Source: Bradyrhizobium elkanii USDA 76
GTDB lineage: Bacteria > Pseudomonadota > Alphaproteobacteria > Rhizobiales > Xanthobacteraceae
Assembly: GCF_023278185.1 (NCBI RefSeq)
Contig: NZ_CP066356.1
Span: 3,216,001-3,280,000 of the forward strand
Reading direction: 5' to 3'
Length of the DNA stretch: 64,000 nt
Positions 1 to 64,000 of the stretch are shown one piece after another. Each line of letters starts with the position of its first letter. Within the stretch, counting starts at the first letter, position 1. The position numbers and the translations under genes were made by a program. The notes under the pieces are model-generated. The model worked only from the letters and a program-made list of their open reading frames with translations. It searched no databases and was not told the DNA's origin.

Positions 1-798
1 TGTTGCCGTTCCGGTCAGCCGCATGAACGCGGTGTTGACGTCCTGGGCGCCTGCGTCCGCGATCACGCGCGACACCGGGCCGTGCGCCAGCATTCGGCCC
101 TGATGCAGCACGACGAGGTCGTCGTTTGGCATGATTTCGTCGAACAGATGCGTCGCCCAGAGCACGCCGATGCCCTGTTCGGTGACGAGCTGCCGGACAT
201 GGTCGAGGATGTCGGCGCGCGCCTTGACGTCGAGCCCGACCGTGGCCTCGTCGAGCAGCAGCAGCCGGGGCCGGTGCAGTAGCGCGCGGGCGATCTCAAG
301 CCTTCGCATCTGGCCGCCCGAGAGATCGCGCACCTTGCTGGCGGCGCGGTCGGCAAGCCCGATGCGGCCAAGCACCTCGGCACTGCGCAGCCGCGCCTCG
401 CGCCGCGAGATGCCGTGCAGCGCGGCGTGATACAGCAGGTTCTGCGTCAGCGAGAGGTCGAGGTCGAGCGTTCGCGGCTGGAACACGACGCCCATCAGCC
501 GCAGCGCTTCACCAGGCGTCCGGCTGATGTCGTGGCCAAAGATCTTGATCTGGCCGTTCTGGATGCCGAACAGCCGCGTCACCAGCGAGAACAGCGTGCT
601 CTTGCCGGCGCCATTGAGGCCCAGCAGCGCGGTGAAGCTCGCAGGCTGAACCGTGAAACTGACATCGATCAGGGCGCGGCGCGGGCCGTAGCTATGGCTG
701 ACATTGCCGATCGACAGCGCCGGTTGCACGGCCGCGGCTGTTCCAGGGCCTGCATCCGGCGAGGGCTGGCTCGCGATATGGGCGTCGGTTGCGGTCAT
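1..798 (-). CDS. ABC transporter ATP-binding protein, PQQ-dependent catabolism type (3' end outside window)
   Basis: The frame is open from an ATG at 798 to the window edge (266 codons, no stop), so the C-terminus is missing. The product is a cytoplasmic ABC ATPase. Walker A (LNGAGKST) is near residue 65, the signature LSGGQ near 150, and Walker B with the catalytic Glu (LLLLDEA) near 170. The start overlaps the stop of the upstream beta-propeller gene as ATGA, which fixes it and implies translational coupling. This ATPase, the beta-propeller and the binding protein next to it match the set I know from PQQ alcohol dehydrogenase loci; the permease is expected just left of position 1. The transported substrate is unknown. 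Confidence 0.9.
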   Translation of the reverse strand, partial: MTATDAHIASQPSPDAGPGTAAAVQPALSIGNVSHSYGPRRALIDVSFTVQPASFTALLGLNGAGKSTLFSLVTRLFGIQNGQIKIFGHDISRTPGEALRLMGVVFQPRTLDLDLSLTQNLLYHAALHGISRREARLRSAEVLGRIGLADRAASKVRDLSGGQMRRLEIARALLHRPRLLLLDEATVGLDVKARADILDHVRQLVTEQGIGVLWATHLFDEIMPNDDLVVLHQGRMLAHGPVSRVIADAGAQDVNTAFMRLTGTAT

Positions 799-1772
799 GG
801 CTGCGCGATCGTGATCCCCCAGGGCAGTTCGCCGACCTGAATGGTCTTGATCACCTTCTGGGATGCAACGTCGATCACCGAGACGTCGTTCGAGACGCCG
901 TTGGTGACCAGCAAATATTTTTCGTCCGGGGTGAAATCCATGTGCCAGACCCGCTGGCCGACCAGGAGATATTTGAGGACCTTGTGGGTCACACCGTCGA
1001 CGACCGCGACGCGGTTGGCGGGGCCGAGCGCAATGAATGCAGTCTTGCCGTCCTTGGTCATGCCGATGCCGACGGGCTGGATCGCCTCGTTGCGCAGGCC
1101 CGGAATTTCGAAGGTGATCTTGCCGGTCACCTCGCGCTTGACCGGATCGACGATCGACACCGTGCCGCCGATCTCGGAGGAGACCCACAGTTCGGAGCCG
1201 TCGCGCTTGAACTGGGCGAAGCGCGGCCGCGAATCGACCAGCACATTGGCGACGATCTGGCGCGTCGACGTGTCGATGAAATGCGCCATGTTGGTCGTCT
1301 CGGACGTGTTGATCAGGATCTTGCCGTCCGGGCTGATCGTCATCCCCTCGGGTTCGACGCCGACCTGGATGTCGCCGATCCGGGCGCGCTTTTCGAGATC
1401 GATCACGGTCACGGTGTTGTCGTTCTCGTTGGCGACATACATGGTCTTGCCGGCGGCATCCTGGGTGAACAATTCAGGATCGGGACCGGAGGGCAGGGTG
1501 TCGACGATCTCCTGGGTCTTGGTGTCGATCACCTGGATCGTGTCGTCGTCGCCGACCGCGACCATCACGAATTTGCCGTCGCGCGAGAACTCGATGCCGC
1601 GCGGCCGCTGGCCGACCTTGATGGTTTTGGTCACCGTCCAGCTGTTGGTGTCGATCACCGTGACGGTGTTGCCCTTCTCGTTGGAGACGTAGGCAACGAA
1701 GGCGGACGCCGGTGCCGCGGCAAGCCAAACGAGCATCCCGGTCAACAGACAGCGGCGCCACATGCGTTTCAT
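795..1772 (-). CDS. PQQ-dependent catabolism-associated YVTN-type beta-propeller protein
   Basis: About 325 residues, with a signal peptide (basic start, hydrophobic run, cut near APASA), then repeated units of the type 'VIDT...V.....G..P.G' typical of YVTN beta-propellers. It should be secreted to the periplasm. I chose the ATG at 1772 because a GAGGGAG sits beside it; the ATG at 1763 has better spacing to that site and is equally possible. A GTG at 1793 would overlap the upstream gene further. It lies between the binding-protein gene and the ABC ATPase in one tight minus-strand operon. Family role: accessory to PQQ-linked alcohol oxidation; exact biochemistry is not known. Confidence 0.85.
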   Translation of the reverse strand: MKRMWRRCLLTGMLVWLAAAPASAFVAYVSNEKGNTVTVIDTNSWTVTKTIKVGQRPRGIEFSRDGKFVMVAVGDDDTIQVIDTKTQEIVDTLPSGPDPELFTQDAAGKTMYVANENDNTVTVIDLEKRARIGDIQVGVEPEGMTISPDGKILINTSETTNMAHFIDTSTRQIVANVLVDSRPRFAQFKRDGSELWVSSEIGGTVSIVDPVKREVTGKITFEIPGLRNEAIQPVGIGMTKDGKTAFIALGPANRVAVVDGVTHKVLKYLLVGQRVWHMDFTPDEKYLLVTNGVSNDVSVIDVASQKVIKTIQVGELPWGITIAQP

Positions 1773-1777
1773 CTCCC

Positions 1778-2959
1778 TCACTGCAGCTTGCACTTCGTTT
1801 CAGGCCGGTCAACTCCGAGCGTGTCGAGTTCGGAGACCTGATGCAGGAAACCTTCCTGCGGCGAGACCGAGACCACCATACGACCATCGGCCAGCAGGAT
1901 CGGCTGGCGGAGCTGCAGATTCCAGTCTCGCAGGGTCAAGCGCGTGCCCTTGAAAGCGGCAATCGAGAAATCCTTGCCCTTGAGGAAGGCGATGACCTTC
2001 CTGGGATCTCCTGAATTGGTGCGCGATGTGGCTTCGCCGATCATGCGCGCGGCGGTCCAGGCCTGCATGTCGAGCGCCGTCATGCGGCGCATGTTCAGCT
2101 TGACGAAGCGGTTCTGAATCTGGACCGCGCCCCATTGGTCATGTGCCGCGTCCCAGCTGGTCGGCACGAGGCCCGCCGAGCCCGCCACCGGCCGCGGGTC
2201 CCAGGTACGGTACGGCAGGTAGTTCGCGAACACCTCGCTCTCGTCGGCCGCGACCAGCACGTCGTAGGCCGGCGCCTGCTGCGTGAACACCGGCATCTGG
2301 CGCTGGATCAAGGTCACGCCGCTGTCGGTGCGGCGCGCGCCGCCGGTGTCCTCGAATGTCCGTTCCTGGACGATCTTGGCGCCGAAACGGGTGGCGGCGC
2401 GGCGCAGCGCGTCGGCGTAAAGCTTGTCCTGATCATGCGAGCCGACCACCAGCAGCCAGCGCTTCCACTGCTTCCACACCAGATACTGGCCAAGCGCGTC
2501 CGCCAGCATCGAGCGGGTCGGTGCGATGTGGATGACATTGGCGCGGCAGTCCTGCTCGCGCAGCCGGTCGTCGATTGCGCCCGCGTTCAGCAGCACGGTG
2601 CCGCGGTCGCGCAGCGCGTCGGCGACCTTGAGCAGGGCATCGGCCGGCAGGTCGGTGATGATATAGTCGTTGCGGCCGGCGAGATCGGTCGCGACCTTGG
2701 CGACATCGTCGCTGTCCTTGACCTTGACCTCGTCGAGCACGAAGCGCTGGTTAAGGAATTTCCCGGTCGTGTTGTTGTCCTCGATCGCGAGGCGCGCGCC
2801 GGCGATGCCGTCATTGTCGGCGGGCTGCTCGATCAGCGAGAGCGTCGATTTGACGCCGGAAAGGCCGAGATAGCCGATATGAACCTCGACGGGATCAGCC
2901 GCCAGCGCGCCGGTCGCCACCATGCTGAGCGCGATCGTGCCGATCAGCCATCGCAACAT
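1778..2959 (-). CDS. ABC transporter substrate-binding protein, PQQ-dependent alcohol dehydrogenase system
   Basis: 393 residues beginning with a clear signal peptide ending around ALAAD (residue 21), then a periplasmic-binding-protein fold of the branched-chain amino acid / Leu-Ile-Val type. The start ATG at 2959 has a strong Shine-Dalgarno (GGGAGGAG) a few bases upstream. Its stop lies five bases from the start of the beta-propeller gene, so it is the first gene of the PQQ-ABC operon. The family is found beside PQQ alcohol dehydrogenases and is thought to serve their metabolism; ligand unknown. A divergent DUF gene begins 147 bases away. Confidence 0.85.
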   Translation of the reverse strand: MLRWLIGTIALSMVATGALAADPVEVHIGYLGLSGVKSTLSLIEQPADNDGIAGARLAIEDNNTTGKFLNQRFVLDEVKVKDSDDVAKVATDLAGRNDYIITDLPADALLKVADALRDRGTVLLNAGAIDDRLREQDCRANVIHIAPTRSMLADALGQYLVWKQWKRWLLVVGSHDQDKLYADALRRAATRFGAKIVQERTFEDTGGARRTDSGVTLIQRQMPVFTQQAPAYDVLVAADESEVFANYLPYRTWDPRPVAGSAGLVPTSWDAAHDQWGAVQIQNRFVKLNMRRMTALDMQAWTAARMIGEATSRTNSGDPRKVIAFLKGKDFSIAAFKGTRLTLRDWNLQLRQPILLADGRMVVSVSPQEGFLHQVSELDTLGVDRPETKCKLQ

Positions 2960-3024
2960 AACTCCTCCCGCAGTCTTTTTTCACTCGGCATGGCCTTTCG
3001 GAAATCCGGCTTCCATGCTGTTGA

Positions 3025-3057
3025 CTTGCAAGATGCCGGAATTGGCCTAGCTTGCAA
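3025..3057. promoter_or_regulatory. Inverted repeat in the divergent promoter region of the PQQ-ABC operon
   Basis: TTGCAAG (3025-3031) and CTTGCAA (3051-3057) form a perfect 7-bp inverted repeat separated by 19 bases, between the divergent starts at 2959 and 3106. It could be a regulator site; a TTGACT at 3021-3026 overlaps it and might be a -35 element. No regulator is proven. Confidence 0.3.
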
Positions 3058-3105
3058 CCCCGCTTTTTGTCGTTGCGACGTTACAAATTCGATTGGTTCA
3101 CAATC

Positions 3106-3621
3106 ATGAGATCGGCGCTTGGCCTCGTCATATCTTTGCTAGTGATGTCTGCGGCGGCACGCGCCGAACCGCCCAAGCTCGCGGTGTTCGACCTCGAGAT
3201 GATCGACACCAGCCTGCAGGGGGAGATGAGCGGGCCGCGCGCTGATGAGCAGGCGCGGCTGCTCCGGGCCGGCGACCAGGTGCGCAAGGAGCTCGCGGAC
3301 TCAGGCAAGTTCCGCGTGCTCGACATCGCCCCGGTCAATGCTGCGGCGCATGGCAGCAATCTTCAGGCCTGTGGCGGCTGCGATGTGAAGCTGGCCGGCG
3401 AGTTGGGCGCTGATCTCGTGATGACGGGCGTGGTGCAGAAGGTCTCCAACCTCATCCTCAACATCAATCTCTATCTGCGCGACGTGCATAGCGGCCAATT
3501 GCTGGCAGCGGCGAGCGCCGACATGCGCGGCAATACCGACGAATCCTGGTCGCGCGCCGCCGACTACCTCGTGCGCAACCGCCTGCTCGCGCCGAATTAC
3601 GGCGCGCCGCAGGCACGATGA
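3106..3621 (+). CDS. Secreted DUF2380/DUF3280-like protein
   Basis: From the ATG at 3106 the protein is 171 residues with an N-terminal signal peptide ending near ARAEP. The mature part has a conserved 'LAVFDLEMIDTS' start and a CxxC-like pair (ACGGCD) near the middle. Such proteins commonly neighbour PQQ alcohol dehydrogenase genes and are exported; no reaction is known. The frame remains open upstream to 3052, but only the 3106 start gives a proper signal peptide. It is transcribed divergently from the PQQ-ABC operon, with 147 bases between the starts. Confidence 0.75.
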   Translation: MRSALGLVISLLVMSAAARAEPPKLAVFDLEMIDTSLQGEMSGPRADEQARLLRAGDQVRKELADSGKFRVLDIAPVNAAAHGSNLQACGGCDVKLAGELGADLVMTGVVQKVSNLILNINLYLRDVHSGQLLAAASADMRGNTDESWSRAADYLVRNRLLAPNYGAPQAR

Positions 3622-3786
3622 GCGACGGGTGCTTGGACGATTTCGGAATATTAGAAGAATAGTCCTGAGTTGCCCGATGTGTCAAGTCGTCTGGTCGAAC
3701 GTTGGCTGGTCGAGCGCCGCCGCCGGCTACTGTGCATGGGGTTGTTTTCGACATTTTGGTATCGCGCCGCCTCGGCGCGGCAAGCA

Positions 3787-4626
3787 TCACGCCTTCAGCC
3801 GCGCTGCGTGCCACCGCAGGTGATCGGCCATGAAGGTCGAGATGAAGTAATAGCTGTGGTCGTAGCCCGGCTGACGCCGCAGGGTGAGGGGGATGTTGGC
3901 CTTCTCGCACGCGACCTTCAGGAGTTCGGGCCGCAGCTGATCGGTGAGAAATCCGTCGGCATCGCCGTAATCGACCAGCAGATCGGAGAAGCGGGCACCG
4001 TCCTCGATCAGGGCAACGGCGTCGTGCTTGCGCCACGCCTGCTTGTTGCTGCCGAGATAGCCGCCGAGCGCCTTGTTGCCCCACGGCACCTGCGACGGCG
4101 CCACGATCGGCGCAAACGCGCTGGCCGCCCGATAACGATCGGGATAGCGCAGCGCCACCGTCAGCGCGCCATGGCCGCCCATGGAGTGACCGAGGATCGA
4201 CTGCCGCGTCGTGTCGACCGGGAATTGTTCGGCGATCAGCTTTGGCAGTTCCTCGGTGACGTAGCTCCACATCCGGTAATTGGTCGCGAACGGCGGCTCC
4301 GTCGCGTCGACATAGAAGCCCGCGCCGAGCCCGAAATCGTATGAATTGGCGGGATCGCCGGGGACGCCTTCGCCGCGCGGGCTGGTGTCGGGTGCGACGA
4401 AGATCAGGCCGAGCTCGGCGCATGCCTGGCGGAATTCGCCCTTCTCGGTGACGTTGGCGTGGGTGCAAGTCAGGCCCGACAGATAGGTGACGACGGGCAG
4501 CCTGGTGCCGGCCGCATGCTCAGGGACGAACACCGAGAAGGTCATGTCGGTCTTGGTCTCGCGGCTTGGATGCCGATAGACGCCTTGCGTGCCGCCATGC
4601 GACTTGTTCTGGGAAACCGTCTGCAT
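3787..4626 (-). CDS. fghA: S-formylglutathione hydrolase
   Basis: 279 residues, the usual length for esterase D. It hydrolyses S-formylglutathione to glutathione and formate in the cytoplasm, the last step of glutathione-dependent formaldehyde oxidation. The nucleophile elbow GHSMGG puts Ser148 at the active site; GDADGF (Asp224) and GYDHSYY (His257) supply the rest of the triad. The family hallmark SGLTCTH (50-56) is present. The earlier pathway genes (frmA, gfa) are 7 kb away on the other strand beside xoxF. The response-regulator gene upstream on the same strand ends 30 bases before this start, so the two may be co-transcribed. Confidence 0.95.
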   Translation of the reverse strand: MQTVSQNKSHGGTQGVYRHPSRETKTDMTFSVFVPEHAAGTRLPVVTYLSGLTCTHANVTEKGEFRQACAELGLIFVAPDTSPRGEGVPGDPANSYDFGLGAGFYVDATEPPFATNYRMWSYVTEELPKLIAEQFPVDTTRQSILGHSMGGHGALTVALRYPDRYRAASAFAPIVAPSQVPWGNKALGGYLGSNKQAWRKHDAVALIEDGARFSDLLVDYGDADGFLTDQLRPELLKVACEKANIPLTLRRQPGYDHSYYFISTFMADHLRWHAARLKA

Positions 4627-4656
4627 TGTCGTATTCCTCTTGGTTGGAGCGCTGCG

Positions 4657-5277
4657 TCAGGCGACGCCGCTCTCGATCGCCAGCCGCACCAGCTCTGCCG
4701 ACGTGCGCACGCCAAGCTTCTGGCGCATGATCGATGACGTGTTTGCGACCGTCTTGTATGACGAATGCACCAGCCAGGCGATCTCCGACAGGCTCTTGCC
4801 GGAACTGAGCAGGCGCAGGATCTCCATCTCGCGCGAAGTGAGCTTGGAGAGCGGATTTTGCGCAAAGCCCGGCCGCGCGAACGCCACGTTGCGCGCGATC
4901 GCCGGCGGCAGATAGACGCCGCCATTGCCGACCTCGCGCACCGCTTCCACCAGATCGTTGGGATCGCCGGTCTTCGAAACGTAGCCCTTGGCGCCGATGT
5001 CGATGGCGCGCGCGGCGAACACCGGGTCGTCGTTCATGCTGAACATGATGAGGCGCGCAGATACATCATGCGTCAGGATGCGGCGCGCCAGCTCGAAGCC
5101 GGAGACCGTCGGCAGGTTGATGTCGATCACGCAGAGATCGGGCTTCTCCGCGACGAACGCCCGTTCGCCGCTTTCGGCATCCGCCGCTTCCAGCAGCGTG
5201 ATCTCGGGATCGTCGGCGAACACGGTGCGGCAACCGGAGGCAACGATGGGATGATCGTCAACGATCAGAATGCGCAT
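4657..5277 (-). CDS. LuxR-type response regulator (FlhR-like)
   Basis: 206 residues: receiver domain at 1-120 with acidic pair Asp7/Asp8, phospho-acceptor Asp52, Ser80 and Lys102, then a LuxR/NarL helix-turn-helix from about 143 to 200 (LTSREMEIL...). It is divergent from the histidine kinase gene starting at 5462 and is immediately followed by fghA. In Paracoccus the FlhS/FlhR pair controls methanol, methylamine and formaldehyde oxidation genes. The location here, between fghA and xoxF, makes the same role a good inference, but similarity was judged by eye and context only. Confidence 0.9.
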   Translation of the reverse strand: MRILIVDDHPIVASGCRTVFADDPEITLLEAADAESGERAFVAEKPDLCVIDINLPTVSGFELARRILTHDVSARLIMFSMNDDPVFAARAIDIGAKGYVSKTGDPNDLVEAVREVGNGGVYLPPAIARNVAFARPGFAQNPLSKLTSREMEILRLLSSGKSLSEIAWLVHSSYKTVANTSSIMRQKLGVRTSAELVRLAIESGVA

Positions 5278-5461
5278 GGCGTTGTTGTTCCGGCGACCTG
5301 CTTCGATTCACTCGTCATCACATCGGTTTGCGCGAAGGACAGGTCGGTTCCGACCGGTTGTGCACCTCGTGCGAGATTGCGATAGGGTGCGATTAGATAG
5401 CCGGGCAAATTTGGCTGTCAACGATCCTCTCGGAGGAGGGATCGCGGTCGGGGGCAACGTC

Positions 5462-6826
5462 ATGTGGCAAAAGCTATCCTTGCGCGCGCGGATCAACCTG
5501 CTGCTGGCGCTGATCCTGGCGCTTGGCCTCGGCATCAATATTGCGCGGCTCGTGCTGGAAGCGGGGCCGCGTGTCCAGGCCGAGGACCAGAGCGTGATCC
5601 GCCTGGCGCGCGAGTTCGTTGCGACGATTGTGGCCGGTCTCGACGAGGCGCCGGATCCCGATGCGCGGCTCGATCAGATCGTTCAGGACCTGAGCCGGCT
5701 GCGTCATGTCAGCATCACGCGGCAGGATGGCGCGACCGCAAAATCTCCTGATCGCCCCGAGGACGCCGGCGAGCCGCGCGCTCCGCCGCAGTGGTTCGTC
5801 GCGCTGGTTCATCCCGAGCAGACCTCGGTGCGGGTGCCGATCTCGGTGCACGGCAAGCCGCAATCGCTGGTCATCACCTCGCATCCCGACGACGAAATCG
5901 CCGAGATCTGGGACGGCATCGTCACCCAGCTCGAGGTCGGCTCCGCGATCGCGGTCGCGCTGCTTCTGGTCACCATGCTGGTGGTCGGCCGCGCGCTGGC
6001 GCCGCTGGAGGCATTGTCGCAGGCCATGACCGGCATCGAGGCCGGGGACTACGATGCACGCGTCGAGCCCGGCGGTTCGCCGGAATTGGCCGCGATCTGT
6101 GCCAAACTGAACCATTTGGCAGCGACTCTTGGCGACGCCGTGGAGGGCAAGCGGCAGCTCGCCGAGCGTGCGGTCTCGCTGCAGGATTCCGAGCGCAAGG
6201 AGATCGCGCGCGAATTGCACGACGAGTTCGGGCCCTATCTGTTTGCCCTGCGCGCGCATGCCGGCGCGCTGACCCGGCTGTCGGAAGTCGAAAGGCCGGA
6301 CCCTGCGGCATTGCGCAAGCACGGCAACGCCATCCTCGAGCAGGTCAACGCGCTCCAGCAGTTCACGCGCCGGATTCTGGAGCGATTGCGGCCGGTCGGA
6401 CTGGCCGAGCTCGGGCTTACGGAAGCGCTCGGCGCGCTGGTGCGGCTATGGAGCGAAACCCACCCGGAGGTGGAGATCGAGAGCCGCATTTCGGCGGCGC
6501 TCGGCGATACCGGCGAGATGGCCGACCTCACGATCTACCGCATCGTCCAGGAAGCGCTCACCAACGTGTTCCGCCATGCCGGTGCGACGGCGGTCGATAT
6601 CACGATCGAACCGGCGGAACGGCAGGCAGGACTACGCGGCAGCCGCGACTGCGCGCTGGTGCGGGTTCGCGACAATGGCCGCGGCCTGCTGAGCGATCAC
6701 AGGCTTGGTCGCGGTTTAACCGGGATGCGGGAGCGGATCCTCGCGCTCGGCGGTACGCTTAGCATCAATTCCAGCGATGATGGCGTGACGGTCGAGGCGC
6801 TCGTGCCAAAGGCCCCACGGTCCTAG
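5462..6826 (+). CDS. Sensor histidine kinase, HisKA_3 type (FlhS-like)
   Basis: I start it at the ATG at 5462 (MWQKLSL), giving 454 residues; the upstream open frame overlaps the divergent regulator and lacks membrane features. Two membrane segments (about 11-33 and 158-178) flank a periplasmic domain of about 120 residues, followed by a HAMP linker. The phospho-acceptor His253 is in ARELHDEFG, typical of NarL-partner kinases, and the ATPase domain has DNGRGL and GLTGMRER. It is the likely partner of the divergent response regulator. Its stop overlaps the stop of the convergent DUF1232 gene by three bases. Confidence 0.9.
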   Translation: MWQKLSLRARINLLLALILALGLGINIARLVLEAGPRVQAEDQSVIRLAREFVATIVAGLDEAPDPDARLDQIVQDLSRLRHVSITRQDGATAKSPDRPEDAGEPRAPPQWFVALVHPEQTSVRVPISVHGKPQSLVITSHPDDEIAEIWDGIVTQLEVGSAIAVALLLVTMLVVGRALAPLEALSQAMTGIEAGDYDARVEPGGSPELAAICAKLNHLAATLGDAVEGKRQLAERAVSLQDSERKEIARELHDEFGPYLFALRAHAGALTRLSEVERPDPAALRKHGNAILEQVNALQQFTRRILERLRPVGLAELGLTEALGALVRLWSETHPEVEIESRISAALGDTGEMADLTIYRIVQEALTNVFRHAGATAVDITIEPAERQAGLRGSRDCALVRVRDNGRGLLSDHRLGRGLTGMRERILALGGTLSINSSDDGVTVEALVPKAPRS

Positions 6827-7257
6827 ACGATTGGCTGTCGCCAGTATTTGAAAGCCGCCCAAGCCAGCGCCAGCGCACCGGCGATCCAGAGCACGACGAT
6901 CGCGATCATTCCCGCCCGGCTGGTCGGACGCTGCGAGACGGCGCTGGCCTTGGCTCGGCATTCCATCATCACCTCGTCCGGCACGAGCGAGATCGCAAGC
7001 CAGATGCCGAGCGGCAGCAGGATCAGATCGTCGAGATAGCCGATCACCGGAATGAAATCCGGGATCAGGTCGATGGGAGACAGTGCGTAGGCAGCGACGG
7101 CGACCGCAAGGGCCTTGGCATACCAGGGCACCCGCGGATCACGCGATGCGAGATACAGCGCAACGCTGTCCCGCTTGAGGTTGCGCGCCCAAACCTTGAT
7201 CGAGGACAGCTTGGTTGAGGACAACTTGATTGAGGAAAGTCTGTTGGCGGACGGCAT
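6823..7257 (-). CDS. DUF1232 (YkvA-type) membrane protein
   Basis: 144 residues. The family core is seen as 'YALSPIDLIPDFIPVIGYLDD' split around residues 56-78, next to a hydrophobic helix, plus a second membrane helix near the C-terminus (115-135). Function of the family is unknown. The N-terminus carries three near-identical pentapeptides (LSSIK, LSSTK, LSSIK) encoded by a 15-bp DNA repeat, which suggests recent repeat expansion. Convergent with the histidine kinase; its stop overlaps that gene's stop. Confidence 0.75.
   Translation of the reverse strand: MPSANRLSSIKLSSTKLSSIKVWARNLKRDSVALYLASRDPRVPWYAKALAVAVAAYALSPIDLIPDFIPVIGYLDDLILLPLGIWLAISLVPDEVMMECRAKASAVSQRPTSRAGMIAIVVLWIAGALALAWAAFKYWRQPIV
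7195..7239. repeat. Three tandem 15-bp repeats inside the DUF1232 gene
   Basis: Units cttgatcgaggacag (7195-7209), cttggttgaggacaa (7210-7224) and cttgattgaggaaag (7225-7239) are in frame and encode the LSSIK-like repeats. The unit length is a multiple of three, so copy-number change would keep the reading frame. Confidence 0.85.
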
Positions 7258-7287
7258 GGCGCAACGCCTGCACGTCGGATGGAACTG

Positions 7288-8262
7288 CTATTCCAGCACC
7301 ACATCGGCCGGCATACCGCCGTGCAGGCCCTTGTGGACGGAGGAGGGCGCGATGCCGAAATACTTCCGGAAGACGCGGCTGAAATGCGATGAGCTCGAGA
7401 AGCCCCAGGAGAACGCGACGTCCGTGATGGTCTTGCCGTTCTGGGACTCCAGCTCCTGCCGGCAATTCTGCAGCCGGGCCTTCCAGATGTAGTCGCTGAC
7501 CGTCATGCCGCGATCGCTGAACAGCATGTGCAGATAGCGCTTCGAACAGCCGAGCGCCGCCGAAATGCGATCGATGCAGAGATCGGGATCGCGCAGATGC
7601 TCGCGAATGAAGCCCTGGGCCCGCACATAGGTGGCCTCGGCGCTGCCGCGGTCGAACATGGCGCCGGTCTCGCGCAGCGGCAGCAGCAGCAGGTCGATCA
7701 GCGCATCGGCCACGCCGACGGCATTGACCGGGGTCAGCGTCGGTGCCTCGCCGAAGGCGGCATGGACGAAATCATAGGCGATGCGGCCGGTGCCGTTGCG
7801 CGCCGACAGCTTGCACGGCGCCATCTTGGAGAGCTGGAAGCCGCGCTCCTTGAGAAGATCCTTTGGAACGATGACGACCTCGTGCCGCGTCAGCGACGGG
7901 CTGATGATGGTGTGCGGACACGACACGTCGTAGGCGAAGCAGTCGCCCGGCATGATGTCGAAGTGCAGGCCGTCCTGCTCGAAATGCGAGACGCCGTGGG
8001 TCTGGAACACGATCTTGATGTAGGGATGCTCGCTCAGCTTGATGCGCGAGATGGTGTGCGCGATCCGGTGCTGGCTTGCCTCGATCTGGCACAGCTTCAA
8101 GCGCGATACCGTCGTGAAATTAACCCGGGCTTCGAGCGACGATCCTTCCAGCGCATCGACATCGAACTGGCCGCAAAGGTCAGTGAGCGCATCCGACCAG
8201 CGCTGGATCTGCCGCTTGGGCGTCAATCCGTTCGTGCTGAGAGAATGGACTGTATCGGACAT
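7288..8262 (-). CDS. AraC-family transcriptional regulator
   Basis: From the ATG at 8262 the product is 324 residues; a TTG at 8289 would add nine. An N-terminal AraC-binding-like/cupin sensing domain (about 30-200, with HFEQDGLHFDIMPGDC) precedes a two-helix-turn-helix AraC DNA-binding domain (about 215-320: ISAALGCSKRYLH and ITDVAFSWGFSSSSHFSRVFRKYFG). It lies directly upstream of, and divergent from, xoxF, so it is a candidate regulator of the methanol dehydrogenase operon. The effector is unknown. Confidence 0.88.
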   Translation of the reverse strand: MSDTVHSLSTNGLTPKRQIQRWSDALTDLCGQFDVDALEGSSLEARVNFTTVSRLKLCQIEASQHRIAHTISRIKLSEHPYIKIVFQTHGVSHFEQDGLHFDIMPGDCFAYDVSCPHTIISPSLTRHEVVIVPKDLLKERGFQLSKMAPCKLSARNGTGRIAYDFVHAAFGEAPTLTPVNAVGVADALIDLLLLPLRETGAMFDRGSAEATYVRAQGFIREHLRDPDLCIDRISAALGCSKRYLHMLFSDRGMTVSDYIWKARLQNCRQELESQNGKTITDVAFSWGFSSSSHFSRVFRKYFGIAPSSVHKGLHGGMPADVVLE

Positions 8263-8683
8263 CTTTCCAGCCACCGATTCGATCCCCAACGTGACTGCTC
8301 ACCGAGCTTAAGTCTGGCCCGGGATGATGCGCCTTCTCCCTGATTCTGAATAGCTTAGGGAGGCGGCGGGATTTCTTCCCGGTTAATGTCGGGTGATCCT
8401 CCGACTTAGTTCTGGGCTCGTCAAGCGCAACCTTAGCACGCGTCAATCTGGCATCCGGATCGCGCCGGCTGCGATTGATGCCCTGCAACATGAAGCAAGC
8501 TTTCCAGCCAATTCAGGGCCGGGCGACAAAAATCTGACGAAGCTTCGCTTTTGAGCAAACGGCTCTTCTCTATTGGGCAAGCCAGCGTGTTTCGAGAGGA
8601 CTACGACTGGGGCACCAAAATGGAAGAAGTGGGGCCGTTTCGGCGGAAACCCTTGAGCTCTTGAACCTGGGAGGAAATCCACG
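8263..8683. promoter_or_regulatory. Divergent regulatory region between the AraC gene and xoxF
   Basis: This 421-base stretch has no gene. It holds a perfect 10-bp palindrome CGAAGCTTCG (8538-8547) and a related partial site (gaagcaagctttc, near 8491-8503), which could be regulator sites for xoxF. A strong ribosome binding site (GGGAGGA, about 8670-8676) lies before the xoxF start. I could not assign a -35/-10 pair with confidence. A long open frame on the opposite strand across this region is an antisense shadow. Confidence 0.5.
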
Positions 8684-10489
8684 ATGCGCAAGATGCTTTA
8701 CGCGACCGGTCTTGGGGCAATGGCGGTATTTGCCGTCGGAGCTGCCAACGCCAATGACGAACTCCACAAAATGTCGCAGAACCCGAAGGACTGGGTGATG
8801 CCGGCTGGAGACTACGCCAATCAGCGTTACTCCAAGCTGAATCAGATCAACGCCTCGAACGTCGGAAAGTTGCAGGTCGCCTGGACGTTTTCGACCGGCG
8901 TGCTGCGCGGCCACGAGGGCGGCCCGCTGATCATCGGCAACATCATGTACGTCCACACCCCGTTCCCAAACAAGGTCTATGCTCTTGACCTTTCGCAGGA
9001 CAACAAGATCGTCTGGAAGTACGAACCGAAGCAGGATCCGAACGTCATTCCGGTGATGTGCTGCGACACCGTCAACCGCGGCGTTGCCTATGGCGACGGC
9101 AAGATCTTCCTGCACCAGGCCGACACCACGCTGGTGGCGCTCGATGCCAAGACCGGCAAGGTGGAATGGACGGTGAAGAACGGCGATCCCAGCAAGGGCT
9201 CGACCGGCACCTCCGCGCCGCTGGTGGTCAAGGACAAGGTGCTGCTCGGCATTTCCGGCGGCGAGTTCGGCGTCCAGGCTCATGTGACCGCCTACGACAT
9301 CAAGACCGGCAAGCAGGTCTGGCGCGGCTACTCGGAAGGTCCGGATGACCAGCTTCTGGTCGACGACAAGACCACCGAGCTTGGCAAGCCGATCGGCAAG
9401 GATTCGAGCCTGAAGACCTGGCAGGGCGATCAGTGGAAGATCGGCGGCGGCGCGACCTGGGGCTGGATCTCCTACGATCCCGAACTGAACCTCGTCTATT
9501 ACGGGTCGGGCAATCCCTCGACCTGGAATCCGAAGCAGCGTCCGGGCGACAACAAGTGGTCGATGACGATCTGGGCACGCAACCCGGATACCGGCGTCGC
9601 CAAGTGGGTCTACCAGATGACGCCCCATGACGAATGGGACTATGACGGCGTCAACGAGATGATCCTCTCGGATCAGACGATCGACGGCAAGGCGCGCAAG
9701 CTGCTGACCCACTTCGACCGTAACGGCCTCGGCTACACCCTCGATCGCGCCACCGGCGAACTGCTGGTCGCCGAGAAGTACGATCCGAAGGTGAACTGGA
9801 CCTCCGGCGTCGACATGAAGAAGGACTCGCCGACCTATGGTCGTCCGAAGGTTCTTGATGCCGCGTCGACCGACAAGGCCGGTGAGGACGTCAACGTGAA
9901 GGGCATCTGCCCGGCAGCGCTCGGCTCGAAGGACGAGCAGCCGGCAGCCTACTCGCCGGATACGCAGCTGTTCTACGTGCCGACCAACCACGTCTGCATG
10001 GACTACGAGCCGTTCAAGGTGAGCTACACCGCAGGTCAGCCCTATGTCGGCGCGACGCTGTCGATGTATCCGCCTCCCGGTGAGACCAACATGGGCAACT
10101 TCATCGCCTGGGACGGCAAGACCGGCAAGATCGTGTGGTCGAACAAGGAGCAGTTCTCGGTCTGGTCGGGTGCGCTCGCGACCGCCGGCGGCGTGGTGTT
10201 CTACGGCACGCTGGAAGGCTACCTGAAGGCTGTCGACGCCAAGACGGGCAAGGAGCTCTACAAGTTCAAGACCCCGTCCGGCATCATCGGCAACGTCACC
10301 ACCTATGAGCATGCCGGCAAGCAGTACGTCGCCATTCTGTCGGGTGTTGGCGGTTGGGCAGGCATCGGTCTCGCGGCCGGTCTGACTGATCCGACGGCCG
10401 GTCTTGGTGCAGTTGGCGGCTATGCCGCGCTGAGCAACTACACCGCGCTCGGTGGAACGCTCACCGTGTTCTCGCTGCCGCAGCAGTGA
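8684..10489 (+). CDS. xoxF: Lanthanide-dependent methanol dehydrogenase, PQQ-binding catalytic subunit
   Basis: 601 residues with a signal peptide cut near ANAND. It oxidises methanol (and likely formaldehyde) in the periplasm using PQQ and a lanthanide. Trp-docking repeats of the 'DAKTGK..W' type fill the eight-bladed propeller. The vicinal disulfide is Cys126-Cys127 (VMCCDT). In EWDYDGVNE, Asp319 is the catalytic base and Asp321 is the extra acid that marks lanthanide-dependent XoxF; calcium-type MxaF has Ala there. No small mxaI-type subunit is seen nearby. The start is supported by GGGAGGA nine bases upstream. It is followed by its cytochrome after a strong hairpin. Confidence 0.97.
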
Positions 10490-10505
10490 GCTGAGCAACC
10501 TCGTT

Positions 10506-10534
10506 CCGGCGCATGGGCGATCTCCATGCGCCGG
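10506..10534 (+). promoter_or_regulatory. Perfect 11-bp hairpin between xoxF and xoxG
   Basis: CCGGCGCATGG (10506-10516) pairs with CCATGCGCCGG (10524-10534) around a 7-base loop. There is no T-run after it, so it is unlikely to be a full terminator. It could protect the 3' end of xoxF mRNA or partly attenuate read-through, giving more XoxF than cytochrome. Confidence 0.7.
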
Positions 10535-10560
10535 TCCGTCTTCAATCTGCACGCGAGGAT

Positions 10561-11094
10561 ATGCTTTTGCGTAAGATCTGGTTTGTGAGTGCTGCGATCT
10601 TTGTCGTGGCAATGGGTGGAGTTGCCTCCGCCGAGGACGCTGGCGACCCGACCGCCGTCAAGTCCGAGGACGGCAAGTATCTCGACAAGGATGGAAACCC
10701 GACGTTCAAGGTTACGGCCGACGGCACGACGGACTGGTACACCTACTCCGGCTACCGCCGCTATCACTCGGAGTGCCACGTTTGCCACGGTCCCGACGGA
10801 ATGGGATCGACCTACGCTCCGGCGCTGGCGAATTCGCTCAAGACCATGACCTATCCGGATTTCATGGGCGTGGTCGCTAGCGGGCGCAAGAACGTCTCGA
10901 CGGCGCAGGAAAACGTCATGCCGGCATTCGGCGATAACCCGAACGTTGCCTGCTACATGGACGACCTCTATGTCTACCTGCGCGCCCGCGCCAATGATGC
11001 GGTTGGGCGTGTTCGGCCGGCCAAGCATGAAGACAAGTCGGAAGCCTATGGAAAGGCGGAAGACGCCTGCATGGGTCACAACGACAAGAAGTGA
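10561..11094 (+). CDS. xoxG: c-type cytochrome of the methanol dehydrogenase system (XoxG-like)
   Basis: 177 residues from the ATG at 10561, which begins a good signal peptide (cut near ASAED); the frame is open 16 codons earlier but gives no signal peptide. One haem site CHVCH is at residues 72-76. Two further Cys (in VACYMDD and DACMGH) match the four-Cys methanol-metabolism cytochrome family. It should accept electrons from XoxF in the periplasm. Second gene after xoxF; the hairpin at 10506-10534 lies between them. Confidence 0.9.
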   Translation: MLLRKIWFVSAAIFVVAMGGVASAEDAGDPTAVKSEDGKYLDKDGNPTFKVTADGTTDWYTYSGYRRYHSECHVCHGPDGMGSTYAPALANSLKTMTYPDFMGVVASGRKNVSTAQENVMPAFGDNPNVACYMDDLYVYLRARANDAVGRVRPAKHEDKSEAYGKAEDACMGHNDKK

Positions 11095-11144
11095 GCGTGT
11101 CCGGCGCGAATGAGAAACCTGTTTGATGTTTTGTGGAGACCAAG

Positions 11145-12254
11145 ATGAAGACCCGCGCCGCAGTCGCATTTGAAGCAAAGAAGCCGCTTGAGATCGTCGA
11201 GCTCGATCTGGAAGGCCCCAAGGCCGGCGAGGTCCTTGTCGAGATCAAGGCGACGGGCATCTGTCACACCGATGCCTACACGCTCGACGGCTTCGACAGC
11301 GAGGGCATCTTTCCCTCGATCCTCGGGCACGAAGGTGCGGGCATCGTTCGCGAGGTCGGCGCCGGCGTGACGTCGGTCAAGCCCGGCGATCATGTGATCC
11401 CGCTCTACACGCCGGAATGCCGGCAGTGCAAAAGCTGCCTGAGCCAGAAGACCAATCTCTGCACCGCGATCCGCGCCACCCAGGGCAAGGGGGTCATGCC
11501 CGACGGCACCTCGCGGTTCAGCTACAAGGGCAAGACGGTCTTCCACTATATGGGCTGCTCGACCTTCTCGAACTTCACCGTGCTGCCCGAGATCGCGGTG
11601 GCCAAGATTCGCGAGGACGCGCCGTTCGACAAGAGCTGCTACATCGGGTGCGGCGTCACCACCGGTGTCGGCGCGGTCGTCAACACCGCCAAGGTGACGC
11701 CGGGCTCCAACGTGGTCGTGTTCGGCCTCGGCGGCATCGGCCTCAACGTGATCCAGGGCGCCAAGATGGTCGGCGCCGACAAGATCATCGGCGTCGACAT
11801 CAATGACTCCAAGGAGGCTTGGGGCAAACAGTTCGGCATGACGCATTTCGTCAACCCGACCAAGGTGTCGGGCGACATCGTGCAGCACCTTGTCGGGCTC
11901 ACCGATGGTGGCGCCGACTACACCTTCGACTGCACCGGCAACACCAACGTGATGCGGCAGGCGCTGGAAGCCTGCCATCGCGGCTGGGGTGTCTCGGTGG
12001 TGATCGGCGTCGCGGAATCCGGCAAGGAGATTGCGACCCGGCCGTTCCAGCTCGTCACCGGACGGGTCTGGAAGGGCACCGCCTTCGGCGGCGCGCGCGG
12101 CCGCACCGACGTGCCGAAGATCGTCGACTGGTACATGGGCGGAAAGATCCAGATCGATCCGATGATCACCCACGTGCTGAAACTCGACGAGATCAACAAG
12201 GGCTTCGACCTGATGCACGAGGGAAAATCGATCCGTTCGGTCGTCGTATTCTGA
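11145..12254 (+). CDS. frmA: S-(hydroxymethyl)glutathione dehydrogenase / class III alcohol dehydrogenase
   Basis: 369 residues from the ATG at 11145, which follows a TGGAGA site; the open frame from GTG 11133 runs through that site. It is a cytoplasmic zinc- and NAD-dependent enzyme that oxidises S-hydroxymethylglutathione to S-formylglutathione. Catalytic zinc ligands are in GICHTDAY and GHEGAG; the four structural Cys are in the CRQCKSC...NLC stretch; the NAD site is GLGGIGLN. Third gene of the xoxF operon; the product feeds FghA encoded at 3787-4626. Also called flhA, adhC or gd-FALDH in relatives. Confidence 0.96.
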
Positions 12255-12287
12255 AATCAAAACACCAAGCACTAGGAGGATAGGTCA

Positions 12288-12851
12288 ATGACTGTTCATA
12301 TCCACCCGTCGGTCGACAATGGCGTCAAGCAAGGCTCCGGCAGCTTTGCCGGCGGCACGCTGGTCTGCAAATGCGCGGACAAGCCGGTCAAGGTCGGCAT
12401 CAAGGGCGACGTCGCCCACAACCACGCCTGCGGCTGTACCAAATGCTGGAAGCCTTCGGGCGCCACCTTCTCGGTGGTCGCGGTGGTTCCGCGCGAGAAC
12501 GTCACCGTGCTGGAAAACGGCGACAAGCTGAAGATCGTCGACGCGGCTGCGGTGATCCAGCGCCATGCCTGCACCGGATGTGGCACCCATATGTACGGCC
12601 GGATCGAGAACAAGGGCCATCCGTTCTATGGCCTCGACTTCATCCATCCCGAGCTGTTCCAGGAGTCCGGCTCGGCTGCGCCCGGATTTGCCGCCTTCGT
12701 GTCGTCGGTGATCGAGTCCGGCGTCAAGCCGTCCGATATGGCCGGGATCAGGTCGCGGCTCAAGGAGCTTGGGCTCGAGCCCTATGATTGCCTGTCGCCG
12801 CCGCTGATGGACGCGATCGCCACCCACGTGGCGAAGTCCAAAGCGGCCTGA
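12288..12851 (+). CDS. gfa: S-(hydroxymethyl)glutathione synthase (glutathione-dependent formaldehyde-activating enzyme)
   Basis: 187 residues. It speeds condensation of formaldehyde with glutathione. The two-zinc Gfa fold is shown by CKC (near 28), [10 protein letters not shown] (near 48) and [11 protein letters not shown] (near 95). The start has an excellent ribosome binding site (AGGAGGATAG). It is 33 bases after frmA and is the last gene of the methanol/formaldehyde operon, with two hairpins downstream. Confidence 0.95.
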
Positions 12852-12903
12852 CGACGGCATCGTGACAAAGGCGGCCTGACCGGCTCGCCTTGACGAGATC
12901 CTG

Positions 12904-12926
12904 CGCCGGCAGAGGATCTGCCGGCG
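12904..12926 (+). terminator. Hairpin downstream of gfa (no T-run)
   Basis: CGCCGGCAGA (12904-12913) and TCTGCCGGCG (12917-12926) form a perfect 10-bp stem with a 3-base loop, 52 bases after the gfa stop. There is no T-run, so it may be a transcript-end stabiliser rather than a terminator. Confidence 0.55.
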
Positions 12927-12962
12927 AGGGATATGCTGGTAGTACCCGTGACCTTGAACCTT

Positions 12963-12992
12963 GCATGCCCTGCGGACGACCACAGGGCATGC
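12963..12992 (+). terminator. Intrinsic-terminator-like hairpin overlapping the next start codon
   Basis: GCATGCCCTG (12963-12972) pairs with CAGGGCATGC (12983-12992) around a 10-base loop and is followed by attttatttt, the shape of a rho-independent terminator for the gfa operon. The ATG at 12989-12991 of the following gene lies inside the 3' arm. Confidence 0.7.
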
Positions 12993-13942
12993 ATTTTATT
13001 TTCCGCCTTGCCCTCGTCCTTCCCCCGATCCTGCTGCTTTCGCCGGCCCGCGCCGCGTCGCCGGAGGACCGCTATATCGCCGCGCGTGACGCCGCGATCG
13101 CCAAATTCGCCAAGCTGTCGAACGACAACAAGATCAATGAGTCCGTCGACAAGGCAGAGGCGGCCGCGCGCGACGAGCTGAAGGAGCAGCTGACGGCTAT
13201 CCTGTCCCAGCCCGCCCGGCCAGGCTTTGCTCCCGCCCAGCTCAACCTCGACACTTTATATAAGGGCGATATGGGGTTCGGTATGCTGGACGGCCTGCGC
13301 TTCGATGCCGACACCGGCAGGGACGGGGCAAAGATCGGAGAAAAGCGCCCCGACGGCAGCTTCGTCGAGCCGAAAGCCCATATCATCGTCACCACCGAGC
13401 CTCTGTTCGCGCACTGGCTGCACGAACACAAGACGTGGTGGGACAAGGGCAGCAAGAACGTGCCGCAGCAGGTCGATGCTGCGCTGAAGTTCGAGGGCCT
13501 CTACACCCAGGCGATCTCGACCGATGCCGCGGTGGTCAATTTCGACGAGCTGCCGATCGCCAAGCCGGCGTCCGTCGCCCTGGCTTACGGCTTCCTGGCC
13601 GGCCGCACCCAGGATTCGTTCCCCGACAAGGCCGACGAGGTGTTCGTGGCGGCGCTCGCCGGCGGCAAGATGTATGTCGCCTATGGCGAGATCGAGCCGG
13701 CGGTGCAAGTGCCGGCCTGCACCGCGATCCGCACCGACTACAACAAGAAGGCCGACGCAGCGGCCGAGAAGCTCGAGCGCAAGCAGATCACCAGGCAGGC
13801 CTATGACAAGCTCGGCGACCTGCGCCAGCAGGGCGAGGACGCGTTCAAGCGCTGCTTCACCGAGCGCGCGCCGCAGCAGCCGGCCTTCGCCGCGGCCATC
13901 AGGCAGGCCCAGGCGCTGCTCGAGGCGGCGATCGGCAAATAG
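12989..13942 (+). CDS. Secreted protein of unknown function
   Basis: 317 residues from the ATG at 12989, which starts a signal peptide (hydrophobic run, cut near ARAAS). The frame is open upstream to 12890, but those residues are not signal-like. The mature part is rich in Lys, Asp, Glu and Ala, with a long C-terminal helical, charged stretch (about 255-300). I recognise no domain. The start codon sits in a terminator-like hairpin, so initiation may be limited by RNA structure. It may be read from its own promoter or by leakage from the xoxF operon. Confidence 0.75.
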   Translation: MHFIFRLALVLPPILLLSPARAASPEDRYIAARDAAIAKFAKLSNDNKINESVDKAEAAARDELKEQLTAILSQPARPGFAPAQLNLDTLYKGDMGFGMLDGLRFDADTGRDGAKIGEKRPDGSFVEPKAHIIVTTEPLFAHWLHEHKTWWDKGSKNVPQQVDAALKFEGLYTQAISTDAAVVNFDELPIAKPASVALAYGFLAGRTQDSFPDKADEVFVAALAGGKMYVAYGEIEPAVQVPACTAIRTDYNKKADAAAEKLERKQITRQAYDKLGDLRQQGEDAFKRCFTERAPQQPAFAAAIRQAQALLEAAIGK

Positions 13943-13956
13943 CTCAGCGAGCTATT
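13938..13956. terminator. Bidirectional hairpin holding both convergent stop codons
   Basis: AATAGCTC (13938-13945) and GAGCTATT (13949-13956) form a perfect 8-bp stem with a 3-base loop. The TAG of the + gene (13940-13942) is in one arm and the TAG of the - gene (13952-13954) is in the other. Confidence 0.55.
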
Positions 13957-14428
13957 CCCACTCGCCGAACAGCAGACACATCCACACCACCTGCAGGATC
14001 GGCCAGGCCGCAAATGCGATACACAGCAGCCCATTGCCGAGCGGCTTGCCTTGTCGGCGCACCCGGATCAGGGAAGCGACCCCGAATGGAACGAGCAGAA
14101 GAAATGTCGGCGCGAAAATCGCGCCGTATAACATGACGAGCTCCGCTTGCGCGGCAATGCCTTCCTGCATGCTGGACTGCAGCACGTAGAAGTACATGAC
14201 GAGGAGAACGGGGGCGAACAGGGCAGACGATGCTGCCGGCGAAAACCCTGGCGCGATGCCGGGCGTGCTAACCCATCGCCTGATGATGATCCATCCCGCC
14301 AAGAACATGATGATCAGCGGCAATCCCAGCTTCAATAGAACGTCCTGCGCGTTCAGGACGCTCGTCAGGTAGAGTGCCACAAGAATCTCCGTGAGCTGCG
14401 ATATGCGTGCCTCGATCGCGCGATGCAT
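13952..14428 (-). CDS. Hypothetical integral membrane protein
   Basis: 158 residues with about four hydrophobic segments (near 15-25/33-50, 66-85, 100-118 and 133-152). No family recognised. A short charged loop (RVRRQGKPLG) separates the last two segments, and basic residues there suggest it faces the cytoplasm. Convergent with the secreted protein upstream on the map; the stops share a hairpin. Confidence 0.65.
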   Translation of the reverse strand: MHRAIEARISQLTEILVALYLTSVLNAQDVLLKLGLPLIIMFLAGWIIIRRWVSTPGIAPGFSPAASSALFAPVLLVMYFYVLQSSMQEGIAAQAELVMLYGAIFAPTFLLLVPFGVASLIRVRRQGKPLGNGLLCIAFAAWPILQVVWMCLLFGEWE

Positions 14429-14622
14429 GCCGATCCATCGCCGCCTCTCTTAACAAAATGACGGCGGCTGTGACGGACTTTGTCATGCCGAATTCGCGCT
14501 TTGTCGTGCAGGGTTTGTGCAGACGACGCAGAGAGGCGCCGCAAATGACGCGGCCCGGATTTGATCGGCGGGCTTGGCGCCCCTATCTTCTCCGGAAAGT
14601 TCAGCATCCCCGGGGAGACGCC

Positions 14623-15762
14623 ATGACCGCCATCAGCCCGTTCCGCATCGCCGTCAGCGACGATGTCCTCGAGGATCTGCGCAGCCGGCTGCGCCGAACG
14701 CGCTGGCCGGAAGCCGAGCTGGTCGACGACTGGAGTCAGGGCGCGCCGCTGCAATGGATCAAGGACGTCTGCCACTATTGGGCCGAGACCTATGACTGGC
14801 GGCAGCGCGAGGCGCGGCTCAACCGCTTCAGCCAGTTCACCACCGAAATCGACGGGCTCGACATCCACTTCATCCATGTCCGCTCGAAGCACCCGGAGGC
14901 GCGGCCCTTGATCATTACTCATGGCTGGCCGGGATCGGTGGTCGAATTCCACAAGGTGATCGAGCCATTGACAGATCCTGTGGCGCATGGCGGCGTTGCC
15001 GCCGATGCCTTCCACGTGGTGTGCCCGTCACTGCCGGGCTTCGGCTTCTCGGCCAAGCCTGTAGCGACGGGCTGGGGCGTCGACCGGATCGCCAAGGCCT
15101 GGGCCGTCCTGATGCAGCGGCTCGGATACGCCAGCTATTTCGCACAAGGCGGCGACTGGGGTTCCGCGGTCACGACCGCGATCGGCGGACAGGATGCTGC
15201 ACATTGCGCCGGCATTCACATCACGCTTGCGATGTCGACCCGGCCCAATGTCGAGGGACAGCCGACGCCGGAGGAGACGAGGGCGCTCAACGGCATCAAA
15301 TATTATGCCGACTGGGATTCCGGCTATTCCAAGCAGCAATCCACCCGGCCGCAGACGCTCGGCTATGGCCTGACGGATTCGCCGAGCGGGCAGGCGGCCT
15401 GGATCCTGGAAAAGTTCTGGGCCTGGACCGATTGCGACGGCCATCCGGAAAACATCCTAAGCCGCGACGAGCTGCTCGACAACGTCATGCTGTACTGGGT
15501 CACCGCAACGGCCGCGTCGTCGGCGCGGCTCTATTGGGAAAGTTTCGGGCCGGGCAAGCGAACCCCGCACAAGGTGAGCGTGCCGACCGGCGTTGCCGCG
15601 TTCCCCAAGGAGATCGTCACGCCGGTCCGCAAATGGATGGAGACGAACTTCACCAACATCCAGCACTGGAGCGAGATGCCGAAAGGCGGACATTTCTCGG
15701 CATTCGAGCAGCCCGAGCTGTTCATCGGCGAGGTGCGCGAATTCTTCGGCAAGCTGCGCTGA
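14623..15762 (+). CDS. Epoxide hydrolase (EHN plus alpha/beta hydrolase)
   Basis: 379 residues from the ATG at 14623 (GGGGAGA upstream); the longer open frame to 14407 has no support. An N-terminal EHN domain (about 1-110) precedes an alpha/beta-hydrolase core. The oxyanion-hole motif HGWPG is at 100-104, the nucleophile is Asp178 in GGDWGS, and the general base is probably His357 in KGGHFSAFE. It should open epoxides to diols in the cytoplasm; the natural substrate is unknown. Stands alone between convergent and same-strand neighbours of unrelated type. Confidence 0.9.
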   Translation: MTAISPFRIAVSDDVLEDLRSRLRRTRWPEAELVDDWSQGAPLQWIKDVCHYWAETYDWRQREARLNRFSQFTTEIDGLDIHFIHVRSKHPEARPLIITHGWPGSVVEFHKVIEPLTDPVAHGGVAADAFHVVCPSLPGFGFSAKPVATGWGVDRIAKAWAVLMQRLGYASYFAQGGDWGSAVTTAIGGQDAAHCAGIHITLAMSTRPNVEGQPTPEETRALNGIKYYADWDSGYSKQQSTRPQTLGYGLTDSPSGQAAWILEKFWAWTDCDGHPENILSRDELLDNVMLYWVTATAASSARLYWESFGPGKRTPHKVSVPTGVAAFPKEIVTPVRKWMETNFTNIQHWSEMPKGGHFSAFEQPELFIGEVREFFGKLR

Positions 15763-15763
15763 A

Positions 15764-15808
15764 GCATGAACCGGAAAAGTGCGACGCGGTTTTCCGGACA
15801 GATCATGC
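15764..15808. repeat. Dispersed palindromic repeat (Bradyrhizobium type)
   Basis: Nested inverted repeat: CCGGAAAA (15771-15778) pairs with TTTTCCGG (15790-15797), enclosed by GCATGA at the left and TCATGC at the right. The element at 41465-41534 is of the same family. I recognise this sequence type as common between genes in Bradyrhizobiaceae. It may also end transcription of the epoxide hydrolase gene. Confidence 0.7.
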
Positions 15809-15909
15809 TCAAGCAAGCCGCAGGCGAAACCTCCAGGTAAGCATGTGTCAACGGAGTAACCCGCCAAGGTCGAGAGCGCGTATGTTGGTCTGAAGCGGTT
15901 TGTGACAGA

Positions 15910-17655
15910 ATGCGCCATGCAACGGAGGACGTCGGCGTGCTGCTTGATCCCCGCCACGGCGACTTTGAGGACAATGCCGCCAGCCCGGAACAGCGTTCGT
16001 TGTTCGCGATCGTGGGTAGCCTTCTGGTTGAGATAAGCCCCGCGAAACTGTTGTTCGCCTGGACGATTTCGCTTCTGCTCCCGGGCGTGCTGCTCGGCCT
16101 TGCGCCACTGGTCGCGTCCGCCTGGATTTCGAGCCTTTCGCAACACGCTCTTGCCCTCTCCGAAGTGGGCGCCGTGCTGGCGCTGGTTGTGATCGCGGCG
16201 TTGGGATGGCTCGGCGGGCGACCGCTGTTTCAAATCGCGGAAACAAGCTTCTGGTCGCTGAACGCGCTCGCGGTCCAACCGAGTTACGCCTTCACGCGCG
16301 AGGCACTGGGCCATCTGGCGGAGCTGCTCTGGCGCGCTGGCGCAACTCCTGCCTCTCGCACGAGGCTGCGGCGCAGTTGCTCGGTCGGCGCCGGCATACT
16401 GCTCTCTGCGGGGGCGGCATTGATCGCGGCCCTGGCCTGGCCTGCTTCGCAATGGACTGCGACCATCAATGACCTGGTCCTGATCCATCGTCTTGTGCTG
16501 CCGACGTTCGCGAACGCCGTGGTGCTGGTGTCCTGCTATCTTGCGGTCGCATCACTGGCCTGGAGCGTGGCCGACGCCAGTATGGAACAACCGGCCGACC
16601 TTGCCGGATTCGACGCGGCGCCGTCCGGAGGCCGCTGCTGGCGCGTTGCGCATCTGTCCGATCTTCACGTGGTCGGCGAACGATACGGCTTCCGCATCGA
16701 AAGCGGGACCGCCGGTCCGCGGGGAAACGAACGCTTCAATCGCGTGCTGGCTCGCCTTGCCGAAATTCACTCCGTTGATCCGCTCGACCATGTGCTGATC
16801 AGCGGCGATATGACGGACGCCGGCCGGCCCGGCGAATGGGCGGAATTTCTCGATGCATTGGCGGGTCATCCCGAGCTCGCTGCACGCATCATCATGCTTC
16901 CGGGCAATCATGACGTTAACGTGGTGGATCGTGCCAATCCCGCGCGCCTCGACCTGCCGTTCAGCCCAGGCAAGCGGCTACGGCAGATGCGCACCCTGTC
17001 GGCGATCGCGGCCGTCCAGGGCGATCGCGTCCGCGTCATCGACGGTTTCGGCAAACCGTCGGCCACGCTGAACCAGGCGCTGGCCCCTTATCATGATCGG
17101 ATAACGCAATTTGCGCAGCACGGGGGCGTGCGCCGCGCGGCGGCGCTCCGCGGCCTGTTCGATGATCAATTCCCAATGATCCTGCCGCCGGACCAGGACG
17201 GCGGCCTCGGGATCGCCATTCTCAACTCCAACGCCGAAACCCACTTCTCCTTCACCAACGCGCTCGGTTTGGTTTCGGAAGCGCAAACACGGCGGTTGGA
17301 GGCTGCGATCCGTCATTTCCCGACGGCATGCTGGACCATCGCGCTACATCATCACTTGATGGAATATCCCATGCCGGTGAAGACATTTGCCGAGCGCATT
17401 GGGACGGCCTTGATCAACGGCAGTTGGTTTGTGCGCAGGTTGCAAAGGTTTTCCGATCGCTCGGTGGTGATGCACGGTCACCGGCACATCGATTGGATCG
17501 GTACGTGTGGTGCGTCGAAGGTCGTCTCGGCCCCTTCACCGGTGATGGGGGCCGACGATGCGGTCAGTTATTTCTATATCCACAGAATGATGGTCGGCCC
17601 GGACCGGAAGCTCTGCCTCGCCGAGCCTGAGCGGGTTGAGATTGCCAGAAGCTAG
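15910..17655 (+). CDS. Membrane-anchored metallophosphoesterase
   Basis: 581 residues. The N-terminal 220 residues hold about four hydrophobic segments (near 43-70, 85-104, 155-180, 195-220). The C-terminal domain is a calcineurin-like phosphoesterase with the metal motifs in order: DLHVVGE, GDMTD, GNHD, an ALHHH segment and HGHRH. It should hydrolyse a phosphoester at the membrane; substrate unknown, and UDP-diacylglucosamine or nucleotide-type substrates cannot be told apart. Its stop overlaps the stop of the convergent AI-2E family gene. Confidence 0.85.
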   Translation: MRHATEDVGVLLDPRHGDFEDNAASPEQRSLFAIVGSLLVEISPAKLLFAWTISLLLPGVLLGLAPLVASAWISSLSQHALALSEVGAVLALVVIAALGWLGGRPLFQIAETSFWSLNALAVQPSYAFTREALGHLAELLWRAGATPASRTRLRRSCSVGAGILLSAGAALIAALAWPASQWTATINDLVLIHRLVLPTFANAVVLVSCYLAVASLAWSVADASMEQPADLAGFDAAPSGGRCWRVAHLSDLHVVGERYGFRIESGTAGPRGNERFNRVLARLAEIHSVDPLDHVLISGDMTDAGRPGEWAEFLDALAGHPELAARIIMLPGNHDVNVVDRANPARLDLPFSPGKRLRQMRTLSAIAAVQGDRVRVIDGFGKPSATLNQALAPYHDRITQFAQHGGVRRAAALRGLFDDQFPMILPPDQDGGLGIAILNSNAETHFSFTNALGLVSEAQTRRLEAAIRHFPTACWTIALHHHLMEYPMPVKTFAERIGTALINGSWFVRRLQRFSDRSVVMHGHRHIDWIGTCGASKVVSAPSPVMGADDAVSYFYIHRMMVGPDRKLCLAEPERVEIARS

Positions 17656-18686
17656 GAGGTTTGCGGCTTATCTTGGTGCGATCCGCCGAACAGATCAGCG
17701 ATCCAGGCGGCCGACGGACTCTCGGCACAGAAGGTCAGAATAGCGAGCGTGATCGGCACGCCGATGAAGGTCCCGAACAGGCCCCAAAGCGAGCTCCAGA
17801 AGAAGATCGCAAACAGCACCAGGAACGGCGAGATCGACAATGTCGAGCCGGCCACCCGCGGTTCGATATAGCTGCCTACCACGAACTGGATGACGTTGAG
17901 ACAGGCGAACACACCAAACACCGCGGGCCAGCTCTCGAACTGCGTCATGGCCAGCAGCGTGGGGAACAGCGTCGCGATGAAAGGGCCGACGAAAGGAATG
18001 TAGTTGAGGACAAAGGCGATCACGCCCCATTCGAATGCGAATGGCAGTCCGGTCACGGCGGCGAACAGGCCGACCAACAGACCCGTGACCGCGCTCATCT
18101 GCGTCCGCACCAGCATATACTTGCGAAACTTGGCGGCCGTCGCTTTGCTGCCCTTGAGCAGGACGCGCGCAGCGGTGCGATTCTCCAACCGCTGGATTCG
18201 TCGACCAGCGTCTTCGACCTCGAGAAGTCCCAGCACGACATAGACCAGCGCGACGAGCCAGAAGCTCAACGTGGTGTTGACGCGGCCGGTGACGTATTGC
18301 GTGGTGCGCAGCAGCCAGCCGACGTTGAAATGCTCCGCCCAAAGGCCGGCGAACGAGACGCCATGGCCGTCGAGCCAGATCACCGCGGCATCGTAGAAGG
18401 CTTGATACCGCGCCGCATCCGTAATCAATGAGCGCCCGACGCGGCCGAACCCCCACGCCGCAAGCGAGGCAAATGCGACGCAGGTAGCGGTCGTAACGAC
18501 GACGGTAACCGCGAGCGCGAGGAGTTTCGGCAGCCATGACTGGAGCCGTTGCTGAACGGGCCAGACGATCGCGATGATGAACAGGGCGGCCGCAAGCGGG
18601 GCGAGCACGCTGCGCGCCTGAGCCACCGCCGCAATGACCAGCACCGCGGCGATGATGCCGGTCGTGATCTTCAACCCGCCTGCCAT
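17652..18686 (-). CDS. AI-2E family transporter (PerM/TqsA-type)
   Basis: 344 residues with about eight membrane segments, including the family-typical paired helices at the N-terminus, a central soluble region (about 90-140) and the 'FVLNYIPFVGPFIATLFP' region near 235-252. Members include quorum-signal exporters and ion antiporters, so no substrate is given. Convergent with the metallophosphoesterase; stop codons overlap. Confidence 0.85.
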   Translation of the reverse strand: MAGGLKITTGIIAAVLVIAAVAQARSVLAPLAAALFIIAIVWPVQQRLQSWLPKLLALAVTVVVTTATCVAFASLAAWGFGRVGRSLITDAARYQAFYDAAVIWLDGHGVSFAGLWAEHFNVGWLLRTTQYVTGRVNTTLSFWLVALVYVVLGLLEVEDAGRRIQRLENRTAARVLLKGSKATAAKFRKYMLVRTQMSAVTGLLVGLFAAVTGLPFAFEWGVIAFVLNYIPFVGPFIATLFPTLLAMTQFESWPAVFGVFACLNVIQFVVGSYIEPRVAGSTLSISPFLVLFAIFFWSSLWGLFGTFIGVPITLAILTFCAESPSAAWIADLFGGSHQDKPQTS

Positions 18687-18771
18687 CCTTGAGTTGTCCG
18701 ACCTCCGTGAACGCAGAGATTGTCAGTCTGTCTCGTCGCGCGACAAGACCGGAAAGGGACTTGCGGCGCAG

Positions 18772-19236
18772 CTACAGCAATCCTCGATAGATTCCTGGCG
18801 CGGAGCCTTCGATGGCGACCGCGCCGACGGCCTTCGAATAGAATTCTGCCGGCCCGACGCCGCCGATGATGGCATAGCCAAAACCCTCGTGTTTCATGTC
18901 CTCGAGGCAGGCGAACAGCAGCGCCTTGCCGATTCCGCCCTGCTGCGCCTTCGGCGCGACACCGGTCGGGCCGAAGAAGTTGCGACAGGCCGCGTCGTGG
19001 CAGGCAAATCCCACGATCTTCTTTTGCTGGATCGCGATGAAGCAGGAGACCGGTTGGCGGCTGAACGCGACCTCGGTTTCGCTGGCCCACGCCTCGCTGA
19101 ATGTCTCCCGCACCCAGGCCACGACCTTGTGCTTTTCAGGCGCGAGCGCGCGGCGCATCGCAATTCCGGCCTTGAGCAATCGATCATAGGCGGGCCGGGA
19201 ATCGGGCAGAGCGTAGAGCTTGACGAGCATGTCCAT
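18772..19236 (-). CDS. GNAT-family N-acetyltransferase
   Basis: 154 residues, usual length for a single GNAT domain. The acetyl-CoA pyrophosphate loop is seen as QQGGIGKAL (about 98-106), preceded by a beta strand with GPTGVAP; the C-terminal 'GPAEFYSKAVGA' fits the end of the fold. It would acylate an amine with acetyl-CoA in the cytoplasm; acceptor unknown. Same strand as, and 85 bases before, the AI-2E family gene, so the two may be one transcript. Confidence 0.85.
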   Translation of the reverse strand: MDMLVKLYALPDSRPAYDRLLKAGIAMRRALAPEKHKVVAWVRETFSEAWASETEVAFSRQPVSCFIAIQQKKIVGFACHDAACRNFFGPTGVAPKAQQGGIGKALLFACLEDMKHEGFGYAIIGGVGPAEFYSKAVGAVAIEGSAPGIYRGLL

Positions 19237-19300
19237 CCGGCGAGCTTAGTTGAAAACGCGTCCCGCGGGCAAATCACGGGAGCAAGGTGACGGCGCCGGA

Positions 19301-19420
19301 CTACCATTTGCGTTGTCGCTTGTTCGCGGTCGTCCTGACTTCACGTGCAATTGCCCAGAAATACCCGCCGCAGAATGCAACAATCGCGACAATCACACCG
19401 GCGGCGATCAGCTCTTGCAT
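19301..19420 (-). CDS. 39-residue single-pass membrane micro-protein
   Basis: An ATG at 19420 preceded by GGAGA at 9 bases opens a 39-codon frame ending TAG at 19301. The product begins MQELIAAGVIVAIV: one hydrophobic segment (4-25), then a basic tail (ANKRQRKW). Composition fits a real small membrane protein with its tail in the cytoplasm. No function can be assigned. It lies between the GNAT gene and the divergent IalB-like gene. Confidence 0.55.
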   Translation of the reverse strand: MQELIAAGVIVAIVAFCGGYFWAIAREVRTTANKRQRKW

Positions 19421-19527
19421 ATCAGCGGTTCTCCAAGTATTCGTACCTCGCATACGTGGGAATTATGCCCACAAATGCGCCGAAAAGGCAGATCGGTTTC
19501 GGGACGTAACGAGGCGGAGCGAATGCG

Positions 19528-20160
19528 ATGCTGACGGTCAGCGCAGCAGACAGGCGTCTTCGGGCAATCGTCGCTCTCGTCGTCATGGCCGGCGTCGGTT
19601 CGGCGCAAGTCGCCCGAACACCCGATATGTCGGATGCCAGTGGGAGCGCCGTCTCCATGCCGATCGACACACGGAGCCAGACGTCCGCGATGGATGGCGT
19701 GGTCCGCGCCGTCCAGCTTCCCAAGGGCGCTTCCACGATCAGCGAGACCTACGGAGACTGGATCGTCAAATGCCAGCTCGACGGCGGGGCCAAGCTGTGT
19801 ACCCTCGGGCAGACACAGCTCGCCAAGGAAACCAATCAGCAAATCTTCGCCATCGAACTGATTCCCAGGGACGGAAAGGCCGAAGGCAACATCTTGATGC
19901 CGTTCGGGCTGAAGTTCGACGCCGGTTCCGTCCTCAAGCTTGACGGCAAGGATCTGGAGCAGACGCGCTTCTCCACCTGCACGACGCAAGGCTGCTTGCT
20001 GCCGGTATCCTTTCCCACGGTCGTGACCGACACCATCAGCAGGGCCAAAATGCTCACCGTTGCCGCACAGAGCATCAGCAACGGGCGGGCTGTCGTCTTT
20101 AACGTCCCCCTCAACGGCTTCGCCGCGGCGCTGGAGCGCACCATTCAGCTCGGAAGCTGA
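19528..20160 (+). CDS. Invasion-associated locus B (IalB)-family protein
   Basis: 210 residues with a weak N-terminal signal (hydrophobic 12-27). The core motif 'ETYGDWIVKC' near residue 72 and two Cys pairs (KCQLDGGAKLC and STCTTQGC) match the IalB family, small periplasmic or outer-membrane-linked proteins common in Rhizobiales. In Bartonella IalB aids red-cell invasion, but the role in free-living rhizobia is unknown. Stands alone. Confidence 0.85.
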   Translation: MLTVSAADRRLRAIVALVVMAGVGSAQVARTPDMSDASGSAVSMPIDTRSQTSAMDGVVRAVQLPKGASTISETYGDWIVKCQLDGGAKLCTLGQTQLAKETNQQIFAIELIPRDGKAEGNILMPFGLKFDAGSVLKLDGKDLEQTRFSTCTTQGCLLPVSFPTVVTDTISRAKMLTVAAQSISNGRAVVFNVPLNGFAAALERTIQLGS

Positions 20161-20631
20161 GCGGCACGACGTTCCGCGCCCACCGCACGATGGCTGCGAC
20201 AAATCACCCCGACGGGCAAAATCCCGCTCCGTCGTCGGGCAAATCATTGATCCAATTCCGCCCGTCTCACCCGATTGAGGGGCGCTTCGCGGTCGTCACG
20301 AACGTGGGTCGAGATGCGGTGGACGCCGATTGCGCAACTGACGAGTGCGCATGACGTGGACGGTGAAGCCGTGTGGTCCTGATGCCAAGCCTTTTTTTCA
20401 TGATCCAAAGAACGAATAAAAGCCATGTCTGTCAATGGTTTAAACAGAGCCGCTTGAGCTGGGTCCCAATAGGCCCTTAGACCGTTCACCTTCGGGTCCG
20501 CCGGTGCCAGACCATAGCTTCGGCCCATCGTGTGACGGGCAAATACCGGGCATCTACGGTGGATGACGTCCGTTGATGTCCGGCCTGATCTGGAAGATAG
20601 TTGGAAACGCGAACAAACGGTGGGGGCCGCG
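20161..20631. other. Gene-free stretch with degraded dispersed repeat
   Basis: 470 bases without a believable gene. The first half is repeat sequence (see 20199-20385). The rest shows only the ribosome binding site region (TGGGGG) for the cyclase fusion gene. Base composition drops from here to about 26 kb. Confidence 0.5.
20199..20385. repeat. Degraded dispersed repeat (Bradyrhizobium intergenic family)
   Basis: Two near copies of 'cgacgggcaaaatc / cgtcgggcaaatca' are followed by 'ctcacccgattgagg', 'cgtcacgaacgtgg' and 'gcatgacgtggacgg'. I recognise this order of words as a common repeat of Bradyrhizobium genomes, here with decayed spacing. It marks the left edge of the accessory patch. Confidence 0.5.
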
Positions 20632-21969
20632 ATGACGGAAGTAGCGTTGCCCGAGACGCAGTATGCGCAGAGCGGCGACTTCAACATCGCCTATCAAGTC
20701 ATGGGCGACGGGCCCACCGACATTATCCTAGTTCCGGGGATTATATCCCACATCGATTTTCAGCACGAACTCCCGGGCTATACGCGCTTTCTTCGTCGCT
20801 TGGCGAAGTTCTCAAGGGTCGTCACGTTCGACAAGAGAGGTCAAGGACTATCAGATCGGTTGGCCGACGTACCGTCTCTTGAGGAACGTATCGACGATGT
20901 CCGCACGATCATGGACGCCATCAACTCCAAGCGTGCTGCGCTAGTTGGCTTCTCTGAAGGCGCGTCGATGAGCGTTCTATTCGCGACGACCTACCCAGAG
21001 CGCGTGTCCCACTTGGTCTTATTCGGAGGGCTGGCGCGGATATCAGACCTGCTCCCGCCCAACCTCACGCCATCCGAGGTTCAGGAACGGTTAGCTTACG
21101 TCGTAAAGAGTTGGGGAAACGGGGACTTCCTCAAGCGAGTTTTCGCGAGTGATGCTGGCAATCCGGAGATACTCGCTCGCATCGCAAAATTCGAAAAGTT
21201 GGGCAGCAGTCCTGGCGCACTAAAATCCTACATACTTTCGAACCGACGGATAGACATCAACCCCATCCTCCCAGTCGTCCGCACGCCAACCCTAGTGCTG
21301 CACCGAACAACCGACGCGCAGGTGCCTGTAACGTTAGGCCGCAAGCTCGCCGCCGGTATCCCGGGAGCGAAATACATTGAATATCCGTCGGGCGATCACG
21401 CGTTCTGGACGGGAGACATTGAGCGAGTTACCGGAGACATCGAAGAATTCATCACTGGACAACGCGCCAGCGAGGGAATTGATCTGGAGCGCATACTCGC
21501 TACCGTTCTCTTTACTGATATCGTTGGGTCGACCAATCTTGCTTTGCAACTCGGCGATCACCGTTGGCGTGACCTCTTGGACAATCACGACGATCGTTCC
21601 GGCCGGATTGTCAGCAAGCATCGCGGCACTTTGGTGAAGAGCACAGGGGATGGCGTTCTGGCAACATTTGATGGACCGGGACGGGCTGTGCGATGCGCCT
21701 TGGCGCTCAGTGAGGAGAGCAAAAGCATTGGTTTGCCAGTTCGCGCGGGTCTTCATTGCGGCGAGGTCGAAATCAGAGGCAACGACATCGGTGGCATTGC
21801 CGTCCACGCAGCCGCGCGGGTGATGTCGCAGTCGGGAAGCAATGAGGTATTTGTCTCGCGGGTGGTCACCGACCTCGTAGCAGGCACCGATCTGAAGTTC
21901 TCCGAGCGAGGCTCATACGAATTAAAGGGGCTGCCCGGGAAATGGGATCTTTTCGCCGCGAGCAAATAG
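20632..21969 (+). CDS. Alpha/beta hydrolase - adenylate/guanylate cyclase fusion
   Basis: 445 residues from the ATG at 20632. Residues 1-280 are an alpha/beta hydrolase with nucleophile Ser108 (GFSEGA), acid Asp228 and His256 (SGDHAFW). Residues 290-445 are a class III nucleotide cyclase with metal aspartates Asp296 (FTDIVGS) and Asp340 (STGDGVLATF). It could couple ligand sensing or hydrolysis to cAMP synthesis; the substrate is unknown. The upstream frame to 20563 lacks a ribosome binding site. GC is lower than in flanking genes, suggesting transfer. Confidence 0.88.
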   Translation: MTEVALPETQYAQSGDFNIAYQVMGDGPTDIILVPGIISHIDFQHELPGYTRFLRRLAKFSRVVTFDKRGQGLSDRLADVPSLEERIDDVRTIMDAINSKRAALVGFSEGASMSVLFATTYPERVSHLVLFGGLARISDLLPPNLTPSEVQERLAYVVKSWGNGDFLKRVFASDAGNPEILARIAKFEKLGSSPGALKSYILSNRRIDINPILPVVRTPTLVLHRTTDAQVPVTLGRKLAAGIPGAKYIEYPSGDHAFWTGDIERVTGDIEEFITGQRASEGIDLERILATVLFTDIVGSTNLALQLGDHRWRDLLDNHDDRSGRIVSKHRGTLVKSTGDGVLATFDGPGRAVRCALALSEESKSIGLPVRAGLHCGEVEIRGNDIGGIAVHAAARVMSQSGSNEVFVSRVVTDLVAGTDLKFSERGSYELKGLPGKWDLFAASK

Positions 21970-22432
21970 TAGGCCGCCTTGACGCCATAGACGGCGCTGC
22001 CATTCCGGCGCAGCACCGTTGCGCGCTCCTCGGCGCAATGCGACCGAAGCATCTCGACAGATCGCCGCCGGTCAAGCCGCGAAAGCGCCCGCCATGATCG
22101 CCATACCAGTTCCAAATCGCTCATCGCGCTATCCTACGGAAGTCGCAACGATAACCCGGCGCAGCAAAATCGCGAAAAGACGAGGCCAAATACGCGAAAG
22201 GCCCGGCGTCCCGCACCGCCTTTCGAGGGCACGGCTCAAAGTACCTTAGCTTAGGTCCCGTTGCCGATTGGGCCACGAACTCGTTTGACGAGGCGCCATC
22301 AGATGTTCTGGCCCCACCGTTTGGACTACCGATGTTCTCCGAGGTGAACAGAGTTTCATATCTCGATTAGCGCAGGGTATTGACGTCCGCTAGCGCCCTC
22401 TTCAAATGGTTCCCGGCATCGGGGAACCTCAA
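21970..22432. other. Gene-free stretch after the cyclase fusion
   Basis: 462 bases. Open frames on both strands here (for example 22019-22249 on + and 21753-22124 on -) have unconvincing composition and overlap the cyclase gene or lack start signals. A start of the minus frame (MSDLELVWRSW...) looks gene-like for about 50 residues and could be a remnant. Confidence 0.4.
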
Positions 22433-22615
22433 ATGAAGGACATGAAGGCGCACTTGGAGAAGCTTCGGGTCGAGGCCGAGGAGTGCGAACTCATCAGCAA
22501 GCTCGCGACCAACGAGACTAAGAAAGACTTGTTTGCCAAGCTAGCCGCCCATCATCGGGCGCTCGCTGATGAGGTGGAACGGACGATCAACGCTTCCAAA
22601 CCGCAGAGCACATAG
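22433..22615 (+). CDS. Small helical protein of unknown function
   Basis: 60 residues from the ATG at 22433 (a start at 22406 would add nine). Almost entirely amphipathic and charged: MKDMKAHLEKLRVEAEE, then KKDLFAKLAAHHRALADEVE. I know similar small proteins in several copies in Bradyrhizobium genomes. No function known; likely a helical hairpin. Confidence 0.65.
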   Translation: MKDMKAHLEKLRVEAEECELISKLATNETKKDLFAKLAAHHRALADEVERTINASKPQST

Positions 22616-22692
22616 GAGTTTTGGTTGCCGTGTTCGCGTCGTAGTTCTGCCGGTCCGGGGATCTCCGTGGGTGAACCGAGTGCCAGTCCCAG

Positions 22693-22821
22693 TTAGCGCG
22701 CTTTGTACGCCGTGATGACTTGGTGGAATTCGTCGTCATCGTCTACGGTCAATAAACCGATGACCATCCAGCCTGCGCACAAGCCGAGAACTATCAGCGC
22801 CATTTTTAGCCACGGTCTCAT
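22693..22821 (-). CDS. 42-residue single-pass membrane micro-protein
   Basis: ATG at 22821 to TAA at 22693. The product MRPWLKMALIVLGLCAG... has a basic start, one membrane segment (about 6-25), an acidic patch (DDDDE) and a basic end. The ribosome binding site is poor (GGAG 13 bases away). Composition rather than signals supports it. Confidence 0.45.
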   Translation of the reverse strand: MRPWLKMALIVLGLCAGWMVIGLLTVDDDDEFHQVITAYKAR

Positions 22822-23278
22822 AAAGGCTAATATGCTCCGAGAACCAGCTATTTACCACCCCACGGTGCTTTGCCGTGGCACAAATTGCACCGGCGATCCC
22901 TAGCATCCGGGCGTAGAGTTCCAACTCCAAACGCAGGGGTTGTTGCAGTGACCTACCTTTTAGCGCGCTCATCGTGACGCTCGGGCTAAGCCCCATCGCA
23001 ATCGTGGCTATTGCCCTGTTCATGTAGAAAAGAGAGGCCGCGCCGTCGAATGCCCTGAAAGCCGGCCCGCTCGCGCACCGAAAACCTTAACGGGATCGGC
23101 AGTATCAAGCCGCTCGCGCGATATCACTGCCGGCAACCCAGACCGGCGTTGCCGATTAACGGTTTTCTACCAATTGGTGTCAGTCTAGGTCATTGCGGTT
23201 AGGTCGCGACGAGCGACAACGCATTCCGGAATGCTCAACCTGACCAGCCCGGTTGGCGGTCTCCCTATGGGGCCCACG

Positions 23279-23413
23279 ATGATCAAAGGTTTTGCGATTG
23301 CAGCCCTCGCGCTGCTAGGTGCATCGCAGGTAGACCAGTATCTCACCCACGGCCGATACACCGACGCCACCATGATGATGGTGAGACAGATGAGGCACTC
23401 CTTTGGGATTTAG
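23279..23413 (+). CDS. 44-residue micro-protein with N-terminal hydrophobic segment
   Basis: ATG at 23279; product starts MIKGFAIAALALLGAS, then a polar part ending MRQMRHSFGI. The hydrophobic segment may be a signal or anchor. I recognise this kind of short 'VDQYLTHGRYTDA' protein from Bradyrhizobium. Function unknown; the upstream frame to 23231 is not needed. Confidence 0.55.
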   Translation: MIKGFAIAALALLGASQVDQYLTHGRYTDATMMMVRQMRHSFGI

Positions 23414-23561
23414 CAGTCCCGGGCTCTATGCAACCTTAGGGGTTCCGCTCTAGTGAGGACGAGCGCAGGGGTGTACTGCGCCTTGGGCTTACCGGCGGAC
23501 CTAGCTACCTGAGCTAGGGCCGCTCCTCGGCTCGTCGATCCTCACATGACGTCGCTCAAGT

Positions 23562-23990
23562 TCATGCAGGCGCCTTTTGCAATCGTCGCTCCCAAGGCAG
23601 CGCCGGCACCTTCAATGCGAAGGCGCCATCGCCGAGCAGTGCTTGGGCGAGTAGCATCACCGCCCAGACAAAGGGCATTTCCCATCCGCCTTCGACGAAC
23701 CAGAAGTTCTTACGGACCATCCAGAAGTGCGTGGCACCGAGCATCATCGGCAGCGTGTACAAGCTCACCCAGCGGGTATAGACGCCGAGCAGCAATAGGA
23801 TGCTCGCCGCGAATTCCGCGCTCAACGTGTATGTGAGCACCCATTCTGGATATCCGGCTTTCAATAGGCCGTTCCACCAAAGACTGATCGGCTTCAAGAT
23901 GAACTTGCCGTAGAGCGCCGCCAGGAACAGCCCGGCAATCGTAATCCGCAAAATGAACGCAGCGTAAGGCGCAGTCCTTTGGTCGATCAT
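23562..23990 (-). CDS. DoxX-family membrane protein
   Basis: 142 residues from the ATG at 23990; the longer frame to 24071 is not membrane-like. Four hydrophobic segments, with the family-typical first helix 'LRITIAGLFLAALYGKF' and 'GYPEWVLTYTLSAEFAASILLLLG' region split over helices 2-3. DoxX-family proteins sit in the inner membrane and are tied to redox or oxidative-stress functions in some species; no specific role here. Confidence 0.75.
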   Translation of the reverse strand: MIDQRTAPYAAFILRITIAGLFLAALYGKFILKPISLWWNGLLKAGYPEWVLTYTLSAEFAASILLLLGVYTRWVSLYTLPMMLGATHFWMVRKNFWFVEGGWEMPFVWAVMLLAQALLGDGAFALKVPALPWERRLQKAPA

Positions 23991-24079
23991 CGCATGCTCC
24001 CAATGAAGCGGAAGCGCATGGTCCGAAGGTCTACTGGCAGGAGATCGTCCGACGGAACGGCGCGACCGCAAATACTAAT

Positions 24080-24271
24080 AAAAGAATGCAGCCATTGGAG
24101 GCGCTGCGCGCGATGCAGTCTATCCGTAAAAACCCGGACGGCATGCCGGCAAACCGGAGCCACCGTATTCATCCGGAATGGAAGTTCGCCCCGCACCGCA
24201 GCATATACCCAGTGTTCATCGAGTTCATATTTGCATTTCGCCCGGCCGTCTTAATTGGCGGCCGGGCTTTT
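24080..24271 (+). ncRNA. Candidate small RNA ended by an intrinsic terminator
   Basis: The + strand terminator at 24240-24271 has no believable + strand gene before it: 24072-24239 is free of genes and the nearest + gene ends at 23413. An AT-rich tract (tactaataaaag, near 24074) could be a -10 region. The exact 5' end is a guess. It could instead be the end of an unseen short coding transcript. Confidence 0.3.
24240..24271 (+). terminator. Rho-independent terminator
   Basis: GCCCGGCCG (24240-24248) pairs with CGGCCGGGC (24259-24267) around a 10-base loop, directly followed by TTTT (24268-24271). Orientation is + strand: the minus-strand side has no T-run. Confidence 0.8.
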
Positions 24272-24286
24272 GTGTGCCGATCGGTG

Positions 24287-24481
24287 CTAGTTCTTCTTGA
24301 GATCGCGCAGTTTACGCATGTAGTAGCCGTGGCTCTGGACCGCCTGTCTGATCTCCTCGCTGACCCTGACGCCCCTCCTTCTGCTCTTGCGCCACTTACC
24401 TTGAGCGCTGACAGCCGGCACCGGAAAACCCTTTCTCACGACGAGCAGATCATGTCTGACATTGAAATACACCTCGACCAT
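24287..24481 (-). CDS. Small basic protein of unknown function
   Basis: 64 residues from the ATG at 24481, which has GGGAGA six bases upstream; a TTG four codons earlier is the only other start. The centre is strongly basic (KWRKSRRRGVRV) and the end is KLRDLKK. It may bind nucleic acid, but no domain is recognised. Ends 16 bases from the convergent + strand terminator. Confidence 0.55.
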   Translation of the reverse strand: MVEVYFNVRHDLLVVRKGFPVPAVSAQGKWRKSRRRGVRVSEEIRQAVQSHGYYMRKLRDLKKN

Positions 24482-24633
24482 GTAATCTCCCAAAACCGTT
24501 GAAAGTATTGGTCCAGAGCAGATCGCCGTTCGCCGAAATGCAACCGGGTCTTTGGCGCTCGCCTGTGAATATCAAGGACAAGCGGCGTGCTCGTCGATCC
24601 TGAGACGGTATTTTCTGTTTGGATGTTGTTCGT

Positions 24634-24834
24634 ATGCCGCACCCAACGACCAACGACTATCTGGACGAATATGATCGGGAGCTAGACGAGATCGTTGCCG
24701 CCTGCGACGGCGATGTGCGCAGCGCTCTGAGGGCTCTCTTGCTGGTCAACGAGCAGTTGGAGCGCATCCTAGATTGTTTGAACGCGGAACTGATCGAGCA
24801 CGTGTCGCGGCATCGACGGCAGACGGTGCACTAA
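24634..24834 (+). CDS. Small acidic helical protein of unknown function
   Basis: 66 residues from the ATG at 24634 (MPHPTTNDYLDEYDREL). Charged N-terminal half and a leucine-rich helix (VRSALRALLLVNEQLERIL). I have seen similar proteins in rhizobia. No function known. Divergent from the small basic gene, with 152 bases between the starts. Confidence 0.6.
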   Translation: MPHPTTNDYLDEYDRELDEIVAACDGDVRSALRALLLVNEQLERILDCLNAELIEHVSRHRRQTVH

Positions 24835-24903
24835 GCCGCAAATGGGCTCGGGCGAGACGCAGCCTAGAATGCCGCCATCTTTGTCGCAAACCCGGTGGCG
24901 CGG

Positions 24904-25308
24904 CTATGGCGAGTCCTTTGGACAGAGCGGAGACGTACCAACATTCAACAGTTGAGAGACGGCAGTCACCAATTGGGCAGGCGCAAATGGCTTCGTCAAA
25001 AGGATGCTGTTGGGCACGCCGTTCGCAGTCCATTGCTCGGCGCTGGCGCCGGTCATGTAAACGATCGGAAAATCGGGATGCATTTCTCGGACACGGCGAG
25101 CAAGCTGCCAGCCATCCATCGTATTCGCGCCGAGATTTACATCGGTGACGAGGGCTCGGTACTTATCTCCGCTGTCTCGCAACAAGCTCAACGCCTCATC
25201 GCCCGACGAAACGCCAAATGGCGCAAAGCCCGCCTCGCTAAGAGCACCGCTAATGAAGCTGTGGACCAAATGCTCGTCATCGACGATTAGGATATCGATA
25301 GTGTCCAA
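24904..25308 (-). CDS. Single-domain response regulator (receiver only)
   Basis: I start it at TTG 25308, where GGGAGG precedes at about six bases and the receiver fold begins at once (DTIDILIVDDE); an ATG at 25386 would add 26 unrelated residues. The resulting 134 residues carry the acidic pair in VDDE, the phospho-acceptor Asp in VTDVNLG, Thr in YMTGA and Lys in LLTKPF. No output domain, so it probably acts by protein contacts or phosphorelay. Its kinase is not in this patch. Confidence 0.8.
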   Translation of the reverse strand: MDTIDILIVDDEHLVHSFISGALSEAGFAPFGVSSGDEALSLLRDSGDKYRALVTDVNLGANTMDGWQLARRVREMHPDFPIVYMTGASAEQWTANGVPNSILLTKPFAPAQLVTAVSQLLNVGTSPLCPKDSP

Positions 25309-25573
25309 GGGGCCACCTCCCGCCGCAGCGTTGAGCGAGTTCCAAATTGACGCCCTGGCAGGAAGATGGTTCCCTTCGGGACGCATAAAGTCGCTCCCCT
25401 CGGTTCTTGCGTTTCATCATTCGAGGGGCCGGCGGTGTTCTCCCGTGTCGATCCAGATGGACATCTCATCTGCCGGGGCCTTGCGTAAGCCAAATGGCTT
25501 CGCACCGCTTGACAAAGAAAGGGTCCCACACGTGCGGTCTCCCAAGACGCCCGCCTGGTATTCCGCACGTAAT

Positions 25574-25978
25574 TCAGGCGACGAGACGTAGATTGGTCTC
25601 AGGTTGCTTTGCGAGGCTGCCAATGATCCGTCGCAACTCGGCCGCGACGCCCTCGATTTTCCTTCATTCGCGTCGAATGATTGTAGACCTTGCCGGTGAC
25701 GGTGGGCACGGCGACCTCGGCCTTCTTGCTCGAGGAATGATCGAGGCAACGTGCGATCCACGCATCATCAAAGCCAAGATCGCCGGCCAAGGTCGCCGCC
25801 GTCCGCGTAGATCGTGCTGATCGCCGAGCGGGCAGGCGAAGACGTATTGCTTGTTCGATGCCCTGAGCGCCTCGCGGGCAATCTCGACCGCCAGGTCGGA
25901 CAGCGGCTGCTGGATCACTCGGCGCTTCTTCACGCGCTTGAGGGGCACGTCAAGTTCTACCCATTGCTCGGGGCCCAT
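25574..25978 (-). pseudogene. Decayed tyrosine recombinase (integrase) C-terminal remnant
   Basis: Three pieces in two frames read as one integrase. From 25978: WVELDVPLKRVKKRR...LSDLAVEIAREAL. Then, after a one-base loss near 25811 that breaks the 'HDLRRTAATLAGDLG' box, DDAWIARCLDHSSSKKA...VYNHSTR in another frame. Then, after a further shift near 25650, GVAAELRRIIGSLAKQ in the first frame, stop at 25574. About 40 residues before the HDLRR box also seem lost (FACPLGDQ joins directly to H). The N-terminal half is not recognisable. It marks a dead mobile element at the right edge of the accessory patch. Confidence 0.8.
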
Positions 25979-26260
25979 GGGTGCGATCGGCTCCCAACTT
26001 TCCCTACGCTCTCTTCAACAGGGAGGGCGGAACGAAGAGCAAAGCTCGGGCGAAACGCGCCGCGAGAACGCGGATTTGTGACTCACAGATCGTGCAACAA
26101 TTTCAGCGTTGTCCCGGCGAAGGCCGGACCCATTACCACGAATGCGAATTGTTGCGCGACGCTGGGGCTACAGCCTGTTTTTCAACAACGCGACCCTGTG
26201 GTTATGGGTCCCGGCCTTCGCCGGGACGACGAATGGAGAAAGCCTGCGCCGCTTTCGCTC
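25979..26260. other. Gene-free stretch between integrase remnant and class II aldolase gene
   Basis: Holds about 130 bases of unassigned sequence, then the palindromic repeat at 26108-26230. A long + strand open frame through here is a shadow. Confidence 0.5.
26108..26230. repeat. Large palindromic intergenic repeat (Bradyrhizobium type)
   Basis: The left arm (tgtcccggcgaaggccgga, then cccattaccac) is nearly the reverse complement of the right arm (gtggttatgggtcccggc, then cttcgccgggac), with a loop of about 55 bases. I recognise this sequence as very common between genes in Bradyrhizobium. The arms differ at a few bases, so this copy is diverging. Confidence 0.75.
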
Positions 26261-27055
26261 TCAATCCCGGTACGACGAATCCGCCCGGTCGAGCTTGCGC
26301 AGCAGCGCGGGCCAGGCGAGTTCGCCGTTGCGGGCGGCGCGGCCGGGCTTTGGCAGCATCCGCTCATAGGTGTCTTCGAGGATATTCTGCGGCGGATAGA
26401 TCAGCTTGGTGTTGCAGGACAGCGCCATCACCTGGGTCTGGCAGGCGCGCTCGAGGCGGAACAGCACGTTGAACGCGGCGGGCACGGTGCGGCCGACGAC
26501 CAGGAGGCCATGGTTGCGCAGGATCATCGCCTCGTTGTCGCCGAGGTCGCGGACCAGGCGTTCGCGCTCGTCGACATTGTCGGCGATGCCCTCGAAGTCG
26601 TGATAGGCGATGTGCAGGAAGCGCATCGAGGTCTGCGCCAGCGGCAGCAGGCCGCATTCCATCGCGGAGACCGCCATGCCGGCCGGGGTATGGGTGTGCG
26701 CGACGCAATCCATGTCGTGCTTGGCCATGTGGATGGCGCTGTGAATGACGAAGCCCGCGACATTGACGTCGTAGTCGGTCGCGTTGAGCAGCGTGTTGCC
26801 TTCGACGTCGACCTTGATCAGGCTGGAGGCGTCGATCTCCTCGTACAGCATGCCGTAGGCATTGATCAGGAACTGGTCGGTGGTGCCGGGCACGCGGCAG
26901 GAGATGTGGTTCGCGATCATCTCGGTCATGCCGTACATCGCCGTGAGCCGATAACAGGCGGCAAGATCGACGCGGGCCTGCCACTCCTCGGCGCTCACCT
27001 GCTCGCGGACGGATTTGACGACCTTGATCGCGGGCGAGCTGACGGGGGGATTCAT
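26261..27055 (-). CDS. Class II aldolase/adducin-family protein
   Basis: 264 residues from the ATG at 27055, which follows GAGGAGA; the upstream frame overlaps the divergent gene. The zinc-site histidines are visible in ANHISCR, HTHTPAG and RNHGLL, so a metal-dependent aldolase or decarboxylase reaction is likely, acting on a phosphorylated or carboxylated sugar-like substrate that cannot be named. Divergent from the M81 peptidase gene, with 187 bases between the starts, so the two may share control. Confidence 0.85.
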   Translation of the reverse strand: MNPPVSSPAIKVVKSVREQVSAEEWQARVDLAACYRLTAMYGMTEMIANHISCRVPGTTDQFLINAYGMLYEEIDASSLIKVDVEGNTLLNATDYDVNVAGFVIHSAIHMAKHDMDCVAHTHTPAGMAVSAMECGLLPLAQTSMRFLHIAYHDFEGIADNVDERERLVRDLGDNEAMILRNHGLLVVGRTVPAAFNVLFRLERACQTQVMALSCNTKLIYPPQNILEDTYERMLPKPGRAARNGELAWPALLRKLDRADSSYRD

Positions 27056-27242
27056 GGCGTTCTCTCCTCGAGATATCTGCGGGGTCGGGGCCCGATTGTT
27101 GCGGCGGACCATAGCAGAATCCGCGCGGCGGCAAGCTTTGGCGCGTCTGCGTATTTGCAGGGCTGGCGGGCAAAAACCGAATGCGGATTGGCGCGCCGCG
27201 CCTTCAATGCCACAATGCGGAAAACAGCCGAGGCGCACCAAA

Positions 27243-28739
27243 ATGAGCGATCGCAAGATACGTATCGCCGTCCTGCATTTCTCCCACGAAACCGTCTCGT
27301 TCCTGCCGAACGAGACCACGCTCGACGACTTCATCTATCCGGGCTCGCCGGCCAAAGGCGAGGCGCTGCTGCAGTTCGATCCCAAGAACTATATGGGCGG
27401 CTTCGTGCAGGTGGCGCGCGAGTTCTCCGAGGTCGAACTGGTCGGCATCGAATCCCCGCTCTGGCCGAAGACCTACACCGGGTCTGGCTGGATCACCCAG
27501 GAAGCCTATCGCACCTTTACCGACAAGATGATCGACGGGCTGAAGGAGGAGGGACCGTTCGACGGCGTCTATCTGTGCCTGCATGGCGCGATGGCCGTGC
27601 GCGACCTGCCGCGGCCGGAGGCCGATCTGGCGCGGCAGGTCCGCGAAGTGGTCGGCCGTTCCGCCTTCATTGCCGCAACCTTCGATCTGCACGGCAACGA
27701 GGACGAGACGTTCCTTGAGCAGGCGGACATGGCGTTCGCGGTGAAATATTTCCCGCATTATGACGCGCACCTGCAGGGTGAACGCGCCGCGCGCATGCTG
27801 GTGCGGGCGATCCGCGGCGACTACAAGCCGGCGCACAGGACGATCAAGGTTCCCGTGATCTCGCCCACCGTGCTGCAATGGACCGGGGCGCGGCCTTGGA
27901 GGGATCTCGTGCAGCGCGCGCTGGTCTGGGAGGCCCGCGAGGTCGACGTCTACGTCAACATCTTCTTCGGCTTCCCGTTCGCCGACGTTCCCGATGTCGG
28001 CATGACCGTTCAGGTTCTGACCAACGACAATCCAAAGCTCGCCGAGCAGGTTGCGCGCGATCTTGCCGGCACGATCTGGCGGCTGCGCGAAGCCTTGCTG
28101 CAATCGACCAAATTGCACGGCATCGCCGAGGGCGTCGCGCTGGCCAAGCAGGCCGTCGCAGCTGGCAACACACCGGTGGTGCTGGCCGATCACAGCGACC
28201 GGTCGGGATCGGCGACCTGGCTGCTGCGTGAGATCATCGCGCAGGACCTCGCCAACACTGTCATCGCAACCATTGCCGACGCCAGGGCGACGGCGAGTCT
28301 CAAGGCCGCCGGCGCCAAGGCCGGCGATGCCTTCGACATGGAGATCGGCGGCCTTGCCGACGAGTCGGCGGGCGATCCGGTTCGGATCCAGGGCACCATC
28401 TCGGCTGCGGGCGAGGGCTATGGGCAGTTCTGGGTCTGCGTGCGTTTCGGCCGCAACAATGTGCTGATCCTGTCCACCTATCTGGTGCAGGTCATGGAGC
28501 CGTTCTCGCTGAAGGCGCTGGTGCCCGACATCGGCACCTTTGACGTGATGGCGATCAAGTCGCGGGTCCATTTCCGGCGCGGCTTCGACGACAACGGCTT
28601 TGCCAAAACGATCCTCCCGGTCGAGCCCGAGCAGCCGTTCCTCGGCACGACGCGTCTCGACAAGCTGCCCTACAAGAATGTCGATCTTGCGCAGTTCTAT
28701 CCGTACGGCAATCCGGCGTTTTCGGAGCAATCGTCATGA
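27243..28739 (+). CDS. M81-family metallopeptidase (MlrC-type)
   Basis: 498 residues from the ATG at 27243. The N-terminal DUF1485/MlrC zinc motifs are seen as HETVSF (near 14), DLHGNEDE (near 150) and PHYDAHLQ (near 175); the C-terminal MlrC domain follows from about 300 (ADHSDRSGSATW). MlrC cleaves the linear tetrapeptide of microcystin in Sphingomonas; in most genomes the family has other, unknown amide substrates. Its stop overlaps the start of the GST-fold gene as ATGA. Confidence 0.88.
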   Translation: MSDRKIRIAVLHFSHETVSFLPNETTLDDFIYPGSPAKGEALLQFDPKNYMGGFVQVAREFSEVELVGIESPLWPKTYTGSGWITQEAYRTFTDKMIDGLKEEGPFDGVYLCLHGAMAVRDLPRPEADLARQVREVVGRSAFIAATFDLHGNEDETFLEQADMAFAVKYFPHYDAHLQGERAARMLVRAIRGDYKPAHRTIKVPVISPTVLQWTGARPWRDLVQRALVWEAREVDVYVNIFFGFPFADVPDVGMTVQVLTNDNPKLAEQVARDLAGTIWRLREALLQSTKLHGIAEGVALAKQAVAAGNTPVVLADHSDRSGSATWLLREIIAQDLANTVIATIADARATASLKAAGAKAGDAFDMEIGGLADESAGDPVRIQGTISAAGEGYGQFWVCVRFGRNNVLILSTYLVQVMEPFSLKALVPDIGTFDVMAIKSRVHFRRGFDDNGFAKTILPVEPEQPFLGTTRLDKLPYKNVDLAQFYPYGNPAFSEQSS

Positions 28740-29746
28740 CGGAGGGACGCTATCGCCTGATCGGCTCGACCGCCTCGCCCTATGCGATCAAGCTGCGCGC
28801 GCTGATGCGCTACCGGCGGATTCCGCACGATTGGGTGATCATGACCAAGGCCTTGCGCGAGGCAACCGCGCATCTGAAGCCGATGCTGATCCCGGTGCTG
28901 CAATATCCTGACGGCAGCTACCGCGGCGAGACTACGACGCTGGCCTATGATCTGGAGGCCCGCCATCAGGGACGGTCGGTGATCCCGGAAGACAGGTCCA
29001 TCGCTTTCATCTGCGATCTGCTCGAGGACCTCGCCGACGAATGGGCAGTGAAGCCGCTGTTTCTCTATCGCTGGTGGGATCCGGAAGATCAGGCCTATGT
29101 CTCGCGCTGGGCCGGCGAGGAGTGGTCGACGTCGGCGGCCGAGGCCGGCAGCCGCGAGGAGATCGAGGAGTTCAGGCAGCGGCAGATTTCGCGCATGGAC
29201 ATTCTCGGCGCGACGGATGAGAACAGGCCGCTGTTGGAGGAAAGCTACCGGCGGACGCTTGCGGCGTTCGAGCCGCATGTCGGCATGAAGAAATATCTGT
29301 TTGGCAGCCGGCCGTCGCTGGCGGATTTTGCCTGGTTCGGCCAGCTCAGCGAGATGGCGACCGACCCGACCCCGATGCGGATCATGCGCGAACGCGCACC
29401 GTTCACCGATCACTGGGTGCGGCGGCTCGATGACGCGTCAGGTGTCGAAGGTGACTGGTATCCTCGTGAGCAGGCGCTTGGCGGGTTTGCGGAGGCGCTG
29501 CTGCGGATCGCCGGCGAACTCTATCTGCCGTTCCTGGCTGCCAATGCGGATGCGTTCGCGAAGGGCCTCGAGCGGGTAGAGATCAACGTCTGGGGACTGC
29601 CCTACGCGCTGGCGCCGTTCAAATATCAGGTCAAATGCCTGCAGCAGCTGCGCGAAAAGTTTGCCGCGCTCGATGCCGGCGAACGTGCGGCGTTGAAACC
29701 GGTGCTGGAACGCACCGGCTGCTGGGCCATCCTGGTTGGAGGCTGA
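28736..29746 (+). CDS. Glutathione S-transferase-fold protein
   Basis: 336 residues, longer than a classic GST (about 220). The N-terminal thioredoxin-like domain (STASPYAIKLRALMRYRRI) is followed by an extended all-helical C-terminal domain with 'LFGSRPSLADFAWFGQL' near 196-212. The Ser in SPYAIK could activate glutathione. It overlaps the M81 gene start-to-stop, so the two products are made together; a glutathione-linked step in the same pathway is a reasonable inference. Confidence 0.8.
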   Translation: MTEGRYRLIGSTASPYAIKLRALMRYRRIPHDWVIMTKALREATAHLKPMLIPVLQYPDGSYRGETTTLAYDLEARHQGRSVIPEDRSIAFICDLLEDLADEWAVKPLFLYRWWDPEDQAYVSRWAGEEWSTSAAEAGSREEIEEFRQRQISRMDILGATDENRPLLEESYRRTLAAFEPHVGMKKYLFGSRPSLADFAWFGQLSEMATDPTPMRIMRERAPFTDHWVRRLDDASGVEGDWYPREQALGGFAEALLRIAGELYLPFLAANADAFAKGLERVEINVWGLPYALAPFKYQVKCLQQLREKFAALDAGERAALKPVLERTGCWAILVGG

Positions 29747-29786
29747 TCGATCGGGGACGACAATCGGGGTTCAAAACAGCGTGAGC

Positions 29787-30419
29787 TTAGGTCCGGTGCC
29801 GGCTCCCAAGCGCGATCGCGATCGTCTCCGGCTGCTTGATCCGCTCGATCAGCATGTCGATGCGGTCGCCGCCCCAGAACAGCTCGCCGTTGAACACCAT
29901 GCTGGGCACGCCGAACACGCCGAGCGCTTCAGCCTCGTCGATAATGCGATCATGTTCGGCGCGGGCAGGGCCGCGAACATAGGCCTCGAAGGCCTCAGTG
30001 GAACCACCGACCGCGGTGATCACCCCCGCTATCTCCGCGAGTTCGTCGATCTCCAGCTCGTGGTTCCAGAATTTCCGGAACACCGTGTCGTGATAGCGCC
30101 GGAACAGCCCGTGGCGCTGCGCGAACAGCATGCCGGCGCTGGCGTAGAAGGCGTCATAGATCCGGCGCGGGCCCTTCATGGTCAGTCCCTGCGCGTTGGC
30201 GAACCGGCGCGCATCCATGTAGGCGTAGCGCACCTTGCGCCAGAAGTGCGGCGTGCGCTCCTCGACCGTGCCCATGAATTCGGGAATGCGCAGCGTATAG
30301 GGCAGCCATTCCAGCTCGACGCCGTATGTCTCCTCGAGTTCGAACAGCCGCTTGTTGGCGACATAGGCATAGGGAGACTTGTAGTCGGTGTAGATTCGAA
30401 CCCGCGGCTTTTCCATCAT
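29787..30419 (-). CDS. 2-hydroxychromene-2-carboxylate isomerase-like protein (DsbA-fold, kappa GST)
   Basis: 210 residues, typical length. The active-site Ser is in YKSPYAYV (near 15) and the cis-Pro loop is FGVPSMV (near 170); the inserted helical domain lies between. In naphthalene breakdown the enzyme isomerises 2-hydroxychromene-2-carboxylate with glutathione, but many members serve other pathways. Two adjacent ATGs (30419 and 30416) follow GAGGA; the second is better spaced. Convergent with the GST-fold gene. Confidence 0.82.
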   Translation of the reverse strand: MMEKPRVRIYTDYKSPYAYVANKRLFELEETYGVELEWLPYTLRIPEFMGTVEERTPHFWRKVRYAYMDARRFANAQGLTMKGPRRIYDAFYASAGMLFAQRHGLFRRYHDTVFRKFWNHELEIDELAEIAGVITAVGGSTEAFEAYVRGPARAEHDRIIDEAEALGVFGVPSMVFNGELFWGGDRIDMLIERIKQPETIAIALGSRHRT

Positions 30420-30923
30420 CGTTCCTCACCTCGTCGGGATAATTGTTCCCGATCCCGCGCGGTGGCGCAATGCGGTGTGACGAAGGGGAAATCGCGGGCA
30501 AACGAACGGGCCCCGGTGCAGTCAAGCATCGCGGGGCCCTGCTACTTCGTTTTAGCGAAGGATCTCTGGTATCGACCAGTGGTGTTTCGGGACCTAAAAG
30601 CGCGTGGCCTTTGCGCTCCTGTCCTGCGGATATGTTCAGATTGTCGGCAGTGCACGCGGCTAGCAGCTGCTGTTCGCCTCAACGTGCACCGAGACCTTGC
30701 CGCTGAGCAAGGTCGCTGGCTTGCGCCGGTGGCGTCATGCTCCTCTCCAAGAGGTGGGCCGACGGACATCTGTCCGCTTCTGCTGCCTGGCGGCCGATCC
30801 CATAATCGTCCGTCAATTCCTGCGACGCGAGGAGCGAGCGCTCCACCACCCCAACAGGTGCAGTTAGCGAAATGCTGCGGCAGTTATGGCGATCTGTCAA
30901 GTTAACGAGCGGGGTAATTCAGG
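30420..30923. other. Gene-free stretch between isomerase and monooxygenase genes
   Basis: 504 bases. It holds one hairpin, GGGCCCCG (30508-30515) with CGGGGCCC (30532-30539), which may end the monooxygenase operon, although it lies about 385 bases past its stop and has no T-run. Open frames on both strands have no recognisable product. Confidence 0.45.
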
Positions 30924-32840
30924 TCAGGAGTCCTGTCGCGACTTTCGATATTGGGTGAAATCCGGATCGTGCGTCATCTTCCAGTAGTCGACGAACCGCC
31001 ACGGCATCGCCGAGAACACGCGGCCGCCTCTGTTGCGGTAATAGGTCGTCATACCCGGATGCGTCCAGATCAGTTGCTCATGCTCGGCGTCGACGTCGCG
31101 GATATATGCGTCATGCGCGTCGGGATGCACGTCGATCGCGGCGATGTCGTTCTCGATCATCTCGACAAGGCAGGCGGAGATGTAGCGGCTCTGGCACTCC
31201 GACTGGAAGATCACGCTGCCGCCATGCGCAGGCCCCGAATTGGGCCCGAGCATCAGAAAGAGATTGGGGAAATCAGGCACGGTGAGGCCGAGATAGGCGG
31301 TCGGATTGTCGTCGCGCCACGCCTGCTTGAGATTCTTGCCGTCACGTCCGGTGATGTTGAGCCGCGCCGCCATCTCGGAGACCTTGAAGCCGGTCGAGAT
31401 CACGATGACGTCGTGCTGCCGCGATGTGCCGTCGGCGGTGACGATTCCATCCGCAGCGAAATGGTCGATCTTGTCGGTGACCAGCTCGACATTCGGTTTG
31501 GTCAGCGTCTTGAACCAGTTGTTGTCGAGCAGGATGCGCTTGCCGTAGGGCGGATAGGTCGGCATGCATTTCTCGATCAGGTCGGGGCGATCCTTCAGCT
31601 CGGAGAGAATGAAGTCGGCCAGCTCCTGGCGATGCCGGTCGTTGCCCTTGTTGACGGCGCGGTCCGGATACGGCCAGGCCGGATCCTTGCGCAGGAACGG
31701 CAGCAATCCGTCGCCGTATCGCCAGAACATGTTGAAGCGATACCACTGCACATAGAACGGCAGATGCGCGAGCAGCCACTGCGCGCCTTCGGTGATCGGA
31801 TCGGAATAGCCCTTCACCGGCCGCGCCCATTGCGCGGTGCGCTGGTAGACGGTGACCGAAGCGACGCGGTCGGCGATCGACGGCACCAGCTGCATCGCGG
31901 TCGCGCCGGTGCCGATCACGGCGACATGCCTGCCGTCGAGCTTGATGTCGTCGGACCACAGCGCCGAATGAACCTTCAGACCGGTGAAGGCGTCGTCTCC
32001 CTCAAAGCGGGCAGGCAAGGGATCGTTGAGCTGGCCGATCGCGCTGACCAGCGCGGTGGATTCGAAGGTTTCTTCGCCGCGGGCGGTCCTCAGCGTCGAG
32101 ATCCAGCGCCGCTTGCCTTCGTCCCAGCGCGAGGCGACGAGTTCCGTATTGAGGCGGACGTGTTTGCGGATGTCGTATTCGCGCACGACCTTGAGCAGAT
32201 AGTCGAGCAGCTCCTGGCGCTGCGCGAAATAGCGGGTCCACGGATTGCGGGCGCCGAACGAAAAGGAATAGGAGTGGTTCGGCGTATCGACGCCGCAGCC
32301 GGGATAGCGGTTGGCGTACCAGGTGCCGCCGATCTCGTCCTGCTTCTCGACGATCGTATAGGGAATGCCGAGCCGGCCGAGCGCAACGCCAAGCGCGATC
32401 GCGCAGACCCCGGCGCCGACGATCAGCACACGCTGCTGCGCCAGCTTCTCGCCAGAAGGGCGCTCGCGCCAACGCACGTCGCGCGGAACGAAGCCCATCT
32501 CCTCCCGCATCAGCGGGGCATATTCCGGCGCGACATTCTCGCCGAGCGTCGCGCGCATCATCCGCAGCATCAGCTCATCGCCGGGATCGGTGATGACGGG
32601 CTTGGGCGTGCCACGCGCGAACAGGTTCAGGACGGCCGCGCGAATCTCGTCCTGGATATCCTTCGGGACGCCGGCGTCGGGATCCGGGATCAGGCGGACG
32701 TCGCGCTTCGGCTTGTAGGGCGGCTCGAGCCATTTCTCGTCGCCGGTCATGTGCACCAGCACCATCAGCAGCACGCGGATGTCGCCTTCGGCGATGGCGG
32801 AGGACAGATCGAGGTGTTGGCGCGGAAGCTCGATATTCAT
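30924..32840 (-). CDS. Flavin-dependent monooxygenase, Baeyer-Villiger type, with N-terminal extension
   Basis: 638 residues. The FAD Rossmann motif GAGVCA starts only at residue 142, so there is an extra N-terminal domain of about 130 residues, as in some cycloketone/steroid monooxygenases. The motif GGTWYANRYPG and the second (NADPH) Rossmann motif GTGATA are present; the Baeyer-Villiger fingerprint region reads FEGDDAFTG..VHSALW, close to the F-x-G-x-x-x-H pattern but not exact. It would insert oxygen beside a ketone to make an ester or lactone. Last gene of a four-gene minus operon with SDR, TetR and acyl-CoA ligase. Confidence 0.87.
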   Translation of the reverse strand: MNIELPRQHLDLSSAIAEGDIRVLLMVLVHMTGDEKWLEPPYKPKRDVRLIPDPDAGVPKDIQDEIRAAVLNLFARGTPKPVITDPGDELMLRMMRATLGENVAPEYAPLMREEMGFVPRDVRWRERPSGEKLAQQRVLIVGAGVCAIALGVALGRLGIPYTIVEKQDEIGGTWYANRYPGCGVDTPNHSYSFSFGARNPWTRYFAQRQELLDYLLKVVREYDIRKHVRLNTELVASRWDEGKRRWISTLRTARGEETFESTALVSAIGQLNDPLPARFEGDDAFTGLKVHSALWSDDIKLDGRHVAVIGTGATAMQLVPSIADRVASVTVYQRTAQWARPVKGYSDPITEGAQWLLAHLPFYVQWYRFNMFWRYGDGLLPFLRKDPAWPYPDRAVNKGNDRHRQELADFILSELKDRPDLIEKCMPTYPPYGKRILLDNNWFKTLTKPNVELVTDKIDHFAADGIVTADGTSRQHDVIVISTGFKVSEMAARLNITGRDGKNLKQAWRDDNPTAYLGLTVPDFPNLFLMLGPNSGPAHGGSVIFQSECQSRYISACLVEMIENDIAAIDVHPDAHDAYIRDVDAEHEQLIWTHPGMTTYYRNRGGRVFSAMPWRFVDYWKMTHDPDFTQYRKSRQDS

Positions 32841-32849
32841 GCGTTGTCC

Positions 32850-33623
32850 TCAGCTGCGTGGGGCTTCCGGCAGGCCGCCATAGGCGGCCCAGGTGGTGCC
32901 TGCGATGTAGCCGGCATCGACCGGCAGGTTGATGCCGGTGACGCCGCTGCTCTGCGGCGAGAGCAGCCAGGCGATCGCCTGCGCCACTTCGATCGGCTCG
33001 ACCAGCCGGTTCATCGCGGTCGGCCGCGCCAGCAGATCCTTGTTCAGCGCGCCCGATGCGATGCCGGCTTCAAGCGCGGCCGTGCGGGTGAAGCCGGGCG
33101 ATACCGCGTTGACGCGGACGCCGGAACGTCCCCATTCGGCGGCGAGCGTCTGCGTGATCTGGATGACGCCGGCCTTTGCCGCTGTATAGGCGTGGATCGG
33201 ACCCGACGTCATGCCGGCCACCGAGGCGACGTTGACGATCGCGCCATGCCGCCGCTGTGCCATTCCGATACCGACGCTGCGCGCGACCAGGAAGGTGCCG
33301 CGCAGGTCGATATTGACCTCGCGGTCCCATTGCTCCATCCGCACCCGTTCGATCGTGTGCATCTTGCCGAACACGCCGGCGGCGTTGACGAGGCCGCCGA
33401 TCGGACCATGCGCCTTCTCGATATCGGCAATGCCTGCGACAACGGCGCTCTCGCTCGCGACGTCGAACGGCGCCGGCCACAGGATGGCGGTCGTTCCAAC
33501 CGGCGGCTCGGGCGCGATGTCGACGATGACGACGCGATGCCCCTGATCGGCGAGCAGCGTTGCGGTCGCCGCGCCAATGCCGCGGCTGCCGCCGGTGACG
33601 AGGATAGTGCCCTCAGCGCTCAT
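32850..33623 (-). CDS. Short-chain dehydrogenase/reductase (SDR)
   Basis: 257 residues. Cofactor motif TGGSRGIG at 10-17; NAAG in the middle; catalytic Ser in NVASVAG, with Tyr and Lys in YTAAK. It would interconvert an alcohol and a ketone with NAD(P). Lies nine bases before the monooxygenase and overlaps the TetR gene's end by four bases, so a pathway of alcohol to ketone to ester is suggested. Its C-terminus (AGTTWAAYGGLPEA) closely resembles that of the SDR at 39210-39989. Confidence 0.88.
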   Translation of the reverse strand: MSAEGTILVTGGSRGIGAATATLLADQGHRVVIVDIAPEPPVGTTAILWPAPFDVASESAVVAGIADIEKAHGPIGGLVNAAGVFGKMHTIERVRMEQWDREVNIDLRGTFLVARSVGIGMAQRRHGAIVNVASVAGMTSGPIHAYTAAKAGVIQITQTLAAEWGRSGVRVNAVSPGFTRTAALEAGIASGALNKDLLARPTAMNRLVEPIEVAQAIAWLLSPQSSGVTGINLPVDAGYIAGTTWAAYGGLPEAPRS

Positions 33624-34264
33624 GATTTTCTTCCCTTGTCGCTGGTGGCGAACAGGCCGCGGGTGACCAGCTTTTGATAGGCCGTGATCACATAGTCGGG
33701 CACCGCGGTGACGCCGCGTTCGGAATAGGAGTAGCGGCGGCTGAGATAACCGCGCGCGCCCATCAGCACCTGGACGATGGCCTCGAATTCCTCGTCGCTG
33801 AAGGTGTTGGTCGCACCCGCTGCCCGCGCGCGTTGCAGGATCCGCACATAGGCACTGGAGATGTTGTCAAAATGCTTCTGGTAGCCGATCGGCGCGAAGA
33901 ATTCGGCCTCGTTGAGGATGCGCAGGAATTCCGGCACCTCGCGGATGAAATCGAAGAAGGCGCTGAAGCGCTCGACCTCCTGCCGGGCCTCGCTCGCGGT
34001 GCCGGTGCGCGCATGGATGAAGCGGACCATGTCGAGGCCGATCTTCGGCAGCAGCTGGTCGAGCAGCTCCTGGCGGTTCTCGAAATGATTGTAGAAAGTG
34101 CCCTGCGCGACGCTGGCGGCCTCGGTGATGCGCGCGACCGAGGCTTCGGCATAGCCGTACTTGCCGACGACCTTGGTCGCGGCGTCGAAGATCTTCTGCT
34201 TGGTCCAGGCGTTGCGCTCGACCCGGTTGAGCTTTGTCACTTTGGCGGATGTCGCTTGCGTCAT
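33620..34264 (-). CDS. TetR-family transcriptional regulator
   Basis: 214 residues; helix-turn-helix at about 40-62 (ARITEAASVAQGTFYNHFEN), then a ligand-binding helical domain. It overlaps the SDR and acyl-CoA ligase genes by four bases at each end, so it is inside the operon it probably controls. The likely operator is the palindrome at 35798-35824 upstream of the operon. The effector may be a pathway acyl-CoA, by analogy with other TetR regulators of CoA-linked catabolism. Confidence 0.88.
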   Translation of the reverse strand: MTQATSAKVTKLNRVERNAWTKQKIFDAATKVVGKYGYAEASVARITEAASVAQGTFYNHFENRQELLDQLLPKIGLDMVRFIHARTGTASEARQEVERFSAFFDFIREVPEFLRILNEAEFFAPIGYQKHFDNISSAYVRILQRARAAGATNTFSDEEFEAIVQVLMGARGYLSRRYSYSERGVTAVPDYVITAYQKLVTRGLFATSDKGRKS

Positions 34265-35757
34265 GCGGTGGCCTCGAGTTCGGCGCGGAGCACGCGTTTG
34301 AGCACCTTGCCGGATGGATTGCGCGGCAGGCTGTCGCGGATGACGAGCTGCCGCGGCACCTTGAAGCCGGCGAGCCGTGTCCGGCAGTGGTCGGTGAGAC
34401 CGGGCAGGTCGAGCTTGGCGTTGTCGGCGAGCACCACGATCGCGACCGGCTTCTCGCCCCAGCGCGTGTCCGGCAGGCCGATCACCGCGACCTCGCGTAC
34501 TTCAGGCATTTCGTAGATGACGCGCTCGACCTCAGAGGAGGCGATGTTCTCACCGCCGGAGATGATCATGTCCTTCTTGCGATCGGTCAGATAGAGGAAG
34601 CCGTCATCGTCGAGGTAGCCAACATCGCCGGTGCGGAACCAGTCGCCGAAGAACGCGGATGCGGTCTTCTCCGGATCCTTCCAATAGCCCTGCGTGACCT
34701 TCGGGCCGCGCAAGCAGATCTCGCCGTTCTGGCCGGCCGGCAGGCGCTTGCCGGCATCGTCGCGGATCTCGATCTCGACATGGGCGATGGCGCGGCCGGT
34801 CGAGCCGATCTTCTCGATCTCGCGGCCCGCGTCCATGAAGGTATCGCCGCCGCAGCTTTCGGTGAGACCGTAGGCATCGATGTAGCGCGCGTTCTTGAAA
34901 TAGTTTGAGAAGGCGCGGATGCGAAGCTCCGGCGTCTTCTCGCCGCCACCGATCGCCCATTGCAGGCTGGAGACGTCGTAGCGCTCGCGGTTCGGGCAGG
35001 TGAGGAGCGCCGTGGTCATGACCGGCGCGAACCATGCAGCGTTGAGTTTCTCCCGCTCGATCGCGGCGAGTGCGGGTTCAGGCTCGAAGGTGCGGTGAAT
35101 GCACAGCATGCCGCCATGCCAGAGCACCGCGATGCCGGGCAGGTCGAGCGCGCCGACGTGATAGAGCGGGCCGACGACGAGCAGCCGCGTGTCCGCGTTG
35201 AGCCCGAGCACCAGGGTCTGGTCGGCGGACTTCCAGTAGATGTTCTCGTAAGTGAGCATCACCCCCTTGGGACGATCCGTCGTGCCCGAGGTGTACATCA
35301 GCCGCATCAGGTCGCGCGGCTGGCGCACATGGATCGGCGCCGGCGCGATGTCGGGCGCAAGGTTGGTGACGCTGGACTGCGCGACCTCATCGAGCAGCAC
35401 GATCGGCGCGCCGCCGGCGGCGATCGCGGCAAATTCCTCGTCGGTGATCAAGAGGCGCGCGCCGGAATTGCCGACGATGTAGCCGACCTCGTCGGCCGAG
35501 AGGCGATAGTTGATCGGCAGGAACACCGCGCCGATATGGCTCGTCGCGAACACCAGCTCGAGAAAGGCCGTGCTGTTCTTCATCAGCACGGCGACGACAT
35601 CGCCGGGCGTGATCCCGCGCGCCGCGAGCCAGCCGCCGACCTGCCGGATCCGCAGATCAAAGTCGGCGTAGGAGACGTCTTCGCCGCGATATTTCAGCGC
35701 ACAGCGGTCCGGAGTCCGCCGGGCATGAAATGCGATGAAGCTGGAAAGGTTGATCAT
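34261..35757 (-). CDS. Acyl-CoA ligase (AMP-dependent synthetase)
   Basis: 498 residues. P-loop YTSGTTDRPKGV (the usual Gly after TT is Asp here), AYGLTES, GEICLRGP, DWFRTGDVGYLDDDG and the C-terminal Lys region GKVLKR are all present. It would activate a carboxylic acid to its CoA thioester with ATP. First gene of the minus operon, 41 bases from the palindrome at 35798-35824; the divergent plus operon encodes an importer and CoA-ester enzymes, so it probably activates the imported or monooxygenase-derived acid. Confidence 0.9.
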   Translation of the reverse strand: MINLSSFIAFHARRTPDRCALKYRGEDVSYADFDLRIRQVGGWLAARGITPGDVVAVLMKNSTAFLELVFATSHIGAVFLPINYRLSADEVGYIVGNSGARLLITDEEFAAIAAGGAPIVLLDEVAQSSVTNLAPDIAPAPIHVRQPRDLMRLMYTSGTTDRPKGVMLTYENIYWKSADQTLVLGLNADTRLLVVGPLYHVGALDLPGIAVLWHGGMLCIHRTFEPEPALAAIEREKLNAAWFAPVMTTALLTCPNRERYDVSSLQWAIGGGEKTPELRIRAFSNYFKNARYIDAYGLTESCGGDTFMDAGREIEKIGSTGRAIAHVEIEIRDDAGKRLPAGQNGEICLRGPKVTQGYWKDPEKTASAFFGDWFRTGDVGYLDDDGFLYLTDRKKDMIISGGENIASSEVERVIYEMPEVREVAVIGLPDTRWGEKPVAIVVLADNAKLDLPGLTDHCRTRLAGFKVPRQLVIRDSLPRNPSGKVLKRVLRAELEATA

Positions 35758-35797
35758 TTGCCGCTGGCGGGGCCGATTCCGGCGCCGTTCTCTCCCT

Positions 35798-35824
35798 AGA
35801 TGAATTATGAGTCGTAATTCATCT
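35798..35824. promoter_or_regulatory. 27-bp near-perfect palindrome, probable TetR operator
   Basis: Arms agatgaatta (35798-35807) and taattcatct (35815-35824) are perfect inverted repeats; extended inward, 12 of 13 positions pair about a central G at 35811. It lies in the 169-base divergent region between the acyl-CoA ligase and ABC importer operons, so one bound repressor could control both. Confidence 0.8.
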
Positions 35825-35926
35825 TTGGCTTGACGTCACCCCCCTTGCTCTGAAAACATTGTGACCATGGAGACGAAACGATCTCCGGCAGGAATTTTGG
35901 GGAACGCGAACCCGACAGGGAGGGGA

Positions 35927-37189
35927 ATGATGAAGAGGACCCGGAAACCGGGCATCACCCGGCGCTCGACGCTTGTGCTGATGGGCGCCGGTGCGGTGAG
36001 CTTTGCCGCGCCATGGGTGGCGCGCGCACAGGCCAAGACGATCAAGATCGGCATGCCGACCATTCTGTCGGGCCGCGTCGCGCAGCTCGGGACGTCCTCG
36101 CGCAACGCGGTGCTGCTGGAGGTCGAGAAGGTCAATGCCGCCGGCGGCCTTGCCGGACGGCAGATCGAAATGGTGATCCGCGACTCCAAGGGACAGCCGC
36201 AGGAAGCCGCGCGCATCGCGCGCGAGCTCGTCAACACCGACGGCTGCGAGATGCTGCTTGACGGCGAAGCGTCCTCGGGATCGTTCGCGGTTCACGAAGT
36301 GGCGCGGGATCTCGGCGTGCTCTGCATCCACACCTGCTCGGAAGCGTCATCGCTGACCGCCGATCCCAAGCAGCACATCCCGAACGCCTTCCGCTGCGTG
36401 CGGCAGGGCATTCATGACTCGATCGTCGGCGCCAGCTACGCGGCAGGGATCGCCAAGGCCAAGGGCCTGAAGAAATGGGCGACCTGTTCGCCCGACTACG
36501 CCTATGGCCGCGACACCACCGGCGAGTTCGTGCTGTACCTGAAGAAGTTCGCGCCCGACGTCGAGATCATCAGCGAGTCCTGGCCAAAGCTGTTCCAACC
36601 CGACTACACCGAGGTGGTGACGAAGATCCTGCAGGCCAAGCCTCAGGCGCTCTATTCCTGTCTGTGGGGCGGCGATCTCACCTCCTACATCGATCAGGCC
36701 AACATCTACGCGATGTTTACCCAGATGGAGGTGTTCGCGGTCAACATGGCCGACTACACCGCGCTCACGGTGGTGAAGAACCTGCCCAAGGGCATCCACT
36801 CCGGCGACCGCTACATCAAGACATTCCCGCCGACGCCCGAAAATGCCGCCTGGGGCGATGCCTACAAGGCCAAGTACAACGAGTATCCGACCAACTGGTC
36901 GTGGCAGAACGCCACGGCGGTCATGTTCCTCAACGAGGCCGTCAAGAAGGCGAACTCGACCGACGGCAAGAAGGTCGCGGAGGCGCTCACCGGCCTCACG
37001 ATCAAGTGCCCGTTCGGCGCCGACGGCACCGTCACCATGCGCGCCGACGATCACACGCTGGTCGGTTATGCCATCGGCTGGGGCACTACGATTCCGCAGG
37101 AGCCCTACGTTCCCGATGTGAAGGCCGGAGACTGGAAGACCATCTTCGAGCTCGAAGCCGAGTGGAAGAAGAGCAAGGGCTACACCTGA
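35927..37189 (+). CDS. Branched-chain-type ABC transporter substrate-binding protein
   Basis: 420 residues from the ATG at 35927, next to GGGAGGGGA; upstream in-frame starts at 35861-35867 lack such a site. A Tat-type signal is visible (TRRSTLVLMGAGAV). The mature part is a Leu/Ile/Val-binding fold of the amide/urea and aromatic-acid class rather than a proven amino-acid binder. First gene of the plus operon; a hairpin follows it before the permease gene. Confidence 0.9.
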   Translation: MMKRTRKPGITRRSTLVLMGAGAVSFAAPWVARAQAKTIKIGMPTILSGRVAQLGTSSRNAVLLEVEKVNAAGGLAGRQIEMVIRDSKGQPQEAARIARELVNTDGCEMLLDGEASSGSFAVHEVARDLGVLCIHTCSEASSLTADPKQHIPNAFRCVRQGIHDSIVGASYAAGIAKAKGLKKWATCSPDYAYGRDTTGEFVLYLKKFAPDVEIISESWPKLFQPDYTEVVTKILQAKPQALYSCLWGGDLTSYIDQANIYAMFTQMEVFAVNMADYTALTVVKNLPKGIHSGDRYIKTFPPTPENAAWGDAYKAKYNEYPTNWSWQNATAVMFLNEAVKKANSTDGKKVAEALTGLTIKCPFGADGTVTMRADDHTLVGYAIGWGTTIPQEPYVPDVKAGDWKTIFELEAEWKKSKGYT

Positions 37190-37200
37190 CCCGCGTGTGC

Positions 37201-37227
37201 GGCGGAGGGCAGCCTGCTGCCTCCGCC
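37201..37227 (+). promoter_or_regulatory. Hairpin between binding-protein and permease genes
   Basis: GGCGGAGGGCAG (37201-37212) pairs with CTGCCTCCGCC (37217-37227) with one bulged G and a 4-base loop. No T-run. Such structures often stabilise the mRNA of the binding protein, which is needed in excess. Confidence 0.6.
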
Positions 37228-37285
37228 TCGCATCTGATGTTTGTCGCGCGCCGACGTTGCGGCCCGCCGTAATGGATGATTTTCC

Positions 37286-38188
37286 GTGGACCTCGACGCG
37301 CTCGCCAGTTGCCTCGCCAGCCCTGCCTGCCTGGTGACGCAAACCACCAGCGGCCTGATTATCGGCATGCTGCTGTTCCTTGTCGCCGTTGGGCTGACGC
37401 TGATCTTCGGCGTGCTCAAGGTCGTCAATTTCAGCCACGGCGCCTTCTATATGTTCGGCGCCTATTTCGCGATGACGGCCTATCAGCTCACCGGCAGCTT
37501 CGCGCTGGCGATGCTGAGCGGCGCCGCCGGCACCGCGATCCTCGGCCTGATCTTCGAGCGCGTGTTCATGAGCCGGGTCTATGGCCGCGACGTCCTGATG
37601 CAGCTGCTGGTCTGCTACGCCTTCGTGCTGATCTTCGACGATGTCGTCCGCATGATCTGGGGGCCTGAATTCAGGTCGATGGGCATGCCGGCCGCGTTCC
37701 AGGTGCCGCCGCTGTTCATCGCCGGCGGCGTGGTGCCGCCATATTATCTGCTCTTGATCGGGGTGGCGCTCGCCGCAGCCGTTGTTCTCGGTCTGGGGCT
37801 GGCGCGCTCCACGATCGGCAAGGTGATCCGTGCGGCCGCGCATAATCCCGGCATGGTCTCGGCGCTCGGTATCAATACCGGGTTGATCTATGGTGGCGTA
37901 TTCGCGCTCGGCGGCATGCTGGCGGGACTGGCGGGAGCGCTCGCCGCGCCGGTGCGCTCGCTGACACCGGGCATGGGGTTCTCGGTGCTGATCGAGTCCT
38001 TCATCGTCACCGTGATCGGCGGCATGGGCTCGATCCTCGGCGCGTTGATCGGCGCGCTTTTGATCGGCCTGATCCGCTCCTTCGGATCGCTCGGTTTCCC
38101 GCTGTTCACCGAGGGCTTGATGTATCTGTTCATGGTGATCGTGCTGGTGTCGCGTCCGACCGGGCTGTTCGGCAGGGAGGTCGCATGA
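37286..38188 (+). CDS. Branched-chain-type ABC transporter permease (LivH family)
   Basis: 300 residues from a GTG at 37286; ATG codons just upstream are out of frame. About eight membrane segments with the family motifs 'VVNFSHGAFYMFGAY' near 45-60 and 'GVFALGGMLAGLAGAL' near 205-220. It forms the membrane channel with the LivM-like product, whose start overlaps this stop (ATGA). Confidence 0.9.
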   Translation: MDLDALASCLASPACLVTQTTSGLIIGMLLFLVAVGLTLIFGVLKVVNFSHGAFYMFGAYFAMTAYQLTGSFALAMLSGAAGTAILGLIFERVFMSRVYGRDVLMQLLVCYAFVLIFDDVVRMIWGPEFRSMGMPAAFQVPPLFIAGGVVPPYYLLLIGVALAAAVVLGLGLARSTIGKVIRAAAHNPGMVSALGINTGLIYGGVFALGGMLAGLAGALAAPVRSLTPGMGFSVLIESFIVTVIGGMGSILGALIGALLIGLIRSFGSLGFPLFTEGLMYLFMVIVLVSRPTGLFGREVA

Positions 38189-39213
38189 CCGAGTTGCAGG
38201 CCGGGCAGGGCACGCAGCCCCTCGATGTTACCCGGATCGATGCCAAGCCGCAGCGTTACCGCGATGTGCTGATCGCGCTCGTAGCCTTTGCCCTGCTCGC
38301 GCTGCTGCCGTTCATCTTCGGCAGCAAGCAGCTGCTCGACTTCGTGATCCGCTGCGCCGCCTACGGATTGTTCGCGACGTCGCTCAACCTTCTGGTCGGC
38401 TACACCGGACTGATCTCGTTCGGCCACGGCATGTTCTTCGGCCTCGGTGCCTATGGTTTCGGGCTGATGATGCAGAAGACCGGCGTGCCGATCCCGGTGG
38501 CCTTCGTCGCCACGCTGGCGATGACCCTGGTCGTCGCCGTCGTCATCGGCGCGATTTGCGTGCGGCTAAGGGAAATCTACTTTGCCTTCGTCACGCTGGC
38601 ATTCCAGATGCTGATTCACTCGACCATCCTGTCGTGGCAGTCGCTGACCGGCGGCGACCAGGGCCTGCGCGGCGGGATTCCGCGGCCGCCGTTTCTCGGT
38701 ATCGATCTGTCGAACCATCTGCATCTCTACATCACGAGCTGCGCCCTGCTGGTGATCGGCCTGCTGCTCATGCGCCAGATCGCGCAATCGCCGTTCGGCT
38801 ACACGCTGCGGATGATCCGCGACAACGCCACGCGAGCGAGCTTCATCGGCATCGATGTCTGGCGCGCCAAGCTGACGATCTTTGTGCTCGCCGCGCTGTT
38901 CGCGGCGACCGGCGGCATCATCATGGCGCTGTTCGTCTCCGGCGCCTATCCCGAGTTTGCCTATTGGACGATCTCGGGCGAGGGCATTTTCATCAACATG
39001 CTCGGCGGCGTGACAACCTTCCTTGGACCGATGGTCGGCACGGTGCTGCTGCTGATCCTCAACGATACCGTTACCCGCCTGACCGAGTATCACGGCATCG
39101 TGCTCGGCATCGTGATCCTGTTCTTTGCCATCGGCCTGCGAAAGGGACTGATGGACTTTGTCGTCGAGTGGTTCGCGCAGCGTCGCGGAGAAGCCGGGGA
39201 GCGCGCGCCATGA
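38185..39213 (+). CDS. Branched-chain-type ABC transporter permease (LivM family)
   Basis: 342 residues; about ten membrane segments with 'GLISFGHGMFFGLGAYG' near 73-89 and the cytoplasmic 'RDNATRASFIGID' loop. Partner of the LivH-like permease. Its TGA overlaps the ATG of the following SDR gene, so the operon is tightly coupled. Confidence 0.9.
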   Translation: MTELQAGQGTQPLDVTRIDAKPQRYRDVLIALVAFALLALLPFIFGSKQLLDFVIRCAAYGLFATSLNLLVGYTGLISFGHGMFFGLGAYGFGLMMQKTGVPIPVAFVATLAMTLVVAVVIGAICVRLREIYFAFVTLAFQMLIHSTILSWQSLTGGDQGLRGGIPRPPFLGIDLSNHLHLYITSCALLVIGLLLMRQIAQSPFGYTLRMIRDNATRASFIGIDVWRAKLTIFVLAALFAATGGIIMALFVSGAYPEFAYWTISGEGIFINMLGGVTTFLGPMVGTVLLLILNDTVTRLTEYHGIVLGIVILFFAIGLRKGLMDFVVEWFAQRRGEAGERAP

Positions 39214-39989
39214 GTGCACAGACGCGGATCAGCGTCGTTACCGGCGGCGCCAGCGGCATCGGCGCGGCTTGCGTTCGCGAACTCGCAGCGGCCGGCGATC
39301 TCGTCGCCGTTCTCGACCGCGATCTCGCCAAGGCGCAGACGGTTGCGGCGGAAGTCGGTGGCAAGGCCTTTGCGGCCGACGTGGCGGAGGAGCGCAGCGT
39401 CGAGGCCTGTGCGGCCGCGATCGAGCGCGACTGCGGCCCGGTCGCGGTGCTGGTCAACAGCGCCGGCATCATCCAGGCGCCGGTCCGGCCGCACGATCTG
39501 CCGATGACCTCCTGGGACGACGTCGTGCGCGTCGACCAGCGCGGCACCTATGTCGCCTGCGTTGCCTTTGCGCGGCAGATGATCGCGCGCAAGCGCGGCA
39601 GCATCGTCAACATCGCCTCGATTGCCGGCATGCGCTCGATGCCGCTGCATGCCTATGCGCCCGCCAAGGCGGCGGTGATCGCCATCACCGAATGCCTCGC
39701 GGCCGAATGGGGGCCGTCCGGCATCCGCGTCAATGCGGTGTCCCCTGGTTATACGCTGACGCCGGCGCTGAAGAATGCCATCGATCGCGGAGAGCGGGAT
39801 GTCTCGGCGCTGGCTGCCAATGCAGCACTTCGCCGTCTCGTCGATCCCTCGGAAATCGGCCGCGTCGTCGCATTTCTGGCGTCCGACGTGGCCTCGGCGA
39901 TGACCGGCGCCAACGTGCCGGTCGATTGCGGCTGGCTCGCCGGCACATCGTGGAGCACCTACGGCGGTCTGCGGGAGGCGAGCGGCTAG
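39210..39989 (+). CDS. Short-chain dehydrogenase/reductase (SDR)
   Basis: 259 residues. Cofactor motif TGGASGIG at 11-18, NSAG, Ser in NIASIAG and a catalytic YAPAK. It is placed among transporter genes, between the permease (4-base overlap) and the first ATPase (start two bases after its stop), so it must act on the imported compound or an early product. The C-terminus (AGTSWSTYGGLREA) is very like that of the SDR at 32850-33623, suggesting duplicate or sequential steps on related substrates. Confidence 0.9.
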   Translation: MSAQTRISVVTGGASGIGAACVRELAAAGDLVAVLDRDLAKAQTVAAEVGGKAFAADVAEERSVEACAAAIERDCGPVAVLVNSAGIIQAPVRPHDLPMTSWDDVVRVDQRGTYVACVAFARQMIARKRGSIVNIASIAGMRSMPLHAYAPAKAAVIAITECLAAEWGPSGIRVNAVSPGYTLTPALKNAIDRGERDVSALAANAALRRLVDPSEIGRVVAFLASDVASAMTGANVPVDCGWLAGTSWSTYGGLREASG

Positions 39990-39991
39990 CC

Positions 39992-40746
39992 ATGCTGGAG
40001 ATTCGCGGACTCTCGAAATCCTTTGGCGGCGTCAAGGCGACCGACAACGTCTCGCTCGACTTTGCCGACGGTTCGCTCACCGCCGTGATCGGCCCAAACG
40101 GCGCCGGCAAGAGCACGTTCTTCAATCTGATCACGGGCGCGCTGCAACCTGATGCCGGGCAGATTTTGCTCAATGGCGTCGACATGGCGGGCAAGGCCCC
40201 GCCGGAGATCGTGCGCCATGGCATCGGCCGCGCCTTCCAGGTCGCGAGCATCTTCCCGTCGCTGACGGTCGAGGAGACCATGCTAGCTGCTGTTTGCGCC
40301 GATCTGCGACGCGCCGGCGTGATACATCGCCGGTTTCCGCTGGCCGAGACGCGCGACCGCGCCGAGCATGCGATGGAGCTGCTCGGCCTCGCCGGCAAGC
40401 GCAACCGGACCGCGGCGACGCTGTCGCACGGCGACCAGAAGCTGCTCGACATCGCGCTCGCGCTGGTGCTCGAGCCCAAGGTGCTGCTGCTCGACGAGCC
40501 GACCGCGGGCATGGGCACCGAGGAGCGCTGGCGCATGATCGACAAGGTGCGTGAGCTCTGGGAGAAGCAGAAGATCACCGTCGTGTTCATCGAGCACGAC
40601 ATGGACATCGTATTCAAGATTGCGCCTCGGATCGTCGTACTGTGCTACGGCCGCATCCTGGCGACCGGGACGCCGGACGCGATCCGCAGGAATGACGCCG
40701 TGATCGACGCCTATCTCGGCAGCGACGACCACGCGGGAGCGGTGGC

Positions 40747-40750
<4 letters not shown>
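39992..40750 (+). CDS. Branched-chain-type ABC transporter ATP-binding protein (LivG family)
   Basis: 252 residues. Walker A GPNGAGKST (near 32-40), signature LSHGDQK (in place of LSGGQ; common in LivG), Walker B LLLDEPTAG and switch His in FIEHDMD. Starts at 39992, two bases after the SDR stop, and overlaps the next ATPase by four bases. Confidence 0.92.
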
Positions 40751-41463
<713 letters not shown>

Positions 41464-41464
41464 G

Positions 41465-41534
41465 GCATGATCGGGGAAAAGCGCGGAGCGGTTTTCCCCC
41501 GCGACAAACGCGCAGCGTTTGCGCGGGGATCATA
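41465..41534. repeat. Dispersed palindromic repeat (Bradyrhizobium type), second copy
   Basis: Inner arms GGGGAAAA (41473-41480) and TTTTCCCC (about 41492-41499), outer GCATGATC (41465-41472) and GATCAT (41528-41533). Same layout as 15764-15808. Here it interrupts the operon and may tune expression of the enzymes relative to the importer. Confidence 0.7.
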
Positions 41535-41573
41535 CCCAAAGGACAGGGCACTTCGACAGCGGTGGGAGGACAA

Positions 41574-42773
41574 ATGGCGGGCAAGCTGACGCCGACGCAT
41601 GAAGCGCCGTATCGTGGGCTGAAGGTACTCGATTTCGGGCAGGGGATTGCCTCGCCCTATTGCGCGATGCTGCTCGGTGTCTACGGCGCCGACGTCATCA
41701 AGGTCGAGCCGCCGGAGGGCGACTGGTCGCGCTATCTCGGCACGACCTACGGCAACCACACGACGCTGTCGGCGGTCTACAACCGCGGCAAGCGCAGCCT
41801 GTGCCTCGACATGAAGCACAAGGACGGGATCGCGATCGCGCAGCGGCTGGCGCGCGAGGCCGACGTCCTCATCGAAGGATTTCGCCCTGGTGTCGCAGAG
41901 CGGCTCGGGCTCGGCTATGAGAGCCTGTCGCGCGACAATCCCGGCCTGGTCTATCTGTCGGTCAGCGGCTTCGGGCAGAGCGGCCCGTACGCCAAGCGGC
42001 CCGGCTCGGATTCGGTCGCGCAGGCGTTCTCGGGGCTGGTCTCGGTCAATCTCGGCGCCGATGGCGTGCCGCATCGGGTCGGTACCACGATTTCCGACGT
42101 CGTCACCGGCGTCTATGCGTTCCAGGCCATCGCCACGACGCTGTTCGCGCGTGCGACCGTCGGCACCGGCCGCTGGATCGACGTCAATCTCTGCCAGTCG
42201 ACGTCGGCGCTGCTCGGCCACAAGGTGGCGGAGTTCATCCTCGAGGGCGGCGCGCCGCGCGCGCTGAACGTTCCGGCCGGCACCTACCAGACCCAGGACG
42301 GCTGGATGATGGTCACCCTGGTGAACGAGCCGCAATACAAGCGGCTGTGCGGTGCGATCGGGCGTGAGGATCTCGCCGGCGATCCGCGTTTTGCCGACTT
42401 CGCCCGGCGCGCCGATGCGGCCGACGCGCTGATCCCGCAATTGCGCGAGGTGTTCTTGACCCACGCGACGGATGCCTGGCTGACCCGGCTGCATGCGGCC
42501 GATATCATCGCCGAGCGGATCCTCAATCCCGGCGAATGGCTGCGCAACGTCCATGTCGAGGCGACCAGGGCGTCGGTGTGCCAGGACACTCCCGGCGTCG
42601 GCGCGGTCTACACGCCACGCACGCCGGGGATCGCGAGCCTGTCTGAGGATCAGCTTTGCCCCGCGCCTGACGTCGGGCAGGATAGCCGCGCCGTGCTGAC
42701 GGAAGCCGGCTTCGGTTCCGCCGAGATCGACGGCCTGCTGCTGTCGGGCGCGGTGCGGCACGCCAAGAGCTAA
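41574..42773 (+). CDS. CaiB/BaiF-type (class III) CoA transferase
   Basis: 399 residues from the ATG at 41574 (GGGAGGA six bases upstream). Typical N-terminus 'LKVLDFGQGIASPYCAMLLGVYGADVIKVE' is split over residues 14-43. It would move CoA between carboxylic acids without ATP. Followed within 20 bases by an enoyl-CoA hydratase, then MaoC and CitE-type genes, an order that resembles itaconate/mesaconate-type CoA pathways. Confidence 0.9.
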   Translation: MAGKLTPTHEAPYRGLKVLDFGQGIASPYCAMLLGVYGADVIKVEPPEGDWSRYLGTTYGNHTTLSAVYNRGKRSLCLDMKHKDGIAIAQRLAREADVLIEGFRPGVAERLGLGYESLSRDNPGLVYLSVSGFGQSGPYAKRPGSDSVAQAFSGLVSVNLGADGVPHRVGTTISDVVTGVYAFQAIATTLFARATVGTGRWIDVNLCQSTSALLGHKVAEFILEGGAPRALNVPAGTYQTQDGWMMVTLVNEPQYKRLCGAIGREDLAGDPRFADFARRADAADALIPQLREVFLTHATDAWLTRLHAADIIAERILNPGEWLRNVHVEATRASVCQDTPGVGAVYTPRTPGIASLSEDQLCPAPDVGQDSRAVLTEAGFGSAEIDGLLLSGAVRHAKS

Positions 42774-42789
42774 CGGGAGGCAACACATC

Positions 42790-43566
42790 ATGAGCACCGA
42801 CCTCGTTCGTTACTCGGTCACCGACCAGATTGCGGAGATCGTGCTGGATCGCGCGCCGGTCAACGCACTCAGCATTCCCCTGATCGACGCGCTGCTGGCG
42901 GCGCTGGCGAAAGCGCGCGATGACGATGCGGTGCGCGCCGTCATCATCAGCAGCGCCCACAAGGTGTTTTGCGCCGGCCTCGATCTCGACATCGTCAGGG
43001 GCAAGCCCGCGATCGAGACCAAGACATTCCTGGAGCGGCTGTATTTCGCGCTGAACGATACGCAGTACCGCATGGGCAAGCCGACGATCGCGGCGATCGA
43101 TGGCGCGGTGCGCGCCGGCGGCATGACGATCGCGATCTCCTGCGACATGATCGTCGCGGGCGACGGCTCGACCTTCGGCTATCCCGAGATCGATGTCGGC
43201 CTGATCCCGGCGATCCATTTCGTGCAGTTGCCGCGGCTGGTCGGAAAGCACCAGGCATTCGGCCCGCTGTTCCTTGGCGAGCCCTTCGATGCCGCGACCG
43301 CCTTTCGCATGGGCCTGCTCAGCGAGGTGGTGCCGAAGGGCACCGCGCTCGCGCGGGCTCGCGAGATCGCACGCAAGCTCGCGGCGAAATCGCCGATCGT
43401 GATGAAGATCGGACGCGACGCCTTCATGCGTGCGGTCGATGCCGATTTCCGCCGCTCGGTGGAAAACACGGCGGAAAGCTTTGTTGTGGTCGCATCGACG
43501 GAAGACTGCCAGGAAGGGCTCAATGCGTTCGTCGAGAAGCGGGCGCCCAACTACAAGGGACGGTAA
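42790..43566 (+). CDS. Enoyl-CoA hydratase/isomerase family protein
   Basis: 258 residues, crotonase fold. Oxyanion-hole segments are CAGLDLD and DGAVRAGGM. Either hydration or isomerisation of an enoyl-CoA is possible. The MaoC gene follows directly at its stop, so the two are co-translated or tightly coupled. Confidence 0.9.
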   Translation: MSTDLVRYSVTDQIAEIVLDRAPVNALSIPLIDALLAALAKARDDDAVRAVIISSAHKVFCAGLDLDIVRGKPAIETKTFLERLYFALNDTQYRMGKPTIAAIDGAVRAGGMTIAISCDMIVAGDGSTFGYPEIDVGLIPAIHFVQLPRLVGKHQAFGPLFLGEPFDAATAFRMGLLSEVVPKGTALARAREIARKLAAKSPIVMKIGRDAFMRAVDADFRRSVENTAESFVVVASTEDCQEGLNAFVEKRAPNYKGR

Positions 43567-44022
43567 ATGGCTGGATTGTATTTCGAGGAGTTCGAGGTCG
43601 GGCAAGAATTCCACCACGAGTTCAGCCGGACCGTGACCGAGATGGACAACACCATGTTCAGCCTCCTGACCATGAACCCGCAGCCGTTGCATATCGACGC
43701 GCATTTCTCCGAGAAGACCGAGTTCGGCCAGCGGCTGTTCAACAGCCTCTATACGCTCGGCATCATGATCGGCATGAGCGTGTACGATACGACGCTGGGA
43801 ACGACCGTCGGCAATCTCGGCATGACCGACGTCAAGTTCCCCAAGCCGGTGTTCCATGGCGACACGCTGAAGGCGCACACCAGGATCATCGGCAAGCGCG
43901 CCAGCAAGTCGCGGCCGACCCAGGGCATCGTCGAGTTCGAGCACACCATGACCAACCAGCGCGGCGAGGTGGTGGCGAGCTGCCGCCGCACCGGCCTGAT
44001 GCACTGCAAGCCGAAGGCGTAA
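43567..44022 (+). CDS. MaoC-family dehydratase (mesaconyl-CoA hydratase-like)
   Basis: 151 residues, single hot-dog domain. The hydratase-2 motif reads NPQPLHID.....EKTEFGQR; the Asp that normally precedes NP is replaced (TMNPQPLH), as I recall for mesaconyl-/itaconyl-type hydratases. Starts immediately after the enoyl-CoA hydratase and ends three bases before the CitE-type lyase. Confidence 0.88.
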   Translation: MAGLYFEEFEVGQEFHHEFSRTVTEMDNTMFSLLTMNPQPLHIDAHFSEKTEFGQRLFNSLYTLGIMIGMSVYDTTLGTTVGNLGMTDVKFPKPVFHGDTLKAHTRIIGKRASKSRPTQGIVEFEHTMTNQRGEVVASCRRTGLMHCKPKA

Positions 44023-44025
44023 GCG

Positions 44026-44880
44026 ATGCGATCGTTCCTGTTTGTTCCCGGCGACAGCACCCGGAAATATGAAAGCGCGAAGAAGACCGCGGCCGACGCG
44101 CTGATTCTCGACCTCGAGGATTCCATCGCGCCGGACCAGAAGGTCGTCGCGCGCGGCATCACGCGCCAGATGCTCGATGCGCGCAATCCGGAGCAGAAGC
44201 TCTATATCCGCGTCAACGCGCTCGACACCGACCTGACGCTCGGCGATCTCGCCGCCGTGATGCCCGGCAAGCCCGATGGAATCGTGCTGCCGAAATGCGC
44301 CGGCGCCGCCGACGTCAACAGGCTCGCGCTCTATCTCGACGCATTCGAGGCGGCCTCGGATATCGCGCAGGGCACCACGCGGATCGTGACGGTCGCGACC
44401 GAGACGGCGCGGGCGGTGCTGAAAATCCTCGATTTCGAGAACATGAGCCCGCGGCTGTGGGGCATGATGTGGGGCGCGGAGGATCTCGCGGCCTCGCTCG
44501 GGGCAACGCGCAACCGCAGCGACGGCCGCTATCACTCGCCCTTCATCCTGGCGCGCGATCTCTGCCTGATCGGCGCGGCCGCCGCCGGCGTCGTCGCGAT
44601 CGACACCATCGCGACCGACATCAACGATCTCGATGCCTTGAAGGCCGAGGCGATCGCCGCGCGGCAGGATGGCTTCCTCGCCAAGGCTGTGATCCACCCC
44701 AAGCATGTCGACGTCGTCAACGCGGCCTTCGTGCCGACGGATGAAGAAATCGCATGGTCGGAGCGGGTGATCGCCGCGTTCGCCAATAACCCATCGGGGG
44801 TCGCCAAGATGGACGGCAAGATGCTGGACAAGCCGCATCTGCGCGCCGCCGAGAAGATCCTGGCGTCGCACAGGAAATAG
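44026..44880 (+). CDS. CitE-type CoA ester lyase (HpcH/HpaI family)
   Basis: 284 residues. Starts with the family's MRSFLFVPGDS; acidic metal site residues appear in ETARAV and GAEDLAASLG. Relatives split citramalyl-CoA to acetyl-CoA and pyruvate or malyl-CoA to acetyl-CoA and glyoxylate. Final step of the plus operon by position, which gives the pathway a central-metabolism exit. Its stop directly abuts that of the convergent CoA transferase. Confidence 0.9.
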   Translation: MRSFLFVPGDSTRKYESAKKTAADALILDLEDSIAPDQKVVARGITRQMLDARNPEQKLYIRVNALDTDLTLGDLAAVMPGKPDGIVLPKCAGAADVNRLALYLDAFEAASDIAQGTTRIVTVATETARAVLKILDFENMSPRLWGMMWGAEDLAASLGATRNRSDGRYHSPFILARDLCLIGAAAAGVVAIDTIATDINDLDALKAEAIAARQDGFLAKAVIHPKHVDVVNAAFVPTDEEIAWSERVIAAFANNPSGVAKMDGKMLDKPHLRAAEKILASHRK

Positions 44881-46119
44881 TCAGCGGTCGGGCTCGATCA
44901 GCGCGCCCTTCGCAAGGAGCGCGGCAATCTCCGCCTCCGCAAGTCCTGCTTCACGGAGAATCTCACTGCCATGCTCGCCAAGCCGCGGCGGACAGGTCCG
45001 GATCGACGGCGGCGTCCGGCTCCAGGTCGCGGCCGGTCCGGCGACCCGCAGCGTGCCCTCGGTCGGATGCTCCAGTGACTGGATCAGCCCGACCTGAGCC
45101 AGATGCGGATCGTCGATCAGGCGATCGAGGTCATGCAACGGCGCATGCGGAATGTCGGCCTCTTCGAAGAAGCGCATCCATTCGGCGGTGCCGCGGGTCT
45201 TCATCATCTGCGAGAACCAGTCGTAGACGAAATCGTAGTTCCGGGTTCGGGCGGAAATGCTGTTCAGCCGAGGATCGCGATCGGCTTCGTTCGCAAGGCC
45301 GATCTTGGCGAAGAAGGCGTTCCACTGCTTGTCCGAATAGACCAGCGCGCAGATGTAGCCGTCGCTGGTCTGATAGGGGCGGCGGTCCGGCGACAGCAGC
45401 CGGGAGTAGCCGGGCGGTCCGATCGGCGGCTCGAAGCTGCGGCCGGCCATGTGATCGCCGAGCACGAACTGGGCCATGGTCTCGAACATCGGGATCTCGA
45501 TCGCCTGGCCTTCGCCGGTGCGCTCGCGATGGAATAACGCTGCGAGGACGGCGTGGACGGCATTGAGACCGACGATGCGGTCGGCCATCGTCGCCGGAGA
45601 GTAGCGCGGCTCGCCGGTGATCCTACCGGTCAGCGCGGGCAGGGCCGTCAGCCCCTGGATCAGGTCGTCATAGGCGGGCCGGCCGGCATACGGCCCGGTT
45701 TCGCCGAATCCATGCAAGCTGGCGTAGACGAGCCGCGGGTTCGTGGTGAGGAGGTCGTCGGCGCCGAGTTTCAACCGTGCCATCGCCGCGGGGCGGACGT
45801 TGTGGACGAACACGTCGGCGGCTGCGGCGAGCCGCAGTAGCGCCGCGCGGCCGCTCGGCTTCTTCAGGTTGAGCACGATCGAGCGCTTGTTGCGGTTACC
45901 CTGCAGGTACATTGCGCCCATCGCTGGGTGGCGCATCGGGGCCGCATGGCGCATGACATCGCCGTCCGGGCTCTCGACCTTAATCACGTCGGCGCCGTAG
46001 TCGCCGAGGATCATGGTCGCGTACGGTCCCATCATCACGCTGGTGAGGTCGACGATCCTGACGCCGGCGAGCGGGCCAGCCGGCGCGGATGGCGCGTCTT
46101 TCGTTGGCACCCTGCTCAA
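44881..46119 (-). CDS. CaiB/BaiF-type CoA transferase
   Basis: 412 residues; typical N-terminus with VDLTSVMMGPYATMILGDYG (about 25-44). Overlaps the TRAP binding-protein gene by four bases and is the last gene of the TRAP operon, so it probably activates the acid taken up by that transporter. Acceptor and donor unknown. Confidence 0.9.
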   Translation of the reverse strand: MSRVPTKDAPSAPAGPLAGVRIVDLTSVMMGPYATMILGDYGADVIKVESPDGDVMRHAAPMRHPAMGAMYLQGNRNKRSIVLNLKKPSGRAALLRLAAAADVFVHNVRPAAMARLKLGADDLLTTNPRLVYASLHGFGETGPYAGRPAYDDLIQGLTALPALTGRITGEPRYSPATMADRIVGLNAVHAVLAALFHRERTGEGQAIEIPMFETMAQFVLGDHMAGRSFEPPIGPPGYSRLLSPDRRPYQTSDGYICALVYSDKQWNAFFAKIGLANEADRDPRLNSISARTRNYDFVYDWFSQMMKTRGTAEWMRFFEEADIPHAPLHDLDRLIDDPHLAQVGLIQSLEHPTEGTLRVAGPAATWSRTPPSIRTCPPRLGEHGSEILREAGLAEAEIAALLAKGALIEPDR

Positions 46120-47150
46120 TGGCTGGCGGCCAGCGCTTCGGTGAAGGCCTTGAAGACGTCAGTGCCGGGCTTGCCGCGTTTGTCGACGTCCTTCACCCAA
46201 TCCTGCGCCACCGACTTGAAGGCGGTGTCGAATACCTTCTTGTCATCGTCGCTGAAGTTGATGACCTTCATGCCCTGCGACTTGATCTTGTCGGTCGCGG
46301 CCTTCTCGCCGTCCTCGAATCGCTTGCAGGCCTCGCGCGTGGTCCGTTCGCCGGCCTCGACCAGCGCCTTGCGCACGTTCTCGGGCAGCGACTTGAATTT
46401 CAGCTCGCCGATCGAATAGGTGAAGATCGCGGTACCGAAGTTCAGCCCCTCGGTGCCCGACTTCAAGATCTTGCCGAAGTCGTAGGATGCCGAGCTTTGA
46501 TAGGAGAAGATCAGCCCGTCGAGCGTGCCACGGGTCAGCGATTCATAGATTTCGGGAGCGGCCATCCGCACCGGCACGCCGCCGATCGAACGCATCATCA
46601 GATCCATCGCGCCGCCGGTGGTGCGGATCTTCAGACCTTCGAGGTCCTTTGCCGTCTTCACCTCGCGGCCGGTTGCGAGCTGGATCTGGTAAGCTGGCAG
46701 CGCCAGCGTCACCAGCGGCCGAAGCTGGTTGGGCACGAATTCCTTGGTCTCCAGGATGCCGCCATTGTGCGAGATCTTGTAGAAGGCGAGCGAGCCCCGG
46801 CATTCGCTGTCGAAGATGCCGGGCAACTCGGCAGCCGCTGTCAGCGGAAACTTGTCCGAAGAGTAGGACGGTACGATGTAGGAGATGTCGGCGACACCGA
46901 GCGCGGTGAGCTGGGCCATGTCCTTGGCCTTGCCGAGCTGCTCCGCCGGGAAGTGCTGGAACGTGACCTGGCCGTTGGTCAGCTTGGTGACGAGCTCGGA
47001 GAACGGCTTGCCGACGAGCTCATGGATCACGTGGCCGGAGGGCAGACTGTCCGCAAGGCGAAGGGTGATCTTCTCCTGGGCGCTGCCGGATCCGGCCGTG
47101 GCCGCGAACAACGCCGCGGCGAGCGCGAGCGACCTCGTTGGAGCGGACAT
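46116..47150 (-). CDS. TRAP transporter solute-binding protein (DctP family), first paralog
   Basis: 344 residues from the ATG at 47150 (GGGAGAGA upstream; a GTG at 47153 is less likely). Signal peptide cut near GSAQE, then the DctP fold with 'LRLADSLPSGH' and 'LEGLKIRTTGG'. Binds an acid in the periplasm. Overlaps the CoA transferase at its end. It shares its operon with a second binding protein at 49044-50072. Confidence 0.9.
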   Translation of the reverse strand: MSAPTRSLALAAALFAATAGSGSAQEKITLRLADSLPSGHVIHELVGKPFSELVTKLTNGQVTFQHFPAEQLGKAKDMAQLTALGVADISYIVPSYSSDKFPLTAAAELPGIFDSECRGSLAFYKISHNGGILETKEFVPNQLRPLVTLALPAYQIQLATGREVKTAKDLEGLKIRTTGGAMDLMMRSIGGVPVRMAAPEIYESLTRGTLDGLIFSYQSSASYDFGKILKSGTEGLNFGTAIFTYSIGELKFKSLPENVRKALVEAGERTTREACKRFEDGEKAATDKIKSQGMKVINFSDDDKKVFDTAFKSVAQDWVKDVDKRGKPGTDVFKAFTEALAASH

Positions 47151-47181
47151 CACATTTCTCTCCCTCTATTCGTTGCTTTTC

Positions 47182-48471
47182 TCAGTAGCCCATTTTCATA
47201 GGCAGCCAGAGGATAATCGTCGGCCAGATCACGAGAATTGCGATCGCGATCAGATGGGCGACGAAATGCGGAAATACGCCGTGGAAGACCTCCGCCACAG
47301 GGCGCCCGGAATAGCGCGCGACCACGAAGCAATTGAGACCCACAGGAGGAGTGATCATGCCGACCTCGGCGGTCACGATCTTGATGACGCCGAACCACAG
47401 CGGATCGTAGCCAAGGGACTTGATCAGCGGCAGCACGATCGGAACGGTCAACACCAGGATGGCGATCTGGTCCATGAACGAGCCGAGCACGATGTAGCCG
47501 CAGAGAATGATTGTCAGGATCAGCCACGGAGGCACCGGCAGGCTGCCCACCCAGCTCACAAGATTCTGCGTCACCTGCGTCAGCGTGAAGAAATATCCGA
47601 AGATCGAAGCGCCGAACAGGATCATGGCGATCATGCAGGTGCCGTGAGCCGAACGGAGCAATGCGCTGCGCAGAGTCTTGCGGTTGATCCTGCCCTTCCA
47701 GCAGGCGAGCGCGAACGCGCCAAACGCGCCGAGCGCGGATGCCTCGGTCGGTGTGGCGACGCCGGTATAGATGACGCCGGTGACCATGCCGAACAACAGC
47801 AGCATCGGCCCCACGACGCGCATCATGCGAAGCTTTTCCGCAAGCGATACGGAAGGAGCCGACGGAGCACGACTAGGGTCCTGCCAGGCCAGGAACCAGA
47901 CGGTGGCCATGATAGTGAAGGTGACGAGTATCCCGGGGATCACGCCGCCGATCAACAGCGCGCCGATATTTACCTCCGCGAGCAGGCCGTAGATCACCAG
48001 CGCCACAGATGGCGGGATCAGCATCGCGAGGGTGCCGGAAATCGCGACGACGCCCGCTGCCATTCTCGGTTCATAGCCCTGCTTCAGCATTGCCGGCAGG
48101 CTTGTGGCGGAAAGCGTGGCGGCGGACGCAGTGCTTGTGCCGCAGATCGCGCCGAAGCCGGCGCCGGCCAGCGCCGTCGCCATGCCGAGACCGCCCGGAA
48201 TTCGTCCGACCCAAGCCGCAGTCGCCTTGAACAGGTCGTCGGCGATTCCGCTTACGAGCACGAATTCCGCCATCAGCAGGAACATCGGGATGGTGATCAA
48301 CTCGTAAGAGGTGACGGCCGAGAGCGGCGCGGTCTGCAAAATTCCCGTGAGGATCGGCATGCCGCCGATCATGTACAGGCCGAGCACGCCGGATCCCGCC
48401 ATCGCAAAGCCGACTGGGGTGCCGATCGCAAGCAGACTGAACAGTACCAGCATCACCAGGAGAAGCGTCAT
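47182..48471 (-). CDS. TRAP transporter large permease (DctM family)
   Basis: 429 residues from the ATG at 48471; the longer frame overlaps DctQ in the wrong character. About twelve membrane segments, with the family's 'TVPIVLPLIKSLGYDPLW' near the end. It forms the channel with DctQ; four-base overlap with that gene. Confidence 0.92.
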   Translation of the reverse strand: MTLLLVMLVLFSLLAIGTPVGFAMAGSGVLGLYMIGGMPILTGILQTAPLSAVTSYELITIPMFLLMAEFVLVSGIADDLFKATAAWVGRIPGGLGMATALAGAGFGAICGTSTASAATLSATSLPAMLKQGYEPRMAAGVVAISGTLAMLIPPSVALVIYGLLAEVNIGALLIGGVIPGILVTFTIMATVWFLAWQDPSRAPSAPSVSLAEKLRMMRVVGPMLLLFGMVTGVIYTGVATPTEASALGAFGAFALACWKGRINRKTLRSALLRSAHGTCMIAMILFGASIFGYFFTLTQVTQNLVSWVGSLPVPPWLILTIILCGYIVLGSFMDQIAILVLTVPIVLPLIKSLGYDPLWFGVIKIVTAEVGMITPPVGLNCFVVARYSGRPVAEVFHGVFPHFVAHLIAIAILVIWPTIILWLPMKMGY

Positions 48472-49016
48472 TCGAATGTCTCTCCGGCGGCATGCGAGGC
48501 GGGCAGTGCGATCACGCTGCGTCCGGTCGCGAGCGAAATCGCGTGTGCGACGAGGTGCAGCACGAGGCGGATCGTGATCAGCCCGGCGCCGAACGGCACC
48601 AGTCCGATCGACGGCCACATCGGCCACGGGATCGCGCCGGCCATCACGTCAGCGGACTCGAAGCTGTCGACGGCACGCAGGAAGCCGAGATAGGCGATCA
48701 GCGAGAATATGGCGATGCCGACAATGCAGGTCACGATTTCCGAGATGCGGATCATCGCCGGCGAGAATTTCTGCTGCAGGATATCGACGCTGACATGGGC
48801 ACGGCTGGCGTAGGCTTCCGACAGCACGAGAAAGAAGATGCCAGCCATCAGATAGAGCGAGATCAGGTCATAGGCCCACGAGAATGGCTTGTTGAAGGCG
48901 TAACGCATGATGACGTCGCCAAACACGATCATCATGATCGTGAACATGAACGTCGCGGCAATCGTCGAGGCGATCTTCTCGATGGCACCGAGCGCCCTTA
49001 ACAATCCGTCGATCAA
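48468..49016 (-). CDS. TRAP transporter small permease (DctQ family)
   Basis: 182 residues starting at a TTG (49016) after a GGGGGC-rich site; no ATG fits. Four membrane segments; the family motif 'VFGDVIMRYAFNKPFSWA' is near 31-48. Overlaps DctM. Confidence 0.88.
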   Translation of the reverse strand: MIDGLLRALGAIEKIASTIAATFMFTIMMIVFGDVIMRYAFNKPFSWAYDLISLYLMAGIFFLVLSEAYASRAHVSVDILQQKFSPAMIRISEIVTCIVGIAIFSLIAYLGFLRAVDSFESADVMAGAIPWPMWPSIGLVPFGAGLITIRLVLHLVAHAISLATGRSVIALPASHAAGETFE

Positions 49017-49043
49017 GAGTCTTGCCCCCGTGGCTTTGTGTGT

Positions 49044-50072
49044 TCACTTTGCCGGAATGGCAGCGACCGCGGCGTCGAATTCCTTGAGCGCGTCGCTGCC
49101 GTGCTTGCCGCGTGCATCGAGCCCGTCGGCCCAGGCCTTGCTCACGCCCTTCGTCAGATCCTTGAGCTTTGCGACGACGTCGGACTGCAGGGTGTCGAAG
49201 CGGACGCCCGCGGTCTCCATCGACCTCATGGTCTCGCTGTCCTGCTTTTGCACTTCCTTGCAGGCTGATGGCAGGATCTCCTCGGCGACGTCGACCATGG
49301 CCTTCTGGATCGCGGGCGACAGTTTCTTCCAGGCGTTCTCGCTGATCGAATATGCGACCACGAAGCTTGCGAAGCCGAAGCCTTCGGTGGAATGGTTGAC
49401 GAGCTTGTCGGCGCCGTAGGCGACGACGCTCTCGAGCGGAAACAGCAGGCCGTCCATCGTGCCACGCGACAGCGACTCATAAGCGTCGGGCGCCGCCATG
49501 CGCACCGGCACTGCACCGATGGCGCGCAGGGTGAGGTCCTGCGCGCCGCCGGTCGATCGCAGCTTCAGTCCATTGATATCGGCAACATCCTTCACCGGCT
49601 GCTTCACGGTCAGGATGCGATACGGCGGCAGGCTCACCGCGAGCAGCAGGCGGATGCCGTTTGCGGTATAATCCTGCTGTGCAATCACGCCGCTGCGCGC
49701 GGATTTCCAATACGCCAGCGTGCCTTGGCAGGAATGCTCGAACGCGCCGGGCAGCATCGCGACTTCGGAGACCGGCATCTTGTCGGACACGTAGGCGGGC
49801 GCGACATAGCCGATATCGGCGACGCCAGTTTGCGTCAGCCTGAGCATGTCAGCGGCCTTGCCGAGTTGCTGGGCCGGATAATGCTCGAACGTCACCGCGT
49901 TGTTGGTGCGCTTCTGGACCTCGGCCATCCAGGGCTCGAGCACGAGGCGGACGAGATAGTGGCCTTTCGGAAAGGAGTCGGCGACCCGCAGCTTGATCGG
50001 GTCCGCCGCCGCAAGATTGACCGATGCGATGAGGAAGCCGTAACCGGCCAGCGCCTGCCAAAGCCCGCCCAT
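49044..50072 (-). CDS. TRAP transporter solute-binding protein (DctP family), second paralog
   Basis: 342 residues from the ATG at 50072, giving a signal peptide cut near LAAAD; a frame open to 50117 is not needed. Clearly related to the paralog at 46116-47150 (shared 'VRMAAP..YESL.RGT.DGL'), but not a recent copy. First gene of the operon, 27 bases before DctQ. Two binding proteins probably widen the substrate range of one membrane pair. Confidence 0.9.
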   Translation of the reverse strand: MGGLWQALAGYGFLIASVNLAAADPIKLRVADSFPKGHYLVRLVLEPWMAEVQKRTNNAVTFEHYPAQQLGKAADMLRLTQTGVADIGYVAPAYVSDKMPVSEVAMLPGAFEHSCQGTLAYWKSARSGVIAQQDYTANGIRLLLAVSLPPYRILTVKQPVKDVADINGLKLRSTGGAQDLTLRAIGAVPVRMAAPDAYESLSRGTMDGLLFPLESVVAYGADKLVNHSTEGFGFASFVVAYSISENAWKKLSPAIQKAMVDVAEEILPSACKEVQKQDSETMRSMETAGVRFDTLQSDVVAKLKDLTKGVSKAWADGLDARGKHGSDALKEFDAAVAAIPAK

Positions 50073-50462
50073 ATGTCCTGCCCCTGAGTAACCTTGTTGT
50101 TTTGAGCAGCTGGGCACAAACGAATTTGCCCGTCAAGCAGGGCTCGGCTGAGCGTGCTTGATGAGACAACCAAAGAGCGCGAGACGCCATGCGCCCGCGA
50201 TTGCGACGATGGAAGGCATCACGGGAGAGGATGTCGAAATGCCCGCCCTGATCACCGATTACGTCCCGTGACGACCAACTAGGAACCTGATCCGCAAGAA
50301 AGACCCGGATGCGACATCAATTTTGTCCACTGCGCGGGAAATTCCTCTGCGCCCGATCGCACCGTCGCCAGCAGCACAGCCGATGCGGCGAGTAGGAACT
50401 CGCCGCGCTCCCGAAAAGGAAAGGTCGAAAATGTTGCTTAGTGTGTGATCGACTAGCCTAGA
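50073..50462. other. Gene-free stretch upstream of the TRAP operon
   Basis: 390 bases holding the TRAP operon promoter region (not resolved) and a hairpin at 50385-50406. No supported gene. Confidence 0.45.
50385..50406 (-). terminator. Hairpin downstream of opgC
   Basis: GCGGCGAGT (50385-50393) and ACTCGCCGC (50398-50406) form a perfect 9-bp stem with a 4-base loop, about 57 bases past the opgC stop. No T-run on either strand. Confidence 0.45.
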
Positions 50463-51626
50463 TCACCGGATTGAGGAATGCGCCCCGACGGCCGACTTGC
50501 CGTCCTGCCGCTTCGACCACGAGACGTAGTAGGCGACGGCCGTCATCGCGGCGATACCGGCGATGCTGACCGCGACCTGCCTTGCCAGTGAGTATGGGCC
50601 CGTAATCAGGATCAGGTGCGCAGCGAATGAGAGGAAGACGCCTGCACAGAACACGGCCAGCCATTCCTCGCCGCACTTGATGATCGGCTGCAAGGCGTGA
50701 GATCGCAGGTATTCCCAATCGCGCGGCACCAGCCACGTGAACAGGAACGTCAAGGTCACGAAGTGCAGGATGCGATGAGGCGCGACATCCTCCCGGTCGT
50801 TTGGCGGTAGCATATCGCTCAGCCCGCTCGGCATCATTTGCGCGAGTGCCGGGATATCGCTGGTCGAGACGATCGTCAGGGCGAACAGCAAATACAGCAA
50901 CGCCGTAGCGCGTAGCGCGGGAGCGGCCTGCATCGCGCGGATCGCGGGTGCATATCGCGCGCCGATCAGCGCGAGCCAGCCGCCCATCACGAACAGCAAT
51001 TGCCAGCAGAACGGATTGAGGTACCAGTCTCCATACGGATATGACGACAGGTTCCAGTCGAGCAGCCGGCCGGCCGCATAGAGGGTCACGGACGCGACGA
51101 TCGTCACGTTCGGCACGTACAACAGCCCGAACACGATGATGGGCTGGAACGCCATCAAGGCAATGGTGAGTTGCAGCACGTCGAGATTGAGCGGCTTGGC
51201 CTGCAGGAACAGGCCGTAGATCAACGTCCGGATCGGGTGATCGATGAAGCCGGTGATGTTGAACTCGCTGATGATCTCGGGCGCCGCGGTCCGGGTAGCG
51301 ACATAGCTGATCAACTCGACATAGATCACGAACAAAACGATATAGGCGGCATAGAGCTGCCATACGCGCTTGAAGATGCGGGTTGCGGCCACCAGGAATC
51401 CGCGTTCCAGCGTCATTCTGGCGTAGATCAGCGTCACTGCGTAGCCGCCAACGAATACAAAAAGGTCGGTTGCGCCGCTGAAGCCGAAGTTGCGCATGGT
51501 CAGCGCGCCGACGACGTTGTGCGGAATATGGTCCAGAAACAGAAACCAGTTTGCGATGCCAAGCAGCAGCGCGATCCTGAGATCGCCATCGGCTTTCGCG
51601 ATCTCGGCGTTTGTTGTCGAAGTCAT
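50463..51626 (-). CDS. opgC: OpgC-domain membrane protein (periplasmic glucan succinylation)
   Basis: 387 residues with about ten membrane segments. The family signature at the start, 'LDHIPHNVVGALTMRNFGFSGATDLFVF' (about 31-58), is clear. OpgC-type acyltransferases add succinyl groups to osmoregulated periplasmic glucans, which matter in rhizobium-plant contact. Stands alone here, without opgG/opgH, so its partner genes are elsewhere. Confidence 0.88.
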   Translation of the reverse strand: MTSTTNAEIAKADGDLRIALLLGIANWFLFLDHIPHNVVGALTMRNFGFSGATDLFVFVGGYAVTLIYARMTLERGFLVAATRIFKRVWQLYAAYIVLFVIYVELISYVATRTAAPEIISEFNITGFIDHPIRTLIYGLFLQAKPLNLDVLQLTIALMAFQPIIVFGLLYVPNVTIVASVTLYAAGRLLDWNLSSYPYGDWYLNPFCWQLLFVMGGWLALIGARYAPAIRAMQAAPALRATALLYLLFALTIVSTSDIPALAQMMPSGLSDMLPPNDREDVAPHRILHFVTLTFLFTWLVPRDWEYLRSHALQPIIKCGEEWLAVFCAGVFLSFAAHLILITGPYSLARQVAVSIAGIAAMTAVAYYVSWSKRQDGKSAVGAHSSIR

Positions 51627-51790
51627 CTGAAGCTGAAATTTGCCGGCCCGAGAAACGAATCGCTAATCTAGAGGGAACCCGCGCCTGGTCCGAATAGACT
51701 TTGCGTGAACCCTATCTAGTCCGTTTCGGGTTCCGGCCAAGTGGCCGGCTCAAGAAAGATCACGTTTTCGCAATCATCCCGTGAGCGGTG

Positions 51791-52066
51791 TCAGACCGGT
51801 TCGTGTTTGCGCAGGTCGCGGGCGTGATCCAGCGTATTGGCTTGCAGGTTCGCGCCGGTCGCGGGGAGCTCCGGCAGGGCGGCCTCGGCCAGGAGGTCGT
51901 CCGTGACATCCTCGACCGAACGCTCGGCAGTCTCGTGAATGAAGCTGATGTTCGTATATTCGCCCGAGGCGATTCGTGAGACGACGTCGCGTCGTGTCAT
52001 TTCGGGATCGACGATCGCCTCGCGGCCACGGCGGCCATAATCGATCATCACGACGAAGTACTGCAT
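51791..52066 (-). CDS. Conserved small protein of unknown function, S24-regulated
   Basis: 91 residues from the ATG at 52066 (MQYFVVMIDYGRRG). A GTG at 52096 is the annotatable longer start, but it falls only a few bases after a good -10 (52102-52107), where transcription should just begin, so I prefer 52066. The sequence is acidic with ERSVEDVTDDLLAEAA. Its promoter contains a perfect operator-like palindrome shared with the S24 repressor gene, so it is probably controlled by that repressor. No domain recognised. Confidence 0.65.
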   Translation of the reverse strand: MQYFVVMIDYGRRGREAIVDPEMTRRDVVSRIASGEYTNISFIHETAERSVEDVTDDLLAEAALPELPATGANLQANTLDHARDLRKHEPV

Positions 52067-52101
52067 TGCCGGATCGTTCGGTGTTCTGACTGTCACCGGG
52101 C

Positions 52102-52130
52102 ATTATTTCCGATAATCGGAAGTATGTCAA
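52102..52130 (-). promoter_or_regulatory. Sigma70-type promoter with operator in its spacer
   Basis: Read on the minus strand: -35 TTGACA (52130-52125), 17-base spacer, -10 AATAAT (52107-52102). The spacer holds most of the palindrome TTCCGATAATCGGAA. Confidence 0.7.
52107..52121. promoter_or_regulatory. Operator-like palindrome 1
   Basis: TTCCGAT-A-ATCGGAA is a perfect 7+7 palindrome about one base. It sits between -35 and -10 of the promoter for the small gene, where a bound repressor would block polymerase. Confidence 0.7.
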
Positions 52131-52219
52131 GGTGAATTGTTGAAAACCGAAATTCAGGCATACACCGGCCGGACCGATTCGGCCCGAAGGCGTCCGAATC
52201 GGTCCCTGAAGCAGCACGG

Positions 52220-52858
52220 TTACTTTTCGGACGATCGCCCGCCCTGCGTCCGGGCAGATTTGCGACTCTTCGCCGCCGATTTGCCGCGCAGCCTTTCGAT
52301 CTGGCCGCGGGGCAGGGTGACGCAGATTTCGCCGATCCATTCAAGCTTTACGCCGTTGATCGGCTTGGCATTAAAGCTCTTGAGGTTGACAGTGCCGGAC
52401 GAACTGCCGCGTTCGATCGTCTTCAGATATCGCTCGCCGCTCTTCAGCCGGACCGCAGCTTCCTCTCCGTAGAAGCTCGATAGCGGATAGCGCTGCTCGC
52501 GATACACCACGATGACGTCGCCGTTCTCGTATTTCGGCAGCATCGAATCGCCTGAGACCTCGAAAGCGACGGTCTCCTCCGTCATCGGGAACGGAAGCTC
52601 GATTTCGCCGAGACCCTCCGGCGGGACCTGCTCAAGCTCCGGCTGGATCGAGGCGCCGGCGCCGACCCGGCCCACGATCGGCACCGAATTCAGCTCCAAA
52701 TACTCCATGATCGGGGCAATCTCGGATGCCTTGATCAACCTAATTCCCGACAGGATTTCGGAGACCGCCCCGGCCCGAACCCCCATCGCGCGGGCGAGCC
52801 CGCCTTTGCTCTTCCCGGTCTTTTCCAGTGCTCGTTCGATCAGTGCCGCGTCCAGCAT
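52220..52858 (-). CDS. S24-family (CI/LexA-like) transcriptional repressor
   Basis: 212 residues: helix-turn-helix at about 15-42 (KGGLARAMGVRAGAVSEIL), then an S24 peptidase domain with the self-cleavage site near VGAGA (65-69), nucleophile Ser105 (GDSMLP) and base Lys146 (RYLKTI). A basic tail follows. It should bind DNA as a dimer and cleave itself upon DNA damage, releasing targets. It is divergent from the GcrA-like gene, and its promoter carries an operator-like site, so it is probably self-regulated. Confidence 0.88.
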   Translation of the reverse strand: MLDAALIERALEKTGKSKGGLARAMGVRAGAVSEILSGIRLIKASEIAPIMEYLELNSVPIVGRVGAGASIQPELEQVPPEGLGEIELPFPMTEETVAFEVSGDSMLPKYENGDVIVVYREQRYPLSSFYGEEAAVRLKSGERYLKTIERGSSSGTVNLKSFNAKPINGVKLEWIGEICVTLPRGQIERLRGKSAAKSRKSARTQGGRSSEK

Positions 52859-52885
52859 GTTTCATCCTTTCCCAAACCCGGACAC

Positions 52886-52914
52886 ACTATATCCGTTACG
52901 ATTATCAGAAACAA
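52886..52914 (-). promoter_or_regulatory. Promoter of the S24 repressor gene
   Basis: On the minus strand: -35 TTGTTT (52914-52909), 17-base spacer, -10 TATAGT (52891-52886), 28 bases before the repressor ATG at 52858. The operator-like site 2 fills the spacer. Confidence 0.65.
52896..52911. promoter_or_regulatory. Operator-like site 2
   Basis: Minus-strand TTTCTGATAATCGTAA differs from operator 1 (with its flanking T) at only 2 of 16 positions. It overlaps the repressor gene's own promoter. Confidence 0.6.
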
Positions 52915-52917
52915 GGC

Positions 52918-52946
52918 TTGACATTTTATTCGGAATATCGGAAGAT
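52918..52946 (+). promoter_or_regulatory. Promoter of the GcrA-like gene
   Basis: -35 TTGACA (52918-52923), 17-base spacer, weak -10 gaagat (52941-52946), about 40 bases before the ATG at 52987. The spacer holds operator-like site 3. Confidence 0.55.
52929..52943. promoter_or_regulatory. Operator-like site 3
   Basis: TTCGGAATATCGGAA matches operator 1 at 12 of 15 positions, with an intact ATCGGAA half-site. It lies over the GcrA-like gene's promoter spacer and -10. Confidence 0.5.
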
Positions 52947-52986
52947 GTGCGAGGCGCCGGCGGAATGACAGAAATGGGAATTTGGA

Positions 52987-53547
52987 ATGGAAACGATGAA
53001 CTGGCTGCCGGAGCATTCGGCAGCCTTGCAGGACCTCCGCGCCCGCGGCTTGTCCTATTCGGAAATCGCTGACACGATCAACGCTACCTTCAAGACGGCC
53101 TATACGCGCAACGCGGCGCTCAGCCGGGCGCAGCGCATGGGGTTGGCGGGCCTTGAAAGGCTCGAGCCGTCCCTGCCGGGGCACCTCGATCCGCCCAAAT
53201 CGCCCCTGCCGGAGCTCCCAAGGTTCGGGCGGCTGCGTGAAGGGCGCGCCGAATTGACGCCCGATCTGCTTCGCGGGCCAAAGATCTTCACTGAAACGGT
53301 GGAGATGCCGCAACTTCGTTGCGTGGTGGTCGTGCCGCGGCATCTTTCGCTGCTCGACCTCAAACCCGGAGACTGTCGCTATCCCTATGGTGGCGATCGC
53401 GACGGCGAGACAATGACCTTCTGCGGTCATCCGTGCCGGTCGGGCTCGAGCTACTGCACCCCGCATTTTCACCTCAGTCGCGATCCTGAGGCCACGGCGA
53501 GGCCGGTATTGAGCGCCGCCTGGCTTCAAGCCATCGGGGCCGGTTGA
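52987..53547 (+). CDS. GcrA-family cell-cycle regulator
   Basis: 186 residues. The N-terminal GcrA helix-turn-helix is clear (LRARGLSYSEIADTINATF..AYTRNAALSRAQRMGL, about 17-55). The C-terminal half has a Cys-rich part (FCGHPCRSGSSYCTPHF, near 150) like the sigma-binding domain of GcrA proteins. A second in-frame ATG (52996) gives the family-typical MNWLP start. Chromosomal GcrA is a core regulator; this paralog, paired with an S24 repressor and a recombinase, looks like a mobile-element copy. Confidence 0.88.
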   Translation: METMNWLPEHSAALQDLRARGLSYSEIADTINATFKTAYTRNAALSRAQRMGLAGLERLEPSLPGHLDPPKSPLPELPRFGRLREGRAELTPDLLRGPKIFTETVEMPQLRCVVVVPRHLSLLDLKPGDCRYPYGGDRDGETMTFCGHPCRSGSSYCTPHFHLSRDPEATARPVLSAAWLQAIGAG

Positions 53548-53641
53548 GGCAATTCATCACCAGACCGACGGACATCGGTCCGCAACCGAGATCGCGCGGA
53601 AGCCTCCGCGCGTCCATCATCAGATATTTTGGAGGTTACCA

Positions 53642-53779
53642 ATGCCGCGAGCCAGGCGCCGGAAGCCGCACGATCCCGCCGGAGCGCGCGAAGCGGTCAA
53701 TGCGCGACGCGGATGGTCGTCTGTAAAAAAAGCTGTGACTGCACCAAAAGAGGCGGAAGGCGAGCGGGCTGCGGCTTAG
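53642..53779 (+). CDS. 45-residue basic micro-protein
   Basis: ATG at 53642 with a textbook ribosome binding site (TTGGAGG, six bases before). Product MPRARRRKPHDPAG... has 12 Arg/Lys in 45 residues and ends ERAAA. A basic, probably disordered DNA- or RNA-binding peptide; family unknown. It sits between the GcrA-like and recombinase genes on the same strand. Confidence 0.6.
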   Translation: MPRARRRKPHDPAGAREAVNARRGWSSVKKAVTAPKEAEGERAAA

Positions 53780-53914
53780 GGGCCGATACGTCAGGTAAAC
53801 TGCCTCTCACGTGATTAGCATCTTCAGCCACACTGACGAGGCTGCTGCGCTTTGCTATTGTTTTTGCGCACAGAGAAGCCCACGGTTATATCGCCTATGC
53901 GCGGGAGCAGCCTT

Positions 53915-55477
53915 ATGGTGCAAGCTCTCATTGTACACAAGGACCGGCTGCCTCAGCCGCAAAAGATGCATCAAGCGGCGCAATATGTCCGCATGTCCAC
54001 CGACTACCAGAAATACTCCATCGAAAATCAGGCGGTGGTTATCGCTGCCTACGCCGAGCTTCATAAACTCACGATCGTGCGCACCTATCGCGATGAGGGC
54101 GAAAGCGGCCTGAAGATCGAGAATCGAACTGGCTTGACCGAACTGATTGACGATGTTCAGTCCGGTCGAATTGAGTTTGGTCATTTGCTGGTATTTGACG
54201 TCAGTCGATGGGGGCGCTTTCAGGATGTTGATGAGAGCGCGCATTACGAGTTCATATGTCGAAAGGCCGGCGTCAAGGTTGCCTATTGCGCCGAGCAATT
54301 CGACAACGACGGCAGTCTCCTTTCGAGCATAGTTAAGAATATCAAGAGGGTCATGGCGGCAGAGTTCAGCCGGGAGCTTTCGGCCAAGGTTCTTGCAGGA
54401 GCTTTGCGTCTGGCAAGTCGCGGGTTCAAGATGGGTGCCCCGGCACCTTATGGTCTAGAGAGGCGACTCGTTGACGATAAATGTAGGCCGAAAGGTGTTC
54501 TGAAGAGCGGCGAGCGGAAGTCTCTTACCACCGACCGTGTCACACTCGGGCCAGGCTCGCGAGATCAAGTCGACGTCGTGAAGTGGGTCTTCGATGAATA
54601 TCTACGATGCAAATCGCAGGCGGAAATCGCGCGTGAGCTTAACCGAAGAGGCGTCCTTACGAACCGAGGATACCGATGGCAGCAAAGTGCGATAAGTGCA
54701 CTTCTTCACAACGAAGCGTATATCGGCGACTCCATCTACAATCGTGACACCGCTAAACTAGGAGCGAAGCGAACGCACAATCCGAGAGATCTCTGGATCA
54801 CACGTAAGGGCGCGATCGAGCCAATCATTAAGCGTGATACATTTCTGCGCGCAAAGAAGACAATGGAGGAGCGTTGCGTTTGCATTTCCGAGAAGGAGAT
54901 GCTCGTGCGCCTTCGTAAGGTCCTGATGAAGAACGGCAAGCTCAACGCCTCGATTATTGATGCAAGCCCCAGTTTGCCTTCGCTCACCACGTATCTCGTT
55001 CACTTTGGCACGCTTCGAAATCTCTATCGATTGATCGGCTACACGGGCAACCAAGACCGCTTCGACAAGCTTGACGCGCACAGAAAGTGGGTCAATTTCC
55101 ACCTCGAAAATGCCAACCGTCTTCGCGAAGCCTTTGAGGATGCGGGTAGGCGCGCCACACTTGATCAGTCGACCGAATGTTTGCGGATAGATAACGCTGT
55201 GAATATCTGCTTCCGATTGGCCAAATGGCGCAAGTATGGGCGCCAGCCGCTGCGCTGGGCGATGGTTGGTCGCGTGACATTGCAAAAGGGATGGGTCGTC
55301 GCGCTAAGGATGGGTGAGAACAACGAGGCGGTCCTGGATTATCTATTGCTGCCGTCGGCGTTACTTTCGTTCAAAAGCCACGTATTCTCTTTTTCTGAGG
55401 ACACACGCGCGGCCAACAAAATCGAGCGCTTTCAAACTTTCGAGGCGCTGTCTCGATCGCTCGTAGAGCGCGTCTGA
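53915..55477 (+). CDS. Large serine recombinase with unusual C-terminal region
   Basis: 520 residues from the ATG at 53915 (GGGAG upstream); the frame is open to 53852. Catalytic Ser28 is in YVRMSTDYQ, with the family's SIENQ and VSRWGR motifs. The recombinase domain (KKxAPYGL-like 'GAPAPYGLERR', 'EIARELNRRGV...W....I..LL.NEAYIG') follows to about 300. Beyond it there is no visible zinc-ribbon Cys cluster; instead a helical region 'SLPSLTTYLVHFGTLRNLYRLIGYTG' resembles DNA-binding repeats of homing-endonuclease type. GC and codon use are lower than the neighbours, suggesting transfer. Confidence 0.88.
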   Translation: MVQALIVHKDRLPQPQKMHQAAQYVRMSTDYQKYSIENQAVVIAAYAELHKLTIVRTYRDEGESGLKIENRTGLTELIDDVQSGRIEFGHLLVFDVSRWGRFQDVDESAHYEFICRKAGVKVAYCAEQFDNDGSLLSSIVKNIKRVMAAEFSRELSAKVLAGALRLASRGFKMGAPAPYGLERRLVDDKCRPKGVLKSGERKSLTTDRVTLGPGSRDQVDVVKWVFDEYLRCKSQAEIARELNRRGVLTNRGYRWQQSAISALLHNEAYIGDSIYNRDTAKLGAKRTHNPRDLWITRKGAIEPIIKRDTFLRAKKTMEERCVCISEKEMLVRLRKVLMKNGKLNASIIDASPSLPSLTTYLVHFGTLRNLYRLIGYTGNQDRFDKLDAHRKWVNFHLENANRLREAFEDAGRRATLDQSTECLRIDNAVNICFRLAKWRKYGRQPLRWAMVGRVTLQKGWVVALRMGENNEAVLDYLLLPSALLSFKSHVFSFSEDTRAANKIERFQTFEALSRSLVERV

Positions 55478-56262
55478 GCGAGCAAAACAAAGCAGACAAA
55501 AAACAGCTGGAGCGGCCAGGTACCGCTCGACTGAGCAACGTTGTGCGCACCTACACTCACCACGATGATGACCATGAGCAGCGGCCTCGCCTACGAGACC
55601 ACTGCTCTGGCATGTACGCTCGCAACCCCCGACTCTTTTGCCAAGATAGTCCGAAGGTCCATTGTGATCGACGTCAGTAACAATGCGCGGATTGTCTTGG
55701 TCGCCCCAGCCCTGCTGCCAAGAAAGACCATTCAGCGTCGTGGGACCGAGAGCTAGCTAAGTATTTGAGTATGAAAGGATGATATCTGAACTCGGAAACG
55801 AGCTTCCAGATGTCGATGGCGTCCTGCGGCGCGAGCCGATCACCGAGGGGCGGCGCCAGACGACGCGACGGCAAGCAGGGCTCCGGTGAAGGACCGTCCA
55901 CGCTGATCTGACGCGGTTTGCCGCGCTGGAATCCGTCACGGCAGCAACTCATCGCATGACTGTGCCTTGCCTCACACTGAACTCCTTCCTTGTGTGCGGT
56001 CGAGGTTGGGCCCGGCCAGGCTGTGTCGAAGATGGTCGACAGCGGCGCGGACTCTCATGTAACTTCCGTCGCGTCGACGACCTGCCTGCATTCGAAGCCT
56101 CTCGCGCAGGGAAGGGTCTGGTACGTCCATGCAAGGGTGTTCGCCGCGGATACGCACCTGTCTACATCCTCTCTCCATCACGAACATCACGAGCAACGTG
56201 GATCGATGCCGACGCGGAGCCCAATCTAAATAACTCAAAATAACCCAAGGGAGAAACGACCG
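55478..56262. other. Gene-free stretch right of the serine recombinase
   Basis: 784 bases. It has a short hairpin, GAGCGG/CCGCTC (55510-55528), and scattered open frames (55541-55756 on +, 55674-55952 on -) with no recognisable product or start signal. It may contain the right end of the recombinase element or decayed sequence. Confidence 0.4.
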
Positions 56263-56685
56263 ATGAATCACACTGGAAACTGCTTTTGTGGCGCCGTCGA
56301 ACTCAAGGTCAGCGGGGAGCCCGAGGCAATGGGCTATTGCCACTGCCGCTCATGCCGTTCCTGGTCCGGCGGTCCGGTGAATGCCTTCAGCCTCTGGAAG
56401 CCCGAGGCGGTCGAGGTCACCAAGGGCGCGGACCACATCGCGACATTCGAGAAGACCGCGATGAGCCAGCGCAAATATTGCACAAAGTGCGGCGGTCACC
56501 TGATGACCAACCACCCGACGCTCGGGCTCGTCGACGTGTTCACCGCAACGATCCCGACGCTGAAGTTCAGCCCGGGCGTTCACGTCAACTATTCCGAGGC
56601 AGTGCTGCAGATACGCGATGGCCTGCCGAAGTTGAAGGATTTTCCGGCCGAGTTCGGCGGCTCCGGCGAAATGATTGCCGAATAG
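56263..56685 (+). CDS. GFA-family (Gfa-fold) protein
   Basis: 140 residues. Zinc motifs CFCGAVEL (near 7), YCHCRSCRSWSG (near 26) and YCTKCGGHL (near 72) define the Gfa fold. Although named for formaldehyde-glutathione condensation, most short GFA-family proteins have unknown reactions. Start after AAGGGAGAAA. Not linked to the formaldehyde cluster at 12 kb. Confidence 0.85.
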   Translation: MNHTGNCFCGAVELKVSGEPEAMGYCHCRSCRSWSGGPVNAFSLWKPEAVEVTKGADHIATFEKTAMSQRKYCTKCGGHLMTNHPTLGLVDVFTATIPTLKFSPGVHVNYSEAVLQIRDGLPKLKDFPAEFGGSGEMIAE

Positions 56686-56982
56686 CCCGAAGGCTCTCCA
56701 TCACGAAAGCGGGTGGCGGCGGCGTGCCGCCACCCGTCTGCGTATAGCCCCCCAGATCGGTGTCCGGCAGGCTTGCTTCGCACGCGAGGCGTCCGACCAT
56801 GTCGGCGGCCGCCCGCGCCGCCGGGGCGTCCTGACCATTGACAGCCATGTCCGACGAAGGTCCCGCCCTGCAAAATCCGGGTTTGGTTTTGCTGACGAGC
56901 TTCCGCTAAAAGGCGAGCAGTGCCGGTCTTGGCAGGGACCGTCGTATTTCGCCTGACAAAATAACAGAGGAAGCGTCAGATC
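56686..56982. other. Intergenic stretch before the CoA transferase
   Basis: 297 bases with no supported gene; open frames on the minus strand (starting near 56848) have no recognisable features. Confidence 0.4.
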
Positions 56983-58242
56983 ATGACCAGACCAGAATTG
57001 CCGGGGCGCACGCCGCGCGGGGAGGGGGTTCCGACGGCGCTCGACGGCCTGCTGGTCGTCGACTTCACCCGCGTCGTGGCCGGCCCGGCCTGTACGCAAA
57101 CGCTGGCCGACTTCGGGGCCGAAGTCATCAAGATCGAGAATCCGGACGGCGGTGATGACACGCGCGCCTATGAGCACGCTGAAATCGGCGGAGAGAGCGC
57201 GGCGTATCTGAGCCTCAATCGCAACAAGCGCGGCATCGCGCTCGATTTCAACAATCCGGCCGCGCTCGAGGTTGCTCGCGCGTTGATTGCCAAGGCCGAC
57301 GTCGTGGTGGAGAATTTCTCCGGCGGCGTGATGAAGAAATTCGGTCTCGATTATGCGTCGGTGGCGCCGACCAATCCGCGGCTGATTTACTGCTCGATCT
57401 CCGCCTACGGCCGCAAAGGCGATTTCGCGCTGCGCCCGGGCTTCGACCCGATCACGCAGGCCGAAAGCGGCTTCATGTCGCTCAACGGTTTCCCGGATGG
57501 CGAGCCGGTGCGCACCGGGCCGCCGATCGTCGACATGGCAACTGGCATGTCGGCCTGCAACGCCATCCTGCTGGCGCTGATCGCTCGCGATCGGCTCGGT
57601 CGCGGTCAGCAGGTCGAGGTCGCATTGATCGACACCGCGGTGTCAATGACCGGCTTCTATGGCATGGCCTATCTCATCAATGGCAACAATCCCGGCCGTT
57701 TCGGCAACTCTCCGAACGGTTCGCCGACCGTCGGCGTCTACCGGGCGTCCGATGGTCCGCTCTACATGGCCTGCGCCAATGACCGGCTCTATCGCCGGCT
57801 GGTCACCGACGTGCTGGAACGCCCGGATCTCGTCACCGATCCCGAGTTTGCTCACCGCAAGGCGCGGACCGCCAACAAGGAGAAGCTGCGCGGGATCATT
57901 GCCAGCGTGTTTGCAGGCGACACGCTCGAGAACTGGATGGCGAAGATGAAGAAGGCCAACATTCCGGTTGGCTATCTGCGGACGGTCGAGGAGGGGTTCA
58001 ATGCGCCCGAGGTGCGCGACCGGCATCGCCTGAGCAGGATTGCGCATCCAACCGCCGGCTCGGTTCCGAACATCGAGTCGCCGGTCAATATGAGCCTGAC
58101 GCCGACCGTTGATCCTGTTGCGGCTCCGCTGCTCGGTCAACATACAAAGGACGTGTTGAGCAAGACGCTTGGTTACGACGACCGGCGCATTGCCGCGCTG
58201 GCCGAGGCCGGCGCGTTTGGCAAGGCAGGCAACACCGGCTAG
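56983..58242 (+). CDS. CaiB/BaiF-type CoA transferase
   Basis: 419 residues; 'LLVVDFTRVVAGPACTQTLADFGAEVIKIE' region at about 23-52 is typical. Third such gene in the window and the most distant in sequence. Stands alone, without a partner transporter or hydratase, so its substrate cannot be guessed. Its stop is the first base group of a dispersed repeat. Confidence 0.88.
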   Translation: MTRPELPGRTPRGEGVPTALDGLLVVDFTRVVAGPACTQTLADFGAEVIKIENPDGGDDTRAYEHAEIGGESAAYLSLNRNKRGIALDFNNPAALEVARALIAKADVVVENFSGGVMKKFGLDYASVAPTNPRLIYCSISAYGRKGDFALRPGFDPITQAESGFMSLNGFPDGEPVRTGPPIVDMATGMSACNAILLALIARDRLGRGQQVEVALIDTAVSMTGFYGMAYLINGNNPGRFGNSPNGSPTVGVYRASDGPLYMACANDRLYRRLVTDVLERPDLVTDPEFAHRKARTANKEKLRGIIASVFAGDTLENWMAKMKKANIPVGYLRTVEEGFNAPEVRDRHRLSRIAHPTAGSVPNIESPVNMSLTPTVDPVAAPLLGQHTKDVLSKTLGYDDRRIAALAEAGAFGKAGNTG

Positions 58243-58340
58243 AGCCTTTTTCCGTGCCTGTGGAATCGGAACGGGGCTCTAGATTCTGGTTTGACGCGTT
58301 TCCTTGACGCGAACCCGTATCCGCTTCGCTCGAAAACGCT
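58241..58340. repeat. Dispersed intergenic repeat (Bradyrhizobium type)
   Basis: Begins agagcctttttccgtg, has ggggctctagattctggtt in the middle (AGAGCC/GGCTCT inverted pair) and ends cttcgctcgaaaacgct. I know this word order from many intergenic regions of Bradyrhizobium. It starts at the stop codon of the CoA transferase and may serve as its transcript end. Confidence 0.7.
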
Positions 58341-58490
58341 CCAGCGTGCTCGGCCTGCACAAAGGATCAACTATTCGCAAACCAGCCTGACCGCAGGCGA
58401 GAGGAAAGCCTCTCGCCTCGCGAGATGTCTTTCAGGCGTCGCAGGCCCGGCGCGTCGCCGGCGGCCCGGGAGCTGGTCCGTTTCGGGAAC

Positions 58491-58676
58491 TCAGTTCGGC
58501 TTGCTGCGCAAGTTGTTCCTTGGCATACTTTCAACTTCCTCGGGCTCCGCCCGATCAATCTCGAGGCGTGCCATCCGGAGGATGAGGGTTGCCGTGGTGA
58601 GGCCGAGGCGTTCGGCCTCTTGTGCTGCGGTGTCGACCTTCTGGGCCAAGCCTTCACGTTTACCTGGGTATGCCAT
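58491..58676 (-). CDS. Small helical protein, divergent pair member A
   Basis: 61 residues; ATG at 58676 with GAGGA six bases upstream. Helical start (LAQKVDTAAQEAERLGLTTA), acidic middle, basic end. No domain recognised. Its start is only 25 bases from the start of the divergent small gene at 58702, so the two ribosome binding sites nearly touch. Confidence 0.6.
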   Translation of the reverse strand: MAYPGKREGLAQKVDTAAQEAERLGLTTATLILRMARLEIDRAEPEEVESMPRNNLRSKPN

Positions 58677-58701
58677 TCGTAATCCTCACTTAAGGTGCGA
58701 G

Positions 58702-58884
58702 ATGAAAAATCCCACATACGTTGCAGAGCTGCAGAAGAAGCTCGGAGCTCCATCGAGCGAAACACTGGAAAGCCTGCGATTGTTGAAGGCTTTCCTTCGA
58801 CTTGCGCCCGACCAGCGTTCCGAGGTCATCGAGCTGGTCGAACGTTTGGCGGCTGAGCCGCCGCGCGATCCCTCTCTGTCCTGA
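58702..58884 (+). CDS. Small helical protein, divergent pair member B
   Basis: 60 residues; ATG at 58702 with AAGGTG five bases upstream. Mostly helical (TYVAELQKKLG, then LRLLKAFLRLAPDQRSEVIELVERLA), a shape like small regulators or antitoxins, but no family match. Ends 25 bases from the convergent cupin gene. Confidence 0.6.
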   Translation: MKNPTYVAELQKKLGAPSSETLESLRLLKAFLRLAPDQRSEVIELVERLAAEPPRDPSLS

Positions 58885-58909
58885 GGTGCTCGCAAATCTT
58901 TCCTGTGCG

Positions 58910-59230
58910 TCAGTTGTTCATTGGCTTGGCGGGCGTTTGCGTCGCGATCACGTAGATTGCGCCGCCCTCGAGCGCTTCGGATTGATGCAGCGTGCCGGCT
59001 GGCAGCAAGATGGTGTCGCCGGCGCCAACCACCCGCTCGCCGCCATCCCAGATGAAGTGCAGCCGGCCGCTGATGATCATCAGGATCTCGTCGACCGGAT
59101 GGGTATGGAATTGATGCACCTTGCCGGCCGCATCATGTTGCAACTCGACCGACCCCTGGGGCGGAAGCAGGTTCAGGATCTCCGGGTCGATCGCAAATTC
59201 AGTCTTCGTGCCTGCGATGATCTGGGTCAT
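58910..59230 (-). CDS. Small single-domain cupin
   Basis: 106 residues from the ATG at 59230. Cupin motif 1 reads HQFHTHPVDEILMIISG with the metal-type H-x-H and Glu; motif 2 reads LLPAGTLHQSE. A metal-dependent enzyme or binding protein. It overlaps the YqcI/YcgG-family gene by four bases and is the last gene of a four-gene operon, which suggests it acts on a product of that pathway. Confidence 0.88.
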   Translation of the reverse strand: MTQIIAGTKTEFAIDPEILNLLPPQGSVELQHDAAGKVHQFHTHPVDEILMIISGRLHFIWDGGERVVGAGDTILLPAGTLHQSEALEGGAIYVIATQTPAKPMNN

Positions 59231-60000
59231 GCTGCCTGCTCCTTGTTCGCGATCGGTGGCGTCTTGTTCTGCGCGAGCTTGGCGAAGGGGCAGCCCGAAC
59301 TCGCATTGTTGTCGTCGTGCAGGAAGTACTGCAGATACTCGCGGCCGTCGGTCGCACCGTAGCGGCCCAGAAGCGGAGAGGGGCTCGCGCTGTCGTACGG
59401 GATCAGGCGCTTGCGCACCTCCGCGAACGCGGCGTTCGCGGCCTTCTCCGTCCCGAGGATCTTCTCGAACACCCAGCGCGGCTGGAATGTGAGCATGAAG
59501 GCGCTGGACCGGCGGCTCTGCCGCATCACATGCGCGGGCGTCGTGCAGACCACGAAGATCGGCTCGCCTGCAAACGAGAACTCCCACATCGGGTGGTCGA
59601 TCTGTTCCGGAATCTCCGATGGCCACGGGTTCTTGTCCAGCCGTGCGAGCTGGTCGAGCGTCAGCCACATCTTGCGATAATAGGCATCGAGCGTCTGTAC
59701 CGGGCGGGGTCGCGTGAACACGATCAACGAGGTGTTGGGACCGAACGAGCGCGCCTGCGAGACATATTGCCCGAGTTGCTCGCCCAGCACCGCCACATCA
59801 TATGGGTCGAGAAACAGGTAGCGGAGCTGATCCTGGCGATGTCCAGTCACGCCGAACACGCAAGGGAACGGCCTTGCCTCGCTGCTCATCTGCGCTTCAA
59901 ACTCGGAGAACATCACGCTCTGCCAGCTGCTAACCGGAAAGTTTGACGCGATTTCGCCTTTTCTCAAGAACAAGCGCTCCATAACACCCCCTACACTCAT
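59227..60000 (-). CDS. YqcI/YcgG-family protein (candidate haem-dependent N-oxygenase)
   Basis: 257 residues (ATG at 60000; an ATG six codons later at 59982 with GGGGG upstream is an alternative). The family motif RPFPCVFG places a conserved Cys at residue 47; 'RYLFLDPYD' and PRWVFEK are also typical. From memory, studied members (DcsA, GntA, AglA) hydroxylate guanidine nitrogens, some with haem. That makes N-oxidation of an amino acid or amine a fair inference, not a proof. It sits between the MFS transporter and the cupin in one operon. Confidence 0.8.
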   Translation of the reverse strand: MSVGGVMERLFLRKGEIASNFPVSSWQSVMFSEFEAQMSSEARPFPCVFGVTGHRQDQLRYLFLDPYDVAVLGEQLGQYVSQARSFGPNTSLIVFTRPRPVQTLDAYYRKMWLTLDQLARLDKNPWPSEIPEQIDHPMWEFSFAGEPIFVVCTTPAHVMRQSRRSSAFMLTFQPRWVFEKILGTEKAANAAFAEVRKRLIPYDSASPSPLLGRYGATDGREYLQYFLHDDNNASSGCPFAKLAQNKTPPIANKEQAA

Positions 60001-60007
60001 AACGACA

Positions 60008-61300
60008 CTAACGAGCTATCAACTTGCTTCTCATCAAGAGCGGCCCGGCAATGCCCGGCAGCGACATGAGAAGCAGAATGACAATCAAGGCGCTGTAGCC
60101 GCCGTCGCCGATCGCGGCCGTGTTGTGTACGGCGTCGGTCCCCGAGGCGTTGCTGGCGGCTAGCATCGCGAAGCCGATGATGGGCTGCGAGATGCCGGCG
60201 AGGATTCCGGCGGCTGTGGTGTTCACGGATGCGCCCACGCCGATCAGATCGGCGGTGTAGAGCTTCTTGACGCATTTCAGCACCAGCGGGACGGTGCCGC
60301 CGGCGACGAGCCCCAAGGCAGTAAACACGACGGTGACGTAGGCGAGACCAAATGTCTGGGCGATCGGCGGCAGCAGCATCGCGATCAGCAGCATGCGGAG
60401 CACGCAAATGCCGATCAGCGCGCGGTCAAGCGCCGCCGCGGCGCGATCGGCGGCGTGACCCAGGAAGATCGAGCCGAGCGCATTGCCGATCATGAAGGCG
60501 AGCAGGGGCGTGCCGGCCGCCGTCGGGGAGATGTGGAAGAAGTGCGCGACCATCGGAATGCCCCAGACGCCCGACAGCGTCGTTACCACCGCGAAGTGCG
60601 ACGCAAACGTCATTGCGCAACCCCAGTTCGCGACATGGGCCAGCGATTGCCGCGCGGCGATCACCACGCCCTTCAGCGTCTTGTTGCTGTGCGAGGCCGG
60701 ATCGGGCTTGAGCGCAAGCTTGGCGAAAGCGAGGTTGGCCAACCCAATGCACGCGATGAACAGGAAGCAGGCTCGCCAGCCAAAGCCTGAGACCGCGGCT
60801 GCAAGCGGCGTGGTCGCGATCACGCCGCCGACATAGCCCGAGACCTGCGAGATGCCCGACATCATGCCGAACCGCTCATCCGCGAAGCTCTGTGCCACGA
60901 GCTTCAGGAGCGCGGTGAAGACCAGCGCATCGCCGCAGGCGACGATCAGGCGTGCAACAAAAACGTCGAGCAGGTTCGGTGCCAGCGCGAACGCGGCGCT
61001 GCCGAGCGAGGAGGCGATCATGCTGACGAGGACGACGCGCTTGACGCCGTAACGGTCGACCAGAAGGCCTGCCGGAATCTGCATCAATGTGTAGCCCCAG
61101 AAGTAGCTTGAGGCGAGCATCGCAACGCCGGCCGCATCGGTGTTGAAGTCGTGCATGAAACTGAGGCTGACCGATTGCGGCGATACGCGCTGCAGGAAGG
61201 CAATGGCGTAGGCGATGGCCACCGCCGTCCACGCGAGATAGGCGCGATCGGTGAAGCGCGACGTCGGGGCATAAACAGCTTGTTGTCCGAGCATCGACAT
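60008..61300 (-). CDS. MFS transporter
   Basis: 430 residues from the ATG at 61300, whose first base is the last base of the GNAT gene's TGA (TGATG). About twelve membrane segments; the loop 2-3 motif is 'GLLVDRYGVKRVV' (near 78-90). The most likely role in context is export of the operon's product or import of its substrate. Ends eight bases before the YqcI/YcgG gene. Confidence 0.9.
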   Translation of the reverse strand: MSMLGQQAVYAPTSRFTDRAYLAWTAVAIAYAIAFLQRVSPQSVSLSFMHDFNTDAAGVAMLASSYFWGYTLMQIPAGLLVDRYGVKRVVLVSMIASSLGSAAFALAPNLLDVFVARLIVACGDALVFTALLKLVAQSFADERFGMMSGISQVSGYVGGVIATTPLAAAVSGFGWRACFLFIACIGLANLAFAKLALKPDPASHSNKTLKGVVIAARQSLAHVANWGCAMTFASHFAVVTTLSGVWGIPMVAHFFHISPTAAGTPLLAFMIGNALGSIFLGHAADRAAAALDRALIGICVLRMLLIAMLLPPIAQTFGLAYVTVVFTALGLVAGGTVPLVLKCVKKLYTADLIGVGASVNTTAAGILAGISQPIIGFAMLAASNASGTDAVHNTAAIGDGGYSALIVILLLMSLPGIAGPLLMRSKLIAR

Positions 61301-62013
61301 CACACCCTCGCGTAACCCACCGAGAAAAGGGCATCCGCTGAATTCGGAATCTTCCGCGACATCGCGGCATCGACCAGCGACGCGGCGCCATGATAGGCCT
61401 GCCGATGGTGCTTAATGTGGCCGTAAGCGCCACGCATGATCATGTCGGGTAGTTCGAGCGGCCTGCCCGGATAGAGCGAGGTGCACATCTCGATACAGGC
61501 CGCCTGCAGGGCGAGATCCTGCGTATCGTCGAGCAAAGAAGGAGTCACTTTTTCGCAAATCTTAGCGTTCGCTGCCCAGACGATCGGGTTGCGGGTTCGC
61601 CAGCCGTAGATCACGTTGCCCGCGGCTCTCGCGGCGGCCCCGGAGCATTTCAGGACTTCCGATGTGAAGAAGCCGTAGAAGCCGCGGCCCTGGTGCGCCG
61701 GGAGCACTTCCGTGCCGCTGCGATAGATGCCAAGTCCGGCCGACATCTCCAGAACGCGGTAGACCGAGAAGGCAATGAGGCCAGACCGATCGTAGACAAG
61801 GATCAGGCTATACTTCTTGTCGAAGGGCGAGGAGGTTGCCGTCCAGTGCGGCTCGGTGGCCTGCCAGTTGACGGCAATGATGCCGTTCATGGCGTCCATC
61901 AGCGGCTGACGGTCGCAGGCTTCCACCCGGGAGGCATCGGGTAGACTGTAGATCGCGTAATCCGTCCAAGGCGATTTGATCGCCTCGTATCCGCTGCCCA
62001 GATTTCGCAGCAT
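61300..62013 (-). CDS. GNAT-like acyltransferase
   Basis: 237 residues from the ATG at 62013 (GGAG seven bases upstream; an ATG at 62034 would add seven residues). The acyl-CoA loop is seen as QGRGFYGFF near 137-145, preceded by GTEVLPAH. The C-terminal part is longer than in simple GNATs and unassigned. First gene of the four-gene operon, facing the GlxA-type regulator 63 bases away; it might acylate the pathway's amine. Confidence 0.75.
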   Translation of the reverse strand: MLRNLGSGYEAIKSPWTDYAIYSLPDASRVEACDRQPLMDAMNGIIAVNWQATEPHWTATSSPFDKKYSLILVYDRSGLIAFSVYRVLEMSAGLGIYRSGTEVLPAHQGRGFYGFFTSEVLKCSGAAARAAGNVIYGWRTRNPIVWAANAKICEKVTPSLLDDTQDLALQAACIEMCTSLYPGRPLELPDMIMRGAYGHIKHHRQAYHGAASLVDAAMSRKIPNSADALFSVGYARV

Positions 62014-62076
62014 GGCAGAACTCCAGAATTCCATTGCGAGCTATACAGGGCAGCCTCGAATGGCTTAAAGGACAAT

Positions 62077-63096
62077 ATGCCCTCGAAAACTGCCAAAGCG
62101 CCCCGGCCTGAGCCGCGCGACAAGAAAGCAACGCGGCGAATCGCGATCGTTGCCTTTCCGGGTGTGACCTTGCTCGACATCTCGGGACCGGCGCAGGTGT
62201 TTGCAGAACTGGAAGCGATCGAGTTGCCGGGACCGGACTACTCGCTGTCCTACCTGTCGACCTCCGGCGGGTTGGTGCCGACCGATGTCGGCATGATGAT
62301 CGACACGGCGCCGATCGACAGTATTGCGCCCGCCGAGGTCGACACGCTGGTGATCCCCGGCGGGCCCGGCATCTGGAAGATCCGCAACGATGCGAAGTTG
62401 ATGAACTGGATCGCGGAGGCGCTGCCGAAGGCGCGCCGTATCGCGTCGGTTTGCCTTGGCGCATTTGCGCTGGCCTGGACCGGGATTCTGGACGGCAAGC
62501 GGGCAGCAACGCACTGGCGTTATTGTCCCCGTCTGCAGGATAGCTTTCCGAATATCCGGGTCGAGCCCAACGCGATCTTCGTCAAGGACGGACGGGTCTG
62601 GTCATCGGCCGGGGTCAGTGCCGGCATCGATCTGGCGCTCGCCATGATCGAGGAGGATTTCGGCCACACCATCGCGCTCGATGTCGCGCGCAGACTTGTG
62701 GTGTTTCTGAAACGGCCGGGCGGTCAGAGCCAATTCTCGACCGTCCTTGCCGCCCAGGCATCGGACGTCGAGGGACGCTTCAGCGCGCTGCACGCCTGGA
62801 TCATCGAGAACATCACGAGCGACCTCAAGGTCGAGACCCTCGCGGAAAAGGCGGGGATGACGCCGCGCACCTTTGCCCGGACCTATGTCAGCCGCACCGG
62901 AATGACGCCGGCAAGCGGCGTCGAGGCGCTGCGCGTGGAGACCGCGCGCTTGCTGCTCGAAAGCCGCCAGATCGGCGGCGTGGTCGAGGTCGCCAAGCGC
63001 GCGGGATTTGGCGATGACGAGCGAATGCGGCGAGCCTTCCTGCGCCACCTCGGCGTATCGCCGACCGAGTACCGAAACCGGTTTTCGGGCAGTTAG
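62077..63096 (+). CDS. GlxA-type AraC-family regulator (DJ-1/PfpI plus HTH)
   Basis: 339 residues. N-terminal DJ-1/PfpI amidase-like domain (about 21-190; the nucleophile-elbow region reads SVCLGAFAL), then AraC helix-turn-helix domain (about 235-335; LAEKAGMTPRTFARTY and FGDDERMRRAFLRHLGVSPTEY). Family members control arginine, choline and related amine catabolism. Divergent from the GNAT-MFS-YcgG-cupin operon with 63 bases between, so it is the probable regulator. Confidence 0.9.
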   Translation: MPSKTAKAPRPEPRDKKATRRIAIVAFPGVTLLDISGPAQVFAELEAIELPGPDYSLSYLSTSGGLVPTDVGMMIDTAPIDSIAPAEVDTLVIPGGPGIWKIRNDAKLMNWIAEALPKARRIASVCLGAFALAWTGILDGKRAATHWRYCPRLQDSFPNIRVEPNAIFVKDGRVWSSAGVSAGIDLALAMIEEDFGHTIALDVARRLVVFLKRPGGQSQFSTVLAAQASDVEGRFSALHAWIIENITSDLKVETLAEKAGMTPRTFARTYVSRTGMTPASGVEALRVETARLLLESRQIGGVVEVAKRAGFGDDERMRRAFLRHLGVSPTEYRNRFSGS

Positions 63097-63262
63097 CTCG
63101 CTTCGCGCGAGGCCTGTCCGGATGCGGACCGCTTCGCGTCGAAAGCCGATCCATCTCACGAGCGAATAGCTGGCCTTCGCTGGCCGGATTCGTGGCTCAA
63201 GGTGGTAGCTTTTCCGGTTTGTCTGCGGCTAATGTGCCGGCCAAATCGGGAGAAGAAACACC

Positions 63263-64000
63263 ATGAATGACGGGACCCCCATTCGACAGGCGCGCAATGT
63301 CGAACTCGGCGCCAGCGGCGAGGAATTCCAGAACCTGCACGAATTCGCGCGAAAGGCCCGCGCCAAGCTGAATCAGAACGCCTGGGACTACATCGTCGGC
63401 GCCTCGGAGACCGAGACCACGATGCGCCGCAACAGAATGGCGCTCGACGAGATCGCGTTCCGGCCGCGCGTCCTGCGCAACGTCATCAACGTCGATCCTT
63501 CTACCAAGGTATTCGGACGCAAGCTCCGGCTTCCCGTGATGATCGCCCCGGTCGGCGCGCTCGAGATCTTCGATCCGGATGCGGGCGCGGCCGTCGCGCG
63601 CGGAGCGGGAACGTTCGGCGCGGCGCACATGCTGAGTTCGGTGTCCGAGCCCGGGCTGGAGAACACCGCCAAGGCGGCACCGGATGCGCTTCGCATCTTC
63701 CAGCTCTATGTGCGCGGCGACGATGCCTTTGTCGAGGATGTGGTCAGCCGCAGCATCGACAATGGTTACGCCGCGTTCTGCCTCACCGTCGACACCGCCC
63801 ATTACAGCCGGCGCGAGCGCGACATAGCCAAGCGCTATGTCCGCGAGAGCCGCATCCGCGCCACCGGCGGCGATTTCCAGAAGGGGCTTGAATGGCGAAC
63901 GGTGAAGTTGATCAAGGACAAGTTCAAGATTCCACTTATCCTCAAGGGGATCGCCACCGCCGAAGACGCCAAGATCGCTCTCGACCACGGGGTCGACTGG
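63263..64000 (+). CDS. FMN-dependent alpha-hydroxy-acid dehydrogenase/oxidase (3' end outside window)
   Basis: 246 residues are inside the window, open at the right edge. Starts at 63263 after GGGAGAAG. The FMN barrel motifs are APVGALEIF, QLYVRGD, LTVDTA and ILKGIATAEDA, with the Lys that contacts flavin; the active-site H-G-G region would lie beyond the edge. It would oxidise an L-2-hydroxy acid to a 2-keto acid. Same strand as the GlxA-type gene, 166 bases downstream. Confidence 0.9.
   Translation, partial: MNDGTPIRQARNVELGASGEEFQNLHEFARKARAKLNQNAWDYIVGASETETTMRRNRMALDEIAFRPRVLRNVINVDPSTKVFGRKLRLPVMIAPVGALEIFDPDAGAAVARGAGTFGAAHMLSSVSEPGLENTAKAAPDALRIFQLYVRGDDAFVEDVVSRSIDNGYAAFCLTVDTAHYSRRERDIAKRYVRESRIRATGGDFQKGLEWRTVKLIKDKFKIPLILKGIATAEDAKIALDHGVDW

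Follow-up and report, generated by a model that had tools for sequence, protein, structure and literature searches.

A YqcI/YcgG protein and a small cupin as the conserved core of a possible N-oxidation cassette in Bradyrhizobium

Results

Organisation of the cassette

Within the window (the 64,000-nucleotide stretch of DNA analysed here), a soil bacterium carries a five-gene cassette, comprising four minus-strand genes and a divergent regulator (Table 1), whose conserved core across bacteria is a YqcI/YcgG protein (hereafter YcgG) with a small cupin. From residue patterns and from analogy with characterised enzymes, we suggest, with confidence poised midway, that the cassette may be an N-oxidation module of two enzymes, served by a transporter and a regulator of its own, that turns arginine into an exported product containing an N-N bond. 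The best reading of such a pathway, again by analogy, would be the ChmN/ChmM (SznF-like) logic pared down to two enzymes, chemistry otherwise known from the making of antibiotics.

Table 1. Features of the cassette, with positions in the window
Feature	Positions	Strand	Details
Cassette block, edges approximate	58243..63196	.	between CoA-transferase gene and FMN-dependent dehydrogenase gene
Small cupin	58910..59230	-	106 aa; Cupin_2 44 bits; His42, His44, Glu48, His82, Tyr93
YqcI/YcgG protein, predicted haem-thiolate guanidine N-oxygenase	59227..60000	-	257 aa; 251 aa from 59982
MFS transporter	60008..61300	-	430 aa; PF07690 (MFS_1) 122 bits
GNAT-fold acyltransferase-like protein (fold predicted)	61300..62013	-	237 aa from second ATG; alternative start 62034 gives 244 aa
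GlxA/FtrA-type transcription regulator	62077..63096	+	DJ-1_PfpI (PF01965) 77 bits; HTH_18 (PF12833) 69 bits

A preliminary description had proposed a four-gene operon facing a GlxA-type regulator. That arrangement is real and its genes lie where they had been placed. The MFS start sits within the GNAT stop (a 1-base overlap), the cupin start overlaps the YcgG stop by 4 bases, and 63 bases separate the regulator start from the GNAT start, all as described; the reported 8-base gap, however, is of 7 bases if YcgG starts at 60000, or of 25 if it starts at 59982. The latter may be the true start, since 251 aa is the length of 106 of the 120 relatives listed. For the GNAT-like protein, 237 aa is the commonest length among the 120 matches listed (52/120). 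The window gave no Rfam match at the gathering threshold, and framing of the cassette by repeats was rejected, as only imperfect repeats of at most 30 nt were found.

The same order and strands recur in 45/45 close loci (the Bradyrhizobium type), so the arrangement is not due to chance, and the expectation that the genes would be kept together in relatives is borne out. A clean empty site occurs in 10 related Bradyrhizobium genomes that have no YcgG match at 1e-20, with the flanking genes 139-151 bp apart; in nine Bradyrhizobium genomes that do have YcgG, the CoA-transferase and FMN-dependent dehydrogenase genes are 4.8-5.2 kb apart. When aligned to four empty sites, similarity ends near 58223-58235 and restarts at 63197. 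Between its flanking genes, the cassette occurs or is missing as one unit; Bradyrhizobium sp. BTAi1 (L040) is one strain that has it. As a unit, then, the four-gene operon holds for Bradyrhizobium, in the form with GNAT and MFS, but not elsewhere, where the conserved unit is YcgG plus cupin and the transporter varies.

At E 0.01, the GNAT-like protein has no match in Pfam or NCBIfam. Its AlphaFold2 model (pLDDT 71.6, poor at residues 187-232) returned 163 PDB matches at E <=0.001 with Foldseek, the best being NatD (E 9e-6), with TM-scores of 0.3-0.6. Nearly all of the best 50 of these 163 are titled acetyltransferases or CoA-bound GNATs, the exceptions by title being 7ypv and 5z6n, and on this model the protein is predicted to have a GNAT fold. 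It occurs in all 45 close loci and in one of 240 sampled alphaproteobacterial genomes, namely the window's own. The regulator resembles GlxA/FtrA-type regulators in combining a DJ-1/PfpI-like domain with an AraC-type HTH, and scores 234 bits against the FtrA equivalog, below the cut-off of 425. A homologue at 46% identity adjoins the YcgG-cupin pair in Allorhizobium (locus L046).

YcgG and cupin across bacteria

Searching with the YcgG protein alone retrieved 79 loci, 71 non-actinobacterial and eight actinobacterial. The cupin of the window recurs in all 71 of the former, directly downstream on the same strand in 66 and in one frame with YcgG in five; YcgG plus cupin is the conserved core. Fusions are common, with a cupin match by HMM in 71/114 and by motif in 64/114 of the proteins newly listed by a fusion query, and occur in both Bacillota and Pseudomonadota, with examples in Acetobacteraceae and Undibacterium; starred tree branches force at least two changes of the fusion label. 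In all eight actinobacterial loci, a YcgG belonging to the same group instead has a full-length homologue of SznF at a distance of up to ~2.2 kb (phmmer E 4e-31 to 9e-48, as searched in that small set), and every one of these homologues has lost six of six diiron ligands and kept H407, H409, H448 and Y459 of the SznF cupin. The earlier suggestion of N-N or N-O chemistry where a cupin adjoins an N-oxygenase gains support, as one YcgG group has for its partner either this cupin or SznF-like proteins sharing the cupin residue set. The limits of the cupin-linked group are unsure, because AglA and two cupin-free Bradyrhizobium YcgG proteins fall inside its part of a quick tree, on very long branches.

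By clustering, 69 of the 71 non-actinobacterial loci have a gene for an MFS, APC or LysE transporter along with the pair, and amino-acid permeases follow the pair in 13 loci, several of which also have an Lrp/AsnC regulator. Such permeases may import rather than export. An isochorismatase-family gene is added in seven Bacillota loci, and in Allorhizobium an ATP-grasp protein with weak, below-cut-off similarity to LAL_C2 lies near the pair.

PF08892 matches were found in 22 of 398 Pseudomonadota genomes, one being the window's own. The other 22 PF08892 places (L090-L111) belong to another YcgG subfamily, scoring at most 76 bits against the fusion profile, and no cupin match lies within ~1.5 kb on either side of them. 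The absence of a cupin was checked for each of the 28 tree rows classed as cupin-free. Among 385 alphaproteobacterial genomes, the fusion profile exceeds 300 bits only in the window's own and in three others, all from a single genus, which makes the pair scattered rather than common; 130 of the 385 match the profile at all, most by the cupin part only among the matches listed. Eight of 44 plasmid records were opened, and five contain the cupin: three as annotated, Rhodoferax as a fusion, and Acetobacter unannotated, the last following a 169-aa YcgG near IS elements, with both proteins confirmed by HMM. In the three others (two haloarchaea and Parageobacillus, at 34-36% identity), no cupin was found within ~8.5 kb.

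Active-site residues of the two proteins

The window YcgG matches PF08892 (YqcI_YcgG) at 216 bits and AglA at E 5e-31. Its Cys47, the predicted axial ligand, aligns with AglA Cys44, the haem-ligating FPC cysteine, and a Cys occupies this position in 80/80 rows aligned with AglA. F149, R163, Q173, R175, F178, R196 and Q224 correspond to AglA F152, R166, Q177, R179, F182, R200 and Q228, such that the gate and haem-propionate residues of AglA are kept with the exceptions of K196 (Phe) and K225 (Glu, E221). All 52 sampled linked YcgG proteins keep AglA C44, F152, R166, Q177, R179, F182 and Q228, and all 52 have Glu at the K225 position. The change K225E let AglA hydroxylate free L-arginine at Ndelta. 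Glu at this position is not specific to the cupin-linked group, because 23 of 28 cupin-free YcgG proteins also have it. Judged by its residues, the protein does not appear to fall outside the haem-binding subfamilies, an outcome that the preliminary description had raised: it keeps the haem-ligating cysteine of AglA and ChmN together with the AglA gate residues. A GntA-type N-hydroxylase was rejected, as the protein reaches 55.4 bits against the GntA equivalog NF041366, below the cut-off of 145.

In the cupin, His42, His44, His82 and Tyr93 have the spacing of SznF H407, H409, H448 and Y459, and these residues, like Glu48, are conserved across linked loci. The equivalent of Tyr93 is found in 70/70 evaluable linked cupins, 69/70 evaluable fusions and 8/8 SznF-like proteins, against 3/15 other three-His alphaproteobacterial cupins and 1/12 other evaluable cupins of the same genome; the role of this Tyr in SznF is a computational result (PMC11705231). 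Linked cupins have Glu48, where all eight SznF-like proteins have Arg, and carry an additional invariant His39. In profile searches, SznF scored 28 bits (E 1.2e-5), YxaG (quercetin dioxygenase) 40 bits over two domains, and 3d82, KdgF and TM1010 29-31 bits. For a fusion relative, SznF and 3d82 are level by Foldseek, and other cupins and JmjC proteins equal SznF by Z. By overall score, the cupin sequence is thus not uniquely SznF-like. Its matches to hydroxylaminobenzoate lyase (E 0.0035) and mandelonitrile lyase (E 8e-5) are weak and fall short of the cut-offs. A Pfam/NCBIfam scan of the five cassette proteins reported no HDO-type domain, and the cupin is 106 aa long.

Discussion

Proposed pathway and alternatives

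Conserved residues and characterised relatives suggest the following route. YcgG would bind haem via Cys47, receive electrons from a general reductase, and hydroxylate free L-arginine, or a near analogue, on its guanidine nitrogens. As with ChmN, the first hydroxylation would probably fall on Ndelta, and a second may follow. The cupin, whose putative mononuclear metal site would consist of the three His residues with Glu48 nearby and Tyr93 beside it, would then rearrange the hydroxylated guanidine in the manner of the SznF cupin domain, giving an N-N product, either an N-nitroso compound or a diazeniumdiolate (free graminine, for example, or something related to it). The GNAT-fold protein may acylate the substrate, an intermediate or the product, so as to stabilise it or to protect the cell, the MFS protein would export the product, and the GlxA/FtrA-type regulator would switch the operon. 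No redox partner, ligase or methyltransferase is present in the cassette.

Other fates of arginine must be weighed. The cassette could be catabolic or detoxifying, taking up and oxidising a plant or soil guanidino compound (arginine, canavanine, homoarginine), which we judge improbable. Amino-acid permeases usually import, and GlxA/FtrA-like regulators often control amine catabolism, so that the permeases and Lrp/AsnC regulators beside some pairs, as well as the regulator of the window, fit this account, and GNAT plus efflux is also a pattern of self-protection. Yet the cassette contains no further degradation enzymes, LysE-type transporters, which are exporters as a rule, adjoin other pairs, and the Allorhizobium ATP-grasp protein, together with the NRPS-linked ChmN/ChmM case, points to biosynthesis.

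Decidedly improbable, in our estimate, is a pair that makes NO or a small N-oxide, in which YcgG would form N-hydroxyarginine and the cupin would oxidise this to citrulline plus NO/HNO or nitrite, as a two-protein analogue of NO synthase. The substrate logic and residue sets are the same as for N-N bond formation, and two redox-type metal enzymes with no ligase, in so small a conserved unit, suggest a simple product; but NO would not need the transporter gene that nearly every non-actinobacterial locus carries, and the actinobacterial homologues adjoin SznF-like proteins of a type that the literature links to N-nitroso amino acids. It is unlikely, though deserving of weight, that the product stays N-hydroxylated, with the cupin isomerising, cleaving or oxidising a hydroxyguanidine (for example to hydroxyurea or hydroxylamine) to leave a small N-hydroxylated compound. 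Cupins act in many ways, the window cupin has its weak lyase matches, the isochorismatase-family gene of the Bacillota loci would be in keeping, and YcgG products characterised before ChmN retain the N-OH group in the final compound (PMC10849742). Against this stand the His-His-His-Tyr set common to the cupin and SznF-like partners of one YcgG group, and a YcgG far under the GntA cut-off (55 vs 145 bits).

The N-N reading can be extended, with considerable doubt, beyond the window. YcgG with a stand-alone or fused cupin could be a minimal N-N bond-forming machine scattered across bacteria, converting free L-arginine to a diazeniumdiolate or N-nitroso amino acid in its free form (graminine or the like), which the cell exports to serve as metal ligand, NO donor or antimetabolite. 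If so, the YcgG-cupin module would have larger relatives in SznF and ChmM, and with this group a route from arginine to NO donors could have gone unnoticed in soil, plant-associated and marine bacteria.

Comparison with known systems

To our knowledge, N-N bond-forming enzymes are few, and we found no description of the stand-alone YcgG-cupin pair in the literature. Published mining, as far as the available text tells, began from full-length SznF (PMC10849742), which could scarcely retrieve a cupin of 106 aa. Should the pair act in the way suggested, it would offer a two-gene, easily expressed system for studying the coupling between haem N-oxygenation and cupin rearrangement, natural one-chain fusions included. 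Bradyrhizobium and other genera would then gain a possible class of small molecules derived from arginine, and proteins named only YqcI/YcgG or hypothetical a likely role.

The MetRS-cupin hydrazine synthetases (PyrN, RHS1/5UQP) resemble the pair in that a small cupin, stand-alone or fused, finishes the N-N bond after an N-hydroxylase (PMC8664883). This assignment was rejected, as neither a MetRS-like ligase nor a lysine N6-hydroxylase occurs among the five cassette and three flanking proteins scanned; the best 60 matches of the cupin sequence-profile search do not include 5UQP. The KinJ haem/ferredoxin N-N enzymes were also rejected, being another family with no YqcI or cupin in the accessible part of their description (PMC12154649).

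AglA (argolaphos), the solved YqcI/YcgG structure, acts on AMPn-Arg, and its phosphonate-contacting lysines 196 and 225 are Phe and Glu in the window YcgG; what is available of its description mentions no cupin partner. SznF/StzF, the streptozotocin N-nitrosourea synthase, shares the His-His-His-Tyr set at equal spacing, whereas the window has an unrelated haem enzyme in place of the SznF diiron HDO domain and only a small cupin module corresponds. ChmN/ChmM (chalkophomycin) comprises a YqcI/YcgG haem N-oxygenase and an SznF homologue with an inactive HDO domain, of which the ChmM N-N step was not reconstituted in vitro (PMC10849742). Unlike ChmM, the window partner is a stand-alone cupin of ~106 aa (a C-terminal fusion elsewhere), with no HDO remnant and no NRPS/PKS in the cassette. 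The logic proposed for ChmN/ChmM is alike, namely guanidine N-hydroxylation followed by cupin rearrangement, and its arrangement is that of the actinobacterial YcgG/SznF-like pairs, which, in alignments made without ChmN, share the tree side and gate residues of the window YcgG.

The YcgG-cupin pair as conserved core

The YqcI/YcgG protein and the small cupin are the core of the cassette (table). Loci were chosen by the YcgG protein alone, which has a relative in 191 stretches, and the best 80 of these merged into 79 loci, eight of them actinobacterial. The other 71, from Pseudomonadota and Bacillota, all have this cupin with YcgG. In 66 it lies downstream on the same strand, and 55 of these show a 4-base overlap between its nearest possible start codon and the YcgG stop; in five the two share one open frame (L057, L068, L069, L071 and L075). 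Four of these fusions were scanned with Pfam: both domains are recognised in each, with the cupin scoring below its cut-off in two. A protein search with one fusion returned 599 matches, and among the 114 new proteins in the best 120 of these a cupin match is found in 71 by HMM and in 64 by motif. Fusions are present in both Bacillota and Pseudomonadota, and the starred branches of the tree force at least two changes of fusion label.

Genes of the cassette in the window
Gene	Position	Strand	Remark
GNAT-fold protein	62013-61300	-	predicted model matches GNAT structures
MFS transporter	61300-60008	-	
YqcI/YcgG protein	60000-59227	-	
Small cupin	59230-58910	-	
Regulator, DJ-1/PfpI-like domain plus AraC-type HTH	62077-63096	+	diverges from the minus-strand genes

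The cassette as a unit in Bradyrhizobium

The preliminary description took the four minus-strand genes of the cassette, which lies in a 9.5 Mb genome, for a tightly spaced operon; its 1-base and 4-base overlaps hold, and the gap between the MFS and YcgG genes is 7 bases, not 8. The lengths of relatives favour the GNAT start at 62013 and perhaps point to 59982 for YcgG. That the genes are kept together is borne out in relatives, all five having identical order and orientation in every one of the 45 closest loci (Bradyrhizobium in the title of 44, a Hyphomicrobiales MAG in one). The flanking FMN-dependent dehydrogenase (40/45) and CoA-transferase (39/45) are rarer. In the search with the YcgG protein the closest matches are from Bradyrhizobium, led by B. 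pachyrhizi (L044, 99%) and B. mercantei (L001, 98%), which we take to be of the elkanii group.

Sixty genomes of the genus, among them that of the window, include 13 with a YcgG match at E 1e-20: 11 at 82-100% identity, one of which also has the paralogue of about 31% identity that is the only kind in the remaining two. Nine carriers have 4.8-5.2 kb between the CoA-transferase and FMN-dehydrogenase genes, and ten genomes lacking a match of this kind have 139-151 bp; in one of the ten, G032, a PF08892 fragment sits on the edge of a contig. When four empty sites are aligned to the window, similarity ends near 58223-58235 and returns at 63197. Two further carriers, G024 and G807, have the YcgG gene apart from these neighbours. 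The cassette block seems to have been gained or lost as a whole. About 670 bases of it (58243-58909), from the end of the CoA-transferase gene to that of the cupin gene, carry no assigned gene; a plus-strand ORF lies there at 58291-58884. Short PF08892 fragments occur in two Bradyrhizobium genomes without a match at E 1e-20 (G032:C408:7-168, at the contig edge, and G016:C1:7469828-7469992). Another genome of the genus (G009, locus L175) has two YcgG genes of another subfamily, at 4830-5729 and 11302-12171, the one scored being 31% identical; their neighbours are a transposase-like ORF, an amino-acid permease, a radical SAM protein and an aldehyde dehydrogenase, and the cupin profile has no match across the fetched 16 kb.

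The GNAT-fold protein gave no family match. The best 120 of its 462 database matches are all at least 74% identical, and of 240 alphaproteobacterial genomes scanned with its profile, just that of the window has it. By inference, this seems to be a step of tailoring or self-protection that belongs to the Bradyrhizobium lineage.

Changing partners and distribution

Transporters beside the pair vary: MFS in the 45 Bradyrhizobium-type loci, an amino-acid permease in 13 (cluster c1; Pfam scans of L047, L064 and, from outside the 79 loci, L173) and LysE in ten (cluster c2; Pfam run on L058). Besides Allorhizobium L046, the non-actinobacterial loci outside these groups are L052, which ends at a contig edge, and L065. 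In Allorhizobium undicola (L046, 6890-11917) the variant is larger: YcgG and cupin come with a GlxA-type regulator, 46% identical to that of the window, with an ATP-grasp protein whose similarity to an L-amino-acid ligase domain is weak and below the cut-off, and with an MFS-like protein, encoded three genes beyond the cupin, that scores under the Pfam cut-off; here the product may be built into a dipeptide. An isochorismatase-family hydrolase gene (cluster c7) follows the pair in seven Bacillota loci (L058, L059, L061, L062, L065, L066 and L076; Pfam on L058 only), and the hydrolase may have a carbamoyl or urea-like product as its substrate.

We call the pair scattered because matches above 300 bits to the fusion profile occur in so few of 385 alphaproteobacterial genomes, namely the window's own and three of one genus. 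Annotated plasmids of Thioclava, Leisingera and Rhodobacteraceae SC52 carry an Lrp/AsnC regulator, YcgG, cupin and an amino-acid permease; in Rhodoferax a plasmid-borne fusion precedes an amino-acid permease, and in an Acetobacter plasmid the cupin comes behind a short YcgG. Two haloarchaeal plasmids have YcgG proteins without the cassette-type cupin, next to an asparagine-synthase-like gene (L184) or to genes for a sulfotransferase and an adenylyl-sulfate kinase (L185); both may mark further archaeal clusters for N-hydroxylation. YcgG-like matches of about 160 bits (G594:C1:415160-415834 and G684:C3:348525-349199) lie within open frames of 6,500-8,200 codons, possibly as a domain of a giant synthetase, in a genus that also carries YcgG, cupin and amino-acid permease (L173).

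Comparison with SznF and ChmN/ChmM

All eight actinobacterial loci have a full-length homologue of SznF, the streptozotocin N-nitrosourea synthase, 0.2-2.2 kb from YcgG (phmmer E-values from 4e-31 to 9e-48 within the fragments searched), and all eight homologues have lost the six HDO diiron ligands and kept His407, His409, His448 and Tyr459. Mutating the three His of the SznF cupin abolished product formation, and Tyr459 has a computationally assigned proton-transfer role (PMC11705231). His42, His44, His82 and Tyr93 of the window cupin align with SznF, the Tyr following the last His by 11 positions in both. Of the 71 linked cupins, 70 could be evaluated and all 70 have this Tyr, as have 69 of the 70 fusions that could be evaluated; it is rarer in other three-His alphaproteobacterial cupins (3/15) and in the remaining evaluable cupins of the window's genome (1/12). 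The link to SznF is not to be over-read, because YxaG (over two domains), 3d82, KdgF and TM1010 outscore SznF in a profile search with the cupin, SznF is level with other cupins in a fold comparison of one fusion relative, and the SznF-like actinobacterial partners have Arg where the window cupin has Glu48.

A 2010 study notes YqcI/YcgG proteins with a conserved cysteine adjoining diiron-oxygenase-cupin proteins in NRPS operons (PMC2922099). Some actinobacterial YcgG proteins have a C-terminal MbtH-like domain (P0201, P0227 and P0230; L077, 1435-2598), which fits NRPS partners.

ChmN/ChmM have the same arrangement as the eight actinobacterial YcgG/SznF-like pairs. ChmN is a YqcI/YcgG protein that binds haem via Cys47, yields Ndelta-hydroxy- and Ndelta,Nomega-dihydroxyarginine, and has been proposed as a substitute for the HDO domain (PMC10849742). 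In our judgement, YcgG and then the cupin would very probably act in series on one guanidino substrate, and arginine or a close relative is the probable substrate; the whole statement, with serial action, an arginine-type substrate and an N-N product, is evenly balanced. In the open-licence papers searched, as judged by title, opening of the abstract or selected passages, we found no description of a stand-alone or fused YcgG-cupin pair, and we place it as a variant within the ChmN/ChmM kind.
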